From positions 1 to 64,000 of the forward strand of contig CACYWQ010000011.1 in the NCBI GenBank assembly GCA_902778165.1: 64,000 nucleotides of DNA. Reading direction: 5' to 3'. The translations under genes and the position numbers were made by a program. How positions within the stretch are numbered: position 1 is the first letter of the stretch; the number at the start of each line of letters is the position of its first letter. Under the pieces are notes generated by a model that worked only from the letters and a program-made list of their open reading frames with translations, searched no databases and was not told the origin of the DNA. Source of the stretch: an uncultured Lachnospiraceae bacterium. Lineage in GTDB: Bacteria > Bacillota > Clostridia > Lachnospirales > Lachnospiraceae. Shown one piece after another: positions 1-64,000 of this stretch.

Positions 1-1
1 G

Positions 2-952
2 GTATATGACACCATCATCAAGGAAGCTGAAGCTGATCTTCGTAAGCTTATGAACATACCCGATAATTACAAGGTATTGTTCCTTCAGGGCGGTGCATCG
101 CAGTTCTTTGCGGAAGTACCCATGAATATGATGAAGAATAAGAAGGCAGGATATGTCATTACAGGTCAGTGGGCCAAGAAGGCATATCAGGAAGCTAAGA
201 TCTACGGTGAGGCTGTAGAACTTGCATCCAGCGCCGATAAGACATTCTCTTATATTCCTGATTGTTCGGATCTGCCTATCACTGATGACATGGACTATGT
301 ATATATCTGTGAGAACAATACAATCTACGGAACCAAGTATAAGACTCTTCCCAATACCAAGGGTAAGATCCTTGTATCCGATGTATCTTCATGTTTCTTA
401 TCAGAACCCGTTGATGTGACCAAGTACGGTGTAATCTATGGCGGTGTTCAGAAGAATGTAGGACCTGCAGGTTGTGTGATCGCAATTATAAGAGAAGACC
501 TTATAACGGATGAGTGCCTTCCCGGAACTCCCACAATGCTTAAGTGGAAGACTCAGGCAGACAACGATTCGTTATACAATACACCTCCTTGCTATACAAT
601 TTATATCTGTGGCAAGGTATTTAAGTGGTTACTCAAAAACGGCGGCTTAGAGGCTATGAAGGCTAAGAACGAGGAGAAGGCCAAGATCCTTTATGATTTC
701 CTTGATTCATCTAAGTTATTTAAGGGCACAGTTGTTAAGGAAGACAGATCTCTTATGAATGTTCCTTTCGTTACAGGCAATGAGGAACTGGATGCCAAGT
801 TTGTTAAGGAAGCAACAGAAGCTGGATTTGTTAATCTTAAGGGCCACAGAACAGTCGGCGGTATGAGAGCAAGTATCTACAATGCAATGCCTATCGAGGG
901 CGTGAAGAAGCTTGTTGAATTTATGAAGAAGTTTGAGGAGGAGAATGCATGA
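2..952 (+). CDS. serC: Phosphoserine aminotransferase, 5'-truncated by window edge
   Basis: PLP-dependent enzyme converting 3-phosphohydroxypyruvate to phosphoserine in serine synthesis; cytoplasmic. The reading frame is open from base 2 and the residues before the first in-window ATG (position 50), VYDTIIKEAEADLRKL, match the SerC N-terminal region, so the start lies upstream of the window with roughly 45 residues missing. The FLQGGASQFF phosphate-binding segment is present, and the probable PLP lysine lies in GGVQKNVGPAG. The C-terminal part GHRTVGGMRASIYNAMP is typical of the family. Its stop codon overlaps the serA start (ATGA at 949), so the two genes form an operon. Confidence is high from the motifs and the serA neighbour. 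Confidence 0.95.
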   Translation, partial: VYDTIIKEAEADLRKLMNIPDNYKVLFLQGGASQFFAEVPMNMMKNKKAGYVITGQWAKKAYQEAKIYGEAVELASSADKTFSYIPDCSDLPITDDMDYVYICENNTIYGTKYKTLPNTKGKILVSDVSSCFLSEPVDVTKYGVIYGGVQKNVGPAGCVIAIIREDLITDECLPGTPTMLKWKTQADNDSLYNTPPCYTIYICGKVFKWLLKNGGLEAMKAKNEEKAKILYDFLDSSKLFKGTVVKEDRSLMNVPFVTGNEELDAKFVKEATEAGFVNLKGHRTVGGMRASIYNAMPIEGVKKLVEFMKKFEEENA

Positions 953-2115
953 GCTTTAAATTTCATTGCTTAAATCCTATATCAAGTGTCGGACTGGACA
1001 ATTTCGATGCTAATTATTCCAAGACGGATGATGTTAATGACGCTGAGGGTATTCTTGTAAGAAGTGCTTCAATGCATGATATGGAATTACCCGAGAAGCT
1101 TCTGTGCGTAGCAAGAGCAGGTGCCGGCGTTAACAATATTCCTCTTGATAAGTGTGCAGATAAGGGTATCGTGGTATTCAACACACCCGGTGCCAATGCC
1201 AACGGTGTTAAGGAGCTTGTATTTGCCGGTATGTTACTCGCAGCAAGAGATGTATCCGGCGGAATAGAGTGGGTTAAGAACAATGCCGATAATGCTGACA
1301 TTGCCAAGGTTGCCGAGAAGGAGAAGAAGAACTTCGCAGGTACTGAGATAAGCGGCAAGAAGCTTGGTATCATCGGCCTCGGAGCCATCGGTGTACGTGT
1401 AGCTAATGCAGCTAAGCACATGGGCATGGAAGTATACGGGTATGATCCTTATATCTCTGTTGATGCAGCGTGGAGCTTAAGCCGTGACATCAAGCATGTT
1501 CGTAATATTGATGATATATATGAAGAGTGTGATTTTATCACAATTCATGTTCCTTTGATGGACAGCACCAAGAACACGATCAATGAGGAAGCTATCGCGA
1601 AGATGAAGAACGGTGTTATCATCCTTAACTTCGCAAGAGACCTTCTGTGTGATGAAGCTGCTATTCTAAAGGGAATTGAGTCAGGCAAGATCCGCAAGTA
1701 TGTGTCAGATTTCCCGAATCCCACAACAGCAGGCAAGGCAGGCGTTATAGTAACACCTCATCTCGGAGCTTCTACCGAAGAGTCTGAGGATAACTGTGCC
1801 AAAATGGCTGTTAAGGAACTTCGTGATTATCTGGAAAACGGTAATATCAAGAATTCGGTTAATTTCCCGAACTGTGACATGGGCGTATGCATTCAGGCAG
1901 GTCGTGTGGCTATATTCCATAAGAACATTGCCAATATGATCGCACAGTTCACATCGGTATTCGGTGAGATGGGAATCAATATCTCTGATATGACCAATAA
2001 GTCTAAGGGAGATTACGCTTACACAATGCTTGATATTGAGACTCCGGCAAGCGATGAACTTGTTTCTAAGCTTGAGTCTGTTGACGGAGTTATAAGAGTA
2101 CGCGTGGTAAAATAA
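949..2115 (+). CDS. serA: D-3-phosphoglycerate dehydrogenase (short form with ACT domain)
   Basis: NAD-dependent oxidation of 3-phosphoglycerate to 3-phosphohydroxypyruvate, first step of serine synthesis. 388 aa, shorter than the 520-aa form because the intervening domain is absent. The nucleotide-binding motif GLGAIG lies in GKKLGIIGLGAIGVRVA (about residue 140), the catalytic histidine in the VTPHLGAST segment, and a C-terminal ACT domain (about residues 310-388: AIFHKNIANMIAQ, then GINISDMTNKSKGDYAYTMLD) that suggests serine feedback control. The usual NTARG arginine segment reads NFARDLL, keeping the arginine. Translationally coupled to serC by ATGA overlap and followed by a strong terminator at 2148. 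Confidence 0.96.
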   Translation: MSFKFHCLNPISSVGLDNFDANYSKTDDVNDAEGILVRSASMHDMELPEKLLCVARAGAGVNNIPLDKCADKGIVVFNTPGANANGVKELVFAGMLLAARDVSGGIEWVKNNADNADIAKVAEKEKKNFAGTEISGKKLGIIGLGAIGVRVANAAKHMGMEVYGYDPYISVDAAWSLSRDIKHVRNIDDIYEECDFITIHVPLMDSTKNTINEEAIAKMKNGVIILNFARDLLCDEAAILKGIESGKIRKYVSDFPNPTTAGKAGVIVTPHLGASTEESEDNCAKMAVKELRDYLENGNIKNSVNFPNCDMGVCIQAGRVAIFHKNIANMIAQFTSVFGEMGINISDMTNKSKGDYAYTMLDIETPASDELVSKLESVDGVIRVRVVK

Positions 2116-2147
2116 CCCGAAACCGACGATAATTAAGGCAAATAATT

Positions 2148-2184
2148 ACACCTCAGAGTGATGTGTACACTCTGAGGTGTTTTT
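2148..2184 (+). terminator. Intrinsic terminator after serCA
   Basis: A perfect 13-bp stem (2148-2160 with 2168-2180), loop ATGTGTA, followed by a T run at 2180-2184. It lies between serA and the convergent gene at 2213-2470, and because an A-rich stretch precedes the stem it may also stop transcription arriving from the minus strand. Confidence 0.92.
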
Positions 2185-2212
2185 GTAAGCTAATGCGAAC
2201 TGTTCGGTTGAT

Positions 2213-2470
2213 TTATACTGTTGACATTATATCGCCGAAGTCGTCTTTCATTTTCTGCTCATATTCAAGAGCACGCTCCGTGGCAAGGTCCATATATTTA
2301 ATGAATACGTCCTCTACGGGCATTGACTGCTCCATGGCAATCTGTTGCAGAACAGGGCGTAATTTGTCGATCTGCTCGGATATCTTAACCTTCTCGGGAT
2401 CGATATCGGGCATAACCTCCTCAGCATAGTTCTGTATTCTGTTAAGCATCATTCTGTCGCTGTCTGTCAT
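2213..2470 (-). CDS. Small conserved-looking hypothetical protein
   Basis: 85 aa, the only convincing minus-strand gene in the window. I do not recognise the family. It is soluble, largely helical and acidic, with MPDIDPEKVKISEQIDKLRPVLQQIA in the middle; there is no signal peptide or membrane segment. A GGAG ribosome-binding site sits about 8 bases before the ATG (minus strand, near 2478-2481). It converges on serA, sharing the terminator at 2148-2184, and diverges from the HD-GYP gene at 2589, with the intervening region holding that gene's promoter. No function is proposed. Confidence 0.72.
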   Translation of the reverse strand: MTDSDRMMLNRIQNYAEEVMPDIDPEKVKISEQIDKLRPVLQQIAMEQSMPVEDVFIKYMDLATERALEYEQKMKDDFGDIMSTV

Positions 2471-2482
2471 AGTGTCTCCTTC

Positions 2483-2511
2483 TTGTTAAATTGATTTATT
2501 TATTATAAAAT
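2483..2511 (+). promoter_or_regulatory. Sigma-A type promoter for the HD-GYP/hybrid kinase operon
   Basis: TTGTTA (2483-2488), a 17-bp spacer, and TAAAAT (2506-2511, within TATAAAAT). Transcription would start near 2518, so the GTG at 2520 would be almost leaderless. This supports the ATG at 2589 as the real start of the downstream gene. Confidence 0.65.
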
Positions 2512-2551
2512 AGTAATGTGTGTGTTTCAAGATAAATGTGGTCGTCGGATG

Positions 2552-2576
2552 CAGAACCGATAACGGTTCTGGGAGG
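2552..2576 (+). promoter_or_regulatory. Leader hairpin abutting the ribosome-binding site
   Basis: CAGAACCG (2552-2559), loop ATAA, CGGTTCTG (2564-2571): a perfect 8-bp hairpin whose 3' arm ends on the first G of GGGAGG (2571-2576), the ribosome-binding site for the ATG at 2589. The position suggests an effect on translation start or mRNA stability; this is inferred only from the sequence. Confidence 0.5.
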
Positions 2577-2588
2577 AATGCTCTAGCT

Positions 2589-4727
2589 ATGAATGCACCG
2601 TTAATAACCGACTACGGCAGCGATAAGAACAGAAAGTACCGATTCGCGTTCTTATCTGCCGGAATAATCGTCAATGTTGTTTTATCTTATGTATTATACA
2701 AGATGGGCCTGCCGTTATTCCTTGATACGGTAGGCACAATATGTGTTGCCGCGATAAGCGGTCAGATATACGGTATAGCATGTGCCGTAGCAACCAACGC
2801 TCTTTGTCTGGCGTTTAACAGCAGTTCTTTTTATTTCTCCATCGTTCACGCATTAATAGCTGTATATACGGCGTGGTTTTTCAAAAGATACAGGATGGAT
2901 AAGGTTAGCAGTGTTATTGCTTTCAGCGGATCTACGGCTGTCATGGCGGGTGCGTTAAGTTCCGTCATACAGTGGTGGTTATTCGGTGATGCGCAGCATA
3001 CGCTTGTTGCTGATACCACCAGAGCATTTGCCTTAGCCACCAATCTTCCTTATTTTTCATCATTCTGTATAACCAATATACTCGTTAATATTGTCGATAA
3101 GAGTCTGGCATGTCTTTTGGTGTTGCTGGTTGTAAGATTGCTTCCGCAGAAGGCCATGGATATTGTTAAGACAGGGTGGTGGATGCAACGTCCTTTGACG
3201 GATGATGAAATCAAATCCGTTAAGATATGGGAACGCGACATTAAGAATCCCATGAAGGAGAGAATTGCATATATGCTGGTTGCTTCTTCTTTGGTACTTG
3301 TGGTTGCCACCACTTGGATATGCATGCATATGTATTATGAGAATGAGAAGGCTGAGAAGACAGATACCGCAATGAATGCGGCCAAATTTGCAGCCGACGC
3401 CATAGATGCCGATAAGGTCGATGATTATCTTCAATCCGGTGAGAGTGCACCCGGATATATGGAGACCAAGAAACTCTTGGAGAATATCAGATCAAGTGCC
3501 TCCGGTGTGGAATATCTGTATGTGGTCAAACTCAAACAGGACGGCTGTTACTTCGTATTTGATCTGGATACAGAAGAAGAACCCGGATATTTACCCGGTG
3601 AGAAGTTGGAATTTGAGGAGGCTTTTAAGCCTTATCTTAATGATCTGTTTGAAGGGAAAGAGATAGAACCCATAGAGTCAGATGATCTGACCGGATGGCT
3701 GCTTACGGCATACTACCCGATAAAGGATTCACAGGGTAACTGCGTGGCCTATGCAGGTGCGGATGTTTCTTTAGGATACATGGCACAGTATTTAAGAGAT
3801 TTCGTGTTAAAGATCGGACTTATTATGTCGGGAGTATTCATCATAATTACGGCATATGTATTGTGGGCTACGGGTATATATACTGCATATCCCATAAGCG
3901 CCATGGCTTCGAGCGTAGACAGATATACCAATTCCGGCGGTAATCAGGAACGGCTTGATGAGAATGTAAGAGCGTTTCGATCGCTTAACATACATACGGG
4001 AGATGAAGTGGAGAAGTTGTATCATGCCATCTGCAGAATGACGCTTAATCAGGCTGAGCAGATGCGAAGCATACGACATCTGTCGGATTCAACGGCTAAG
4101 ATGCAGGACGGACTGATCATCACCATGGCAGACATGGTCGAGAGCAGGGACTCCGATACGGGTGCGCATGTACAGAAGACGGCAGCCTACGTTAAGATTA
4201 TTGCCGAGGGCCTTAAGCGGAAAGGATATTATGCATCCAAGGTGGACAATAAGTTCATCTCCGATGTTGTCAGATCTGCGCCTTTACATGATGTAGGTAA
4301 GATCAATATCTCCGATGCCATTCTTAATAAGCCCGGCAAGTTAACGGATGAAGAATATGAGATTATGAAGACTCATACAACTGCCGGTAAGAAGATACTT
4401 GAGAATGCAATAAGTACGATCAAGGGTGAGAACTATCTTAAGGAAGCCAGAAATATGGCTGCATATCACCATGAAAGGTGGGACGGTAAAGGATATCCCG
4501 AAGGATTGCACGGAGAGGTTATTCCGTTGGCTGCACGTATTATGGCGGTTGCGGATGTATTTGATGCACTTACTTCCCCCAGAGTATATAAGCCTGCATT
4601 CCCGCTTGATAAGGCTCTTGCAATCATAGAAGAAGGTTCGGGAACGCAGTTTGATCCCAAGGTTGTGGAAGTGTTCATGGAGTCACTTCCCGAGGTTAAG
4701 GTTATTCTTAAGAAGTATAATCAGTAA
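2589..4727 (+). CDS. Membrane HD-GYP domain phosphodiesterase
   Basis: Probable cyclic-di-GMP phosphodiesterase. 712 aa from ATG 2589, chosen because GGGAGG precedes it and a promoter lies at 2483-2511; the frame is also open from a GTG at 2520 that has no ribosome-binding site. N-terminal multi-pass membrane region (about residues 15-180), then a membrane helix (about 225-245), an extracytoplasmic sensor region ending in a PAS/Cache-like [25 protein letters not shown] segment, another membrane helix (about 400-420), and a C-terminal HD-GYP domain. Catalytic residues are intact: His567-Asp568 in LHDVGK and Gly635-Tyr-Pro in the GKGYPEGL segment. First gene of a signalling operon with the hybrid kinase 25 bases downstream. 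The signal sensed is unknown. Confidence 0.9.
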
Positions 4728-4752
4728 TCATGACCGGAGGCAATCGGTATTA

Positions 4753-7700
4753 ATGAAGTCCATTAAGACAAGAGTCAGATTATTGCTGACTGCGACAACA
4801 TGCATTATATGCTACATAATGACCGGTTTAAACGTATATGCGGCGGATGAGAATGTGTCCGGTGGCGGATATGCCATTACGGGCCAGACTCCTAAGGTAG
4901 GATATACGGCTAAGATCTATGATGCCACCAACGGATTACCTACATCGGATGCCAATTATGTGCTGGGAACATCCGACGGATACGTGTGGATAGGCGGATA
5001 CAGCGGGATCATCAGATATGACGGCTCTTCGTTTACAAGACTTGATACCTCTGACGGTCTTACAAGCGGAAGATCTATGTTTGAGGATTCCGAGGGAAGA
5101 ATCTGGGTTGCAACTAATGATAACGGAGCGGTTGTCCTTGACGGTGAGCAAAGAATACATTACACATACAAGGACGGTCTGCCTTCATCTTCCTTAAGAG
5201 TATTTGCGGAAGATAATAACGGAAATGTGTTTATCGGAACAACTGCAGGTCTTGCTTATGTTGATAACAAGGGCGGTCTCCATCCCATGGATGATCCGCG
5301 CTTAAATGAAGAAAGAATCCTTAAGCTTGAGGCAAATTCAGAGGGAAGAATATACGGTCATACCAAGAACGGTAAGATATTTGCAATAGATAATTGTAAG
5401 ATAACCGATGTCTATACAAGCGAAGAATTGGGTATTGATCTGATAACAACCATACTTGCAGATCCCGAGAATCCGAAGAAGATATATCTCGGCACAGAGG
5501 GCAATCGTGTGTTACACGGTGATTTCGGTAAGAAGGGTGTTAATATGGTGTCAATATCTGTAGCGCCGCTGTCGGATGTCCATTGGTTAAGCTATGATTG
5601 CGGACGCGTCTGGGTATCTTCGACGATCACCTTGGGATATATAGATGAAAGAGATGGCTTCCATGAGGTAACACATATTCCCATGAACAGCGCCATTGAG
5701 ATGCAGACGACCGATTACCAGGGCAACATCTGGGTTGCTTCATCGACACAGGGTGTGATGAAGTTGGTTACGAATAATTACGTTAATGTCACAGCTAAGG
5801 CCGGACTTCAGGGAGTTGTAACCAATGCGACCTATCTTTATAATGATCTGCTCTATGTCGGTACGGATAAGGGCGTACAGATTATTGACAAGAACGAGCA
5901 TTCCGTTAATGATCCCATTGTTGATTATCTTAAAGGCGTGAGGATCCGTTGCATTATGGCAGACAGCAAAGACAATATCTGGGTATCGACGTTTACTCAG
6001 GATAAGGGTCTTGTCTGCGAGGCACCTGACGGAACGATAACCTCGTATACAACGGATAACGGAATGCCGAGTAACGAAGTCAGATGTACGGTAGAATCAA
6101 AGGACGGAAGTCTTCTTGTCGGTACTAACGGCGGACTTGCCGTTATAAGGGACGGTGAGATTGTCAGAACCGTGGGAAGTAAAGATGGTATTAAGAATAC
6201 CGTATTCCTTACCGTGTTTGAAGGTGACGACGACAAGATATATTGCGGTTCCGACGGTGACGGAATATATGTAATTGACGGTAAAGATATAAGCAGAATC
6301 GGAAGAGAAGAAGGACTTACAAGCGATGTTGTGATGAGAATCAAGAAGGACCCTGTTAACGACGTTTACTGGGTGGTTACATCCAATTCCATCGAATATA
6401 TTAAGAACGGTTCGCTTAAGGAAGTGACTTCGTTCCCGTATAATAACAACTATGACCTGTATTTTGACGACAATGACTCGATATGGATATTATCATCATA
6501 CGGTATTTATACGGTCAAATCATCGGAAATGATTGATGATAATGTATCGGATTACAGATTATACACGATATCAAGCGGCCTGCCTTTCTCTATTACAAGT
6601 AATTCATACAGCTCAAGGAATGAAGCGGGCGATCTGTATATCTCGGGAAGAGAAGGCGTGATCAGAGTAAATATTGACCATTTCTTTGAGACGAACGCGC
6701 AGGTTAAGGCGACAATCAGCTCAATATACTGCGATGATGAAGAGATCAAGCCCGGTAATGACGGAATATATACGATACCGGCATCAAACGGCCGTATTAA
6801 GATTATGACATCGGTGATGGATTATACCATGTCAGACCCCATGGTCAGGGTATATCTTGAAGGCAGTAAAGATGAAGGTATTCTGGTGCCGCGAAGCGAA
6901 CTTACATCACTTGAATTCACCGATTTATCTTACGGTAAATATACATTGCACATCCAGGTTCTGGATGCAAATGAGACCGATATTGTTATCGACAGAACAT
7001 ATACCATAGTCAAAGAACCGAGGCTATGGGAGATGCTCATAGTAAGAGTTATCACCTCGGTGTTAATAGGAATTGCCATTGGATTCATTGTTTGGCGTGT
7101 CATTAAGTCGACAGTCATCAGAAATCAGTATGAGGAGATCAGACTGGCCAAGGAAGAGGCGGAGAGAGCCAATACTGCCAAATCAAGATTCCTTGCCAAT
7201 ATGTCTCATGAGATTCGAACTCCCATCAATACCATTATGGGTATGGATGAGATGATTCTTCGTGAGGATGCCAAGGATGTTCCGAAGTCGTATTTTATAT
7301 CGGTTATCAATTATGCCCTTGATATAAGAAATGCATCGGAGTCTTTACTTGGACTAATTAATGACCTTCTTGATATATCCAAGATTGAATCGGGCAAGAT
7401 GCATCTTGTCGAACAGGAATATGACGTACAGGAAATGTTCCGCTCAATCGTATCGATGATACGTGTAAGAAGTAATGAGAAGGAACTTACATTTGACGTT
7501 GTTATTGATGAGATATTACCTGCTAGATTATATGGTGATCCCGGCAAGATTAAGCAGATAGTTCTTAATCTTCTTACCAATGCCGTTAAGTATACAGATA
7601 TCGGCGGATTCATATTAAACGTTACAATGGATTCAAGACATAACGATACCTGTGAACTCACATTTTCGGTTAAGGATACGGGAATCGGCGTTAAGCCCGA

Positions 7701-8961
7701 GGATATGGACAGACTCTTTACTGCATATGAGAGACTTGATGAGGAGAAGAACAGCGGAATACAGGGCACAGGTCTGGGCCTTGACATATCGAGAAGATTC
7801 GCCGAATTGATGGGTGGAAGTCTTACATGTGAGAGTACCTACGGAGAAGGTTCGGAATTCATACTTAAGGTCACCCAGAAGATTGTTGATCCGACACCTA
7901 TCGGTGTGTTTATTGAACATGACGAGAGTGTCGCCAAGGGACCTTATGTACCTCAGTTTATAGCACCTGATGCAGATGTATTGGTTGTTGATGATAATCC
8001 CATGAACTTAAGCGTTATAAGAGGATTGCTTAAGGCTACAAGAGTGTTCGTTACAACGGCTTCAAGCGGTGAAGAATGCTTGGAGAAGATTAAGAATACC
8101 AAGTTTGATATAGTCCTTCTTGATCATATGATGCCCGGAATGGACGGTATTGAGACCTGCGCCAAGATTCGTGAGACTGATAAGGAACTGCCGGTGTATG
8201 CACTTACGGCCAATACGACCCTTGGCGAAGAATTCTATGTATCGAACGGATTCACTGGATATCTGTCTAAGCCGGTTGAGAGTCTGCTACTTGAGAAGAC
8301 AATTATGAAGCATATTCCGGAGAATATGATGGAGAAGCCTTCTGTTGATGATGCAGTTGAGGATATCACGGAGATTCCCGAGAATCTTAAGTGGATTCAT
8401 TCCGTTGAGGGAATCAATACGGATGAAGGTATCAAGAATTCGGGCGGCGTAAACAATTATCTGTTCTCGCTTAATATGTTCTATGACACTATTGATGATA
8501 CTTATAAGGTTATTGAAGACTCATATAATGCGGACAATATTAGATTATATACGATCAAGGTACATGCACTTAAGAGTTCTGCCAGAATAATCGGTGCAAC
8601 GGATCTGTCATCACTTGCAATGAACTTAGAGGATGCCGGAAATAAGAATGACAAGGCATTTATTGATGAGAATACACCTAAGCTACTTGTTATGTATGCA
8701 GGATTTAAGGATAAACTTGCGGGTCTTAAGGAAGAAGATGATAATTCGGATAAGCCTGAGATAGCACCTGATGAACTTAATGATGCATATGATGCTCTTA
8801 AAGAAGTTATACCGCAGATGGATTATGATGCGGTTGAAATGATACTTGATTCACTTAAAGAATACAGATTACCGTCTGATGATGCGGCTAAGATGTCCGA
8901 GCTTGCCAGACTTCTTAAAGGCTTTGATTGGGACGGAATGGAAGCTTTGATCTGTAAATGA
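4753..8961 (+). CDS. Beta-propeller hybrid sensor histidine kinase/response regulator with Hpt domain
   Basis: 1402 aa; the frame is open further upstream but ATG 4753 follows CGGAGGC and starts a signal peptide. Order: signal peptide (to about residue 30, ending VYA-A), two-component regulator propeller repeats ([41 protein letters not shown] and others) to about 650, a Y_Y_Y-like domain (about 660-755), a membrane helix (about 760-785), HisKA with phospho-acceptor His819 in MSHEIRTP, HATPase ([23 protein letters not shown]), receiver with Asp1124 in LLDHMMPG, and Hpt with His1271 in VHALKSS. This is a complete phosphorelay in one chain. The external propeller with Y_Y_Y layout is that of hybrid sensors often tied to sugar sensing in Bacteroidetes; here it sits between HD-GYP genes. 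The ligand is not visible. Confidence 0.92.
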
Positions 8962-8981
8962 TAACGGAGGAATAAATTGCA

Positions 8982-9737
8982 ATGACCAACAAGATGATTG
9001 TTATCGGGGAGAAAGAAACATTCATTGTGAGAGTGCTCGTTAAGAAGGCTAAGGATGCCGGAGCGGACTGTGAGTTCGTACCCTGGACCATCAATGAGAT
9101 TAATAAGCACTTGGCGAATCTGCCGCTTATAGTGCTGTTTATGGATGATGATTCCAAACCGTCGAATGATGTACTTCATTTCCTTCAGGATAATATGAGA
9201 GAGAAAGATATACAGATGATGGTTATCGGTGAGGCTGCAGATGTGCAGTATGTCTGTGATCATTTCCCGGGGGAACTTATTAATGCGACATTTAATCGCC
9301 CGGTTGATAATGAAGTGTTCGCTGAGAAAGTAGCGGAATATCTTAAGCATGTTGAGTCAGGTGAATTCAAGAAGAGTATTCTTATAGTGGATGATGATCC
9401 CAATTATCTTTCGCTTGTAAGAGAGTGGCTTAAGGGAACTTATAAGGTTGCCATGGCCAATTCGGGATTGCAGGCTATTAAGTGGCTTGGCAAGAATAAG
9501 GTGGATCTGATTCTGCTTGACCATGAGATGCCTGTTACAAGCGGACCACAGGTGCTTGAGATGTTAAGAAGTGACGCCGAGACCTGTAATATTCCCGTAA
9601 TGTTCCTTACGGGCAAGGGTGATAAGGAGAGTGTAATGGCTGTTGTGGCTCTTAAGCCTGAAGGCTATTTCCTTAAGAATATTTCCAAAGAAGAATTACT
9701 TGAGAAATTACAGGAGTACTTCATGCTTCATAAGTAA
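8982..9737 (+). CDS. Response regulator, degenerate receiver plus canonical receiver
   Basis: 251 aa, cytoplasmic, no DNA-binding output domain. The first half (residues 1-125) looks like a receiver fold without a clear phospho-acceptor motif (MIVIGEKETFIVRV start; VLFMDDDSKPS). The second half is a normal receiver: ILIVDDDPNYLSLVREWL with an acidic pocket, phospho-acceptor Asp180 in LLDHEMP, the T of FLTGKG and lysine in YFLKN. CGGAGG lies 13 bases before the ATG, 21 bases after the hybrid kinase stop. Probably a partner of the kinase's Hpt, passing phosphate to or from the HD-GYP proteins; this is an inference from gene order. Confidence 0.87.
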   Translation: MTNKMIVIGEKETFIVRVLVKKAKDAGADCEFVPWTINEINKHLANLPLIVLFMDDDSKPSNDVLHFLQDNMREKDIQMMVIGEAADVQYVCDHFPGELINATFNRPVDNEVFAEKVAEYLKHVESGEFKKSILIVDDDPNYLSLVREWLKGTYKVAMANSGLQAIKWLGKNKVDLILLDHEMPVTSGPQVLEMLRSDAETCNIPVMFLTGKGDKESVMAVVALKPEGYFLKNISKEELLEKLQEYFMLHK

Positions 9738-9760
9738 GTAACGGTAGGAGACCGGTTATA

Positions 9761-12145
9761 ATGTTTGATTTTATCAGAACGCATCAACTGAATATAATGC
9801 TTGGTTTATCTGCCAGTTGTATGACTGTGACGTTTTTGGTGCTTGCAACCAGATTCCTTACTGCGCGCCGTAAAGCCATACTTATCCTTATGGAATCAAA
9901 TGCAACGTTTCTGTTATTCTTTGACAGAATGGCATATGTATATTCGGGTAATACCGAACGTATCGGATATATAATGGTAAGACTCAGCAATTTTATTGTA
10001 TTCTTCCTAACCATAGGTCTGCTGTTGGGATTTAATCTCTACATTATGGATTACCTGAGTGATGAGGGGAAGATGACATCTATGCCTAAGAGGCTGTTGC
10101 TTGTTAATGTAATAACCCTCATAGGATTCATGTTGGCGGTTATATCTCACTTTACCGGATTGTATTATTACTTTGATGCCAATAATGTATATCACAGGGG
10201 TAACGGATTCCTTATAGCATATATTATTCCCGTCGTATGTCCGATTATTCAGTACAGTGTAATCGTTAAATATCGTAAGTTGTTCAGGCCGCTTATATTC
10301 ACGGCACTTTCTTTGTATTTGTTTGTTCCGCTGGGAATGGGAATACTTCAGATATTCACATACGGATTATCAATAGTCAATATGAGTATGGTTTTAGTAT
10401 CACTCGGACTGTATTTGTTCACATATGTGGATGTTAATAACGAGGTTATTCATGCCCATGAACTTGAGATGGAAGGGTTCCGCGAAGAGAGGAAGAGCAT
10501 GAAGCGACTCTTTGAGCAGACCGCGAAGGCATTTGTTACTGCAATTGAGAAGAAGCATCCGTTCTTAGTCGGCCGTTCCGAGAGAGTAGCAATACTTGCA
10601 AGAAACATTGCTAAGAACAGCGGCAAGTCTGATGAGATGTGTGATGAAGTGTATTATTCCGCACTTCTTAATGATGTTGGCCTTGTTGATATTCCCAATG
10701 AACTTATCGGTAAGGAAGATTCCGTGTCCGAGGAAGAAGATAAGCTTATTAAGTCTATGCCCGTAATAAGCAGTGAGATCCTCTCAGGTATTACCGTATA
10801 TCCGTTCTTAAGTGAGAGTGTTAAGTATACCCATGAGAGATATGACGGAACGGGCTATCCGGAGGGACTTAAGGGTGATAGCATACCGGATATATCTAAG
10901 ATCATTTCTGTTGCCGGTTCATATGATTATCTGACTAACCCTGTAGGAGGAAGAGGAGCTCTGCCGGAGCCTTTTGTCCGTGAAGAACTGATCAAAGAAG
11001 CAGGGGGAAGATTTGATCCTGAATATGCTAAGATCATGCTTCAAATGATGGATGCTGATACCAATGCCAAGCATGGTGAGACCCCGGATGAATTGGAGAC
11101 TGAACTTAAATGCGGTTCGTACAGAGACAATGTAACGAACGGTATTCCGATATCTGAAAATGTTACAAGGATCAGGTTTAGGGCTGTTCCTTCGTCTGAG
11201 GGCAAATACGCATACAGTGCCCCATCCATAATTCTGTTTGATGCTTATGACAGAAGAGTTCATGACGATCCGAGAGCAATTCAGGCCTATCGCTATCTTG
11301 AATACGGTGAGTTGTGGTTTGACGGCCATAAGGTAGTCACGGGTGCGAGGACCATGCAGAGTGATGTTCATGATATGACGGTTGAAGGAGAATTATCAAA
11401 TGCTGCCGGTGGTGAAGATGAACATATATATGAGATCATCGCATCCAGATATGAAGATCACTTAAGAATTGTCACAGATAGTGCTGCTTATACGGTTGAT
11501 ACCGTTGTTGCGCTTCCTGACAGAACCAAGGCCGTATATGTCGGAATAACGGGTGAGAACTGTGATATTACGGAGATTACCGTTGAGAAGACGGATAATA
11601 TTACCAAAGAAGGTGATATTCCGAGAATTGCGGATGAGATTAATTTCATAGACAGAATAGAATCGGATATACCGAACGTTCAGATAGACAGACACCGTTC
11701 TGCCTCTACGGTGGGTATACCGGTTAAGGATAGGGTGAAGTTATATTTCCATACTATGAGCCTGCCATCGTCAAGCCTGGTATGGCATTGCCCTTATATT
11801 GTTCTGTATTATTCGGATGATGCAACTATCGGCGGTCCGAATTACAGAGAGTATTCGATGATCAAAGTCAACGGTGAGAGTGACGGATCCAATGAATATG
11901 CAGACAATGATTTTGTTATGAATAAGGGTGATGATTTCAGAGGTTGGGAAGAGTGGAGACGACTTAATAAAGAAGGTATGGAAACTGAGATCACTCTTGT
12001 CAGAAAGGGTAGTAAGGTTACGTTATTTACCACCAATTGTGGTATTTCGATTACAAATATTACTACAATCAAAGATGGTATGGATAAAGTGTATGTAGCG
12101 CTTACGGGCGATGAGATTGCACTTACCGATATAAGAATAAGATAA
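9761..12145 (+). CDS. Membrane HD-GYP-like protein with altered HD motif and two C-terminal beta-sandwich repeats
   Basis: 794 aa. N-terminal seven or so membrane helices (residues 10-225), a short coiled coil (HELEMEGFREERKSMKRLFEQ), then an HD-GYP fold. The metal-binding HD pair is Asn304-Asp305 (LLNDVGL instead of LLHDVGK), while His358 and Gly365-Tyr-Pro are kept, so hydrolysis is doubtful and a binding or regulatory role is more likely. After about residue 440 two tandem segments (about 445-620 and 635-794) resemble each other: each has VGIPV/NGIPI-type starts, an IRFRAVPSS or LYFHTMSLPSS strand and ends VYVGITG..ITEITV or VYVALTG..LTDIRI. No signal separates them from the cytoplasmic HD-GYP part. 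Last gene of the signalling operon. Confidence 0.85.
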   Translation: MFDFIRTHQLNIMLGLSASCMTVTFLVLATRFLTARRKAILILMESNATFLLFFDRMAYVYSGNTERIGYIMVRLSNFIVFFLTIGLLLGFNLYIMDYLSDEGKMTSMPKRLLLVNVITLIGFMLAVISHFTGLYYYFDANNVYHRGNGFLIAYIIPVVCPIIQYSVIVKYRKLFRPLIFTALSLYLFVPLGMGILQIFTYGLSIVNMSMVLVSLGLYLFTYVDVNNEVIHAHELEMEGFREERKSMKRLFEQTAKAFVTAIEKKHPFLVGRSERVAILARNIAKNSGKSDEMCDEVYYSALLNDVGLVDIPNELIGKEDSVSEEEDKLIKSMPVISSEILSGITVYPFLSESVKYTHERYDGTGYPEGLKGDSIPDISKIISVAGSYDYLTNPVGGRGALPEPFVREELIKEAGGRFDPEYAKIMLQMMDADTNAKHGETPDELETELKCGSYRDNVTNGIPISENVTRIRFRAVPSSEGKYAYSAPSIILFDAYDRRVHDDPRAIQAYRYLEYGELWFDGHKVVTGARTMQSDVHDMTVEGELSNAAGGEDEHIYEIIASRYEDHLRIVTDSAAYTVDTVVALPDRTKAVYVGITGENCDITEITVEKTDNITKEGDIPRIADEINFIDRIESDIPNVQIDRHRSASTVGIPVKDRVKLYFHTMSLPSSSLVWHCPYIVLYYSDDATIGGPNYREYSMIKVNGESDGSNEYADNDFVMNKGDDFRGWEEWRRLNKEGMETEITLVRKGSKVTLFTTNCGISITNITTIKDGMDKVYVALTGDEIALTDIRIR

Positions 12146-12162
12146 AGTAAGGAGATTTGATA

Positions 12163-13386
12163 ATGGCAACAGTCAGACCTTTTGCGGCATATATGCCCGC
12201 GGTTGGATATGAGGATAAGATAGCGGCTCTTCCCTATGATGTATATAACAGGGCGGAAGCTAAGGAAGTGGTATCTAAGAATGAATACTCTTTCTTAAGG
12301 ATTGACAGAGCAGAGACTAACTTCCCTGATGATGTGGATACATATGATGAGAGAGTCTATGCCAAGGCAGATGAACTTATACAGGAATTTATCTTACAGG
12401 GGCTGTTTGTTAAGCAGGATAAGCCCTGTTATTATGTGTATGAGCAGGTAATGGACGGAAGAGCGCAGACAGGTATTGTGGGATGTGCATCGGTTAAGGA
12501 ATATGAGACCGGCATCATCAAGAAGCATGAGAATACGTTAGCTGCCAAGGAAGCAGATCGTATCAATCATATTGATAAGACTAATATGCAGACGGGACCG
12601 ATATTCTTAGCCTTTAGAAGTAATCCGGATATAGACGGATTCTTGGAAGAAGTAAGAAAGCGCACACCTTACTATGACTTTGTATCTGAGGACGGTATAG
12701 GCCACAGAGTATGGGTGATTGATGATGATAATGAGATTAACAGGGTATGCTCATTCTTCGCAGACCTTGATGCGCTGTATATTGCCGATGGCCATCACAG
12801 ATGTGCTTCCGCATGTCGTGTGGGCGGCAGAAGGCATGTGGATGGAGAAGACAAGGAATCCGATTACTTCATGAGCGTAATGTTTCCCGAGAACCGTCTT
12901 AAGATAATGGATTATAACAGAGTAATTAAGGATTTAAACGGATACAGTCCGGAAGAATTTGTACAGGAACTTACCCAGTATTATGATATAGAAGAAAGTG
13001 ACACTCCTGTCAGCCCGTCCAAGAAAGGTGAATGCGGAATGTATCTTGAGGGTAGGTGGCATAAGCTTACACTTAAGGATGAGTGGAAGTCTGATGACCC
13101 CGTTGATGGACTGGATGTATCTCTTCTTCAGAAGTATGTTTTGGACGGATTGCTTGATATCCATGATCCCAAGACCGATAGCAGAATAGACTTCGTCGGC
13201 GGAATAAGAGGACTTGCAGAACTTGAGAGAAGGTGCAGTGTTGATTGTGTCCTCGCTTTCTCTATGTATCCTACGGATATATTGGAACTGTTTGCGGTCG
13301 CGGATGCGGGAAGATTGATGCCTCCTAAGAGCACGTGGTTTGAACCCAAATTGCGCAGCGGATTGTTCTTACATGATATTAGATAA
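12163..13386 (+). CDS. DUF1015 family protein
   Basis: 407 aa, soluble. ATG 12163 is preceded by AAGGAG at 12148-12153 with suitable spacing; a TTG six bases earlier is less likely. The start MATVRPFAAYMP and the ALPYDVYNRAEA motif mark the DUF1015 family, whose members are often found next to serA and serC in clostridia; their biochemical role is not established as far as I know. A DGHHRCAS segment around residue 210 is the strongest active-site-like motif. Here the gene is separated from serCA by the signalling module, which looks inserted between them. Begins 17 bases after the HD-GYP gene, so may be read through from it. Confidence 0.85.
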   Translation: MATVRPFAAYMPAVGYEDKIAALPYDVYNRAEAKEVVSKNEYSFLRIDRAETNFPDDVDTYDERVYAKADELIQEFILQGLFVKQDKPCYYVYEQVMDGRAQTGIVGCASVKEYETGIIKKHENTLAAKEADRINHIDKTNMQTGPIFLAFRSNPDIDGFLEEVRKRTPYYDFVSEDGIGHRVWVIDDDNEINRVCSFFADLDALYIADGHHRCASACRVGGRRHVDGEDKESDYFMSVMFPENRLKIMDYNRVIKDLNGYSPEEFVQELTQYYDIEESDTPVSPSKKGECGMYLEGRWHKLTLKDEWKSDDPVDGLDVSLLQKYVLDGLLDIHDPKTDSRIDFVGGIRGLAELERRCSVDCVLAFSMYPTDILELFAVADAGRLMPPKSTWFEPKLRSGLFLHDIR

Positions 13387-13436
13387 TTGTGATGCCTGAT
13401 AGCTGACTTACGATATGTTCGGCGTGGAGGAATAAG

Positions 13437-15668
13437 ATGAAGGATAAATTATATAAAATGATGAACTGGCCGGAGATAGAGGCTGTAGTATACGGAGAAG
13501 AGGGAAGACCTCAGACCATACTCGGAAGACATACAGTGTCATCCTATACTCTGTTCCAGACATTTCAGCCGGATGCCAAGTCGGTTGTTCTTGTGATCGA
13601 AGATGATAAGAACTTAAGTAAGACCAAGGAATACACAATGGAACTTGCCGATGAGGCGGGATTCTATGCAATAGCAATACTCGGTAAGATCAAGAATCGT
13701 TATCATTACACTGTTACTGATATGAAGGGCGCCAGACATGTGGTATATGATTCTTACGATCCGTCCATCTATGAATCCGTGATAGAACTTAAGAAGAGCG
13801 ATCTTGATGATTTCTCTGACGGCGGGATGTATCATGCACATAAGATATTAGGTTCGCAGTCTGTTACATCAGGAGGCCATAAGGGCGTGTTATTCAGAGT
13901 ATGGGCGCCTGAAGCCATCAGAGTATCCGTAACGGGAGATTTCAATAATTATAACGGCAAGAGTCATCCCATGATGAAGGATGATGACAGCGGAATATTC
14001 TCCCTCTTTATTCCGGGACTTACGGAGGGATGTGAGTATAATTATGAGCTTAGTGTAAGGGGCGGCAGAGTATATAATAAGTTGGATCCTTATGCAACGG
14101 TTAATAAGAACGGTAAGTCTGTGGTTGATTCCAAGAAGACATATAAGTGGACCGATGACGGATTCGCCGTAATGGATAAGAAGAAGGACAGACGTAAGAC
14201 TCCCGTATCTGTATATGAGACGGAACTTAAGGAGTTCTCAGGTAAGACCGGTAAGATTACAGAGGCTTCTGCAACGAGCTTTGCCAAGGATGTTGCAGAT
14301 AAGGGATATACATATATATTGCTTAAACTTGACGGAACAACTCTGTATACTACATGCAGAAATACACAGCCCAATGATATCAAGAGGCTTGTTAATGCCA
14401 TGCACGGTGCCGGAGTAGGTGTACTTGCCAAATGGAATGTCAGCAGTTTCGATACGGACGATATGGGCCTTAAGGAATTCGACGGAACATATCTGTACGG
14501 ACATCTGGATGAGCGTAAGAGGGTTAATGCTTGTAACGGCGGATTCTATTATAACTATTCAAGACCTGAAGTTAAGGCATATCTTATGTCTGCATTAAGA
14601 TACTGGATGGAAGAGTTCCATATTGACGGAATTCACATGGAAGATCTCTCATCTATGTTATATCTTGATTACGGTAAGTATGAGGGTGAATGGTCTGCCA
14701 ATGTATACGGTGGAAGAGAGAATCTGGATGCCATTGATTTTGTTAAGGCGATCAATGTGATGATACATAAGTATTTCCCTTCTTGTATCACAACGACCAA
14801 GGAAGTATCCGCTTATCCCGGAGTGACGGCATCTGTTGAAGATAACGGACTTGGATTTGATTATGTATGGAATAACGGCCTTACCGAAGATTATATTAAG
14901 TTTATTAAGTGTGAGCCTAATGCAAGAGATCTGCATCTTCTGACGGATAACATGTCATATGCATATGCTGAGAATTATATGCTCACCGTATCTTATGATG
15001 ATGTGCTTGCAGCCAATGATTATGACAGATTAAGAGTTGAGAAGGGTGCCACATTATATGACTACATTCCCGTAGCGGATGAGAAGAAGGGCAGAGTGGC
15101 AAGAGCTACACTTGCATATTTATGGGCGCATCCCGGTAAGAAGTTGATCTGTGCAGGTCAGGGTGATGAAGCAGAGATTAAGCAACTTAATAAGTTCTAT
15201 AAAGAACTTAATGCATTCAGCAGCCTGGATACGAATCCATACGGATTTGAGTGGATAAATGCGATGGATCGCGGCGACGGTGTGATCAGTTTCATACGTA
15301 AAGATGAATATCTTAATCATTCGATATTTGTTGTATGTAACTTCTCTGATAACGAATATGCCTCATATAAATTCGGAATGCCTTATGAGGGCAAATATAA
15401 GATGATATTTAACTCAGAGGATAAACGTTTCAGCGGTAGGAGTATGGTATCAAGTAAGCCCAAGGAGACCAAAGAAGAATTCTATGACGGTCGTCCCAAC
15501 AGCTTAACGCTTAAGCTTGCTCCCATGAGCGTATATTATTACAGTTATACTCCTTATACGGAGGCTGAACTTCTTAAACAGGCACAGGTTAAGGTTGATA
15601 AATTCAAGGAGAAACTTGAGAAAGAAGCCAAAGAGAAGGCCAAAGAACTTAAGGGCAAATCTATTTAA
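13437..15668 (+). CDS. Glycogen branching enzyme-like protein with replaced catalytic residues
   Basis: 743 aa, GH13 branching-enzyme architecture: N-terminal domain (LYKMMNWPEIEAVVYGEE), CBM48-like domain (about 155-235, LFRVWAPEAIRVSVTGDFNNY), (beta/alpha)8 domain, C-terminal beta domain, and a lysine/glutamate-rich helical tail from about 715. Compared with active enzymes the nucleophile segment DGLRVDAV reads DGIHMEDL (His400 for Arg, Glu402 for Asp), the acid/base segment AEEST reads TKEVS (Lys455 for Glu), and the HDE segment reads Tyr520-Asp-Asp. The early GH13 region I motif is also missing. A catalytic role is therefore unlikely; a glycan-binding or scaffold role is possible. GGAGG precedes the ATG. 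Stops just before the tRNA promoter. Confidence 0.85.
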   Translation: MKDKLYKMMNWPEIEAVVYGEEGRPQTILGRHTVSSYTLFQTFQPDAKSVVLVIEDDKNLSKTKEYTMELADEAGFYAIAILGKIKNRYHYTVTDMKGARHVVYDSYDPSIYESVIELKKSDLDDFSDGGMYHAHKILGSQSVTSGGHKGVLFRVWAPEAIRVSVTGDFNNYNGKSHPMMKDDDSGIFSLFIPGLTEGCEYNYELSVRGGRVYNKLDPYATVNKNGKSVVDSKKTYKWTDDGFAVMDKKKDRRKTPVSVYETELKEFSGKTGKITEASATSFAKDVADKGYTYILLKLDGTTLYTTCRNTQPNDIKRLVNAMHGAGVGVLAKWNVSSFDTDDMGLKEFDGTYLYGHLDERKRVNACNGGFYYNYSRPEVKAYLMSALRYWMEEFHIDGIHMEDLSSMLYLDYGKYEGEWSANVYGGRENLDAIDFVKAINVMIHKYFPSCITTTKEVSAYPGVTASVEDNGLGFDYVWNNGLTEDYIKFIKCEPNARDLHLLTDNMSYAYAENYMLTVSYDDVLAANDYDRLRVEKGATLYDYIPVADEKKGRVARATLAYLWAHPGKKLICAGQGDEAEIKQLNKFYKELNAFSSLDTNPYGFEWINAMDRGDGVISFIRKDEYLNHSIFVVCNFSDNEYASYKFGMPYEGKYKMIFNSEDKRFSGRSMVSSKPKETKEEFYDGRPNSLTLKLAPMSVYYYSYTPYTEAELLKQAQVKVDKFKEKLEKEAKEKAKELKGKSI

Positions 15669-15676
15669 GAATCTGC

Positions 15677-15705
15677 TTGTCTAAAGTGGCATAATGGATT
15701 ATAAT
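15677..15705 (+). promoter_or_regulatory. Promoter of tRNA-Thr, with UUCG-capped leader hairpin
   Basis: TTGTCT (15677-15682), a 17-bp spacer and a perfect TATAAT (15700-15705). The predicted start near 15712 coincides with a 6-bp hairpin (15712-15717 with 15722-15727) capped by TTCG, lying just before the tRNA. The 3' arm plus G721 repeats the tRNA acceptor sequence GCCGATG. Confidence 0.8.
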
Positions 15706-15730
15706 TGACTTCGTCGGTTCGCCGATGAGT

Positions 15731-15803
15731 GCCGATGTAGCTCAGTTGGTAGAGCACTTCACTCGTAATGAAGGGGTCAAGGGTTCGAGTCCCTCCATCG
15801 GCT
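15731..15803 (+). tRNA. tRNA-Thr (anticodon CGU)
   Basis: 73-nt cloverleaf: acceptor GCCGATG pairs with CATCGGC (15796-15802), D-arm with AGCTCAGTTGGTAGAGC, anticodon stem CTTCA/TGAAG around the loop CTCGTAA with anticodon CGT reading ACG (Thr), variable loop, and T-arm GGGTTCGAGTCCC. Discriminator base T15803; the CCA end is not encoded. Own promoter and terminator. Confidence 0.96.
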
Positions 15804-15810
15804 TGGTATA

Positions 15811-15846
15811 AGAGATTGGATGTATTACATCTGATCTCTTTTTCTT
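15811..15846 (+). terminator. Intrinsic terminator after tRNA-Thr
   Basis: AGAGAT (15811-15816) pairs with ATCTCT (15834-15839), with an inner GATGT/ACATC pairing, followed by a T-rich run to 15846. Confidence 0.85.
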
Positions 15847-15881
15847 TGTTCATTTTTTCTGTTTCACAGAATTTTCACACT

Positions 15882-15910
15882 TTGAACAAAAATCAAACAC
15901 CAATTATGAG
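15882..15910 (+). promoter_or_regulatory. Possible promoter for the VTC/DUF4956 operon
   Basis: TTGAAC (15882-15887), 17-bp spacer, TATGAG (15905-15910). The -10 box is imperfect, but it lies in an AT-rich gap between the tRNA terminator and the VTC gene. Confidence 0.4.
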
Positions 15911-15966
15911 TATTATCATTCTTAACACACATGTGCAGAGCAGAATATGGTAAGGAGATAAGAAGG

Positions 15967-16644
15967 ATGGAGATAAGATATCGGCATGAAGTTAAGCATA
16001 TGATTTCGTATTCGGACATGTTGCAGATCAGGATGCGGATGATGGCGATAGCAAGACCTGACCCCCACGCCATAAATGGGAAATATCATATAAGAAGCCT
16101 TTATTTTGATAACATCACAGACAAGGCTTTAAGAGAGAAAATCGATGGTGTCAACAGAAGAGAAAAGTTCAGAATACGTTACTACAATCTAACACCGGAT
16201 ATGATACATCTTGAGAAAAAGAGTAAGTTTAACGGTTTGGGGACCAAGTACAGTGCTTCACTTAATAAGCAACAGGCACAGGCGATAGTGGAGGACGACA
16301 TCGGATGGATGGCGGATTATGATAATAATCTGATTCGTGAATTATATCTTAAAATGCAGTATCAGGGACTTAAGCCTAAGACAATAGTCGATTATATGAG
16401 AGAACCTTTCGTATATGAAGCGGGAAATGTGAGGGTGACTTTGGATTATGATATTCGAACAGGGCTTAACCACACAGACTTCCTTAATCCCGAATGTCTA
16501 ATGATTCCGGCGGCAGATGCGCCGATCATTATGGAAGTTAAATGGGATGATTATCTCCCGGGAATAATTAAAGACGCAGTTCAAATAAAGAATGCAAGAG
16601 CGGGTGCATTTTCTAAATATGCACAATGCAGGATATACGGTTAA
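15967..16644 (+). CDS. VTC-domain (polyphosphate polymerase-like) protein
   Basis: 225 aa from ATG 15967, which follows AAGGAG at 15952-15957; the frame is open from 15931 but without a site. The fold is the VTC/CYTH-type tunnel domain, with alternating charged strands: RYRHEVKHMI at the N terminus, YHIRSLYFDN, REKFRIRYYN, IHLEKKSKFNGLGTK, VRVTLDYDIR and the late IIMEVKWDDYLP, all typical basic/acidic strands that line the tunnel. In eukaryotes this domain makes polyphosphate; the bacterial relatives next to DUF4956 and CotH-type genes have no settled activity known to me. First gene of a three-gene unit with the DUF4956 protein and a surface beta-helix protein. Confidence 0.85.
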   Translation: MEIRYRHEVKHMISYSDMLQIRMRMMAIARPDPHAINGKYHIRSLYFDNITDKALREKIDGVNRREKFRIRYYNLTPDMIHLEKKSKFNGLGTKYSASLNKQQAQAIVEDDIGWMADYDNNLIRELYLKMQYQGLKPKTIVDYMREPFVYEAGNVRVTLDYDIRTGLNHTDFLNPECLMIPAADAPIIMEVKWDDYLPGIIKDAVQIKNARAGAFSKYAQCRIYG

Positions 16645-16677
16645 ATACAAAAAGAATCAGCAAAAGGAGGAACAGAG

Positions 16678-17349
16678 ATGACTTTCAGTGATATTTTTAA
16701 ATCAAGTTTTATAGAGAATGTAACAAGTGTATCGGCACTTGATATGGTGCTTGCTTTGGTTCTAAGCTTCGCAATAGGATTATTCATATTCTTTGTGTAT
16801 AAGAAGACCTATGCCGGAGTGATGTACTCATCAAGTTTCGGCGTTACCCTTATTGCGCTTACGATGATATCAAGCTTCGTGATATTGGCAGTAACCAGTA
16901 ATGTTGTTCTTTCACTTGGTATGGTCGGTGCATTATCAATCGTAAGATTCAGAACAGCCATTAAAGAACCTCTTGATATTGCTTATCTGTTCTGGTCAAT
17001 CGCAGCTGGAATTGTTCTGGCTGCCGGACTTATTCCGCTTGCTGTATTCGGAAGCATAGGCATTGGTTTAATGCTCATACTATTCGTTAATCATAAGAGC
17101 ACCACGAATCCGTATATTGTTGTTCTTAGGTGTGATGGACATGAGAGTGAGACTAAGGCATATGATTATCTAAAGTCAAATACCAGGAAATGTATAACAA
17201 AGTCTAAGACGGCAAGAAAAGGCGAAACAGAGATTAACTATGAGATAAGACTAAGTGAAGACAATACAGATTTTATTAATGAGTTGGCAGATATAGACGG
17301 TGTTTACAGCGCGGTGCTTGTAAGCTATAACGGGAATTATATGGGCTAG
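16678..17349 (+). CDS. DUF4956 family membrane protein
   Basis: 223 aa. Four hydrophobic helices (about residues 20-43, 50-72, 77-115 and 118-140) are followed by a cytoplasmic alpha/beta domain (YIVVLRCDGHESETKAYDYLKS to the end). The SLGMVGALSIVRFRTAIKEP motif between helices is the family hallmark. DUF4956 proteins commonly sit beside VTC-domain genes, so it probably forms a membrane partner of the upstream protein. AAAGGAGG precedes the ATG; the downstream gene starts 10 bases after the stop. Confidence 0.85.
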   Translation: MTFSDIFKSSFIENVTSVSALDMVLALVLSFAIGLFIFFVYKKTYAGVMYSSSFGVTLIALTMISSFVILAVTSNVVLSLGMVGALSIVRFRTAIKEPLDIAYLFWSIAAGIVLAAGLIPLAVFGSIGIGLMLILFVNHKSTTNPYIVVLRCDGHESETKAYDYLKSNTRKCITKSKTARKGETEINYEIRLSEDNTDFINELADIDGVYSAVLVSYNGNYMG

Positions 17350-17359
17350 GAGGTTATAT

Positions 17360-19015
17360 ATGTCGGGCAATAAGAAGATAGATATAATATGCATTATTTC
17401 AATCGTTATAGCTGCAGTAGTAGCAGTACTGTTTATCAATGGTAAGAAACTCGGTATTAAAGCAGAAGTTGATGAAGATGCAGAGAATTATGAAGGCACG
17501 GAATACTTCACGGCCAATGATCTAAATGGTTCTGTAAATACGGAATCGGCGGTCCTTATAACACTTAATAAGGATGATGCCAAGATTAAGGGAAATGGTG
17601 CTTACGTGCTTGATGGTGATGTCATGATCACCGGCGGAGGCAAGTATCTTATATCGGGAGAACTGGAGGGTGGAAGCATAATTGTAGATGCGGAGTCCTC
17701 ATCTAAGGTATGGCTTGTACTTCAAGGAGTAAATATTGATGGCGGAGATGATGCAGCTATAAGAGTGGAAGAAGCGGATAAGGTCTTTGTAACTTTGGGC
17801 AAAGACAGTGTCAATACACTTACTTCAGATAAAGAATACTCAAATGATGCAACGGATAATAACAGAAACGGTGTTATATTTGCACGGGATGATCTTACTA
17901 TCAACGGAAGCGGAGAACTAAATATTACAGCAAATTATAAATTCGGTATTGATGCCAATGATTCGCTCCATATAACAGGCGGAATAATTAATATAGATGC
18001 AGCTTCGGATGCGATACATGTCAATGATGAACTGAACCTCATGGGGGTTGATCTTACAATAGATTGCGGAGATGACGGACTTCACAGTGACAGCACAATT
18101 AATATTCTGGGCGGAAAGATACGCATTAACAGTTGCTATGAAGGCGTAGAAGCATTGATCATCAATATGGAAGATGGCGATGTAGTCATACATCCTGAAG
18201 ATGACGGATTTAATTCTAATGGCGGAAGCGATGATGGATTCGGATTCGGAGGCGGAAATATGCCGCAGATGCCTGATGGAATGGATCCGCCTGCTATGCA
18301 GAACGGCGAGAGGCCGGAATTGCCTGACGGAATGCAGCCGCCTGATATGCAGAACGGCGAGAGGCCGGAACCGCCTGATGGGATGCAGCCGCCTGATATG
18401 CAGAACGGCGAGAGGCCGGAACCGCCTGATGGAATGCAGCCGTCTGATATGCAGAACGGAGAGAGACCGCAGAAACCAAGTGAAACAGAACTGGCAGACG
18501 GGGCTAAAGGAAATGATTTATCGAAGGAGGATAAATCAGCAGAGGAAGAAGAGGATGTTGAGGCATATGTAAGCATAAGCGGCGGAAGTCTCACAATTGT
18601 CAACTCGACAGCCAGGGATGCTGACGGTATAGACTCTAACGGAGACATCTATATAAGCGGTGGCGTTATAAGGATAAGTATGCGAGGTGATGGCAATAAC
18701 TGTGCTCTTGATTACGGAAGTGAAAGCGGAGGCAAACTTGTTGTTACAGGCGGAGATATAATAGGGTGCGGTAGTTCATCCATGGCAGAAGGATTCTCCG
18801 AAGAGTCAACACAGTGCTCGAAACTTATGGTACTTGATACAACACTAGCCGAAGGGCAGACCCTAACCGTAGAGGATACAGAAGGAAATATAATAATGAC
18901 ATATGAAGATATACCTTGCGGTTTCAATTGCGTGAGCTTGAGTAGCGATAAGCTTAAGAGCGGCGAGACATATACGGTCAAAGCAGGTGATACGAAACAG
19001 GAAATAACATTTTGA
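17360..19015 (+). CDS. Cthe_2159-type carbohydrate-binding beta-helix surface protein
   Basis: 551 aa. An N-terminal hydrophobic segment (about residues 8-27) serves as signal or membrane anchor. The body is a right-handed beta-helix-like series (GDVMITGGGKYLISGELEGGSIIVDA, KVWLVLQGVNIDGGDDAAIRV, GIINIDAASDAIHVNDEL, GGKIRINSCYEGVEAL), which matches the family of the Clostridium thermocellum Cthe_2159 polysaccharide-binding protein (formerly DUF4353). Between residues 305 and 372 lies a Pro/Met/Asn-rich repeat of 17 residues, then an acidic linker and two more helix-like segments. Third gene of the VTC/DUF4956 unit and ended by a strong terminator; probably the exported product that the two membrane-associated partners serve. 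Confidence 0.82.
   Translation: MSGNKKIDIICIISIVIAAVVAVLFINGKKLGIKAEVDEDAENYEGTEYFTANDLNGSVNTESAVLITLNKDDAKIKGNGAYVLDGDVMITGGGKYLISGELEGGSIIVDAESSSKVWLVLQGVNIDGGDDAAIRVEEADKVFVTLGKDSVNTLTSDKEYSNDATDNNRNGVIFARDDLTINGSGELNITANYKFGIDANDSLHITGGIINIDAASDAIHVNDELNLMGVDLTIDCGDDGLHSDSTINILGGKIRINSCYEGVEALIINMEDGDVVIHPEDDGFNSNGGSDDGFGFGGGNMPQMPDGMDPPAMQNGERPELPDGMQPPDMQNGERPEPPDGMQPPDMQNGERPEPPDGMQPSDMQNGERPQKPSETELADGAKGNDLSKEDKSAEEEEDVEAYVSISGGSLTIVNSTARDADGIDSNGDIYISGGVIRISMRGDGNNCALDYGSESGGKLVVTGGDIIGCGSSSMAEGFSEESTQCSKLMVLDTTLAEGQTLTVEDTEGNIIMTYEDIPCGFNCVSLSSDKLKSGETYTVKAGDTKQEITF
18272..18475 (+). repeat. Four 51-bp in-frame tandem repeats
   Basis: Units start at 18272, 18323, 18374 and 18425, each encoding 17 residues around PDGMQPPDMQNGERPEP. 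The two central units are almost identical at base level and the outer ones carry more changes. As the unit is a multiple of three, copy-number change would keep the frame. Confidence 0.93.
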
Positions 19016-19029
19016 TACACGCTTTACAT

Positions 19030-19062
19030 AACTCGGAAATATGCGATATTTCCGAGTTTTTT
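19030..19062 (+). terminator. Intrinsic terminator after the VTC operon
   Basis: Perfect 13-bp stem (19030-19042 with 19046-19058), loop GCG, followed by a run of T to 19062. Confidence 0.95.
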
Positions 19063-19063
19063 C

Positions 19064-19092
19064 TTGTGTGGGTGGTTGGATTATGATATTAT
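19064..19092 (+). promoter_or_regulatory. Possible argH promoter
   Basis: TTGTGT (19064-19069), 17-bp spacer, TATTAT (19087-19092). An alternative is TTGGAT (19076-19081) with TAGATT (19099-19104), also spaced by 17. The sequence alone does not decide between them. Confidence 0.35.
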
Positions 19093-19138
19093 CAAATTTA
19101 GATTTTATTTAATTTGGAATAATATGCGGAGGTGAACC

Positions 19139-20554
19139 ATGGCAGGGCTGTGGGGTGGAAGATTCACTAAGGAAACAGATGATGAAGTATTCGCATTCAA
19201 CGAATCATTGTCATTTGATTACCGATTACTTAATAAGGATATAGAAGGCAGCATTGCACATGCAGTTATGCTTGAGAAACAGCATATTCTTACCCTTACG
19301 GAGAAGGATGATATCGTCAGAGGCTTGACACAGATCAAGGCTGATGTAGAGTCAGGCGCTCTTGATTTTACCGGAGGGTATGAAGATGTGCATTCATTCG
19401 TCGAAGCGAAGCTTACCGAGCGCATAGGAGAGGCCGGTAAGAAACTGCATACAGGCAGAAGCCGTAACGATCAGGTGGCTCTGGATATGAAGTTATATGT
19501 CAGAGATGAGATCGTTGAGATAGATGATAGGCTGCTTGAACTTCAGAAGACATTAATAGATATAATCGAGAACAATCTTGATACATATATGCCCGGATTT
19601 ACACATATGCAGAAGGCTCAGCCGGTGACTGTAGCTCATCATATGAGTGCATATATGGAGATGTTTATAAGGGACAGAGACAGGCTTAAGGACATATATA
19701 AGAGAATGAATTACTCGCCGCTTGGAAGCGGAGCCTTGGCCGGTACCACATATACACTTGACAGGGAATATGTGGCAAGCATGTTAGGATTCGAGGGAGC
19801 CACACGTAACTCGATGGATTCGGTATCAGACAGGGATTACGTAATCGAGCTTATGTCGGCATTATCGACAATTATGATGCACTTAAGCAGATTCTCTGAA
19901 GAGATAATCACATGGAATTCCAATGAGTACAGATTCATCGAGATAGATGATGCATATTCAACCGGAAGCAGTATCATGCCTCAGAAGAAGAATCCTGATA
20001 TTGCGGAACTTGTCAGAGGTAAGACAGGAAGAGTATACGGAGCGTTAACTTCTATCTTAACAGTCATGAAGGGAATCCCCCTTGCATACAATAAGGATAT
20101 GCAGGAAGACAAGGAGATGACCTTCGATGCGATAGATACCGTGAAGGACTGCATACATCTGTTTAACGGAATGCTTGCAACCATTAAGTTTAATAAAGAT
20201 GTAATGGCAGTAAGCGCAATGAAGGGCTTCACTAATGCAACGGATGCGGCTGATTATCTTGTTAAGAAGGGTGTGCCTTTCAGAGATGCACACGGGATCA
20301 TCGGAAGACTTGTTCTGTACTGCATAGATAATGATAAGGCGATTGAGGATTGCTCAATCGAAGAACTGCAGAATATAAGCGATGTATTCGGGTCGGACAT
20401 ATATGATGAAGTAAGTCTTAGGACATGCGTTGATAAGAGGCTTACAAAGGGCGGACCTTCTCCGGCACGAATTAAAGAGAATATCACATTCTATAAGGAA
20501 TACATTGATAACAGTGCACGACTTGATCAGATGGTAAGCATACCTAAGAAGTGA
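19139..20554 (+). CDS. argH: Argininosuccinate lyase
   Basis: 471 aa, the usual length. Splits argininosuccinate into arginine and fumarate, last step of arginine synthesis; cytoplasmic homotetramer. Starts MAGLWGGRF, with the signature loop GSSIMPQKKNPD (19960-19995) holding the catalytic serine, and the HTGRSRNDQVALD segment near residue 105. GGAGGTG sits just upstream of the ATG. No argG is seen nearby. It follows the terminator at 19030 and is followed 54 bases later by asd, which may be read through or have its own promoter in the AT-rich gap. Confidence 0.97.
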   Translation: MAGLWGGRFTKETDDEVFAFNESLSFDYRLLNKDIEGSIAHAVMLEKQHILTLTEKDDIVRGLTQIKADVESGALDFTGGYEDVHSFVEAKLTERIGEAGKKLHTGRSRNDQVALDMKLYVRDEIVEIDDRLLELQKTLIDIIENNLDTYMPGFTHMQKAQPVTVAHHMSAYMEMFIRDRDRLKDIYKRMNYSPLGSGALAGTTYTLDREYVASMLGFEGATRNSMDSVSDRDYVIELMSALSTIMMHLSRFSEEIITWNSNEYRFIEIDDAYSTGSSIMPQKKNPDIAELVRGKTGRVYGALTSILTVMKGIPLAYNKDMQEDKEMTFDAIDTVKDCIHLFNGMLATIKFNKDVMAVSAMKGFTNATDAADYLVKKGVPFRDAHGIIGRLVLYCIDNDKAIEDCSIEELQNISDVFGSDIYDEVSLRTCVDKRLTKGGPSPARIKENITFYKEYIDNSARLDQMVSIPKK

Positions 20555-20608
20555 TATTTGGTAATTGGCATTTTATTTAAATAATATATATACGAGGAGA
20601 CAATGAAA

Positions 20609-21694
20609 ATGAGCGAGAAATTAAGAGTAGGTATTTTAGGCGGAACGGGAATGGTCGGACAGAGATTCATCTCGTTACTTGAGAATCATCCGTGGTTTGA
20701 GGTAACGACGATAGCAGCAAGCCCCAGAAGTGCCGGTAAGACATATGAGGAGGCTGTAGGAGATCGTTGGAAAATGGATACTCCGATGCCTGAAGCAGTT
20801 AAGAAGATCGTGGTAATGAATGTCAATGAAGTTGAAGCGGTATCTAAGGAAGTGGATTTCGTATTCTCGGCTGTTGATATGACCAAGGATGAGATAAGAG
20901 CAATAGAAGAGGAGTACGCTAAGACAGAGACTCCTGTTGTATCGAACAATTCGGCTCACAGATGGACTCCTGACGTTCCTATGGTAGTTCCGGAGATCAA
21001 TCCTGAGCATATGAAGGTTATAGAGTTCCAGAAAAAGAGGCTTGGAACAACAAGAGGATTCATCGCAGTTAAGCCCAACTGTTCTGTACAGAGTTATGTG
21101 CCTGCACTTACTGCTTGGAAGGAATTTGAGCCCTATGAGGTAGTGGCTACAACTTATCAGGCAATCTCAGGCGCAGGTAAGACATTTAAGGATTGGCCCG
21201 AGATGGTAGGTAATGTAATTCCTTATATCGGCGGTGAAGAAGAGAAGTCTGAGATGGAGCCCTTAAGAATCTGGGGAGAGATTAAGGACGGTCAGATTAA
21301 GCCTGCAGAGAGCCCTGTGATCACATGCCAGTGTATCAGAGTGCCTGTACTTAACGGTCATACTGCGGCTGTATTTGTTAAATTCAGAAAGAAGCCTACG
21401 AAGGAGCAGCTTATTGCCAAGCTCAGAGAGTATAAGGGTGTGCCTCAGGAACTTAATCTTCCCAGTGCACCCAAGCAGTTCATCCAGTATCTTGAAGAGG
21501 ATAACAGACCTCAGGTTACGCTGGATGTTGATTTTGAGCACGGCATGGGCGTAAGTATCGGACGTATTAGAGAAGATAAGGTGTATGACTATAAGTTCGT
21601 AGGCCTGTCACATAACACGGTCAGAGGTGCCGCGGGTGGAGCGGTTCTGTGTGCAGAACTTCTTAAGGCACAGGGATATATACAGAAGAAGTAG
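20609..21694 (+). CDS. asd: Aspartate-semialdehyde dehydrogenase (archaeal/fungal type)
   Basis: 361 aa. Makes aspartate semialdehyde for lysine, threonine and methionine synthesis. ATG 20609 is preferred over the ATG at 20603 because GAGGAG (20593-20598) is then about 10 bases away. NADP-binding GILGGTGMVGQRF at the N terminus, the catalytic cysteine in KPNCSVQ, and a late HNTVRGAAGGAVL segment. The sequence style is the archaeal/yeast class, which is common in clostridia. Functionally connected with dapB (35232) and metH (30097) further along. Confidence 0.94.
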   Translation: MSEKLRVGILGGTGMVGQRFISLLENHPWFEVTTIAASPRSAGKTYEEAVGDRWKMDTPMPEAVKKIVVMNVNEVEAVSKEVDFVFSAVDMTKDEIRAIEEEYAKTETPVVSNNSAHRWTPDVPMVVPEINPEHMKVIEFQKKRLGTTRGFIAVKPNCSVQSYVPALTAWKEFEPYEVVATTYQAISGAGKTFKDWPEMVGNVIPYIGGEEEKSEMEPLRIWGEIKDGQIKPAESPVITCQCIRVPVLNGHTAAVFVKFRKKPTKEQLIAKLREYKGVPQELNLPSAPKQFIQYLEEDNRPQVTLDVDFEHGMGVSIGRIREDKVYDYKFVGLSHNTVRGAAGGAVLCAELLKAQGYIQKK

Positions 21695-21727
21695 TATTGG
21701 GTAGTTTTATCAAGGAGAGTATAGCAA

Positions 21728-23095
21728 ATGCTTATCGGCAGAGATTCGGAGATTAATGTATTAAACGAATACGTAAGACGAAGCGGTAACCAGGTCATGG
21801 TTATGTACGGCTTAAACGGTGTGGGAAAGACAACACTTGCCAGAGAGTTTCTTGCGGATTCGGGAGATTATATTTTATTTGACTGTAAGCAGGTATATGA
21901 GAGAGAACAACTCTATCAGTGGAGCAATATAGACAAATTGCCGCTGCAGCTGCCTGAATATCCGGAATACAGCGATTTATTCGGCGCAATAGCCGAGCAC
22001 TTCGCTGACAGCGAGAATAAGAATATTCTTGTATTTGATGAATTCCAGTATCTGCTTAAGTATTCCAACGATTTCACCAATAATCTGTTTGATTTCTTAT
22101 CAACTGCGGATAAGCCTTATTTCGTGATACTTATAAGCTCATCAATTGAATGGGTGGAGAACAGCATGGTCGGCAAGATCGGCCCCAGAGCAAGAGGCAT
22201 AACCGGATTCTTTAAGGTTAAGGAATTATGCTTTGCCGATTTCAGAACATACTTCACCAAGTTTAAGTATGATGAGTGTGTTACGGGTTATGCGATCCTT
22301 GGCGGAATACCCAAGTTATGGAAGTACTTCGATAAGAATAAGAGTTTTAAGGATAATATTATTCATAATATTCTTGATGTTAACGCACCTCTTCTTACAT
22401 ACGGTGAAGATTTCGTTGCGGGAGAACTTCGTGAGACAAGTGTATATAATACGATCCTGTGGGCACTTGCCAATGGCAAGAATAAGCTTAACGATCTGTT
22501 TGCACACACTCAGTTCTCAAGAGCGAAGATATCCGTATATATCAAGAACCTTATGGAACTAGGATTTGTAAGCAAGGAGTTCTCAGTTGATACCGAAGGA
22601 AGAGAGAATACACAGAAGGGTGTGTATGATATCTGCTGCAATTACGTGGATTTCTCATATAAGTTCCTCTTCCCTTATAAGAATGAGCTCACATACAAGG
22701 ATCCTACCGAATTCTATAACGAGCATATTCGCCCTAATCTTAAGAAATATACGGCTAAGTATTTCCCTGCAATATGCAAGGAATATCTTGATACACAGAA
22801 TTCATTTAACAATCTTCCCATTAAGTATGACAGAATGGGTTCATGGCTCGGTAAGGCTGGTACGATTGACTTCGTATGCAGAGATGCCGGCGAGCATACC
22901 CTCATAGCTCTGTGTAACTGGGAGAAGCCCATGATGAGATTTGATGATTACGAATGGCTTATGTATTGTGCCAAGCAGGCCAAGATTAAGCCTGATTACG
23001 TATATCTGTTCTCGGCGGGCGGATTCGATGACGGTTTACATTTCGCCGTAAGCAGCAAGAAAAATATCAAACTCATAACCTTGGACGAACTGTAA
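21728..23095 (+). CDS. AAA-family ATPase with DUF234-type C-terminal domain
   Basis: 455 aa, cytoplasmic. Walker A GLNGVGKT at residues 28-35, Walker B ILVFDEFQ near 100, a sensor serine in LISSSIEWV, an arginine-rich KIGPRARGI loop, then a winged-helix-like region (residues 240-290) and a C-terminal part (about 320-455, with GSWLGKAGTIDFVCRD and a late VYLFSAGGF) that resembles the restriction-endonuclease-like DUF234 fold. These archaeal-style ATPases are widespread in anaerobes and have no assigned role. The stop codon directly abuts the topoisomerase GTG start with no gap, so the two are almost certainly co-expressed. Confidence 0.82.
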   Translation: MLIGRDSEINVLNEYVRRSGNQVMVMYGLNGVGKTTLAREFLADSGDYILFDCKQVYEREQLYQWSNIDKLPLQLPEYPEYSDLFGAIAEHFADSENKNILVFDEFQYLLKYSNDFTNNLFDFLSTADKPYFVILISSSIEWVENSMVGKIGPRARGITGFFKVKELCFADFRTYFTKFKYDECVTGYAILGGIPKLWKYFDKNKSFKDNIIHNILDVNAPLLTYGEDFVAGELRETSVYNTILWALANGKNKLNDLFAHTQFSRAKISVYIKNLMELGFVSKEFSVDTEGRENTQKGVYDICCNYVDFSYKFLFPYKNELTYKDPTEFYNEHIRPNLKKYTAKYFPAICKEYLDTQNSFNNLPIKYDRMGSWLGKAGTIDFVCRDAGEHTLIALCNWEKPMMRFDDYEWLMYCAKQAKIKPDYVYLFSAGGFDDGLHFAVSSKKNIKLITLDEL

Positions 23096-25141
23096 GTGGG
23101 TAAGAAACTGATAATCACCGAGAAGCCGAGTGTCGCAAGACAATTCGCCGAAGCTCTCGGAGAGAGAATGACCAACAAAAACGGATATATGGAATCCGAC
23201 GGTTATGTGATCACATGGTGTGTGGGCCATCTGGTGACTATGTGTTATCCGGATGCATACGACCCGGCTCTTAAGAAATGGTCGCTTGATACCATACCTT
23301 TCGTTCCGACCGAATACAAGTATCAGATAATCGATAATGTCCGTAAACAATTTGATATAGTCAAATCACTTTTTCATAGAGATGACATTGATGTCATATA
23401 TAATGCCGGAGACTCCGGACGCGAAGGTGAATATATACAGAGGCTCGTGCGCCAGGAAGCCGGATATAATCCACGAATTATATGGAAGAGAGTGTGGATA
23501 GATTCACAGACCGAGGATGAGATTAGGCGCGGAATCAATGAAGCCAAGGATATGTCGGAATATGACAATCTCTCGGATGCGGCGTATCTAAGAGCCAAAG
23601 AAGATTACTTGATGGGTATCAATTTCTCCCGTGTGTTAACACTTAAGTATTCTTATGCGGTTAAGAATTTCTTGGGAACCGACAAGTGTGTTATCTCTGT
23701 CGGAAGAGTCATGACCTGTGTGCAGGGAATGGTTGTTAAGAGAGAACGCGAGATAAGGGATTTTACCAAGACTCCCTTCTATAAGCTTATTGCAACCTTC
23801 ATACATGACGGTGTCGAATACAGCGGTGAGTGGAGAATTAGTGAGACAAGCGCATTTGCCGCACATCCGGCTCTGTATAAGACGGTGGGATTTAACGATA
23901 AGGCAATTGCCGATGAATTATGCGGTAAGTTAAATGCATGCAATACGGCGCAGGTGATTGAAGTAGAGCGTAAGAAGAATGTTAAGAAACCTCCGCTTCT
24001 ATATAACCTTGCAGAACTGCAGAATGACTGTTCCAAGCTATTTAAGATAAGTCCTGATGAGACCCTTAAGATAGCCCAGGAACTGTATGAGAAGAAACTG
24101 ACAACTTATCCCAGAACCGATGCGCGAGTATTATCAAGTGCGGTCGCGGGTGAGATAATCAAGAACCTTAATGGTCTTAAGAATATTGGCTCGATGAAAG
24201 CATATGTGGAGCATATCATTGAGACCAAGGAATATGAGAAACTTAAGAAATCAAGGTTTGTAGATGATAAACAGATAACCGATCACTATGCGATTATACC
24301 GACAGGTGAAGGGCTTAATACATACGGAAGCTTATCGGAAGGTGCCAAGAAGGTATATGAGATCATAGTAAGAAGATTCTTAAGCATATTCTATCCCGGT
24401 GCCACATATCAGAAGGTTACACTTAAGACCAAGATTGATACGGAAGTCTTCGTATCGGGCTATAAGACCTTAATAGATGAAGGGTATCTTAAGGTGATGA
24501 AGTATTCATTTGCAGATGCCGCTAAGGGTAAAGCAGGGGCAACTGAGAATACTGCTAATCCCGAGGCTGAACAGGGCCCGTCCGATAAGGAAGATGTTGA
24601 GCAGGAAGCGGATGATACGCTTAAGGAACTGCTAAGCACAATTAAGAAGAACACTGAAGTTATACATAAGGGTACGGAGATCAAAGAGGGTGAGACCACT
24701 CCTCCCAAGAGATACAATTCCGGAAGCATAATTCTGGCGATGGAAAATGCCGGACAGCTTATTGAAGATGAGGAATTAAGAGAGCAGATTAAGGGAAGCG
24801 GAATAGGCACATCGGCTACCCGAGCTGAGATTCTTAAGAAACTTGTCAATAATGGGTATCTTGCGCTTAATAAGAAGACACAGATCATCACGCCTACATT
24901 GCTTGGTGAGATCATATACGAAGTTGTGGACGGTTCAATTAAGGCATTACTTGATCCCAAACTAACAGCAAGTTGGGAGAAGGGTCTTACAGGAGTAGCC
25001 GGCGGAACCGTAAGCCGTGATGAATATACGGTTAAACTTAATGACTTCGTTGTAAGAAGAACGGATTATGTCAAGAAGCTTAATCCCGCAAGTGCCGCAA
25101 TGAGGCAGTCATTTGACAAAGTAAGAGGATATTATAAATGA
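23096..25141 (+). CDS. topB: Type IA DNA topoisomerase (topoisomerase III-like)
   Basis: 681 aa. Relaxes or decatenates DNA through a 5'-phosphotyrosine. Toprim start LIITEKPSVARQFAEALG, acidic motif in NAGDSGREGE (Asp-Ser-Gly instead of Asp-Pro-Asp, as in other Firmicute TopB relatives), and catalytic Tyr338 in TTYPRTDAR. GTPxSRAE-type region reads GIGTSATRAEI near residue 565. An acidic, Ala/Glu-rich insert (about 475-510) precedes it. There is no zinc-ribbon tail. Starts with GTG immediately after the TAA of the ATPase and overlaps the next gene by ATGA (25138). The chain probably belongs to the chromosome rather than to a plasmid, judging by neighbours. Confidence 0.92.
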   Translation: MGKKLIITEKPSVARQFAEALGERMTNKNGYMESDGYVITWCVGHLVTMCYPDAYDPALKKWSLDTIPFVPTEYKYQIIDNVRKQFDIVKSLFHRDDIDVIYNAGDSGREGEYIQRLVRQEAGYNPRIIWKRVWIDSQTEDEIRRGINEAKDMSEYDNLSDAAYLRAKEDYLMGINFSRVLTLKYSYAVKNFLGTDKCVISVGRVMTCVQGMVVKREREIRDFTKTPFYKLIATFIHDGVEYSGEWRISETSAFAAHPALYKTVGFNDKAIADELCGKLNACNTAQVIEVERKKNVKKPPLLYNLAELQNDCSKLFKISPDETLKIAQELYEKKLTTYPRTDARVLSSAVAGEIIKNLNGLKNIGSMKAYVEHIIETKEYEKLKKSRFVDDKQITDHYAIIPTGEGLNTYGSLSEGAKKVYEIIVRRFLSIFYPGATYQKVTLKTKIDTEVFVSGYKTLIDEGYLKVMKYSFADAAKGKAGATENTANPEAEQGPSDKEDVEQEADDTLKELLSTIKKNTEVIHKGTEIKEGETTPPKRYNSGSIILAMENAGQLIEDEELREQIKGSGIGTSATRAEILKKLVNNGYLALNKKTQIITPTLLGEIIYEVVDGSIKALLDPKLTASWEKGLTGVAGGTVSRDEYTVKLNDFVVRRTDYVKKLNPASAAMRQSFDKVRGYYK

Positions 25142-25812
25142 GTGATATAAAGGTAAATGATCTCTATAACTTGGATGAGACCATTGCAAGAGATATATTT
25201 GATGGTGTAACATACCCGTGGGAAGCACTTGCTCTTATCAAAGAATTCATTGTAAAATTGGGAAATACACTCGATCCTGACGTTTATGAGAAGCGCGGTG
25301 ATGACATATGGGTAGCTAAGAGTGCCAAAGTATTTGATAGTGCATATATAGGCGGCCCGTGTATAATAGATGAAGAAGCCGAAGTCAGACATTGCGCCTT
25401 CATAAGGGGCTCGGCGATCGTGGGCAAGGGTGCCGTGGTCGGTAACTCTACGGAACTTAAGAACGTTATTCTTTTTAATAAGGTTCAGGTGCCCCATTAT
25501 AACTATGTCGGAGACAGTATATTAGGTTATAAGGCACATATGGGCGCAGGTTCGATTACATCCAATGTCAAGAGCGATAAGATGCTTGTAAATGTGCATA
25601 CAACTGAGGGCGATATCAAGACCGGACTTAAGAAGTTCGGAGCGATGCTTGGAGATGAAGTTGAGGTAGGATGTAATTCGGTACTCAATCCCGGAACAGT
25701 GATCGGAAGAAACAGTAATGTATATCCGACAAGTTGCGTCAGGGGTGTTATTCCGGCCTTACATATTTGGAAAGATAACGGAAGCATCACGGCCAAGGTT
25801 AGTGAACGTTAG
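25138..25812 (+). CDS. Left-handed beta-helix (hexapeptide repeat) protein, GlmU C-terminal-like
   Basis: 224 aa. From about residue 60 onward shows hexapeptide repeats (KVFDSAYIGGPCIIDEEAEVRHCAFIRGSAIVGKGAVVGNS; GDEVEVGCNSVLNPGTVIG). Relatives are usually named UDP-N-acetylglucosamine pyrophosphorylase-like, but no nucleotidyltransferase domain is present, so only an acyltransferase-like or sugar-nucleotide-binding role can be suggested. Its N-terminal 55 residues form a helical cap (LYNLDETIARDIFDGVTYPWEAL). Translationally coupled to topB by the ATGA overlap, which is an unexpected partnership. Confidence 0.83.
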   Translation: MSDIKVNDLYNLDETIARDIFDGVTYPWEALALIKEFIVKLGNTLDPDVYEKRGDDIWVAKSAKVFDSAYIGGPCIIDEEAEVRHCAFIRGSAIVGKGAVVGNSTELKNVILFNKVQVPHYNYVGDSILGYKAHMGAGSITSNVKSDKMLVNVHTTEGDIKTGLKKFGAMLGDEVEVGCNSVLNPGTVIGRNSNVYPTSCVRGVIPALHIWKDNGSITAKVSER

Positions 25813-25836
25813 GTTATCGTACTGATGGAGAACGTT

Positions 25837-27309
25837 ATGGATTATTTGGAAGACGAATTATACAAAGAAGAAGAGCAGATCAAGACTGTCATTAACAGCG
25901 AGATTGATGATGTTATTCATGGAATTCTGGTAGTCAATCTGGATAATTATAATGCGATCAGAGAGCAGATAGGACAGGAAAGGATCGATCGTGTTCTTGA
26001 GTTGATCGGTGATAAATTCCGTCAGATTTTCAGAGGAAGCGATATAGTTGTTAAGCTAAGATACGATGAGTATATCATTTTAACACGTAATGCCAAGGAG
26101 TTGGGTAATGTGGAATTCCTTGCCATGAAGGTGCTTGAGTCCGTGGGTAGCATGGAGCCTGTTGATGGAATGAACATCAGCTGCGGTGTGGGAGTGTCGA
26201 TTTATCCCCTTCACGGAATCAATTATGCGGAGCTTAAGAACAAGGCTTATCGCGCCTTATACAGGGCCAAGGCCAAGGGACCGGGTAATATGAGGCTTCA
26301 TGATGCCGCCCTTACTAAGATACTGTATCATGACTATGTATTTGACAGAAAGTCATATGAGAAATGTAAGTCATTAAATCTGTATGATCTTACGGTTAAT
26401 AAGACTTTGCTTCAGATATGTTCCAATCTTCTGATCGATGATAAGGATGCACTGGGCGCCATGAATTCAATTCTTGAGATCGGATGTAAATATCTGGGAT
26501 TTTCAAGAGTGTATTTCTATGCTCCCGGTAAGTTAGATCCTGTGACTCGCAAGAAATTAACCTATGCAAATGCGGGATTTGAATATGCTGCCGAAAGCGA
26601 AGTAATGAAAGCGCTTCGCGAAGATATGCAGATAAGGATATCCGAAAGATACAGTTCGCTGACGCTTATTGACTCAGATGATGAGAGGGTTGATGAAGAA
26701 GTCAGACTTACTCTTAAGGATAAGGATATCAATCAGCTCCTGTATTTCCCGCTTGCCGGCAAAGGAGATATATTCAGAGGCGCGTTCATATTTGAGAACA
26801 TGTCGGTTGATAAGATTAAAATGACCGAAGAAGAGATAAGCAGCATCGATGAGCAGATGAACTCGATCAAGTCGTATTTCTTCAGTTCATTCTCGAAGAG
26901 ATTTGCTAAGGAAAATATGGCAAAACTTGAGATGTTTGAGAATATTCCGGCCAAAATATATATAATCAATTCAGAGACCAATGAGATTGAATTTGCCAAT
27001 CAAAAGGCTAAAGAAGGCATAGAAGGCGGACATATCGGAGAACTGTGTTATTCCACCTTCTGCAGACAGTCATCGCCTTGCGCGAACTGTCCCTTAAAGA
27101 CAATGGATCCTGATGATGAACATGCCAACGGATCATTGTCATATTATAATTTCGCCAACAGAGAATGGTGCTATAATCTGTATTCGTGGTTCGGTGTATA
27201 TGAGAACAGAGGCAGGGCGGTAATGATATCCGTAGATGTGGACAGTTTCGTCAATGATCTTGATCAATTAGACAGACTGGCCGGCGGAACAAAGCTTGAG
27301 GATCTCTAA
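25837..27309 (+). CDS. Degenerate GGDEF-domain protein with GAF-like and Cys-rich PAS-like regions
   Basis: 490 aa from ATG 25837, for which GGAG at 25827-25830 is a ribosome-binding site; ATG 25825 has none. A GGDEF-like fold covers the first 165 residues, but the signature reads RYDEY in place of GGDEF and so cyclic-di-GMP synthesis is unlikely. A GAF-like middle region follows (about 190-365), then a PAS-like end with CYSTFCRQSSPCANCPL, a four-cysteine cluster that could bind a metal, an iron-sulfur centre or form redox disulfides. No membrane segment. Perhaps a cytoplasmic redox-linked receptor for cyclic-di-GMP or a partner of the HD-GYP proteins; that is inference. Confidence 0.8.
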   Translation: MDYLEDELYKEEEQIKTVINSEIDDVIHGILVVNLDNYNAIREQIGQERIDRVLELIGDKFRQIFRGSDIVVKLRYDEYIILTRNAKELGNVEFLAMKVLESVGSMEPVDGMNISCGVGVSIYPLHGINYAELKNKAYRALYRAKAKGPGNMRLHDAALTKILYHDYVFDRKSYEKCKSLNLYDLTVNKTLLQICSNLLIDDKDALGAMNSILEIGCKYLGFSRVYFYAPGKLDPVTRKKLTYANAGFEYAAESEVMKALREDMQIRISERYSSLTLIDSDDERVDEEVRLTLKDKDINQLLYFPLAGKGDIFRGAFIFENMSVDKIKMTEEEISSIDEQMNSIKSYFFSSFSKRFAKENMAKLEMFENIPAKIYIINSETNEIEFANQKAKEGIEGGHIGELCYSTFCRQSSPCANCPLKTMDPDDEHANGSLSYYNFANREWCYNLYSWFGVYENRGRAVMISVDVDSFVNDLDQLDRLAGGTKLEDL

Positions 27310-27402
27310 GACGGTTAGTGCCTTAAGACATTTGTTCATTATAAAGTGACTGAGTGAGTAATTCACTGGTTATATATTATCTTTATTGAAAGGAGTTAAC
27401 AC

Positions 27403-28095
27403 ATGATCTATTCAAAAGAAGTTGAAGAAATGTGTCCGGTTGCGCAGGGCGTCAACCACGGATGCGCTCCTATCCCCGAGGAAGCTAAGTGGGTAAAGGC
27501 TAAGGAGGTTAAGGATATCTCCGGATTTACACACGGTGTCGGCTGGTGCGCACCTCAGCAGGGAGCATGTAAATTGTCCCTCAACATTAAGGAAGGTATT
27601 ATACAGGAGGCTTTGGTAGAGACTATCGGTTGCTCAGGAATGACTCATTCAGCAGCTATGGCAGCTGAGATTCTTCCCGGCAGAACTGTTCTTGAGGCAC
27701 TTAATACAGACCTTGTTTGTGATGCCATCAATACAGCTATGAGAGAGTTATTCTTACAGATCGTATACGGACGTTCACAGTCTGCATTCTCTGAGGATGG
27801 ACTTCCTGTTGGTGCAGGTCTTGAGGACCTTGGTAAGGGACTTCGTTCACAGGTTGGTACAATGTACGGTACTCTTAAGAAGGGTCCCAGATACCTTGAG
27901 ATGGCTGAGGGCTATGTAACAGGTATCGCACTTGACAAAGATGACCAGATAATCGGTTATCAGTTCGTAAGTCTCGGTAAGATGACTGACTTCATCAAGA
28001 AGGGCGATGATCCCAACACTGCATGGGAGAAGGCTAAGGGCCAGTATGGTCGCGTAGACGAAGCAGTTAAGATAATCGATCCGAGAAAGGAATAG
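27403..28095 (+). CDS. NifU-like iron-sulfur scaffold family protein, partner of GGGtGRT gene
   Basis: 230 aa. The region ETIGCSGMTHSAAMAAEIL resembles the IscU/NifU scaffold fold with a conserved cysteine, and other cysteines occur at EMCPVAQ, NHGCAPIP and VGWCAPQQGAC. Members of this family are regularly found directly before a GGGtGRT-family gene in Clostridia, as here (17-base gap). AAGGAG precedes the ATG. Codon choice (for instance many GGT and CTT codons) suggests strong expression. The exact role is not established. Confidence 0.82.
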   Translation: MIYSKEVEEMCPVAQGVNHGCAPIPEEAKWVKAKEVKDISGFTHGVGWCAPQQGACKLSLNIKEGIIQEALVETIGCSGMTHSAAMAAEILPGRTVLEALNTDLVCDAINTAMRELFLQIVYGRSQSAFSEDGLPVGAGLEDLGKGLRSQVGTMYGTLKKGPRYLEMAEGYVTGIALDKDDQIIGYQFVSLGKMTDFIKKGDDPNTAWEKAKGQYGRVDEAVKIIDPRKE

Positions 28096-28112
28096 GATAG
28101 GAGGATAATACA

Positions 28113-29004
28113 ATGGCATTATTTGAATCATATGAAAGACGTATTGATAAGATCAATTCGGTATTAAACAGCTATGGTATCTCCTCTATCGAAGAAGCAG
28201 AGAAGATAACCAAGGACGCAGGCCTTAACGTATATGACATGATCAAGGGAATCCAGCCTATATGCTTCGAGAATGCATGCTGGGCATATACAGTAGGTGC
28301 TGCTATTGCAATCAAGAAGAATTGCCGTAAGGCTTCAGAGGCAGCTGCAGCTATAGGTGAGGGACTTCAGGCTTTCTGTATCCCCGGATCTGTTGCAGAT
28401 ACACGTAAGGTTGGTCTTGGCCACGGTAACTTAGGTAAGATGCTTCTTGAGGAAGAGACAGAGTGTTTCGCATTCCTTGCAGGTCACGAGTCATTCGCGG
28501 CTGCAGAGGGCGCTATAGGTATCGCAGAGAAGGCTAATAAGGTTCGTCAGAAGCCTCTTAGAGTTATTCTTAACGGTCTTGGTAAGGACGCTGCACAGAT
28601 CATCTCTCGTATCAACGGATTCACATTCGTAGAGACAGAGTACGATCCTTACACAAACACAGTTAAGGAAGTTAACAGAATCGCTTATTCTGAGGGCTTA
28701 AGAGCTAAGGTTAACTGCTACGGTGCAAACGATGTTTGCGAAGGTGTTGCAATCATGCATAAGGAAGGCGTAGACGTATCTATCACAGGTAACTCTACTA
28801 ACCCTACAAGATTCCAGCATCCTGTTGCAGGTACATACAAGAAAGAATGTATCGAGCAGGGTAAGAAGTACTTCTCAGTAGCATCCAGTTCCCGCTCACG
28901 TTGAGATGATGGGACTTATCGGCGCAGGTAACAACCCTATGGTTGGTATGACAGTTTCTGTTGCCGTATCAGTAGAAGAGGCTGCTACAGCAGGCAAGTT
29001 CTAA
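28113..29004 (+). pseudogene. GGGtGRT-family protein gene with internal deletion and frameshift
   Basis: The frame from ATG 28113 runs to TGA 28904 (263 aa) and is a good GGGtGRT-family match (for example FLAGHESFAAAEGAIGIA and VDVSITGNSTNPTRFQHPVAG). After YFSVAS (about 28886) it changes to SSRSR and stops. A different frame from 28888 to TAA 29004 then gives the expected family C terminus (VPAHVEMMGLIGAGNNPMVG and on). Between these points the namesake GGGtGRT motif and about 35 residues after it are missing. This is either a real deletion that left the gene broken, or a sequence or assembly error; the sequence alone cannot tell. AGGAGG precedes the start; terminator at 29041. Confidence 0.85.
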
Positions 29005-29040
29005 GATATAAATATCTTACGGGTATGTATTAAGGGTTAT

Positions 29041-29071
29041 AAAGGACCGGGATTTAATCTCGGTCCTTTTT
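29041..29071 (+). terminator. Intrinsic terminator after the NifU-like/GGGtGRT pair
   Basis: Stem AGGACCGGGAT with ATCTCGGTCCT (one G-T pair), loop TTA, followed by TTTTT ending at 29071. Confidence 0.92.
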
Positions 29072-29083
29072 GTATGTATGATG

Positions 29084-29112
29084 TTGAGAAAAGTGCCGAA
29101 ATGTGTTAGATT
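29084..29112 (+). promoter_or_regulatory. Promoter for the lipoprotein gene
   Basis: TTGAGA (29084-29089), 17-bp spacer, TAGATT (29107-29112), just downstream of the previous terminator and 31 bases before the ATG at 29143. Confidence 0.55.
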
Positions 29113-29142
29113 TAAGGTTGATTGTAAAAGGAGAGTAAGTAT

Positions 29143-29724
29143 ATGAACAACAATGATTCTAAGCATAATATTAATTCTGACATTCGTAAGAATCATGGCC
29201 TTAGATCGGCCGTTTTATCAGTCGCAATTGTAGTCGCATCCTGTGTTATGATGGCCGGCTGCGGTAAGGGGACCAAGGAACTCGATAAGTATTATGAGAA
29301 CATGAATAATTTCACGAACAACATCGGCATAATCAAGGAGCGTATGGAATCCATCGATACCGCTTCTGAGAATGCATCAAGCGATGTACTGGCATGTCTT
29401 GATCAACTGGAGGAACAGTTTAAATTATTATCAGAGATAGAAGTTCCCAAACAATTCTCAAGTAATGAGCAGTTGGCTGATGATGCATATTCTTATATGC
29501 AACAGGCAGTGTCAATGTATCATGAATTCTATGATGATCCCGAGAGTGATTACTCGGTATTTGAAGCTGCAAGTGAGAATTATTCAAGGGCAATGAAAAG
29601 AGTCGGATATATTTCGTCAATACTTAAGGGCGAAGTACCCGAAGGTGATGGCGTTGACGTAACGGAAGAAGAGGCTACGGATTTTGATCCGGTTACGGAT
29701 GATTCTGTGGATGAGGAACAATAG
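29143..29724 (+). CDS. Small acidic lipoprotein of unknown function
   Basis: 193 aa. A lysine/arginine N terminus, hydrophobic stretch (about residues 22-40) and lipobox MAGC (modified Cys at about residue 41) make this a lipoprotein. The mature part is helical (residues 45-165), with a strongly acidic Asp/Glu tail. AAAAGGAG sits before the ATG. I recognise no family. The neighbours (FlhB-like switch protein, metH) give no clear hint; the gap to the next ATG is only 26 bases. Confidence 0.8.
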   Translation: MNNNDSKHNINSDIRKNHGLRSAVLSVAIVVASCVMMAGCGKGTKELDKYYENMNNFTNNIGIIKERMESIDTASENASSDVLACLDQLEEQFKLLSEIEVPKQFSSNEQLADDAYSYMQQAVSMYHEFYDDPESDYSVFEAASENYSRAMKRVGYISSILKGEVPEGDGVDVTEEEATDFDPVTDDSVDEEQ

Positions 29725-29750
29725 TTAATCACTCCAATAAGGACAAATAT

Positions 29751-30065
29751 ATGGCCGGATATTATAACGGGCAGAACAAGAAGAAAGAAATAGATAAAGA
29801 CAAGACAGCCATAGCGCTTGAGTATAATCCCAATGAATCGGAAGCACCCAAGGTCATTGCTACGGGTAAGGGACTTCTTGCTGAGAAGATCATCGCTGAG
29901 GCTAAGAATGCGGATGTTCCCGTGCATAAGGACAGTAAGCTTGCGGGTACGTTGTCTAAATTAGAGATCGGAGAGATGATTCCTCCGGAACTCTACGAAG
30001 CGGTAGCTGAGATACTTGTATTCGTGGATGCGATGGAGAAGATCCAAGCCAAGGGAGGTTTGTAA
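29751..30065 (+). CDS. FlhB C-terminal-domain-like protein (YlqH family)
   Basis: 104 aa. Matches the cytoplasmic switch domain of FlhB/YscU (TAIALEYNPNESEAPKVIATGKGLLAEKIIAEAK, then a helical PPELYEAVAEILVFVDAM), but stands alone without the membrane part. The NPTH autocleavage site is replaced (EYNPNESE), so self-cleavage is not expected. Such stand-alone proteins (B. subtilis YlqH) exist in flagellated Firmicutes. No flagellar genes are in this window, although a chemoreceptor gene is at 42052. The ribosome-binding site before the ATG (AAGGACAAAT) is modest. Confidence 0.82.
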   Translation: MAGYYNGQNKKKEIDKDKTAIALEYNPNESEAPKVIATGKGLLAEKIIAEAKNADVPVHKDSKLAGTLSKLEIGEMIPPELYEAVAEILVFVDAMEKIQAKGGL

Positions 30066-30082
30066 GAACGCAAGCGTTCTTA
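30063..30082 (+). promoter_or_regulatory. Hairpin overlapping the FlhB-like stop, before metH
   Basis: TAAGAACG (30063-30070), loop CAAG, CGTTCTTA (30075-30082): a perfect 8-bp hairpin starting at the stop codon TAA. No T run follows, so a normal terminator is unlikely; it might affect coupling to metH or mRNA stability. Confidence 0.4.
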
Positions 30083-30096
30083 CCGGGAATTGGAAT

Positions 30097-32580
30097 ATGA
30101 AGGAATTTAGAGAATTACTTAAAGAAAACAGAATGCTGTACTTGGACGGAGCCATGGGTACCAATCTGCAGAAGCGTGGCCTTCCCCAGGGAGTGTGTCC
30201 CGAGAAGTGGCTTACAGAGAATCAGGATATTCTGTATAAACTTCAGAAAGAATATGTGGATGCAGGTACGGATATTCTGTATGTCCCTACATTTACGGCA
30301 AACAGAATCAAACTCGCCGAGTTCGGACTTGAGAATGAACTTGATGAGATTAATAAGACACTGGTTAAGGTGTCAAGATCTGTTGCAGATTCAGTAGACA
30401 GAGATGTATATATATCCGCTGATCTAAGTATGACCGGACTTCAGCTTAAGCCCATGGGACCTCTTGATTTTGAGGAACTTGTGGATGTATATAAGCAGCA
30501 AGTTAAGGCAATATGCGAAGCGGGCGTTGACCTTATTACTATAGAGACCATGATGAGTCTTAATGAGACCAGGGCTGCCGTGATTGCATCCAAGGAAGCG
30601 TGCGATCTGCCGATATTTGCAACGCTTACATTTAATGAAGACGGCAGAACATTATACGGTACGGATCCCGAGACGGCTGCAATAGTGCTTGAAAGCCTTG
30701 GCATAGATGCGATCGGTGCCAACTGTTCCACCGGACCTAAAGATATGGTCGATATAATAAGGACCATGTCAGAGTCCTGTCATTTACCCATAATAGCCAA
30801 GCCAAATGCCGGAATCCCGAGACTTGATGAATCCGGTGCTACCGTATATGACAATACACCCGATAACTTTGCAGAAGAGATGAAGCTTCTTATAGATGTG
30901 GGTGCAACTATTGTCGGCGGATGTTGCGGAACGGATCCCGATTATATCGGTGCGCTTGTTAATAAGAATTATTCTCCCGTTACTATGGACAGAACGGGGC
31001 TTGATGATCTGTATAAGCTTACAAGTGAGAGAAGGACTCTTAAGTTTAGTCTTGATGATTCTTTCATGGTTATAGGTGAGCGTATCAATCCTACCGGTAA
31101 GAAGGCTCTTCAGGAAGATCTAAGAAACGGTATCACCGATAAGATTGCTGAATTTGCAGAGCAACAGGAAGAGAACGGTGCAAACATCTTAGATGTCAAT
31201 CTCGGTATGGACGGAATAGATGAGAAGGCCATGATGATAAGAGTAGTGGATGAACTGCAGGGCGTGACCAATCTGCCCTTATGTATTGATTCTTCTCATG
31301 TGGATGTTATAGAGGCAGCCCTTAGGAGATATCCGGGTCGTGCACTCATCAATTCGATATCTTATGAATCCAAGAAGATAGATGCACTTCTTCCGATCGC
31401 GAAGAAGTACGGAGCGGCCTTTATCTTACTGCCGTTATCCGATGAGGGATTGCCAAAGAGCCTTGGTGAGAAGATTGATATCATAGGCAAGGTGAGCGAA
31501 CGAGCTCATAAGATGGGATTTACCAAGCGGGATATCGTTGTCGACGGACTTGTCAATACTGTCGGAGCCAATCCATTAGGCGGTGTTGAGACATTAGAGA
31601 CGTTCAGATACTGTAAGCAAAACGGCTATGCAACGACTTGCGGACTAAGTAATATATCCTTCGGGCTTCCGGAAAGAAGTTATATCAATGCGGCCTTTCT
31701 TGCGATGGCAATAGAGGCCGGCGCAACAATGGCTATAGCCAATCCTAATCAGGTGATGCTTATGAACATAGCATACGCCTGCAATATCCTTAAGGCCCGT
31801 CCGGGTGCAGATCTTAAGTACATAGAGAGAATAGATGAACTTAAGGAAGCAGGACTTCTTACCGCAGCACCAACCGTGGGTCAGGCCGCTGCCGCTACGG
31901 GCAAAGGAGGAGCAACTGCATCTTCAGGAACTCCCCTGGCAGATGCAAGCCCCAGAGATGAACTTAAGAATGCGGTGCTTAAGGGTAAGAAGAATACGGT
32001 ACAGGCTACTGTCTTAAAGTGCCTTGATGCCGGAGAACAGCCTCAGAGCCTGCTTAGCGAAGTGCTTATAGCTGCCATCAATGAAGTGGGTGATCTCTTC
32101 GAACAGGGCAAGTACTTCCTGCCGCAGCTTATCAACTCTGCTGAGACAATGAAGACTGCCATTGAGGTACTTGAACCGCTTCTTGCAGCTGATGCAGATG
32201 ATTCAGAGAAGCATACGGTTGTGATAGCAACTGTTGCGGGAGATATCCACGATATAGGCAAGAATCTTGTATCCCTCATGCTTAAGAACTACGGATTTAA
32301 TGTCATAGACTTAGGTAAGGATGTGGACAGAGATCTTATCATCAATACGGCTATTAAGGAGAATGCCGAGATAATCGCTTTATCCGCACTTATGACCACA
32401 ACAATGCGTGAGATGGATGAAGTGGTCAAGGCAACTAAAGCCGCAGGATGCAATGCCAAGATAATAATCGGCGGAGCCGTAACTACACAGGAATATGCTG
32501 ATGAGATTGGGGCTGACGGATATTCAACGGATGCCGCTGACTGTGTTAAGACGTGTAAGCGTTTATTGGGTATATTATGA
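30097..32580 (+). CDS. metH: Methionine synthase, B12-dependent, lacking reactivation domain
   Basis: 827 aa from ATG 30097 (the frame is open further up, from 30016, but that overlaps the previous gene). Transfers a methyl group from methyltetrahydrofolate to homocysteine through cobalamin. Order: homocysteine-binding domain (residues 1-300) with zinc cysteines in GANCSTGP and GGCCGT, pterin-binding domain (330-590; VIGERINPTGKK), a Gly/Ala/Ser-rich linker, the four-helix cap, and the cobalamin domain with GDIHDIGKN (cobalt-ligating histidine). The AdoMet reactivation domain is absent, as in other clostridia, so another protein must do this job. Upstream ribosome-binding site is weak (TTGGAAT). 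Confidence 0.95.
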   Translation: MKEFRELLKENRMLYLDGAMGTNLQKRGLPQGVCPEKWLTENQDILYKLQKEYVDAGTDILYVPTFTANRIKLAEFGLENELDEINKTLVKVSRSVADSVDRDVYISADLSMTGLQLKPMGPLDFEELVDVYKQQVKAICEAGVDLITIETMMSLNETRAAVIASKEACDLPIFATLTFNEDGRTLYGTDPETAAIVLESLGIDAIGANCSTGPKDMVDIIRTMSESCHLPIIAKPNAGIPRLDESGATVYDNTPDNFAEEMKLLIDVGATIVGGCCGTDPDYIGALVNKNYSPVTMDRTGLDDLYKLTSERRTLKFSLDDSFMVIGERINPTGKKALQEDLRNGITDKIAEFAEQQEENGANILDVNLGMDGIDEKAMMIRVVDELQGVTNLPLCIDSSHVDVIEAALRRYPGRALINSISYESKKIDALLPIAKKYGAAFILLPLSDEGLPKSLGEKIDIIGKVSERAHKMGFTKRDIVVDGLVNTVGANPLGGVETLETFRYCKQNGYATTCGLSNISFGLPERSYINAAFLAMAIEAGATMAIANPNQVMLMNIAYACNILKARPGADLKYIERIDELKEAGLLTAAPTVGQAAAATGKGGATASSGTPLADASPRDELKNAVLKGKKNTVQATVLKCLDAGEQPQSLLSEVLIAAINEVGDLFEQGKYFLPQLINSAETMKTAIEVLEPLLAADADDSEKHTVVIATVAGDIHDIGKNLVSLMLKNYGFNVIDLGKDVDRDLIINTAIKENAEIIALSALMTTTMREMDEVVKATKAAGCNAKIIIGGAVTTQEYADEIGADGYSTDAADCVKTCKRLLGIL

Positions 32581-32610
32581 TATAATCATACATTATGGAG
32601 GGACGTTAAG

Positions 32611-33054
32611 ATGGCTGAAGAGAACAAACTTATGAACAATAACGACAATTACAGTTCGGTAAGCGTTGAGAAGAATGAGGAACTACAGACCGATCTTCTG
32701 GGTGAACTTAAGAAGATGCAGAAGAAGACGCTTATGTATACAAGAATTACCTCGATTCTTATGCTAGTCTTTGTTATTGCAGTACTGTGTGTCGTCCCGT
32801 CATTACTTAAGACTCTTGAAGCCGTCCGAGTCACGCTTGACGGCGTCAATGAAGCCGTCGTCGAAGCTAATTCGGCTATAGGTCAGGCAGAGGATACAAT
32901 GAAGGATCTGTCCGATTTCGTTGAAACCGCAGGAACGGACCTTAACGATGTGGTACAGTCCATACAGAAGGTAGACTTTGATTCACTTAACAATGCTATT
33001 AAGAACCTTGATGCGACTGTCAAACCCTTCGCTGATTTCTTCAGTAAGTTTTAG
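32611..33054 (+). CDS. Single-pass membrane protein, coiled-coil C terminus
   Basis: 147 aa, not a recognised family. A charged N-terminal part with a short amphipathic segment (LLGELKKMQKKTLMYTRITS), one membrane helix (about residues 48-68), then an extracytoplasmic coiled-coil-like region (AVRVTLDGVNEAVVEANSAIGQAEDTMKD) ending NLDATVKPFADFFSKF. GGAGGGAC precedes the ATG. Placed between metH and ilvB, 31 bases after metH; no functional hint. Confidence 0.75.
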   Translation: MAEENKLMNNNDNYSSVSVEKNEELQTDLLGELKKMQKKTLMYTRITSILMLVFVIAVLCVVPSLLKTLEAVRVTLDGVNEAVVEANSAIGQAEDTMKDLSDFVETAGTDLNDVVQSIQKVDFDSLNNAIKNLDATVKPFADFFSKF

Positions 33055-33096
33055 ATATATAAGGACAGAATAATGTCCGGGAAGTGAGATTTAATT

Positions 33097-34719
33097 ATGA
33101 ATGGCGCAGATATAATGGTTAAATGCCTTGAGGCAGAAGGAGTTAAGGATATATTCGGTTATCCCGGTGTTGCTATCGCTCCTTTCTATAACAGTGTACT
33201 AGACTCCGATATCCGCAGTATCTTGGTTCGTACCGAACAGAGTGCGGCCCATGCGGCAAGCGGATATACAAGAGCTTTTAATAATGAACTGCCCGGTGTG
33301 TGTGCGGTTACGTCAGGCCCCGGTGCAACGAATCTTATCACCGGTATTGCTACGGCTTTTGCTGACAGCATTCCGCTTATATGCATCACCGGTCAGGTTA
33401 AGAGAGAACTTATCGGAACCGATGCTTTCCAGGAAGCAGATATTACAGGAGCCTGCGAAAGCTTTGTTAAGTATTCTTATCTTATAAGAGATCCCGAGGA
33501 TATTCCGAGAGTATTTAAGGAAGCGTTCCATGTGGCTTCTACGGGACGTAAGGGCCCTGTGCTTATCGATGTTCCCATCGACGTACAGCAGGCTACGGTT
33601 AAGAACTTTAAGTATCCCGAATCCGTTGAGATGCGTACCTATAAGCCTACGGTCAAGGGTAATGCCGTACAGATGAAGAAGGTCATACACGAGCTTGAGA
33701 AGGCTAAGAGACCGGTTCTCTGTGCAGGTGGCGGTGTACTGTTAAGTAAAGGTAAGTATGAGGTATTAAGCTTTATAGAGAAGCATAATATCCCCGTTGT
33801 TACGACAATGATGGGTATAAGCGTGGTTCCCACGGAGCATAAGTTGTGCTACGGAATGGTGGGTAATAATGGTAAGCCTTATGCCAATCGCGCTATGAAT
33901 GAGGCAGACCTTCTAATCATGGTAGGTGCGTCAGTTGCGGACAGATCCGTTACACAGCCGGACCTTGTAACTAAGGGTAAGGTGGTTGTTCATATCGATG
34001 TTGATCCTGCCGAGATCGGTAAAAACGCAAGCTCTAACATACCGCTTGTGGGAGATGCCAGAGCTATATTTGACGAACTTCTTAGTATGGAATACGAAGC
34101 TGATTATTCGGAATGGATCAAAACTCTTGACGGATATAAGAAGACAATGGCAATTAAACGTAATCCCAATCCTAAGTATGTGGATCCGGCAGTATTTATA
34201 GGTAAGTTGTCTCATGCGATGGATAAGGATGCAATCTATATAGCAGACGTGGGTCAGAATCAGATATGGAGCTGTGACAATGTATGTATACGTGACGGTA
34301 AGTTCATGACTACCGGTGGAATGGGTACCATGGGTTATTCAATTCCTGCTGCCATCGGAGCCAAGCTTCGTCGCCCTGAAAGACAGGTTGTTGCCGTATG
34401 CGGTGACGGTGCTTTCCAGATGAGCATGTGTGAATTCGCAACTGCAAGACAACATGACATTCCTGTCAAGGTTGTGGTACTTACAAATAATTATCTTGGA
34501 ATGGTCCGCGAGTATCAGCATTATACATATCATGACAAGTATTCGGTGGTTGACTTATCAGGCAATCCGGATCTTGATAAATTATCCGAAGCATACGGAA
34601 TGAAGTATGTAAGGCTTGAGAACATGAAGAATGCCGATAAGGCGATAGATGAATTCCTTAAGTCCAAGGAATCCTGCATCTTAGAAGCAATTATCGATCC
34701 GATGGATCTGGTTAAATAG
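33097..34719 (+). CDS. ilvB: Acetolactate synthase large subunit
   Basis: 540 aa. Thiamine-diphosphate enzyme condensing pyruvate units to acetolactate (or acetohydroxybutyrate) for valine, leucine and isoleucine. N-terminal region with glutamate in RTEQSAAHAASGYTR, AVTSGPGATNLI, mid FAD-like domain, and the C-terminal diphosphate motif GDGAFQMSMCEFATARQHDIP followed by the NNYLGMVREYQ segment. The next gene, 8 bases away, is its regulatory subunit. Followed by ilvN, dapB and, further on, a second ilvN and ilvC. Confidence 0.94.
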   Translation: MNGADIMVKCLEAEGVKDIFGYPGVAIAPFYNSVLDSDIRSILVRTEQSAAHAASGYTRAFNNELPGVCAVTSGPGATNLITGIATAFADSIPLICITGQVKRELIGTDAFQEADITGACESFVKYSYLIRDPEDIPRVFKEAFHVASTGRKGPVLIDVPIDVQQATVKNFKYPESVEMRTYKPTVKGNAVQMKKVIHELEKAKRPVLCAGGGVLLSKGKYEVLSFIEKHNIPVVTTMMGISVVPTEHKLCYGMVGNNGKPYANRAMNEADLLIMVGASVADRSVTQPDLVTKGKVVVHIDVDPAEIGKNASSNIPLVGDARAIFDELLSMEYEADYSEWIKTLDGYKKTMAIKRNPNPKYVDPAVFIGKLSHAMDKDAIYIADVGQNQIWSCDNVCIRDGKFMTTGGMGTMGYSIPAAIGAKLRRPERQVVAVCGDGAFQMSMCEFATARQHDIPVKVVVLTNNYLGMVREYQHYTYHDKYSVVDLSGNPDLDKLSEAYGMKYVRLENMKNADKAIDEFLKSKESCILEAIIDPMDLVK

Positions 34720-34727
34720 GAGGGAAT

Positions 34728-35213
34728 ATGAAGAGAATATATTCCGTATTGGTAGAGAACAGATCGGGCGTACTGATGAAGGTAGCCGGATTATTCTCAA
34801 GAAGAAACTTTAATATTGATTCACTGGCTGTCGGTGAGACGGAAGATCCGGGCGTATCGAGAATGACTATCGTAAGCTCGGGCGATGAGAGAACGATTGA
34901 ACAGATCGAGAAGCAACTTAACAAAAAGCTCGACGTCATCAAGGTCAAAACCTTTGAAGAGAATAAGGGTATTAACAGAGAGATGATGCTTATTAAGGTT
35001 AAGTACAATAAGAATAACAGACGGGATATCATGGAGAACTGTGAGATAATGGGCGCATCAATTGTTGATATGTCTGATTCTCTCATGGTCATACAGATAT
35101 GCGATACTCCGGAAAGAACTGCAATGTTCATTAAGATGCTTAAGGGAATAAGTATACTTGAAGTGGCACGTACGGGAACCTTATCGCTTACGAAGTGTTC
35201 GGAAGGAATCTAA
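34728..35213 (+). CDS. ilvN: Acetolactate synthase small subunit (first copy)
   Basis: 161 aa, ACT domain plus C-terminal domain: VLVENRSGVLMKVAGLFSRRNFNIDSLAVGET at the start is the regulatory ACT motif giving valine feedback control. AGGAGGG precedes the ATG and the gap to ilvB is 8 bases, so it is the cognate partner of that gene. It differs markedly from the copy at 36072, sharing mainly the ACT core and the C-terminal ILEVARTG/ILELARTG segment. Confidence 0.9.
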   Translation: MKRIYSVLVENRSGVLMKVAGLFSRRNFNIDSLAVGETEDPGVSRMTIVSSGDERTIEQIEKQLNKKLDVIKVKTFEENKGINREMMLIKVKYNKNNRRDIMENCEIMGASIVDMSDSLMVIQICDTPERTAMFIKMLKGISILEVARTGTLSLTKCSEGI

Positions 35214-35231
35214 AGACAGGAGAGATATACA

Positions 35232-35984
35232 ATGATCAATGTGATTATGCATGGCTGTAACGGCCGTATGGGACAGATGATAACATCTGTTGTAAATGAC
35301 GATGAGAATATAAAGATAGTTGCCGGAGTTGATAAGTTCGGCGGACAGAAGAATGATTATCCGGTATTTGAGGATATTCGTAACTGCGATATTAAGGCGG
35401 ATGTTGTGATCGATTTCACCAATTCAGAGGCGGTGGACGGACTGCTTGAATACTGCAAGGAGAAGTCGCTTCCCTGTGTACTGTGCACAACAGGATTATC
35501 TGACAAGCAGCTGTCTGATGTTAATGAGGCATCCAAGGTTATTCCCATATTAAGATCCGGCAATATGTCCCTTGGTATCAATACCCTTATGAAAGTGCTT
35601 AAGGAGATAAGCCCCGCGCTTAAGGAAGCCGGATTTGATATCGAGATAGTCGAGAAGCATCATAGGATGAAGGTTGATGCACCCAGCGGCACGGCGATCG
35701 GACTTGCGGATGCAATCAATGAGAGTCTTGATAAGAAATGTGAATATGTATATGACAGAACCGGCAGACGTATGCAGCGCCCCGCGGATGAGATCGGTAT
35801 CTCGGCTGTCAGAGGCGGCTCTATCGTAGGTGACCATGACGTTATATTCGCAGGACTTGATGAAGTCATAACATTGTCACATACGGCGTATTCAAGAAGC
35901 ATATTCGCCAAGGGTGCCGTGACAGCAGCTAAGTTCCTTGCCGGAAAGCCTGCAGGTATGTATGACATGAGCGATTGCTTATAG
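35232..35984 (+). CDS. dapB: 4-hydroxy-tetrahydrodipicolinate reductase
   Basis: 250 aa. NAD(P)H-dependent step of the diaminopimelate/lysine pathway. The N terminus MHGCNGRMGQM binds the cofactor; catalytic EKHHRMKVDAPSGTA is intact; later ISAVRGGSIVGDHDV is typical. A GGAGAG site precedes the ATG and it lies 18 bases behind ilvN, so it is cotranscribed with ilvBN. Supplies peptidoglycan precursor and lysine; no dapA nearby. Confidence 0.96.
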   Translation: MINVIMHGCNGRMGQMITSVVNDDENIKIVAGVDKFGGQKNDYPVFEDIRNCDIKADVVIDFTNSEAVDGLLEYCKEKSLPCVLCTTGLSDKQLSDVNEASKVIPILRSGNMSLGINTLMKVLKEISPALKEAGFDIEIVEKHHRMKVDAPSGTAIGLADAINESLDKKCEYVYDRTGRRMQRPADEIGISAVRGGSIVGDHDVIFAGLDEVITLSHTAYSRSIFAKGAVTAAKFLAGKPAGMYDMSDCL

Positions 35985-35997
35985 ATGTGCTAATGTG

Positions 35998-36026
35998 TTG
36001 ACAGTAGTGATTGATATTGATAGAAT
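35998..36026 (+). promoter_or_regulatory. Promoter for the second ilvN-ilvC unit
   Basis: TTGACA (35998-36003), 17-bp spacer, TAGAAT (36021-36026): close to consensus. Start expected near 36033, inside the 5' arm of the hairpin at 36029. Confidence 0.8.
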
Positions 36027-36028
36027 AG

Positions 36029-36062
36029 AGATTGTGCAAATTTAGGCGCAATCTTTATTTTT
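36029..36062 (+). terminator. Intrinsic terminator for the ilvBN-dapB transcript, overlapping the ilvN promoter
   Basis: AGATTGTGC (36029-36037) pairs with GCGCAATCT (36046-36054, one wobble), loop AAATTTAG, followed by TTATTTTT. A transcript from the promoter at 35998 would begin within the 5' arm and so could not form the full stem; the hairpin therefore probably ends the upstream transcript. Confidence 0.75.
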
Positions 36063-36071
36063 GGAGCAGAT

Positions 36072-36590
36072 ATGAGCAGTGGAATGAAGAAGAAAGTATT
36101 TCAGTTACTGGTTGAGAATACTTCCGGTGTACTTAACAGAATATCAGGATTGTTCGCCAGACGCGGATATAATATTGAGTCTATTACTGCCGGTGTAACG
36201 GCTGATCCGAGAGTTACAAGGATAACCGTTGTGGCTGCCGGTGATGATGAGATACTTGATCAGATCGAGAAGCAGTTAGGTAAGCTTGTGGATGTATGCG
36301 ATATCAGAGAGCTTAAGCCTGAGAACAGCGTATATCGTGAACTTGCTCTTATCAAGATTAAGGTCGGCCCCAAGGATCGTTCGGATGTAAGCTCTCTTGC
36401 GGATGTGTTCGGCGCGGATATAATCGATGTATCCAAGGAAGGACTTATCGTAGAGATGACGGGTAAGCAGAGCAAGATAGATGCTTTCCTTGAACTACTG
36501 GATGGATATGAGATACTTGAACTTGCACGTACCGGTATTGCGGGTCTGCGCAGAGGAACGGATGACATCGTATATCCGAAGCTTGATTAA
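36072..36590 (+). CDS. ilvN: Acetolactate synthase small subunit (second copy)
   Basis: 172 aa. ACT domain (FQLLVENTSGVLNRISGLFARRGYNIESITAGVT) plus C-terminal domain, closer to the common IlvH/IlvN form than the copy at 34728. Driven by its own promoter at 35998 and followed 64 bases later by ilvC. Two small subunits for one visible large subunit suggests different inhibitor responses or a second large subunit elsewhere in the genome; both are inferences. GGAG is the ribosome-binding site (36062-36065). Confidence 0.93.
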   Translation: MSSGMKKKVFQLLVENTSGVLNRISGLFARRGYNIESITAGVTADPRVTRITVVAAGDDEILDQIEKQLGKLVDVCDIRELKPENSVYRELALIKIKVGPKDRSDVSSLADVFGADIIDVSKEGLIVEMTGKQSKIDAFLELLDGYEILELARTGIAGLRRGTDDIVYPKLD

Positions 36591-36651
36591 GGTGATAAAA
36601 GCTATAAGCTATAATCATATAAATAATGACGCACTATTATGGAGGAGTTAG

Positions 36652-37677
<1,026 letters not shown>

Positions 37678-37686
37678 GTTGCAGAA

Positions 37687-37844
37687 TTTACTTTAGTAAC
37701 ATTACCACGTGGCGGGTATAAATATATATTGTAACGCAGACACGCTTTCGCTAAGATTCCACCGTAACGGCACCTAAGTGCCGACGGTTCCATATTGTCT
37801 GCTTGTACAATACATATTCATGCCCGCCACTGTTGTTTTGTAAA
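37687..37844 (+). repeat. Long rod-like inverted repeat (structured RNA or palindromic element) between ilvC and ruvA
   Basis: Nested pairings cover 158 bases: TTTAC/GTAAA (37687-37691 with 37840-37844), TAACA/TGTTG (37697-37701 with 37831-37835), an 11-bp stem (37709-37719 with 37820-37830), then AATAT/ATATT, TATTGTA/TACAATA (37727-37733 with 37806-37812), GCAGACA/TGTCTGC (37736-37742 with 37796-37802), ACCGT/ACGGT (37761-37765 with 37784-37788) and GGCAC/GTGCC around a CTAA loop. The outermost arm overlaps AAAGGG, the probable ribosome-binding site of ruvA. No family recognised. Confidence 0.7.
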
Positions 37845-37853
37845 GGGAAAACA

Positions 37854-38459
37854 ATGTACGCGTATTTTATTGGAAGAGTTGCACAGATAGGCAGTGACAG
37901 TATTGTACTGGAGACGAACGGGATCGGGTATAACATTATCATGTCCGGAAGAGATATCAGTGAGTTGATACCCGGAGATGAACTTAAGGTATATACGTAT
38001 ACGAGTGTTCGTGAGGATGCTATATGGCTGTACGGATTCTTGGATGCTCAGTCTCTTGCATTTTTTAAATTGCTCCTTACTGTAAGCGGTGTGGGACCTA
38101 AAGGAGCAATGGGAGTGTTATCCGGTGCAAGTGTTGAGGATATTGAGGTTGCGATAATCGCGCAGGATTCCAAGATGCTTAGTAAGCTGCCGGGAATAGG
38201 AGCTAAGACTGCGGCCAGGATCATCCTTGATCTTAAGGACAAGGTGAGTACTAATGATGTACTTGCCGGTGTAGTTAGCGATGGAGGTAAGACTAAGAGT
38301 GGGGCGAACGTTGCCACAGGGGTTAAAGCAGAGGCGACGGAAGTGCTTACAGCCCTGGGCTACAGTGCATCCGAAGCGATGAAAGCAATTAACAAAGTAG
38401 AAATTAATGAAGATTTAAGCGCAGAAGACCTGGTGACAATGGCGTTGCGAGAGTTGTAG
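37854..38459 (+). CDS. ruvA: Holliday junction branch migration protein RuvA
   Basis: 201 aa. Binds four-way junctions and loads the RuvB helicase. ATG 37854 begins MYAYFIGRVAQI, the expected RuvA N terminus; an upstream extension in frame from TTG 37803 runs through the inverted repeat and is not credible. OB-fold (1-65), helix-hairpin-helix motifs (VSGVGPKGAMGVL and LPGIGAKTAARIILDLKDKV) and a C-terminal domain that contacts RuvB (EVLTALGYSASEAMKAI). GGGA precedes the start. ruvB is not adjacent but at 46070. Confidence 0.95.
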   Translation: MYAYFIGRVAQIGSDSIVLETNGIGYNIIMSGRDISELIPGDELKVYTYTSVREDAIWLYGFLDAQSLAFFKLLLTVSGVGPKGAMGVLSGASVEDIEVAIIAQDSKMLSKLPGIGAKTAARIILDLKDKVSTNDVLAGVVSDGGKTKSGANVATGVKAEATEVLTALGYSASEAMKAINKVEINEDLSAEDLVTMALREL

Positions 38460-38503
38460 AAACATTGCACCGGTGTAATACACTGCGTGGAATGTGAGGA
38501 AAT

Positions 38504-39871
38504 ATGAAAAGCGTAAAAAGGGAATATATTAAGAAAATCCTGTTGATCGCCGTTCCGATCATGTTGTCGAATCTGATATCGGAACTGCAGATGATGATCG
38601 ACAGGATATTTATCGGAAGACTCTCGATTGAGAGCATGAGTGCCGTGGGTAATGCGTCCACTCCGATGTGGACTACGATGAGTGTTATATTTGCACTTAC
38701 TACCGGATCCACGATACTTGTAAGTCAGGCGTACGGCGCCAATGAGACAGACAGAGCCAAGACTCTGCTGTCGGCTTTATTTAAATATAATAATGTATTC
38801 GGTGTCGGACTGTTCCTATTCTGGCTTTTGTGTCCGAGATTTGCATTCGGAATAACAGGAGTTGATGCAAGCATCATAGATATGAGTATCGAATATGCGA
38901 TGATATTCTCGCCGGTATTCATATTCACAGGTATCGGAGCATCCATAAGCTGTCTGCTTGAAGTCAGCCAGAAGACCAAGATAATGATATGGTACGGTGT
39001 ATCGAGGTCGCTTATCAATGTAGTACTTGATTATGCGATGATATTCGGACACTTCGGGTTCCCTGCAATGGGAGTAAAGGGTGCGGCCATTGCTACAACA
39101 ATAGCTGAATTTGTCGGAGATTTGATAGTTCTTATATATGTGCTTAGAGATAAGGAACTTGTGCTTAAGCCGACATTTGGTCAGATACTTAAGGCTAAGG
39201 TTGCCCCGTATTTGGAATCCATCAAGATGGGAGCACCTGCAGCATGCGAAGATTTCGCATGGAATCTGGGCAATCTGTATCTGTTGATAATGCTTAATAA
39301 GGTATCAATTGAGGCTGCAGGAATACATGCCATTGTGTTCGGTGTTGAGCTTATCGCGGTAGTATTGGTTGGTTCGATAGGTACGGCAACACTAACATTA
39401 TCCGGATTTGAGACAGGTAAGAAGAATACGGCAGGCGTATGGGAAGTTGTTATGAGTTCCTCATTCTTATGTGTGTGCATATCTGCCGTGAATCTGCTGC
39501 TCTTTATCTTATTCCCGAGACAGATCCTTGGGATGTTCACAACGGATGAGACAGTACTTGCAATAGCACCGATGTATCTTCTTATTGTGGGAATCGACTT
39601 GTTCCCCAAGGGCGGCAATATCATCTTCGGTTCGGGTATCAAGGGATACGGCGAGCCTTCGTGGATGCTTAAGACACAATTGTTCGGAACAGCATTTATT
39701 ATCGGATTGAGTTCGTTTATGGTAATGGTGCTGCATATGGGAATACTTGAGATATTTGAACTTGTTGTTGCGGATGAAGCGATAAGATTCGTATTTAACA
39801 GCAGCAAATTATGGCGAATACGTAAGCAGAACATGAAAAAGAGTGTTGATCTGATGCAGATAATGCAATAA
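38504..39871 (+). CDS. MATE-family multidrug or organic-cation exporter
   Basis: 455 aa with 12 predicted membrane helices in two similar halves (LIAVPIMLSNLISELQMMIDRIFIGRL at the start; AAATTIAEFVGDLIVLIY in the middle). A GSTILVSQAYGAN segment and the paired-half arrangement match the MATE family, which exports toxic compounds in exchange for sodium or protons. The long charged end (RIRKQNMKKSVDLMQIMQ) is cytoplasmic. TGAGGAAAT precedes the ATG. No regulator beside it and substrate not visible. The gene is one of those placed between ruvA and ruvB. Confidence 0.9.
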   Translation: MKSVKREYIKKILLIAVPIMLSNLISELQMMIDRIFIGRLSIESMSAVGNASTPMWTTMSVIFALTTGSTILVSQAYGANETDRAKTLLSALFKYNNVFGVGLFLFWLLCPRFAFGITGVDASIIDMSIEYAMIFSPVFIFTGIGASISCLLEVSQKTKIMIWYGVSRSLINVVLDYAMIFGHFGFPAMGVKGAAIATTIAEFVGDLIVLIYVLRDKELVLKPTFGQILKAKVAPYLESIKMGAPAACEDFAWNLGNLYLLIMLNKVSIEAAGIHAIVFGVELIAVVLVGSIGTATLTLSGFETGKKNTAGVWEVVMSSSFLCVCISAVNLLLFILFPRQILGMFTTDETVLAIAPMYLLIVGIDLFPKGGNIIFGSGIKGYGEPSWMLKTQLFGTAFIIGLSSFMVMVLHMGILEIFELVVADEAIRFVFNSSKLWRIRKQNMKKSVDLMQIMQ

Positions 39872-39888
39872 AAAAGGAGATTGAGTAT

Positions 39889-40806
39889 ATGAAATATCTG
39901 GTTGTAGGAGCAGGCGGAACAGGCGGTTCCATCGGCGCATATATGGCAAGGGAAGGCATGGATGTAACGATCATCGCGCGTGGTGAACATCTTAAGGCGA
40001 TGAGAGACAAAGGCCTTAAGGTAATCAGACCAAATGATGAGTTCGTTGCAGGTCCTGTCAAAGCATTTAATATGGATGAATACAATGAAACTCCCGATGT
40101 CATATTCGTATGTGTTAAGGGGTATTCAATAGATGAGATAATACCATTCCTGACACGAGTGTCAGGAAAACATACAATTATAATTCCGATACTTAATATA
40201 TTCAGTACGGGAAGATATCTTGCAGACAAGATCCCGGGAGTGCTTGTGACGGACGGATGTATATATGTTGCGGCACAGATCGATCATCCGGGATGCATAC
40301 GTATGAACGGAGATATCCTTAGAGTTGTATTCGGAGTAAGGGATAAGGCAGATTACAGATCCGAACTTGAGATTGTTGCAGAAGATCTTAAGCATTGTGG
40401 TATAGACGGAGTATTATCTGATAACATCACACGTGATGCACTTGTTAAATTCTCATATGTATCTGCAGCCGGAGCATGCGGACTGTATTATAACGTGGCT
40501 GCGGGAGATATCAAGAAACCCGGTGAATGCAGAGACTGCTTTGTTAATCTTGTTAAGGAGGTTGAGCAGCTCGGTACTGCAATGGGTATTAAGTTTGAAG
40601 AGGATCTGGCAGAACGTAACCTTAAGATCCTTAATGATCTTGCAGATGATACTACAACATCCATGCAGCGTGATGTATATGCAGACCGTAAATCAGAAAT
40701 AGACGGCCTTATATATGAAGTTGTAAGGCTTGGCAAGCAGTACGGAATATCACTTCCAGAATATGAGAAAATTGCAAATGAGATGAAGGCAAGAAACCTT
40801 GTTTAG
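39889..40806 (+). CDS. Ketopantoate reductase family protein (2-dehydropantoate 2-reductase-like)
   Basis: 305 aa. NADP-binding VVGAGGTGGSIGAYMAREG at the N terminus, VCVKGYSIDEII with the conserved Lys, a C-terminal helical domain and TTTSMQRDVYADRKSEIDGL matching the ApbA/PanE family. This reaction makes pantoate for coenzyme A, but several paralogues in the family have other substrates; here there are no panB or panC neighbours, so panE is not assigned. AAGGAGATTG precedes the ATG. Followed 22 bases later by an SDR gene. Confidence 0.85.
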   Translation: MKYLVVGAGGTGGSIGAYMAREGMDVTIIARGEHLKAMRDKGLKVIRPNDEFVAGPVKAFNMDEYNETPDVIFVCVKGYSIDEIIPFLTRVSGKHTIIIPILNIFSTGRYLADKIPGVLVTDGCIYVAAQIDHPGCIRMNGDILRVVFGVRDKADYRSELEIVAEDLKHCGIDGVLSDNITRDALVKFSYVSAAGACGLYYNVAAGDIKKPGECRDCFVNLVKEVEQLGTAMGIKFEEDLAERNLKILNDLADDTTTSMQRDVYADRKSEIDGLIYEVVRLGKQYGISLPEYEKIANEMKARNLV

Positions 40807-40828
40807 CCTGTCGTATGGAGGGAGTTAC

Positions 40829-41860
40829 ATGAAGAAAAGAGCACTTTTTATAGGAGGAACAGGAACCATCAGTACCGCTGTTGTTAAGAGACTTGTTAAT
40901 GAACTTAACTGGGAAGTATGGGTGTTAAATCGTGGTAACAGGTCGAGTGTATTACCTGAAGGCGTTAAGCAGATAGCGGCGGATATTAATGATGAAAAGG
41001 CTGTGCTTGATAAGTTAGGTGATGCGACATTTGATGCCGTATGTGAGTTCATAGGATTTACTGCTGATCAGGTTAAGAGAGATGTAAGGCTGTTTGAAGG
41101 TAAGACCAAGCAGTATATCTATATTAGTTCTGCTTCCGCATATCATAAGCCGACCGCAAGATATACCATTACCGAGGGAACGGCACTAGCTAATCCTTAT
41201 TGGCAATACTCAAGAGATAAGATTGAATGCGAAGAATATCTTATGCAGAAGTACAGAGAAGACGCCTTCCCGGTGACTATTGTAAGACCGAGTCATACTT
41301 ATGATGAGCGAAATGTTCCCCTTGGTGTTCACGGTAAGAACGGCTTCTATCAGGTGATTAAGAGAATGCAGGAGGGCAAGCCCGTAATCATCCAGGGTGA
41401 CGGTTCCAGCCTATGGACTCTTACATGGAATGCTGATTTTGCCATAGGATTTACAGGCCTTATGGGTAACAGAGCGGCAATAGGTGAAGCATTCCAGATA
41501 ACATCGGATGAGACTCTTACATGGGATCAGATATACCAGACCATAGCTGATGCACTTGGCGTTAAGCTTAATGCTTATCATGTGGCAACGGATTATCTGA
41601 TTGCCGTGGGTGATAAATACGGATATGATTTCACCGGATCTCTTAAGGGTGATAAATCCGTATCCGTGGTATTTGATAATACCAAGCTTAAAAGAGCGGT
41701 TCCTGATATGGCCACAAATGTCAGATTCGATATGGGTGTGCGTATTGCTCTTGATTATATACTCACGCATCCCGATGAATGTCAGAAGGAAGATCCTGAA
41801 TTCGATGCATGGTGTGACAGAGTTATAGAATCGCTTGAGAAGGCGAAAGAAAACGTATAA
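40829..41860 (+). CDS. NAD-dependent epimerase/dehydratase (extended SDR)
   Basis: 343 aa from ATG 40829 (GGAGGGAG upstream; the frame is open from 40799 inside the previous gene). The N-terminal Rossmann motif reads GGTGTIS, the conserved serines ISSASAYH and the catalytic pattern QYSRDK supply the YxxxK pair, and a second half binds the sugar-like substrate (VRPSHTYDERNVPLG; GDGSSLWTLT). Similar proteins are annotated as SDR or mRNA-binding-like family members; the substrate is unknown. Likely cotranscribed with the ketopantoate-reductase-like gene. Confidence 0.85.
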   Translation: MKKRALFIGGTGTISTAVVKRLVNELNWEVWVLNRGNRSSVLPEGVKQIAADINDEKAVLDKLGDATFDAVCEFIGFTADQVKRDVRLFEGKTKQYIYISSASAYHKPTARYTITEGTALANPYWQYSRDKIECEEYLMQKYREDAFPVTIVRPSHTYDERNVPLGVHGKNGFYQVIKRMQEGKPVIIQGDGSSLWTLTWNADFAIGFTGLMGNRAAIGEAFQITSDETLTWDQIYQTIADALGVKLNAYHVATDYLIAVGDKYGYDFTGSLKGDKSVSVVFDNTKLKRAVPDMATNVRFDMGVRIALDYILTHPDECQKEDPEFDAWCDRVIESLEKAKENV

Positions 41861-41874
41861 ATATCATATAGATT

Positions 41875-41953
41875 ATAAGAAACGGCGACTTGGACAGTTC
41901 GCCCCGGGCGTAAGGCACTCGGAGGACGAATGAGTAAGTCGCTGTTTTCTTAT
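41875..41953 (+). ncRNA. Structured leader element, copy A (pair of 61566-61622)
   Basis: A 17-bp stem with one bulge (41875-41891 with 41936-41953) encloses GACAGTTCGCCCCGGGC (41893-41909), CGGAGGA (41920-41926) and GAGTAAGTCGCT (41932-41943). These three blocks recur nearly unchanged and at almost the same spacing in copy B, and the inner stem has one compensatory pair (T-A here, G-C there). No class I know fits. A promoter candidate, TTGAGA-N17-TAAATA (41835-41863), lies upstream. Confidence 0.65.
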
Positions 41954-41973
41954 TCGGATATCTTTAATCCATT

Positions 41974-41992
41974 ACATTTGTTGCACAAATGT
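41974..41992 (+). promoter_or_regulatory. Perfect inverted repeat before the chemoreceptor gene
   Basis: ACATTTGT (41974-41981), TGC, ACAAATGT (41985-41992). It sits 60 bases before the chemoreceptor ATG and next to an AT-rich, -10-like stretch (TATATATG). It could be an operator or a small hairpin. Confidence 0.4.
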
Positions 41993-42051
41993 GGTAATAT
42001 ATATGTATTGTCAGTCAATTCAACTAGTTTTATGAGGAGGTAGAAGAACTG

Positions 42052-44067
42052 ATGAAGGGAAATAAAAGAAAATCTCTCAAGAAATCTCTGCTAAGTACAA
42101 TAATTCTTATTGTGGCGATCGTAATAGTGATCATCACGCAGATAAGTATCAAGCTTGCGTCGGATAATATTCAGTCCTTGACGAATAACATCCTTGCAAG
42201 AGAATCTGCAACCTATGCGAATGAGATTCAGAGCTGGTGGAGCAACATAGGAGAGAGAGTAGAACAGACGGCTGATATTCTTCGTAATACACCGGAGTTA
42301 TCATATGATGAAGCGCTTGCGATGCTTCTTAAACTGACCGAACTTGATCCTGATTCTCAGGATATATATATGGCGTATGGTGATACCGGTAAGTTCTTGG
42401 ACGGTTCCGGATGGATTCCGGATGATACATTTGTATTTACGGACAGACCGTGGTATCAGGGCGCTCTCGCTGCAGGCGGTCAGATATATTCTTCTGAGCC
42501 TTATGTGGATGCATCTACAGGTAAGACCTGTTTGGCTTGTGCCATAATGATCAAGGATAATGTGGTATTAAGCAGCGATATCAATTTCGATAAGGTTGCC
42601 GAGAAAGTGGCGTCGTTTGATTCTTTATCTCCGGATGCCAAGTACTACATAATCAACAAAGAATCCAAAGACATACTAATCAGTAATATAACAGAGAGTG
42701 TGGGACAGACACTTGCGGATACTACAGATCCCGTTGCCGCAGGTCTTGCACCGATATTTGATTCTCTTAATATGAGCGCTGAGGCAGGTGGAGATAAGGT
42801 TGTTAATTCCAAGACTTCAACGGGAACCTATATGTATACGGCAACAGATATTGAAGGTACTTCATGGGCTGTAGTTTGCGCCGTTCCTACATCTCTTTTA
42901 AGCAATATGATATTGCGCGTTATGTTCGTGACGTTTGTAAGTGCCATAATACTTATCGCAATCATTTCGATACTTATATATATTATCATCAGCAAGGCTA
43001 TCAACCCTGTTACAACCGTTACGGAGCGTATCACTGATATCAGTAAGGGTGACTTTACTGTTAAGATCGTTCCTGAGGGCAATAACGAGATCACTACTCT
43101 GTCAGAGAGCCTTAATGAATACATAGAGAAGATGAGGAATACACTTAACAGCCTCTCAAGTATTTCAGGTGCGATGAACAGCAGGGCAGGAGAGTGTTTC
43201 GATATTTCGCATATTCTCTCTGATGCCAACAGCAACCAGGGTGAGTCTATTGAGAAACTCAATACTACCCTTAGCGATATGAATATCTCCATTGAAGAGA
43301 TCGCACATGCAGCTACAGAACTTGCGGGTACATCAAGCCAGTTGGCCCAGAATGCAGAAGATGTAAGAGTATTATGTGATGAGACCCTTGAAGCTTCTTC
43401 TAAGGGAAGAGATGAGATGGAGAGCATGACAAGAAATGTCACCACACTTGATGAGACCATAGGTGAACTTACGGCTCTTATCAGAGAAACGGCCAAGTCC
43501 ATCGAAGAGATCACGGGTATCACCGATACAATCAATGCTCTGTCAGAGCAGACCAATCTTCTGTCGCTTAATGCTTCGATAGAGGCTGCAAGAGCAGGTG
43601 AGATGGGTAAGGGATTTGCAGTCGTTGCTTCCGAGGTCGGTGTTCTGGCTAATCAGTCATCTGAAGCAACCGATACAATCAGAAGACTTGTTGAGGGTAT
43701 CACCAAGAATATTACCGATATCAACCACAAGGCTGAGATATGTGTTAAGGATATGGAAACATGTATGACCGGTGTGGCTGAGGCCAATGAGTCATTTGAT
43801 AAGATCTACAGTGATGTTGCCAAGGCTACGGACGGTATCTCTGAGATTGCAAGCGGTATCGAGAAGATCAATGATGTCGCTACCAATAATGCGGCTATTA
43901 CGCAGGAGCAGGCTTCAAGTATTAATGAAGTTCTTGGTCTTAGCAGTGAGATTGTATCAGAGAGCAACAAGCTTCGCACGGAGACTGAGAATATCACCAA
44001 TATCTCTGAAAACCTTAATAAGTATTCCGATGAGATCAATTCAGATCTTTCGCAGTATACGGTTTAG
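42052..44067 (+). CDS. Methyl-accepting chemotaxis protein
   Basis: 671 aa. N-terminal membrane helix (residues 12-30), a dCache-like extracytoplasmic sensor (about 35-285, with FTDRPWYQGALAAGGQIYSSEPYVD, the ligand-pocket style of amino-acid sensors), second membrane helix (about 290-315), HAMP (SKAINPVTTVTERITDI) and the MCP signalling hairpin with the tip LSEQTNLLSLNASIEAARAG. AGGAGGT precedes the ATG. Preceded by copy A of a structured element. No other chemotaxis or flagellar gene is here except the FlhB-like one at 29751. Confidence 0.94.
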   Translation: MKGNKRKSLKKSLLSTIILIVAIVIVIITQISIKLASDNIQSLTNNILARESATYANEIQSWWSNIGERVEQTADILRNTPELSYDEALAMLLKLTELDPDSQDIYMAYGDTGKFLDGSGWIPDDTFVFTDRPWYQGALAAGGQIYSSEPYVDASTGKTCLACAIMIKDNVVLSSDINFDKVAEKVASFDSLSPDAKYYIINKESKDILISNITESVGQTLADTTDPVAAGLAPIFDSLNMSAEAGGDKVVNSKTSTGTYMYTATDIEGTSWAVVCAVPTSLLSNMILRVMFVTFVSAIILIAIISILIYIIISKAINPVTTVTERITDISKGDFTVKIVPEGNNEITTLSESLNEYIEKMRNTLNSLSSISGAMNSRAGECFDISHILSDANSNQGESIEKLNTTLSDMNISIEEIAHAATELAGTSSQLAQNAEDVRVLCDETLEASSKGRDEMESMTRNVTTLDETIGELTALIRETAKSIEEITGITDTINALSEQTNLLSLNASIEAARAGEMGKGFAVVASEVGVLANQSSEATDTIRRLVEGITKNITDINHKAEICVKDMETCMTGVAEANESFDKIYSDVAKATDGISEIASGIEKINDVATNNAAITQEQASSINEVLGLSSEIVSESNKLRTETENITNISENLNKYSDEINSDLSQYTV

Positions 44068-44094
44068 GGCTTATTTAACAAGGTACAGACACTT

Positions 44095-44126
44095 AAGAAA
44101 GGAGTTCCGCTTGGAACTCCTTTCTT
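44095..44126 (+). terminator. Intrinsic terminator after the chemoreceptor
   Basis: Perfect 14-bp stem (44095-44108 with 44113-44126), loop GCTT. The 3' arm is itself T-rich (TTTCTT) but there is no long T run afterwards. Confidence 0.85.
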
Positions 44127-44135
44127 GCGGCACAA

Positions 44136-44199
44136 ATGCCAAACTTTCTGTGGCTTACATGCCAAAGCGATTGTCAAAGAAGAGGGCTTGTTGTATAGT
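44136..44199 (+). promoter_or_regulatory. leuCD promoter with upstream direct repeats
   Basis: TTGTCA (44171-44176), 17-bp spacer, TATAGT (44194-44199). Two copies of ATGCCAAA (44136-44143 and 44159-44166) lie 23 bases apart just upstream of the -35 box, in a position where an activator could bind. Confidence 0.65.
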
Positions 44200-44235
44200 A
44201 TATAAGATGATTAGATTGTACGGAGGATATGAGTA

Positions 44236-45501
44236 ATGGGAATGACAATGACACAGAAGATCCTGGCTGCGCATGCGAATCTTGCAAGCGTTGAGGCAGG
44301 ACAGTTGATAGAGGCTAAGCTTGATTTGGTGCTTGGTAATGACATTACTTCGCCTGTGGCTATTCATGAGATGGACAAGATGAAGGTAAACGGAGTGTTT
44401 GACAAAGACAAGATCGCACTCGTTCCTGACCATTTCGTGCCTAATAAGGATATTAAGTCTGCAGAGCATTGTAAGTGCGTCAGAGAGTTTGCCAAGAAGA
44501 ACGATATCACCAATTATTTCGAAGTGGGCCAGATGGGTATTGAGCATGCGCTATTACCTGAGAAAGGCTTGACTGTAGCCGGTGATGTGATCATCGGTGC
44601 CGATTCGCATACATGTACATACGGTGCAGTTGGTGCATTCTCAACAGGTGTGGGAAGCACTGATATGGCTGCAGGTATGGCTACGGGTATGGCATGGTTT
44701 AAGGTACCTTCGGCTATTAAGTTCGTACTTAAGAATAAGCCTGCCAAGTGGGTAAGCGGTAAGGATATTATCCTTCATATCATTGGCAAGATCGGCGTGG
44801 ACGGTGCGCTGTATAAGTCTATGGAATTTACCGGAGACGGAATACAGTATCTTACCATGGACGATAGATTTACGATTGCCAATATGGCTATTGAAGCAGG
44901 CGGTAAGAACGGTATATTCCCGGTTGATGATCTCTGCCTTGAATACATTAAGGAACACAGCAACAGACAGCCTGTTATATACGAGGCTGATGCTGATGCT
45001 ATATATGATGAAGTTATAGAGATAGACCTCTCTGCACTTCGCCCTACTGTTGCTTATCCTCATCTGCCAGAGAATACCAAGACAATCGATGAGGCAGTTA
45101 AGGATGATCTTGCAATAGATCAGGTGGTTATCGGTTCTTGTACAAACGGTCGTATGGATGACCTTAGAATCGCGGCTTCAATACTTAAGGGTAAGAAGGT
45201 TGCTGAGGGAATGAGACTTATCGTTATCCCTGGCACACAGAAGATATATCTGGATGCAATGGAAGAAGGACTTATCCGTACATTCATAGAAGCGGGCGGT
45301 GTTGTATCAACACCCACATGCGGACCTTGTCTTGGCGGATATATGGGTATCCTTGCTGAGAATGAGAGATGTGTCTCAACAACTAACCGTAACTTCGTAG
45401 GACGTATGGGACATATAAGCAGTGAGATATATCTGGCGTCTCCCGCAGTAGCTGCGGCAAGTGCCATTGCAGGTAAGATAGCAGACCCCGAGACAGTATA
45501 G
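44236..45501 (+). CDS. leuC: 3-isopropylmalate dehydratase large subunit
   Basis: 421 aa, the aconitase-superfamily subunit carrying the 4Fe-4S cluster, with cysteines in GSCTNGR and in CGPCLGG near the end, and [22 protein letters not shown]. With LeuD converts 2- to 3-isopropylmalate in leucine synthesis. The short form is the archaeal/clostridial type. GGAGG precedes the ATG; leuD follows after 18 bases. No leuA or leuB in the window. Confidence 0.95.
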
Positions 45502-45519
45502 AAAACAGGAGATTAATAT

Positions 45520-46008
45520 ATGAATAACGCACACGGTAAGGTGATCAAATACGGAGATAATGTTGATACGGACGTTATAATACCCGCAAGGTATCTTAAC
45601 AGTTCGGATCCTAAGGAACTTGCTACACATTGTATGGAGGACCTTGATAAGGATTTCTTAAGCAAGTTAGAGCCCGGTGATATTATGGTGGCTGAGAAGA
45701 ACTTCGGCTGCGGCTCATCAAGAGAGCATGCACCCATTGCCATTAAGGCATGCGGTATAAGCTGTGTAATAGCTGAGACTTTCGCCAGAATATTCTACAG
45801 AAATGCGATCAATATCGGCCTTCCTATCATAGAATGTCCCGAGGCTGTTGCTGGAATAAATGACGGCGATGAGGTAACTGTTGATTTCGACAGCGGTATC
45901 ATCACCAATGTGACCAAGGGTACATCATTTAAGGGACAGCCCTTCCCTGAATTCATGCAGAAGATCATTGATGCAGAGGGCCTTGTTAATTATATCAACG
46001 CCAAGTAA
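45520..46008 (+). CDS. leuD: 3-isopropylmalate dehydratase small subunit
   Basis: 162 aa, swivel domain of the dehydratase. The active-site segment [12 protein letters not shown] and [11 protein letters not shown] are intact. An ACAGGAG site precedes the ATG, and the gene is coupled to leuC. The next gene, ruvB, starts 62 bases later with a weak ribosome-binding site. Confidence 0.95.
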
Positions 46009-46069
46009 GAGAGCTGTTACAGACCAAGGAGTTTATTGCCTCAGGTAATGTCAGTTGCTCATTAAGACC

Positions 46070-47062
46070 ATGGAACGTAAGATACTTAATACATCGGTTC
46101 AGGCCGATGATGTCAAAAACGAGAATATATTAAGACCTCAGTTTCTTAAGGACTATATAGGCCAGGAGAAGATCAAGGAGTCGATGAAGATCTACATAGA
46201 TGCGGCATCGAAGCGAGGTGAAAGCCTTGATCACGTGCTTCTGTACGGACCTCCCGGACTTGGTAAGACTACACTTGCCTGCATATTGGCCAATGAGATG
46301 AGTGTAAATATCAAGATCACATCAGGTCCTGCAATAGAGAAACCGGGTGAACTTGCGGCCATATTAAGTAAGCTAAGAGACGGCGATATATTGTTTATCG
46401 ATGAGATACACAGACTTAACAGACAGGTTGAGGAAGTGTTATATCCGGCGATGGAAGACTATGCCATAGATGTTGTTACGGGTGTTGGACCGGATGCGAG
46501 AAGCTACAGACTTAAGCTTGCGCATTTTACATTGATTGGTGCAACCACAAGAGCCGGAATGCTTACGGCACCGCTTCGTGATAGGTTCGGAATGATCCAT
46601 AAGCTGGAGTTCTATAATCCTAAGGAACTTAAGACCATTATCGTTAATTCGGCTGACAGGCTCGGTATCGATATCGATGATAAGGGCGCATATGAGATGG
46701 CAAGGAGAAGCCGCGGGACGCCGCGTATTGCCAACAGACTTCTTAAAAGAGTCAGGGATTACGCTCAGGTTAAATACGACGGAGTTATAACTGAGGATGT
46801 TGCATCCGAAGTACTCAATATCTTAGAAGTTGATTCTCTCGGACTTGATAAGACAGACAGAAATATTCTTACAACAATCATAGATAAATTCTCGGGCGGT
46901 CCGGTAGGTCTTGATACATTGGCTGCCACGATCGGAGAAGATTCGGGAACCATAGAGGATGTGTATGAACCTTTCCTGCTTATGAACGGCTTCCTTAACA
47001 GAACACCCAAGGGAAGATGCGTTACGGAAGAGGCTTATAGGCATCTGGGCATAGTACAATAA
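46070..47062 (+). CDS. ruvB: Holliday junction branch migration helicase RuvB
   Basis: 330 aa. AAA+ motor that acts with RuvA. Walker A GPPGLGKT, Walker [10 protein letters not shown], sensor GATTRAG and arginine finger region APLRDRFGM, with a C-terminal winged helix. ATG 46070 ([11 protein letters not shown]) is taken; a TTG at 46055 in the same frame is possible and there is no strong ribosome-binding site for either. ruvA is 7.6 kb upstream, unlike the usual ruvAB pair. Confidence 0.94.
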
Positions 47063-47065
47063 GGC

Positions 47066-47094
47066 TTGCATTTATATATTGTTGTGGGTATAAT
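47066..47094 (+). promoter_or_regulatory. Promoter for zapA
   Basis: TTGCAT (47066-47071), 17-bp spacer, perfect TATAAT (47089-47094), starting 4 bases after the ruvB stop. The leader to the zapA ATG is about 70 bases. Confidence 0.8.
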
Positions 47095-47170
47095 GTATGT
47101 TGTGCCGACAGAATAGTTCAGACACAAGATGTTGTGCGCATGTGTGTGAGTGGAGAGTGGGAGTAAAACT

Positions 47171-47581
47171 ATGGCATTGAAGAGTGATGTTGAAGTTATA
47201 ATCGGCGGCAAGGTATATACGATAAGCGGTCAGGAGAGCGAAGAATATATACAGAAGGTAGCCTCATATATTAACGGCAAGTTCAATGAATTCGCACAGG
47301 TTGAGGGATTCAGACGGGCTAATTTCGAGAATCAGAATATTCTGATGCAGCTTAATATTGCGGATGATTATTTCAAGGAGTTAGCCAAGACCGAGGCCAT
47401 GAAGGATGAGATGGCTGCCAAGGAGAAGGAATTATATGATCTTAAGCACGATCTTGTAAATGCACAGATGAAGCTTGAGAATATGGATAAGAGCACTAAG
47501 ATCTTAAGAGATGAGATCAATGAGAAGGATAAGAAGATAATAAGACTTGAGACTGAACTTAAGGGCCTTAAGAAGTCATAA
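47171..47581 (+). CDS. zapA: Cell division protein ZapA-like
   Basis: 136 aa. ATG 47171 follows GGGAG at good spacing; a GTG at 47150 in frame is less likely. The N-terminal domain KSDVEVIIGGKVYTISGQESEEYIQKVASYIN is the ZapA fold, which cross-links FtsZ filaments at midcell, and the rest is a long coiled coil (residues 75-136) rich in Lys and Glu. Promoter upstream and terminator downstream, so it is probably a single-gene unit. Confidence 0.88.
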   Translation: MALKSDVEVIIGGKVYTISGQESEEYIQKVASYINGKFNEFAQVEGFRRANFENQNILMQLNIADDYFKELAKTEAMKDEMAAKEKELYDLKHDLVNAQMKLENMDKSTKILRDEINEKDKKIIRLETELKGLKKS

Positions 47582-47611
47582 TATATTGTTGTTAATCAAA
47601 TAATTCTAACG

Positions 47612-47637
47612 GAGGGAATCATATGGATTCCCTCTTT
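47612..47637 (+). terminator. Intrinsic terminator after zapA
   Basis: GAGGGAATC (47612-47620) pairs with GATTCCCTC (47626-47634), loop ATATG, followed by TTTG. The stem includes a GGAGGG, so it might look like a ribosome-binding site but its ATG (47622) lies inside the loop. Confidence 0.75.
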
Positions 47638-47659
47638 GTATAGTGAGGAAACATTGGGG

Positions 47660-49870
47660 ATGACTGAACTTCTATCACCTGCGGGAAATATGGAATGCCT
47701 TAAGGCTGCGGTTATTGCCGGAGCTGATGCCGTGTATCTTGCGGGCCGTAGATTCGGAGCCAGGGCAAGTGCGGAGAATTTCTCGGATGAAGAACTGATA
47801 AGCGCGCTTGATTACGCTCATACATACAACAGACGTATATATTTAACCCTCAACACCTTGATCAAAGAGAGGGAATGGAAGGATATATACAACTATGTTA
47901 AGCCTCTGTATAAGGCAGGTCTTGACGGAATCATCATCCAGGATATTGGACTTATCACATATTTACAAGAAAGATTTCCGGGACTGCCTCTTCATGCCAG
48001 CACACAGATGACTGTTACGCATACTCACAGTGCTAAGCTTCTTAAATCAATGGGCATATGTCGCGTGGTTACGGCCAGAGAGTTAAGTCTTAAGGAAATA
48101 GAAGCGATCAAGAATAATACAGGCCTGGAGTTAGAGGTATTTATTCACGGTGCGATGTGTTATTCCTATTCGGGCGCCTGTTTGTTCAGCTCGTTCTTAG
48201 GCGGTCGAAGCGGCAACAGAGGCAGATGTGCCGGCCCTTGCAGGCTTCCATATAACGGTTCGGATTATCCCCTCAGCCTTACAGATATGTGTCTTGCTGA
48301 GGATATACCTGCACTTATTGATGCGGGGATTGATTCATTCAAGATAGAAGGAAGACTTAAGAGTCCTGAATATGTCACGGGTGTCACAAAGTTATACAGA
48401 CGTTTGATCGATGAATATGTTACCACGGGCAAAAAAACGACAACTGAGGTTATTAACGATGAATTAAGCGGACTTTACCTTCGGGGCGGACATTCTTCAA
48501 GTTATCTCTATGTTCATAACAGTGCTGATATGGTATCCATGGGAAGCCCTTCGTATATAGGACCTGATGCGAATACCGAGGATAAGCTTAAGAAGTGGAG
48601 GGATGAAGCGGATATAAGAATGTCCATAAGGGCTAAAGCTCTATTTCACGTGAAACAACCGTCATCACTTACACTTATATATGACAATAATGTCAGTGTA
48701 ACGGTAACCGGAGATGTGGTGGAAGAGGCCACGGGAAGGCCTGCAACTGCGGAAGATACGGAGTCAAGAATCCGTAAGACCGGTGGAACTCCTTATGTGA
48801 TCACCGAGTGTGATATCGATATGGATGATAATTGCTTCCTTCCTGTCGTAGCATTAAATGAACTCAGAAGAAGAGCGATAGATGAACTTACTAAGGTTAG
48901 ACTTACACCATATTTAAGGACTGCGGATGCTTTAATGCCTGGTGATGAAGATTTACCCGAATCAGAGAATATTTCGGATGTTTCAGGCAAATGTTCGGAT
49001 TGTAACGCCGGAGTGACTGCATCCAAGGTTGCTGTTGATGTATCCGTTATGAGCGCAGAGCAGTTATATGCCGTATTAGGCGCCGATGTTACACCTGAGA
49101 GAATCTATATTCCTTATGATCTTATATATAGCGGTAAATTAACTTCGGATGAACTGATTAAAGCGATAAGTCACAGCACATGTGTTAACATATATATGAC
49201 TCTGCCCAGAATATACAGAAGCAGATCCGATGAATATATGGAGTCGTTCTTTGGATTTATCGAAGATAAGAAGAATGTCAGAGACTGCAATATAGAAGGT
49301 ATATTGATCAAGAACCTTGAGCAACTTAACTGTATTAAGGGAAGAGGAATAAGCAATCTTAATCTTGTAACAGACCACAGCATATATGTATGGAATAAGC
49401 ATGCGCTTAATACTGTATTGCATTATTCCGATGAAGTGACGCTGCCCCTTGAGTGCAGCCTGTATGAGGTTAAGGATGAGATTATGGGAACTGAAGCCCA
49501 TAAGCTTAATATGGTTGTCTATGGCAGAATACCGCTTATGGTAAGCGCTAATTGTTTGCTTAAGACATACGGAAAGTGCAATAACTCCGCAAACGGATTC
49601 ATAACTCCGCTTAAGGACAGATACGGCAAGAAAGAGCCTGTGTATGCCAATTGTATACACTGTTTCAATGAAATATATAATGCCGTATACACTTCGTATC
49701 ATAAGAAGTTGCATGAGATTAAAGAAATGGGAATAGGCAGATTAAGAATAGATCTGACTGATGAGAGAGCTGATGCGGCAAGGACCGTATTGGAATTCTA
49801 TAAAGGGGAAGGAAGCAATATGCCCGATGGAGAATACACAGCCGGACATATGGAAAAGGGAGCCATCTGA
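47660..49870 (+). CDS. Peptidase U32 family protein
   Basis: 736 aa from ATG 47660. N-terminal U32 domain: MTELLSPAGNMECLKAAVIAGADAVYL, and the signature region FIHGAMCYSYSGACLFSS with RCAGPCR, whose cysteines (with CIHCFNE near the end) probably hold an iron-sulfur cluster. A DUF3656-like C-terminal region follows. U32 proteins are linked to collagenase-like activity or tRNA hydroxylation (RlhA/TrhP types); this protein could be either. The stop codon overlaps the next ATG by one base, so it is coupled to the SEDS-transpeptidase gene. Confidence 0.88.
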   Translation: MTELLSPAGNMECLKAAVIAGADAVYLAGRRFGARASAENFSDEELISALDYAHTYNRRIYLTLNTLIKEREWKDIYNYVKPLYKAGLDGIIIQDIGLITYLQERFPGLPLHASTQMTVTHTHSAKLLKSMGICRVVTARELSLKEIEAIKNNTGLELEVFIHGAMCYSYSGACLFSSFLGGRSGNRGRCAGPCRLPYNGSDYPLSLTDMCLAEDIPALIDAGIDSFKIEGRLKSPEYVTGVTKLYRRLIDEYVTTGKKTTTEVINDELSGLYLRGGHSSSYLYVHNSADMVSMGSPSYIGPDANTEDKLKKWRDEADIRMSIRAKALFHVKQPSSLTLIYDNNVSVTVTGDVVEEATGRPATAEDTESRIRKTGGTPYVITECDIDMDDNCFLPVVALNELRRRAIDELTKVRLTPYLRTADALMPGDEDLPESENISDVSGKCSDCNAGVTASKVAVDVSVMSAEQLYAVLGADVTPERIYIPYDLIYSGKLTSDELIKAISHSTCVNIYMTLPRIYRSRSDEYMESFFGFIEDKKNVRDCNIEGILIKNLEQLNCIKGRGISNLNLVTDHSIYVWNKHALNTVLHYSDEVTLPLECSLYEVKDEIMGTEAHKLNMVVYGRIPLMVSANCLLKTYGKCNNSANGFITPLKDRYGKKEPVYANCIHCFNEIYNAVYTSYHKKLHEIKEMGIGRLRIDLTDERADAARTVLEFYKGEGSNMPDGEYTAGHMEKGAI

Positions 49871-52677
49871 TGTTATACGCTTATACTGAATTGTCCAAAT
49901 ATATAATGCTTGCATTTATGGTGTTATATGTTCTTGAATGCGTCCTGTATGAAGCCAAAGGTGAGAAGGATCATAAATGCGGCGGAATATTTATAAGACA
50001 GGGAATATTCATCTTATTGATTCAGGCAATAGGTTATTCAACTCTGTGTCTTAAGACGGGTAAGCTTGATTATGCTTTCTTCGGGCTTTTTGTGCAGGTA
50101 GTCATATTCGGCTGCATCGTCTTATCCAATACGATATATCCCAATATAAACAAAGCGCTTATTAACAATATGGCGCTGTTATTAAGCATAGGATTCATTA
50201 TTCTAAGCCGACTTGATTTCGATAAGGCGATCAAGCAGTTCGCTATAGTGGCGCTCTCTCTTATCATCGGAATGTTTGTACCCTTTATCATCAGAAAGAT
50301 TCCGGGACTTAAGGACATAAGTTATGTATATGCGGGAATCGGCCTGATACTGTTACTTACGGTTCTTATCTTAGGACAGGCTACCCATGGAAGTAAGATA
50401 AGTTATACAATCGGTGGAATAACATTCCAACCTTCGGAACTTGTTAAGATCCTCTATGTATTCTGTATAGCGGCTATGCTTGGCAAGGCCAAGAGCTTTG
50501 TAGATATATGTGTGGCAACAGCCGTTGCGGCAACTCATGTTCTTATTCTTGTCTTCTCAAGAGATTTAGGAAGTGCACTTATATTCTTCATAACTTATAT
50601 ATGTGTGCTGTTTATTGCAACCAGAAGCTATATCTTCTTAGGAGCCGGATTGCTAACTGGGGTAGCGGGTGCATTATTATCTTATAAGGTATTCAGACAT
50701 GTCCAGGTAAGAATCCAGGCATTCAGAGATCCCTTCACAACAATTGATAATCAGGGATATCAGATATCTCAGTCATTATTTGCATTGGGACACGGTAATT
50801 TCTTCGGTACGGGACTAAGCAAAGGCATACCGGGAGATATTCCCTTCGTTGAATCCGACTTCATCTTCTCGGCTGTAGCCGAAGAGATGGGTACCGTATT
50901 TGCAGTTTGCATGCTGCTTGTATGCTTATCAAGCTTCATCATAATGATGCGTACGTGCATGAATGCGGAGGGAAGATTTGCCAGATTATTGGCAGGCGGA
51001 TTCGGCGTTCTGTATATATTCCAGGTGTTCTTAACCGTCGGCGGCGGTATTAAGTTCATTCCTTTAACCGGAGTTACGCTTCCTTTTGTAAGCTATGGAG
51101 GAACCAGTGTACTTGCAAGCGTGATCATATTCTACGCAGTTGAAAGTGTGATCATTAAACATCGTGAAAATGAATACAAGGAATATATGGCCGCGCGTAA
51201 ACATGTTGCAGGCAGAGACTATGATTACGAAGAAGACGATGAAGCCTATGAGCCGGCCGTACGTAAGGCACGAACCGTAGAGACATGGATAACGGTAGGA
51301 ACGTTCTTGGCTGCATATCTTGCTATGATCATATATCTGTGCATATATGTGGGTACACATGAACAGGTTCTTATTACCAACTCATATAACTCAAGGCAGA
51401 AGCTTCTTGCTGCAGAGAATATCAGAGGAACCATTTATGACAGAGGCGGCAAGGTATTGGCACAGACTGTTAAGAATGAACAGGGCAAAGAAGTAAGACA
51501 ATATCCTTACGGCAATCTTTTCGCACATTCCGTCGGATTCTCAACTAAGGGTAAGTCCGGCATAGAAGCCGCGGAGAACTACTATCTGCTTAACTCCAAC
51601 ATACCTTTCTCTGAGAAAGTGGAGAATGATATGGCGGGTAAGAAGAATCCCGGTAACGATGTATATACTTCGCTTGATTACAATCTTCAGAAGGTTGCAT
51701 CCGATTCGATCGGCGTATGCAAAGGAGCAGTGATCGTATCGGAGGTTAAGACCGGAAGAATACTTGCCATGGTCAGCAAGCCTGATTTTGATCCCAATAC
51801 AGTTGCGGATAACTGGAGCCGATATACTGCCAATACCTCGGGCGATTCGGTGTTGCTTAACCGTGCTACTCAGGGATTATATGCACCGGGTTCGACATTT
51901 AAGATTGCAACCACGCTTGAATACATAAGAGAGAATCCCGATACATTTGCAGATTACACATATGATTGCAGCGGAAGATTCAAACGGGATGATATAAGCA
52001 TTAACTGTTATCACGGTTCGGTTCACGGTCATGAAGACCTTAAGGCTTCCTTTGCCAAGTCCTGTAACTCGTCCTTTGCCAATATAGGACTTAGCCTTAA
52101 CAGAGGCGAATACGGCAAGACCCTTAATAAACTCATGTTTAATCAGAAACTGCCTGTTGAACTTAACTATACGGTAAGCAATCTTGATGTGAATAAAGAT
52201 ACTACCGATGCGGAGATGGCGCAGATATCCATCGGACAGGGACCTGTGGGAATCACTCCGATTCAGCTTCATATGATCACGAATGCCATTGCTAACAAAG
52301 GAAAGGTCATGAAGCCATATATGATAGACAGGGTAATCGATGCCCACGGCAATATCCTTAAACAGAACGAACCTGAGGAGTATAAGGAACTTATGTCTGA
52401 GGATGAAGCCGCAACCTTGACGGAACTTATGACGGCTGTTGTGACCGACGGAACCGGCCGCAAACTTAAGTCTGAATACTATCAGGCTGCGGGTAAGACG
52501 GGGTCTGCCGAATTCGGTGGAGGAGCGGATGACTCCCATGCGTGGTTTACCGGATTTGCCCCTGCGGATGATCCCAAAATATCCGTGACCATCATTGTTG
52601 AGAGCATCGGTTCGGGCGGTGAGTACGCGGTGCCCATAGCCAAGAGAATTATTGACGCATATTTTGGAGTATATTAA
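49870..52677 (+). CDS. SEDS (FtsW/RodA) - penicillin-binding transpeptidase fusion
   Basis: 935 aa, both peptidoglycan activities in one chain. Residues 1-430: SEDS glycosyltransferase with about ten membrane helices, FSRDLGSAL and the GLSKGIPGDIPFVESDF loop. A linker (YKEYMAARKHVAGRDYDYEEDDEAYEP) is followed by another helix (about 475-495), then the transpeptidase domain: RGTIYDRGGKVLA, nucleophile Ser675 in STFK, Ser731-Cys-Asn733, and Lys876-Thr-Gly. The N-terminal pedestal seen in FtsI is short. Usually these are two proteins that pair as FtsW/FtsI or RodA/PBP2. Overlaps the U32 stop by one base. Confidence 0.92.
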   Translation: MLYAYTELSKYIMLAFMVLYVLECVLYEAKGEKDHKCGGIFIRQGIFILLIQAIGYSTLCLKTGKLDYAFFGLFVQVVIFGCIVLSNTIYPNINKALINNMALLLSIGFIILSRLDFDKAIKQFAIVALSLIIGMFVPFIIRKIPGLKDISYVYAGIGLILLLTVLILGQATHGSKISYTIGGITFQPSELVKILYVFCIAAMLGKAKSFVDICVATAVAATHVLILVFSRDLGSALIFFITYICVLFIATRSYIFLGAGLLTGVAGALLSYKVFRHVQVRIQAFRDPFTTIDNQGYQISQSLFALGHGNFFGTGLSKGIPGDIPFVESDFIFSAVAEEMGTVFAVCMLLVCLSSFIIMMRTCMNAEGRFARLLAGGFGVLYIFQVFLTVGGGIKFIPLTGVTLPFVSYGGTSVLASVIIFYAVESVIIKHRENEYKEYMAARKHVAGRDYDYEEDDEAYEPAVRKARTVETWITVGTFLAAYLAMIIYLCIYVGTHEQVLITNSYNSRQKLLAAENIRGTIYDRGGKVLAQTVKNEQGKEVRQYPYGNLFAHSVGFSTKGKSGIEAAENYYLLNSNIPFSEKVENDMAGKKNPGNDVYTSLDYNLQKVASDSIGVCKGAVIVSEVKTGRILAMVSKPDFDPNTVADNWSRYTANTSGDSVLLNRATQGLYAPGSTFKIATTLEYIRENPDTFADYTYDCSGRFKRDDISINCYHGSVHGHEDLKASFAKSCNSSFANIGLSLNRGEYGKTLNKLMFNQKLPVELNYTVSNLDVNKDTTDAEMAQISIGQGPVGITPIQLHMITNAIANKGKVMKPYMIDRVIDAHGNILKQNEPEEYKELMSEDEAATLTELMTAVVTDGTGRKLKSEYYQAAGKTGSAEFGGGADDSHAWFTGFAPADDPKISVTIIVESIGSGGEYAVPIAKRIIDAYFGVY

Positions 52678-52686
52678 AATAGTTAT

Positions 52687-52992
52687 ATGATGCGTTTTCA
52701 TAAGGAAATGTATGTCGCACCGTCTGTCAAGAACGTTTTAAAGACCAGATGGAAGCTTCGTACGGGAAGAGGAAGCTTAAATATATATGTGATCGTGCTT
52801 AATCACGACAGCAAGAAGATTGAGTACTTCCACAATGGGATGCTTAAGCAGAAGATTCTGCATAACAGAGACCTGTATATCGTGGGCTTGGCGCGCAGTG
52901 GTCAAGAGTGCATGGAACTTATAGAACGCATGATGCAGGATGCATACGAAGCAACCGGTGAATATGACATATATAAGTACATGAAGGATTAA
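52687..52992 (+). CDS. Small conserved-looking protein of unknown function
   Basis: 101 aa, basic, mixed alpha/beta (KTRWKLRTGRGSLNIYVIVLNHDSKKIEYFHNG). No membrane segment or cysteine cluster and no family I recognise. Start is ATG 52687 or 52690; the ribosome-binding site is weak. It sits 9 bases after the SEDS-transpeptidase gene and 1 base before the DUF2953 gene, so it is probably translated with its neighbours. Confidence 0.7.
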   Translation: MMRFHKEMYVAPSVKNVLKTRWKLRTGRGSLNIYVIVLNHDSKKIEYFHNGMLKQKILHNRDLYIVGLARSGQECMELIERMMQDAYEATGEYDIYKYMKD

Positions 52993-52993
52993 T

Positions 52994-53758
52994 ATGGCGC
53001 TGTTTCTGACAATACTTAAGATAATCGGCATAGTCCTGTTAAGCATTTTGGCGCTTGCACTTCTGATGATATTCATAATCCTGTTTGTGCCTGTCAGATA
53101 CAGGATTAAGGGAAGATATGATGAGGAAGTATATTTAAGGGCAAGAATGTCGTATCTGTTGCAACTTTTCGCACTTACAGCGACATATACGGATAAGCTT
53201 AAGGTCATACTAAGGATCATAATCATACCGGTTAAGCTGTTTCCTAAGAAGAATAAGCCTAATAAGAGCGAATCGACAGAGCCTGAATCTGATAATGGTA
53301 AAACGAGCGCAACTGAGACTAAGGCCGGCGAAGGCAGTGAGTCGACCGGGGCGAACAGTGAAGGCCATAAATCAGATAATAAAGAGAAGCTTAATAAGTT
53401 TAAAGAATATATTGACTTACTTAATGAACCCGAGACCCTTGCCGCATGGGATGTTTGCAAGTATAGGCTTAGCAAGTTGATCAAGGCTGTAGTGCCTAAG
53501 GATATTGATATAAGAGTAAGGTACGGTTTGGATGATCCGTTCATTACATCGGTCATAATGGCCTTTTACAATGTTTTCTATGCATATATAGGTCCGGGAC
53601 TTAGTATAGAGCCTGTCTATACCGGTAAGGCAATGGAAGTATACGGAACTGTCAGAGGCAGAATAATGGCGGCTCCGGTGCTGTGGCAGGCGCTTATGGT
53701 ATTGCTTAATAAGGATTGCAGAAGATTTATCAAGAGATTTAAGAAGTTAAGGAAGTAA
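52994..53758 (+). CDS. DUF2953 family membrane protein
   Basis: 254 aa. One or two N-terminal membrane helices (residues 5-30), then FVPVRYRIKG, the DUF2953 start motif, a Lys/Ser/Glu-rich low-complexity linker (about 80-130) and a C-terminal part (DIDIRVRYGLDDPFITSVIMAFYNVFYAYIGPGLSIEPVYTGKAM). In B. subtilis the homologue ytfI sits beside ytfJ, as here with the next gene. Role unknown, sporulation-associated by neighbour. Confidence 0.82.
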   Translation: MALFLTILKIIGIVLLSILALALLMIFIILFVPVRYRIKGRYDEEVYLRARMSYLLQLFALTATYTDKLKVILRIIIIPVKLFPKKNKPNKSESTEPESDNGKTSATETKAGEGSESTGANSEGHKSDNKEKLNKFKEYIDLLNEPETLAAWDVCKYRLSKLIKAVVPKDIDIRVRYGLDDPFITSVIMAFYNVFYAYIGPGLSIEPVYTGKAMEVYGTVRGRIMAAPVLWQALMVLLNKDCRRFIKRFKKLRK

Positions 53759-53773
53759 TAGGAGAATTGTGAG

Positions 53774-54166
53774 ATGAGCAACTTCAGTACTACAATGGAG
53801 ACACTACTTAAGAACGTGGACAGCGTATTGTCTACCAAGACCGTGGTTGGTGAAGCCAAGCAGGTGGGAGATACCGTTATCATCCCTCTTGTGGATGTAT
53901 CTTTCGGTATAGCTGCAGGCGGTAACAGCGGAGATCGCAAGAACGGTGCCGGCGGCGGATTGACAGGTAAGATGACACCTTCTGCAGTACTTGTTATTAA
54001 GGATGGTCATACCAAACTTGTGAATATTAAGAATCAGGATACTCTTACCAAGATCGTGGATCTGGTGCCTGATATACTTGATAAGATATCGACTAAGAAG
54101 GCTGATATGCCTGATGCCGATGAAGCAACCGATATTGCATTTCCTGAGAGGAAGAAAGAGGAATAA
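53774..54166 (+). CDS. ytfJ: GerW (YtfJ) family sporulation protein
   Basis: 130 aa. Core VIIPLVDVSFGIAAGGNSGDRKN with GGGLTGKMTPSAVLVIKDG, then a helix and an acidic end. YtfJ/GerW is a spore protein needed for normal germination in B. subtilis. GGAG precedes the ATG, 15 bases after the DUF2953 gene. Supports a sporulating lineage, although many Lachnospiraceae keep such genes without spores having been seen. Confidence 0.9.
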   Translation: MSNFSTTMETLLKNVDSVLSTKTVVGEAKQVGDTVIIPLVDVSFGIAAGGNSGDRKNGAGGGLTGKMTPSAVLVIKDGHTKLVNIKNQDTLTKIVDLVPDILDKISTKKADMPDADEATDIAFPERKKEE

Positions 54167-54194
54167 TCAGGGCCGCTTATACGGAGCATAGATT

Positions 54195-54857
54195 ATGGAT
54201 ATGACGATTGAGGATGTTGCTCCTGTCGATGAATATGATGAAGTATATTCAGATTATTCCGAAGATGAGAGTAATTCAACCGGCGAAGAGAACGAAGGCT
54301 ATGTATCCGTCACTTATGAGCAGATGCTTCAGATAAGGGAAGAACTTCTGGCTCAGTATGACAGGATACAGGAAGAGAAGGCCAAGCAGGAAGAGTTGCT
54401 TAATAAGGTTCGGGAAGAGAAGGCAGAACAACAGAAAGTATACGAAAAGTTCATATCGGAGAAGACCGCCTTTAATGAAGATATGAAGGCGCTTAATGCC
54501 AAGGTATTATCGGAGAGGAAACGTCTTAAAGAAGAGACTATGTTCTTTGATAAGAAGATGCAGATATTACAGAACGGTTTCATGCAGCTGGACCTTGACA
54601 GAAAGCGGCTTGAGAGAGAGCGTGCCGAATTTGAGACTGTAAAGGAATCTAAGTCCGTCGGGGGCGGTTCGGGACATAGGGTCGGAGGAGTATTTAATGC
54701 CTCGCAGTTTTTCATAGGTGTGAACAGTACACTTACTGCGCGTAAGAGATATAAGGACTTGCTTAAGATATTCCATCCGGATAATCTGTGCGGAGATGAG
54801 ACGATAGTTAAAGCGATCAATGACGAGTATGAGAAGTTAAGGCTTGAACTGGATTAG
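54195..54857 (+). CDS. Coiled-coil protein with C-terminal J-like domain
   Basis: 220 aa. An acidic N-terminal part (residues 1-35), a long coiled coil (about 45-155, rich in Glu/Lys), a Gly-rich hinge (VGGGSGHRVGG) and a short C-terminal J-domain-like unit with FNASQFFIGVNS, KRYKDLLKIFHPDNLCGDETIVK, including the HPD tripeptide that stimulates Hsp70. Only helices II to IV of a J domain are evident. No glycine/phenylalanine or zinc region, so this is a J-protein of the simplest type rather than DnaJ. Target unknown. 28 bases after ytfJ. Confidence 0.78.
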   Translation: MDMTIEDVAPVDEYDEVYSDYSEDESNSTGEENEGYVSVTYEQMLQIREELLAQYDRIQEEKAKQEELLNKVREEKAEQQKVYEKFISEKTAFNEDMKALNAKVLSERKRLKEETMFFDKKMQILQNGFMQLDLDRKRLERERAEFETVKESKSVGGGSGHRVGGVFNASQFFIGVNSTLTARKRYKDLLKIFHPDNLCGDETIVKAINDEYEKLRLELD

Positions 54858-54877
54858 CAGATAATGAGGGACATCAT

Positions 54878-55876
54878 ATGAGTGATAAGGTTAAGATTAA
54901 GATAGCTTTCTTTGATGCAAAGGATTACGATATAGCTTCATTTGAAGAAGCGCTCGGTGATAAGAATTTTAAGATTAAATTCTTTGATACCAAACTTAAT
55001 ACGGATACGGCCAAACTGGCCAAGGGTTATGATGTTGTGTGCGTATTTGTTAATGATACCGTTGATGAGAAGGTTATAGCATCGCTTGTTAAGAAGGGCG
55101 TTAAGCTTATCGCGTTAAGATGTGCCGGATTTAATAATGTGGATGTGCGTTATGCCAAGGATAAGATAGGCGTTGTCAGAGTGCCGGCTTATTCTCCTTA
55201 TGCGGTAGCTGAGCATGCAATGGCCCTGCTTCTTACATCTGTCAGAAGGATTCATAAGTCATATATAAGGACTAAGGACTTTAACTTCAGTTTAAACGGC
55301 CTTATGGGATTTGACCTTCACGGCAAGACAGTGGGTGTTGTCGGAACAGGTAAGATAGGAAGAGTATTTATTGATATATGCAGGGGATTCGGAATGAATG
55401 TCATAGCTTATGATAAGTTCCCTGCTAAGGATTCCGATATTGAATATGTAGATATCAAGGAGATATGGAAGAGAAGCGATATAATCTCGTTCCATTGTCC
55501 CCTTACGGATGAGACCTATCATATGGTTGATTCTAAGAGCATTAAGAATATGAAGAAGGGCGTTGTGCTTATCAATACTTCAAGAGGAGCGCTTATCGAT
55601 GCGGATGCTCTGCTTGAAGGAATCAGAAGCAGACATGTGGGTGCGGCCTGCCTTGATGTATATGAAGAAGAGGCTGATGTATTCTTCGAAGACAGATCCG
55701 GTCACATATTCGAGGATGATACGCTTGCAAGGCTTATCTCAATGCCAAATGTCATAGTGACTTCGCATCAGGCTTTCCTTACCAAGGAGGCGCTGACTAA
55801 TATAGCACATACGACTCTTGACAATATATCCGAGTATTTGAGTACGGGTAAGTGTGCCAACGAGGTCAATGTCTGA
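54878..55876 (+). CDS. ldhA: D-lactate dehydrogenase (2-hydroxyacid dehydrogenase family)
   Basis: 332 aa. Reduces pyruvate to D-lactate with NADH. NAD-binding VVGTGKIGRVFIDICRGFG near residue 150, catalytic Arg in LINTSRGALID, Glu in DVYEEEADVFFED and His in TSHQAFLTKEAL; the RCAGFNNVDV segment is typical of D-lactate enzymes. AATGAGGG precedes the ATG. Other 2-hydroxyacid substrates cannot be excluded, but the YEEEADVFFED and SHQAFLT features favour lactate. Confidence 0.9.
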   Translation: MSDKVKIKIAFFDAKDYDIASFEEALGDKNFKIKFFDTKLNTDTAKLAKGYDVVCVFVNDTVDEKVIASLVKKGVKLIALRCAGFNNVDVRYAKDKIGVVRVPAYSPYAVAEHAMALLLTSVRRIHKSYIRTKDFNFSLNGLMGFDLHGKTVGVVGTGKIGRVFIDICRGFGMNVIAYDKFPAKDSDIEYVDIKEIWKRSDIISFHCPLTDETYHMVDSKSIKNMKKGVVLINTSRGALIDADALLEGIRSRHVGAACLDVYEEEADVFFEDRSGHIFEDDTLARLISMPNVIVTSHQAFLTKEALTNIAHTTLDNISEYLSTGKCANEVNV

Positions 55877-55886
55877 TATTTATTAT

Positions 55887-55913
55887 AAATTTTGCTTGCA
55901 TTAAGCGAAATTT
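55887..55913 (+). terminator. Hairpin after ldhA, probable weak terminator
   Basis: AAATTTTGCTT (55887-55897) pairs with AAGCGAAATTT (55903-55913, one wobble), loop GCATT. Symmetric A/T-rich arms could work in both directions; the T tail is short. Confidence 0.5.
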
Positions 55914-55982
55914 AATGATAGACTAACGATGTTGCGTATTTTTACGAATAATAACCTATTGTTATGCTAGGAGGTGTTATAG

Positions 55983-56168
55983 ATGGCTAAGTGTGATATT
56001 TGCGGTAAGGGCGTACATTTTGGTAATATGGTAAGCCACTCTCACAGAAGATCTAACCATATCTGGAAGTCTAACGTAAGAAGCGTTAAGGTTAAGGTAG
56101 ACGGTGGTGCCAAGAGAATGCACGTATGTACCAATTGCCTTAAGTCAGGTGCAGTAGAGAGAGCATAA
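55983..56168 (+). CDS. rpmB: 50S ribosomal protein L28
   Basis: 61 aa, full length. MAKCDICGKGVHFGNMVSHSH start, RRSNHIWKSNVR and a second CTNC pair; with CDIC these four cysteines form the zinc-ribbon variant. AGGAGGTG is a strong ribosome-binding site 7 bases before the ATG. It heads a gene order (rpmB, asp23, DAK2, recG) that is also seen in Bacillus (rpmB-yloU-yloV...recG). Confidence 0.97.
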   Translation: MAKCDICGKGVHFGNMVSHSHRRSNHIWKSNVRSVKVKVDGGAKRMHVCTNCLKSGAVERA

Positions 56169-56210
56169 TTGTCTCCTGCAGTTGCAATGTATGTTAATAT
56201 ATGAAATATA

Positions 56211-56238
56211 AGAGTTCCGAGAGGAACTCTTTTTTTCT
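56211..56238 (+). terminator. Intrinsic terminator after rpmB
   Basis: AGAGTTCC (56211-56218), loop GAGA, GGAACTCT (56223-56230), then a run of T to beyond 56236. Perfect 8-bp stem. Confidence 0.93.
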
Positions 56239-56303
56239 TTTCTTTTTAATTATTTAATTGTATAATGTATCAGAATGCGATTAGACATCAAGGAGGGATG
56301 CTG

Positions 56304-56663
56304 ATGAAGAGTTCTACAATGGATACTCATATGGGTAACATCACTATTGATAAAGAAGTAATCGGGCAGTATGCCGGCGGAGTCGCCATGGAATGTTTCG
56401 GCATAGTAGGTATGGCCGGAATCAACATGAAGGACGGCATAGTTAAACTGCTTAAACTTGAGAATGCCGGAAGAGGCATACAGGTTACGATGGAAGACAA
56501 TAAGTTAACGCTTGATTTCCACGTAATTGTTGCGTACGGCGTAAGTATACTGGCTGTTACGAACAACTTAATAGACAGTGTTAAATATAAAATCGAAGAA
56601 TTCACAGGTATTCCGGTCGAGAAGATTAATATCTTCGTCGAAGGCGTCCGTGTGATTGACTAG
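56304..56663 (+). CDS. Asp23/Gls24 family envelope-stress protein
   Basis: 119 aa from ATG 56304, which follows AGGAGGG with good spacing; ATGs at 56265 and 56298 are too far or too close. MGNITIDKEVIGQYAGGVAMECFGIVGMA and IEEFTGIPVEKINIFVEGVRVID are the family's marks. Homologue of B. subtilis YloU, a protein attached near the membrane and linked to cell-envelope stress. Forms an operon with the DAK2 gene 12 bases downstream. A perfect TATAAT (56261-56266) lies upstream but without a good -35 box. Confidence 0.92.
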   Translation: MKSSTMDTHMGNITIDKEVIGQYAGGVAMECFGIVGMAGINMKDGIVKLLKLENAGRGIQVTMEDNKLTLDFHVIVAYGVSILAVTNNLIDSVKYKIEEFTGIPVEKINIFVEGVRVID

Positions 56664-56675
56664 GAGGACCAAACA

Positions 56676-58430
56676 GTGCCTAATACAATAGATGCAGTGA
56701 TTCTTCGTAAGATGTTCCTTGCAGGCGCGAAGAATCTTGAAGCTAAGAAGGAATGGATCAATGAATTAAACGTATTCCCCGTACCCGACGGAGATACCGG
56801 AACCAACATGACAATGACTATCATGTCAGCTGCCAAAGAGGTATCCGCTCTTCCTGAGAATGCGGAGATGGCTGTTATGGCCAAGGCCATATCAAGCGGA
56901 TCGCTTCGCGGAGCAAGAGGTAATTCGGGAGTTATATTATCACAGTTATTAAGAGGCTTCACGAAGGTGATGAAGGAGAATGATGTTTTGGACATCCCTC
57001 TTGTTGTTGATGCTTGTGATAAGGCGGTTGAAAGTGCTTACAAGGCTGTTATGAAGCCTAAGGAAGGAACGATCTTAACTGTTGCTAAGGGTATTTGTGA
57101 TAAGTCACATGAGTTGCTTGATAACGGCTGCGACAATATGCAGGCATTTATCGAGGAACTTATTAAAGAGGGCGATATAGTTCTTGCTCATACACCTGAT
57201 CTGTTGCCTGTGCTTAAGCAGGCAGGTGTTGTGGATTCCGGCGGACAGGGTCTTATGGAAGTAATCCGCGGTGCTTATGATGCATTCATGGGTAAGGAGA
57301 TTGATTATTCAATCAATACAGGAGCAGCCACACCGGGTTCTTCTAAGCCTAACGTGGAAGTCGATGATGTCATGAGCGATGAGGACATCAAGTTCGGTTA
57401 TTGTACCGAGTTCATCATTATGCTCAATAAGACATTTAATGTTAAGCATGAGATGGATTTCAAGGCTTTCCTTGAATCAATCGGTGATTCGATAGTTCTA
57501 GTGGCTGATGATGAGATAGTTAAGGTTCATGTTCATACCAACGACCCCGGTATGGCAATACAGCGTGCTCTTAAATACGGCGCACTGTCTAACATGAAGA
57601 TCGATAATATGCGTCTTGAGCATCAGGAGAAGTTATTCAAGGCATCTGAGAAGGCTGCAGCCGGAGTTAATGACGGCACAGGTCTTGATGAAGATGTGGA
57701 AGTGACGATTGAAGCTTGCGGTGATGCCAAGCAGGGTAAGAAGGCAGAGACTGAGCCTTCAGGTCCCCGTAAGGATGTGGGCTTTATAGCCGTATCTGTG
57801 GGTGCAGGTCTGGATGAAGTATTTAACAGCTTAGGCGTTGATATGATCATATCAGGCGGTCAGACGATGAATCCCAGTACGGAGGATTTCGTCAATGCAG
57901 CTGCCAAGGTTAATGCTGATACGATATTCATATTCCCCAATAATAAGAACATTGTTATGGCAGCTAACCAGGCTACATTCTTGGTAGAAGATAAGAAACT
58001 TGTGGTAATACCTACCAAGACAATTCCTCAGGGAATCACGGCTATAATCAACTATGTTCCCGATATGAGCGTTGAAGAGAATGAGGCTCATATGAACGAG
58101 GAGATTGCTAATGTTAAGACCGGTGAAGTAACATACGCCGTTCGTGATACCACAATAGATGATAAGAACATCAAACAGGGCGATTATATGGGTATCGGTG
58201 ATGCCGGTATTCTTGCTAACGGCAAGGATATGGACGAAGTTATTATGTCGATGATCGAGCAGATGACTGATGAAGATGCCGAACTTATTAGTATCTACTA
58301 CGGTGAGGATATCGAGGAAGATAAGGCTAATGAACTTACAGAACTTGTCTCTGAGAAGTATCCTGACATTGATGTGGAACTTCAGCCCGGCGGACAGCCG
58401 ATCTATTACTACATCGTCTCAGTTGAATAG
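56676..58430 (+). CDS. DAK2-domain protein, FakA/YloV family
   Basis: 584 aa, GTG start preceded by AGGAGG. N-terminal DAK2 ATP-binding domain (FPVPDGDTGTNMTMTI; SLRGARGNSGVILSQLLRG), a middle domain (about 230-320) and a C-terminal DegV-like region (VGAGLDEVFNSLG; SGGQTMNPSTEDF; IFPNNKNIVMAAN). FakA is the kinase subunit that phosphorylates fatty acids bound to a FakB (DegV-family) partner. A degV gene lies 2.2 kb downstream (60669) and could be that partner. An acidic Asp/Glu tail is present. Confidence 0.91.
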   Translation: MPNTIDAVILRKMFLAGAKNLEAKKEWINELNVFPVPDGDTGTNMTMTIMSAAKEVSALPENAEMAVMAKAISSGSLRGARGNSGVILSQLLRGFTKVMKENDVLDIPLVVDACDKAVESAYKAVMKPKEGTILTVAKGICDKSHELLDNGCDNMQAFIEELIKEGDIVLAHTPDLLPVLKQAGVVDSGGQGLMEVIRGAYDAFMGKEIDYSINTGAATPGSSKPNVEVDDVMSDEDIKFGYCTEFIIMLNKTFNVKHEMDFKAFLESIGDSIVLVADDEIVKVHVHTNDPGMAIQRALKYGALSNMKIDNMRLEHQEKLFKASEKAAAGVNDGTGLDEDVEVTIEACGDAKQGKKAETEPSGPRKDVGFIAVSVGAGLDEVFNSLGVDMIISGGQTMNPSTEDFVNAAAKVNADTIFIFPNNKNIVMAANQATFLVEDKKLVVIPTKTIPQGITAIINYVPDMSVEENEAHMNEEIANVKTGEVTYAVRDTTIDDKNIKQGDYMGIGDAGILANGKDMDEVIMSMIEQMTDEDAELISIYYGEDIEEDKANELTELVSEKYPDIDVELQPGGQPIYYYIVSVE

Positions 58431-58446
58431 ACATATTAATGATTAC

Positions 58447-58474
58447 GGCCGATGCTGTTGCATCGGCCTTTTTT
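58447..58474 (+). terminator. Intrinsic terminator between DAK2 gene and recG
   Basis: GGCCGATGC (58447-58455), loop TGTT, GCATCGGCC (58460-58468), then TTTTTT (58469-58474). recG begins 7 bases later at ATG 58481, so this terminator and the recG start nearly touch. Confidence 0.9.
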
Positions 58475-58480
58475 AAAACC

Positions 58481-60538
58481 ATGAATCTTAGTACATCTGT
58501 AACAGAGCTTAAAGGAGTCGGAGAGAAGACCGTTAAGCTGCTTGAGAAATTGAATATACGAACGGTAGGAGATCTTGTATATGATCTGCCGAGAGGTTTC
58601 ATGGAACTGTCAGAGCCTGTGCTTCCCTCTATAGACAATGTGGGCGGGCTTATATCTGTGCGTGGTGTTATTGTCAAAGGCTCGGTGCATGTTATTAAGA
58701 AGTCCAGGGTAATGACATTTGCGAAGGTGAAACTTAATGATTCTGTTACCTTGTCAATTATGTACTTTAATGCACCCTATATGAAGAAGACCTTAGAGGC
58801 TATGGATGGTGAGAGGGTATTCTACGGATTTCTTTCGGATGCAAGAGGTCTTACAATTACGCAACCCGCGGTATTTATGCCTGATGATTATAATCAGATG
58901 CTTAAGGTGATGCAGCCTGTGTATTCACTTACCAAAGGCATATCCAATAATCAGATTAAGAAGCTTATCAAGACCGCATTTGATAATGTAATACTTCCTG
59001 ATGAATATTTGACGGATGAAGAACTGTCCGAATATGATATGCCGGATATGTATAATGCGCTTTTGGACCTTCATTTTCCGGGGGATATGGAGAGCCATAA
59101 GAGGGCAAGAAGGCGTGTTGCTTTCCATGAATTCCTGACTTTCTTCATAGATACTCATGATGATACGACAATCACGCGCTCTTTTGATAAACTTATGATC
59201 CCTGTGTCGGATACGGGAAGGTTACTTGAGGCTCTTCCCTATGAACTGACCGGCGCTCAGAAGCGTACATGGAAAGAGATAGAAGATGATATGTGCAGCG
59301 GTGTATGCATGAATCGCATGGTCCAGGGTGATGTGGGAAGCGGTAAGACAATCGTTGCATTCCTGGCATTATTGCTTAATGCAGCCAATGGTCATCAGGG
59401 TTGCATGATGGCGCCGACTGAGGTATTAGCCACGCAGCATTATGAGAATCTGTGTAAGCTTGTTGATAAGTATAAGTTAAGTATTAAGCCAAGACTGCTA
59501 ATCGGTGCGGTTACAGGCAAGAAGCGTAAGGAATGCCTTGAGGCGATTGAATCGGGTGAGGCCAATGTAATAATCGGAACCCAGGCGCTTATAACAGACA
59601 AGGTTACATATAAGGATTTGACGCTTGTAATCACAGATGAACAACACAGATTCGGAGTAAAGCAGAGAGAAGCACTTGCGGATAAGGGCGCAGGCGGAGT
59701 TCATGTACTTGTGATGAGTGCAACACCCATACCGAGATCTTTGGCCATGACTCTATATGCGGGGATAAAGATATCCGTTATAGATGAACTTCCTGCAGGA
59801 CGTAAGAAGATACTTAACAGTGTCGTATGTAAGGACTACAGGCCTGCGGCATATAAGTTCATAGCTAAAGAAGTGGCGGCAGGTCATCAGGCCTATGTGA
59901 TTTGTCCGATGATAGATGCGGGAGAAGGCCTTGATCTTGAGAATGTCATTGACTATTCCACGACACTTAGAAGTGTTCTTCCACCGGAGATCAGAGTGGA
60001 TTATCTTCACGGCAGGATGAGCCTTAATGAGAAGAGCAGACTCATGGATGAATTCGCAGCCGGCAATATTGATGTATTGGTATCAACGACTGTAATAGAG
60101 GTGGGAATAGACGTGCCCAATGCTACGGTCATGATGATAGAGAATGCAGACAGATTCGGCCTTGCAGCCTTGCATCAGATAAGGGGACGAGTCGGACGAG
60201 GTGATGCACAGAGTTATTGTATATTCATCAATTCCGGTAAGAGTGAGGAATCCAAGGAAAGACTCGATGTAGTAGGCAAGAGTAATGACGGTTTCTATAT
60301 CGCAAGTGAAGATCTGCGACTTCGCGGTCCGGGAGAGATAACCGGAATCAGACAGAGCGGAGAGTTCGGATTTAAATTCGCCAGTATATATGATGATCAT
60401 CTGATCCTTGAAAAGGTAAGAGAATTTGCGGATGATCTGTATGACAGAAGAGATGACGGAAGGCTTGAAGAGATTGTTCACTCCATAGAGGATTATTCCA
60501 TGGGAAGTATTGCACTTAACCTGATGCGGACTGTGTAG
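58481..60538 (+). CDS. recG: ATP-dependent DNA helicase RecG
   Basis: 685 aa from ATG 58481, matching the family length. Remodels stalled forks and four-way junctions. Wedge domain with GVGEKTVKLLEKLNIRTVGDLVYDLPR, Walker A GDVGSGKT, DEQHRFGVKQR, SATPIPRS and RGRVGRGD motif VI. Also open from 58439 but that adds the terminator hairpin; no ribosome-binding site is seen before ATG 58481 because the sequence just upstream is the T run and AAAACC. Expression therefore depends on read-through or an unusual initiation. Confidence 0.93.
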   Translation: MNLSTSVTELKGVGEKTVKLLEKLNIRTVGDLVYDLPRGFMELSEPVLPSIDNVGGLISVRGVIVKGSVHVIKKSRVMTFAKVKLNDSVTLSIMYFNAPYMKKTLEAMDGERVFYGFLSDARGLTITQPAVFMPDDYNQMLKVMQPVYSLTKGISNNQIKKLIKTAFDNVILPDEYLTDEELSEYDMPDMYNALLDLHFPGDMESHKRARRRVAFHEFLTFFIDTHDDTTITRSFDKLMIPVSDTGRLLEALPYELTGAQKRTWKEIEDDMCSGVCMNRMVQGDVGSGKTIVAFLALLLNAANGHQGCMMAPTEVLATQHYENLCKLVDKYKLSIKPRLLIGAVTGKKRKECLEAIESGEANVIIGTQALITDKVTYKDLTLVITDEQHRFGVKQREALADKGAGGVHVLVMSATPIPRSLAMTLYAGIKISVIDELPAGRKKILNSVVCKDYRPAAYKFIAKEVAAGHQAYVICPMIDAGEGLDLENVIDYSTTLRSVLPPEIRVDYLHGRMSLNEKSRLMDEFAAGNIDVLVSTTVIEVGIDVPNATVMMIENADRFGLAALHQIRGRVGRGDAQSYCIFINSGKSEESKERLDVVGKSNDGFYIASEDLRLRGPGEITGIRQSGEFGFKFASIYDDHLILEKVREFADDLYDRRDDGRLEEIVHSIEDYSMGSIALNLMRTV

Positions 60539-60578
60539 TTACGACTTAAATGACATTGTATACAGGACGTCGGAATGG

Positions 60579-60607
60579 TTGACTAATTTACCGATAAAAA
60601 GTAAAAT
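60579..60607 (+). promoter_or_regulatory. Promoter for degV
   Basis: TTGACT (60579-60584), 17-bp spacer, TAAAAT (60602-60607). Leader of about 55 bases to the ATG at 60669. Confidence 0.75.
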
Positions 60608-60668
60608 ATCGTTGTATGCGCTTATGCGTCTGCACTTAATAAAAGGAATGTAAAGAGGAATTCGAAAT

Positions 60669-61535
60669 ATGAGTAAGATTGCCGTTGTAACGGACAGTAA
60701 TAGCGGTATTACGCAGGATGATGCCAAGGAGTTGGGAGTATATGTACTTCCCATGCCTTTTACCATAGGGGAAGAAGACTATTTCGAGGGAATCAACCTT
60801 ACCCAGGAAGGCTTCTATGAGAAACTTAAAAACGGCGAAGATATCATGACATCCCAGCCTTCACCGGATGCGGTCACAAGGTTATGGGATGAACTGCTTA
60901 AAGATTATGATCAGGTCGTTCATATCCCCATGAGTTCGGGCCTGTCAGGCTCTTGTCAGACTGCACTTATGCTTGCCGAAGATTATGACGGCAAGGTAGA
61001 GGTAGTCAATAATCAGCGTATATCCGTTACGCAGAGACAGTCATGCATCGATGCACTGAGGCTTGCATCAGGTGGTTCTTCCGCTGCAGCCATTAAGTCA
61101 GTGCTTGAAGAAGATAAATTCAATTCAAGCATATATATCATGCTTGATACCCTTTTCTATCTTAAAAAAGGAGGCCGTATCACGCCTGCTGCCGCAGCAC
61201 TTGGTACTCTGCTTCGTCTTAAGCCCGTATTACAGATACAGGGTGAGAAACTTGATGCCTTCGCTAAGGCAAGAACCACATCGCAGGGTAAGAATATCAT
61301 GATCGAAGCAATTCGCAATGATATGGAGAAGCGCTTCGGCGGTAGCGATCCGACCATATGCAATCTTCAGATAGCCTATACTTATGATAAGGACTCGGCA
61401 GAGAACTTCAAGGCAGAAGTCGAAGCAGCCTTCCCGGGATTTAAGGTTCATATGGATCCTTTGTCATTAAGTGTAGCCTGCCACATCGGCCCCGGCGCGT
61501 TAGCTGTTGCTTGTACCAAGAAGCTTAAGTATTAA
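60669..61535 (+). CDS. DegV family fatty-acid-binding protein
   Basis: 288 aa. Two-domain DegV fold with AVVTDSNSGI at the start, TSQPSPDAVTRLWDELLKDYDQVVHIPMSSGLSG and RITPAAAALGTLLRLKPVLQIQGEKL, plus the closing CHIGPGALAVA segment. DegV proteins bind fatty acids and present them to FakA; the FakA-like gene is at 56676. AAGAGGA precedes the ATG; own promoter at 60579. Confidence 0.92.
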   Translation: MSKIAVVTDSNSGITQDDAKELGVYVLPMPFTIGEEDYFEGINLTQEGFYEKLKNGEDIMTSQPSPDAVTRLWDELLKDYDQVVHIPMSSGLSGSCQTALMLAEDYDGKVEVVNNQRISVTQRQSCIDALRLASGGSSAAAIKSVLEEDKFNSSIYIMLDTLFYLKKGGRITPAAAALGTLLRLKPVLQIQGEKLDAFAKARTTSQGKNIMIEAIRNDMEKRFGGSDPTICNLQIAYTYDKDSAENFKAEVEAAFPGFKVHMDPLSLSVACHIGPGALAVACTKKLKY

Positions 61536-61565
61536 AGAGGGCATAGAATATTACAAAGAATTATT

Positions 61566-61622
61566 GCGGCTGACAGTTCGCCCTGGGCATATGTAAATCC
61601 GGAGAAAGATAGAGTCAGTCGC
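61566..61622 (+). ncRNA. Structured leader element, copy B (pair of 41875-41953)
   Basis: Stem GCGGCTGAC (61566-61574) with GTCAGTCGC (61614-61622, one G-U pair) encloses GACAGTTCGCCCTGGGC (from 61572), CGGAGAA (from 61600) and GAGTCAGTCGCT (61612-61623). Distances between blocks equal those of copy A within a base. Lies between degV and the thioredoxin-like gene at 61681. A TATAAT-like box (near 61645) is downstream of it, so it could also act as a DNA element. Confidence 0.65.
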
Positions 61623-61680
61623 TTATATTTTGCATAAAAATAAGTATAATAGGATAGAATCTAAAAAAGAGGAGATTATT

Positions 61681-62424
61681 ATGTTAAAAAAGATAAGAAA
61701 TGTTGCGATTGCGGTATTAGCGATACTTGGAGTGCTGTTTGTCATATTGATGCTGCTTCCGGATGATGAGGAAGGTTCGGGCGAGGCAGAGTATGTTGCG
61801 GAAGAAGAGGCTGTAAGTGAGGATGCATCGGCTGAAGAGGTAGATCAAGCCGCAGAAGTATCAACCGCCGATGCAGTTGAGGAAGAATCTGCAACAGAAG
61901 AAAATGAGCCGAATGAAGGGGAGCCTGAAGCAGATTCACAGGCGAATGCGGATAGCGGAAATATGGTGACTGTGAACATTCCGGCATCGGAGATTTCGGA
62001 TAAGACACTTAAGTTTAAGTCGCTTACTCTTGATAATAAGGCAGTTACGCAGGATATATTTAAGGACTATGATCTGACAGTGGTGCATATGTGGGGTACT
62101 TACTGCATGCCTTGCATTAAAGAAATGGGCGACTATGCGAAATTCTATAATGATCTGCCGGATAATATCAATATGGTCGCAATTGTTGTTGATGTATATG
62201 ACGGTATAGATAATAATCTGTCATCCGCCAACAATATACTTGGTGATGCCGGCGCCGAATTTGTCAATATAAGGACGAGCGATTCTCTCTATGATCTTAT
62301 GAAGTCGATTCAATACGTTCCTTCTTCGGTGATTGTTGATAAGGAGGGACATATTGTGGGTCAGATCATGGACGGAGCTTCCTTTGAGCAAACCAGAAGC
62401 AAGTTAAACGAATATATTAAGTAA
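61681..62424 (+). CDS. TlpA-like membrane-anchored thioredoxin-fold protein
   Basis: 247 aa from ATG 61681, preceded by AGAGGAG; the frame opens upstream from 61630 but without start support. N-terminal membrane helix (residues 8-27), a long acidic Glu/Asp/Ala-rich linker (about 32-95), then a thioredoxin fold with the redox pair in VVHMWGTYCMPCIKEM and the cis-Pro segment YVPSSVIVDKEG. Predicted outside the cytoplasmic membrane. Followed by a CXXC micro-protein, a polyferredoxin and a clostripain lipoprotein, so probably part of an electron-transfer or disulfide unit at the membrane. Confidence 0.9.
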   Translation: MLKKIRNVAIAVLAILGVLFVILMLLPDDEEGSGEAEYVAEEEAVSEDASAEEVDQAAEVSTADAVEEESATEENEPNEGEPEADSQANADSGNMVTVNIPASEISDKTLKFKSLTLDNKAVTQDIFKDYDLTVVHMWGTYCMPCIKEMGDYAKFYNDLPDNINMVAIVVDVYDGIDNNLSSANNILGDAGAEFVNIRTSDSLYDLMKSIQYVPSSVIVDKEGHIVGQIMDGASFEQTRSKLNEYIK

Positions 62425-62446
62425 TTTGTGCGGTTATAAAGGATAT

Positions 62447-62587
62447 ATGAGAAACAGGTTGATCATACGAATGATTGTTGTTATAGCGGCTTTGGCTATG
62501 ATAGCGGTAGGGATTAATGCGGGCGGATTTAAAGATGTGCTTGGCAGAGCCGTTATTGTCTGCTTGGAGTGCGTCGGTATAGGATGA
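62447..62587 (+). CDS. CD1871A-type CXXC micro-protein
   Basis: 46 aa, too short for most ORF lists. MRNRLIIRMIVVIAALAMIAVGINAGG is a membrane helix, then a loop FKDVLGRAVIVCLECVGIG with the CXXC pair near the C terminus, the pattern of the small clostridial CD1871A family. AAAGGATAT precedes the ATG, and its TGA overlaps the ATG of the polyferredoxin gene (ATGA at 62584), which makes translation of this small gene likely. Probably a membrane redox partner of the neighbours. Confidence 0.78.
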   Translation: MRNRLIIRMIVVIAALAMIAVGINAGGFKDVLGRAVIVCLECVGIG

Positions 62588-63420
62588 TGGAGAAGTTCTC
62601 TAAGAGATATTTTGACATAAAGAGAAGATTTATTCAGTTGATCACGGCTGTCCTTTATAATTGTAATCTGAAGGGATTTGCTGACGGCAGAATATTTAAA
62701 GGGGAGAGTAAGGGACTGTGCGTTCCGGGACTTAATTGCTATTCATGTCCCGGCGCTGTGGCAGCCTGCCCTCTTGGAGGTCTGCAAGGAGCGCTTCGTG
62801 ATTCTTCTTTCAAATTGGTCTGGTATGTGATCGGAACACTTCTGTTATTCGGGATAATGCTCGGAAGAGTGATATGCGGATTCTTATGTCCCTTTGGGTT
62901 TATCCAGGAATTGATCTATAAGATCCACGTACCTAAGATTAAGAAAAACAAAGTGACAAAGGCTTTGTCGTATTTAAAGTATGTAATTCTGCTGGTTTTC
63001 GTTATTGTCATTCCGGTTATTATGAATGTGCCCGGATTCTGTAAATATATTTGTCCTGCCGGTACATTGGAGGCCGGTATTCCTTTGGTTATTAAGGATG
63101 AACATTTACGCGGAATGATTGGTGCTTTGTTTAACTGGAAAGTAATTGTATTATGCGTGTGTGTTCTTGCATGCATGTTCTGTTTCAGATCATTCTGCAG
63201 GTTTATCTGCCCGCTGGGTGCGTTCTATTCTTTCTTTAATCCCGTAGCGTTCTTCGGAATAAATGTGGATGAAACTAAGTGTACCGGATGTAAGGCATGC
63301 ATTAGCAAGTGCCTTATGGATACAAATAAAGTGGGAGACCATGAATGCATACATTGTGGTGCATGTAAGGATGTATGCCCCGAGGGTGCGATTAAATATA
63401 AGTTCAGATTAAAAGGGTGA
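62584..63420 (+). CDS. Membrane polyferredoxin (NapH/YccM-like 4Fe-4S protein)
   Basis: 278 aa. Start ATG 62584 (overlapping the micro-protein stop) or the adjacent ATG 62587. Four or so membrane helices (about residues 80-100, 137-160, 188-212 and others), with CXXXCP motifs (VICGFLCPFGFIQEL; CKYICPAGTLEAG; RFICPLGAFYSFF) and two classical 4Fe-4S motifs near the end: CTGCKACISKC and CIHCGACKDVC with P. Matches polyferredoxins that carry electrons across or along the membrane. Next to thioredoxin-like and CXXC proteins, so a quinone- or ferredoxin-to-disulfide path is plausible. Confidence 0.9.
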   Translation: MMEKFSKRYFDIKRRFIQLITAVLYNCNLKGFADGRIFKGESKGLCVPGLNCYSCPGAVAACPLGGLQGALRDSSFKLVWYVIGTLLLFGIMLGRVICGFLCPFGFIQELIYKIHVPKIKKNKVTKALSYLKYVILLVFVIVIPVIMNVPGFCKYICPAGTLEAGIPLVIKDEHLRGMIGALFNWKVIVLCVCVLACMFCFRSFCRFICPLGAFYSFFNPVAFFGINVDETKCTGCKACISKCLMDTNKVGDHECIHCGACKDVCPEGAIKYKFRLKG

Positions 63421-63423
63421 ATT

Positions 63424-64000
63424 ATGAAGAAAACTAATTTGAAGAAATATATCAAGTTGGCCGTGACATTACTTATGACATTGGCAATCATGATGCTTGC
63501 AGGATGTGACGATGAGGATCTGTATGATGAGGAGTATACATCGACGGATGAAGAAGTAAGTAGCAGTCAGTTTTCCGCTCCCAAGCCATCATCTGCCATA
63601 GATGCAGTGTCGATTGGAACGGATGATAAGACGGCAACGGTTATGATATATATGAACGGCTCGGATCTTGAATCTGAAGCGGGGGAAGCAACGACAGATA
63701 TTGCCGAGATGTTAAGCTCAGGCATAGGTAACAATGTCAATGTAATCATTCAGACAATGGGAACACGCCAGTGGCAGGATTACGGTATATCTTCTAAGAC
63801 TGCGCAGACGTATAAGATAGATAAGGGCGAGCTTGTACTTATAAGGGACGGGCTTGGCCAGCTTGATTGTACGGTGTCGGATACGATGTCTGAGTTTATT
63901 AATTATTGCAAACATGATTATCCTGCAGACAGATATCTGTTCTTATTCTGGGATCACGGCGGCGGACCGGTATACGGATTCGGATATGATGAGTGGAAGA
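63424..64000 (+). CDS. Clostripain-family (C11) lipoprotein, 3'-truncated by window edge
   Basis: Open from ATG 63424 to the window end, 192 codons seen; not closed, so it continues beyond. Signal peptide with lipobox LAGC (about residue 24), a low-complexity Asp/Glu/Ser linker, then the C11 peptidase domain start TATVMIYMNGSDLESEAGEATTDIAEML with the catalytic-histidine segment LFWDHGGGPVYGFGYDE. Clostripain-type proteases cut after arginine and self-process. Starts 3 bases after the polyferredoxin stop. The catalytic cysteine lies beyond the window. Confidence 0.88.
   Translation, partial: MKKTNLKKYIKLAVTLLMTLAIMMLAGCDDEDLYDEEYTSTDEEVSSSQFSAPKPSSAIDAVSIGTDDKTATVMIYMNGSDLESEAGEATTDIAEMLSSGIGNNVNVIIQTMGTRQWQDYGISSKTAQTYKIDKGELVLIRDGLGQLDCTVSDTMSEFINYCKHDYPADRYLFLFWDHGGGPVYGFGYDEWK

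Follow-up and report, generated by a model that had tools for sequence, protein, structure and literature searches.

A dispersed palindromic element, probably mobile, between and within genes of an uncultured Lachnospiraceae bacterium

What is the structured element that lies between an NAD-dependent epimerase-like gene and a chemoreceptor gene in the 64,000-nucleotide stretch of an uncultured Lachnospiraceae genome analysed here (the window)? A preliminary description reported two copies, A and B (Table 1), and took them for a new or unusual cis-acting RNA, or a ribonucleoprotein-binding site, placed before genes of sensing and redox function. The analysis points instead, with fairly high probability, to short palindromic mobile elements that are scattered over the genome and form a family of the Rickettsia-palindromic-element (RPE) or MITE type.

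Table 1. Copies of the element and related matches in the window, with scores under the sequence model
Feature	Coordinates	Strand	Model score	Parts and context
Copy A, palindromic element	41875..41953	+	30.4 bits	Outer arms 41875-41891 and 41936-41953; core 41893-41904; adjoins, directly 3', the stop codon (41860) of the NAD-dependent epimerase-like gene
Copy B	61566..61631	+	39.2 bits	Arms GCGGCTGAC 61566-61574 and GTCAGTCGC 61614-61622; core 61572-61583; T-rich tail; 3' of a DegV-family gene
Third, weaker copy	53298..53360	-	18.5 bits, E 1.6e-4	Antisense in a 254-aa ORF, at a hydrophilic stretch with the peptide KTSATET
Marginal match	27041..27093	-	17.4 bits	Inside an ORF; probably chance, the proper T-run missing
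17-base block GACAGTTCGCCCYGGGC	41893-41909 and 61572-61588			In copies A and B

The recurrence itself is real. The blocks and stem of copy A return at 61572-61623, with CGGAG and GAGTMAGTCGC blocks at nearly equal spacing; the 17-base block, with N for Y and at most three mismatches, occurs at four places in the window against 0.13 expected from shuffles, and the sequence model marks copies A and B and two weaker places. The longer outer stem ascribed to copy A is likewise present, as 12-nt outer arms (AAACGGCGACTT/AAGTCGCTGTTT, 92% complementary) plus ATAAGAAA/TTTCTTAT, and this copy is predicted to fold into a long hairpin (-39 to -40 kcal/mol, z about -5.7 to -5.8). The fold of copy B is weaker (z -1.7 to -1.8), and the repeat finder, at the settings used, listed no inverted repeat for it. 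The pairs behind a supposed compensatory change, T41891-A41936 in copy A and G61572-C61616 in copy B, do exist, but a reading of the two sequences places them in a slipped register. Covariation is weak: an alignment of five copies holds two pairs with two-sided changes, no excess over shuffled alignments (78 of 500 reach as many). No Rfam family exceeds its gathering threshold for A or B (best sub-threshold scores 13.7 and 15.1 bits), a tRNA being the sole match in the window, which bears out the view of a structured element without a known RNA family.

The element is far from being a two-copy pair. The 17-base block, at up to three mismatches, occurs at 58 places in the host genome (2.35 Mb in 48 contigs) compared with two for a reversed control pattern. 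Fifty-two of these places were analysed for anatomy, and a sequence-only model was built from 48 of them; the four rows scoring lowest outside the seed were dropped beforehand, and the model therefore leans towards the T-run described below. This model finds 65 places in the host at E<=0.01 and 100 at E<=5, chance matches included, a count that may be low because 150 of the 424-433 first-look candidates were scored for it.

The element is an imperfect palindrome, about 60-75 bp long, whose T-run keeps a constant spacing from the core GACAGTTCGCCC. On the 3' side of the core comes first a G-rich stretch and then, around +44 to +49, a distal CAGTCGC motif; with at most one mismatch, this motif lies at +41 to +50 in 49% of the host sites whose core has at most one mismatch (45 in all) and in none of the control windows. 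Position +59 is T in 41 of the 52 sites, +60 in 39 and +61 in 44, the seed pattern having no T-run. A TTT starts between +56 and +61 in 37 of the 45 sites, against a mean of 6% and a maximum of 16% for same-width windows elsewhere, the DNA of these 45 (not that of the 52-site set) having been fetched in part by a model that had learnt the T-run. In some intergenic copies GTCAGTCGC has a pairing partner, a 5' arm resembling GCGACTGAC; this arm is detected in 7 of the 45 sites (2 of 25 intragenic, 5 of 20 intergenic). The interior is more variable than copies of one master would be, even allowing for a seed that selects the core, and many copies look old.

Six intergenic copies chosen for their arms fold with z scores of -3.4 to -8.0. 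When the core is held fixed and folding is compared with shuffles, relatives' copies included, the mean z is -0.94 for intergenic copies (n=26), -0.74 for sense intragenic copies (n=12) and -0.33, near background, for antisense intragenic copies (n=16); 12 sites set aside as likely chance have a mean of -0.03.

Evidence for insertion comes from copies inside genes. Mechanical ORF finding places 25 of the 45 sites within ORFs, with both strands and different frames represented; a protein motif as the cause of intragenic copies was rejected because reading frames differ among copies. Thirty-six intragenic host sites (core with up to two mismatches plus T-run) were compared with genus orthologues, 1 to 17 per site and in some cases including TrmA-family paralogues; five had no usable orthologue, leaving 31 testable. 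At 15 of these 31, at least 10 residues at the site are missing from some orthologue, compared with 2 of 31 when the flanking ~110 residues are measured in the same way; among the positives L019 is marginal, and in some genes the residues are missing from a single orthologue (one of four for L001, and likewise for Lon, L122). Such gains accompany 6 of 10 exact cores, 7 of 9 cores with one mismatch (13 of 19 when these two classes are pooled) and 2 of 12 cores with two. They are in frame and amount to about 10-28 residues in several proteins, the genes concerned encoding, by Pfam assignment, TrmD, an 8-oxoguanine-glycosylase (OGG)-like protein, two TrmA-family methyltransferases, a glycosyltransferase, a CbiJ-containing fusion and Lon. 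A gain of 10 residues was not found at the remaining 16 testable sites (4 with an exact core, 2 with one mismatch, 10 with two). Plainly conserved protein accounts for several of them, and chance matches in such protein include what look like an ABC-transporter signature and RadA.

In trmD, the relevant stretch measures 171 bp in the host and 108-138 bp in 12 relatives outside the element-bearing group, while in G003-G006 and G010, the other element-bearing genomes, it is diverged and 147-174 bp long, suggesting that insertion was old or repeated. In several cases, as judged by eye, the T-run or most of it is already present in insert-free relatives, and it therefore looks like the landing site. 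Among the 20 antisense sites listed, four encode K-x-[AT]-A-T near the T-run (including KAAATET and KKAATET), the third copy in the window has KTSATET, and one further site (L039) has KTTATDT.

Between genes, 10 of the 20 intergenic host sites with at most one core mismatch begin within 80 nt 3' of the end of a same-strand ORF, a count without a control. The core lies 32 nt from the end of the epimerase-like gene in copy A and 36 nt from an ORF end in copy B; both copies have hairpins and T-rich tails 3' of ORFs, and a terminator scan for loops of 3-8 nt flagged neither. Intergenic copies probably serve as terminators, and for A and B termination would be the simplest function and a likely one.

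The proposed link of copy A to the chemoreceptor is not supported. This copy comes directly after the epimerase-like gene's stop codon. In G006, the closest relative, whose epimerase is 97% identical to the host's, an ordinary terminator-like hairpin stands behind the epimerase gene, and a gene that we take to be leuC-like comes next, with neither chemoreceptor nor copy A. The epimerase loci of 12 relatives, taken as stretches of up to about 4 kb, contain no core with at most one mismatch; five of them hold places with two core mismatches. Judged from these comparisons, copy A and the chemoreceptor are thus not conserved together. Close counterparts of copy B occur in G005, G006 and G010, the similarity continuing into the T-rich tail; in G006 the counterpart is on the same contig as the epimerase gene, about 16 kb away compared with about 20 kb in the host. 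In the host, the interval between the epimerase and leuC-like genes (41861-44240) is taken up by the chemoreceptor gene and copy A; in G006 it is only about 126 bp long.

On contig C43 (L110) and at C3:43500-52500 (L111), accessory genes such as those for Rpn nuclease, YbaK and GNAT stand in arrays with a copy every 1.0-1.7 kb, five and four in number, in a single orientation within each array. In the C3 array, three of the four copies also resemble one another over about 95-120 bp upstream of the element, and at 4713-4750 and 6356-6390 of L111 a second palindrome (like AAGGAGTGTG...CACACTCCTT) stands 3' of the element like an added terminator. An Rpn-family nuclease gene touches one C43 copy, an observation offered as a lead only.

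The family is narrowly distributed. A search of related genomes, as the preliminary description had suggested, yields further copies: the model reports matches at E<=0.01 in 6 of 20 genomes of the genus, namely 65 in the host, 31 in G005, 8 in G006, 3 in G010, 2 in G004 and 1 in G003. A two-part pattern run against species genomes gave 10 stretches, five of them true-looking elements in two Lachnospiraceae metagenome-assembled genomes (MAGs), one titled sheep rumen; the other five look like chance. Five 200-base stretches of these two MAGs match G005 or G006 loci without a difference, and the MAGs therefore correspond to G005/G006 or are very near to them. Spread through viruses was rejected: the two-part pattern has no match in the viral contigs, and the 11 exact 17-mer matches there lie in G+C-rich contigs, without T-run or distal motif. 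Among the matches listed in the open literature searched, no such element is reported for Lachnospiraceae.

If the element is a mobile palindrome, it would insert just 5' of a pre-existing T-run and in one orientation. Copies in coding DNA would survive where they leave the frame open and add their residues to a loop or linker, and those landing after stop codons would be kept as intrinsic terminators, the likely job of A and B. The mobilising enzyme may have been lost. No target-site duplication was established, and none could be read in old copies. The end pattern occurs at 11 places in the host compared with five for a control; by eye, none lies near another and no pair could border a transposon, and an insertion sequence sharing the element's ends was rejected on these grounds. 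Y1 transposase, reverse transcriptase and integron integrase were likewise rejected as mobilisers, being absent or below cut-off in the host.

By description, the closest likeness is to the RPEs, which a review of MITEs (PMC10969869) presents as dispersed palindromic repeats often found in frame inside ordinary genes. The element described here is also a palindromic, dispersed, multi-copy repeat with in-frame insertion in protein-coding genes; because the comparison is by description and not by sequence, it is regarded as working like an RPE rather than as a member of that family. RPEs measure ~150 bp (same review) compared with about 60-75 bp here. In addition, the present host is a Lachnospiraceae bacterium, the core and T-run are conserved rather than the whole element, several frames and both strands are used, and intergenic copies are terminator-like.

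MITEs (RUP, BOX, ERIC, SPRITE) are similarly small and numerous, and have inverted ends. For these, the same review calls in-frame fusions of intragenic copies not unusual and spells out SPRITE as a rho-independent terminator-like element. Possible MITE-type terminal inverted repeats (GCGACTGAC/GTCAGTCGC) occur in the chosen intergenic copies, the 5' arm occurring in only the 7 of 45 host sites given above; neither a partner transposase, with the end pattern tried, nor a target duplication was found, and the interior is little conserved. REP elements, which have Y1 (RAYT) transposases, are also small palindromes in many copies, but at 20-40 bp (as given in PMC3733652) they are shorter than the element, and no PF01797 (Y1 transposase) match exists in the host genome, G005 or G006. 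It is possible, if doubtful, that the element typifies a structure-dependent class of mobile element outside the known transposon types, inserting in one orientation beside T-runs with almost any interior, leaving in-frame peptides in housekeeping enzymes and terminators (perhaps cassette borders) between genes.

Integron attC sites are sequence-variable and fold-bearing. The element resembles them in both respects, folding being kept on average while the interior varies, and it lies partly in gene arrays. It might accordingly be an attC-like recombination site bordering gene cassettes, with copy A and the chemoreceptor as a captured cassette. The arrays of C43 (five copies) and C3:45-50 kb (four copies), with one copy per 1.0-1.7 kb, one orientation each and accessory genes between, would fit this, as would the presence of chemoreceptor and copy A in a host interval whose G006 equivalent is only about 126 bp long. 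However, of the five host matches to PF00589, the fifth has internal stops and was left out of the integron-integrase scan, and the four open-frame proteins score 123.5, 71.9, 74.1 and 19.2 bits against a cut-off of 265, the best being a XerD protein. Many copies also lie outside arrays, intragenic copies carry no gene, orientation relative to genes differs between the two arrays, and the C3 repeat unit is longer than the element. A recombination site of this kind is an unlikely explanation.

Slightly less probable still is SINE-like retroposition, in which a terminator-ended small RNA is copied into DNA and its 3' U-tail, by pairing with A-runs, fixes the orientation to T-runs. The fixed orientation and distance to T-runs, the hairpins with T-rich tails and the detection of the 5' arm in 2 of 25 intragenic and 5 of 20 intergenic copies are consistent with such a route. 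Against it, no reverse transcriptase exceeds the cut-off in the six element-bearing genomes, five of which are 79-85% complete drafts; there is a weak partial match in G004 and none in the host. Among the 14 other genomes of the genus, 7 have a reverse transcriptase over the cut-off, compared with 0 of these 6.

A DNA-recognition motif, uptake-sequence-like or chromosome-organising, created by point mutation and not by insertion, would account for a conserved core with a T-tract at fixed distance, a free interior, use of both strands and confinement to one species group; but the coincidence of intragenic copies with gains of 10-28 residues, at 15 of 31 testable sites, makes it highly improbable. 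Least credible of all is a riboswitch or other cis-regulatory RNA for sensing or redox genes, as first proposed: the element is structured and copy B has close counterparts in three other species, but an Rfam match is absent, copies follow or lie inside unrelated genes on either strand, housekeeping enzymes included, and the 12 relatives' epimerase loci lack a core with at most one mismatch.

The mobile palindromic family thus preferred would have a bearing on how proteins evolve. According to the review PMC10969869, RPEs give rise to in-frame fusions unusually often, and proteins of other prokaryotes could conceivably evolve in a similar way; an RPE-like route appears here in a group of Lachnospiraceae. 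Since related species carry loops of several lengths, comparisons of individual genes can address insertion, decay and tolerance, and the fixed orientation to T-runs provides a testable clue to the mechanism of insertion.
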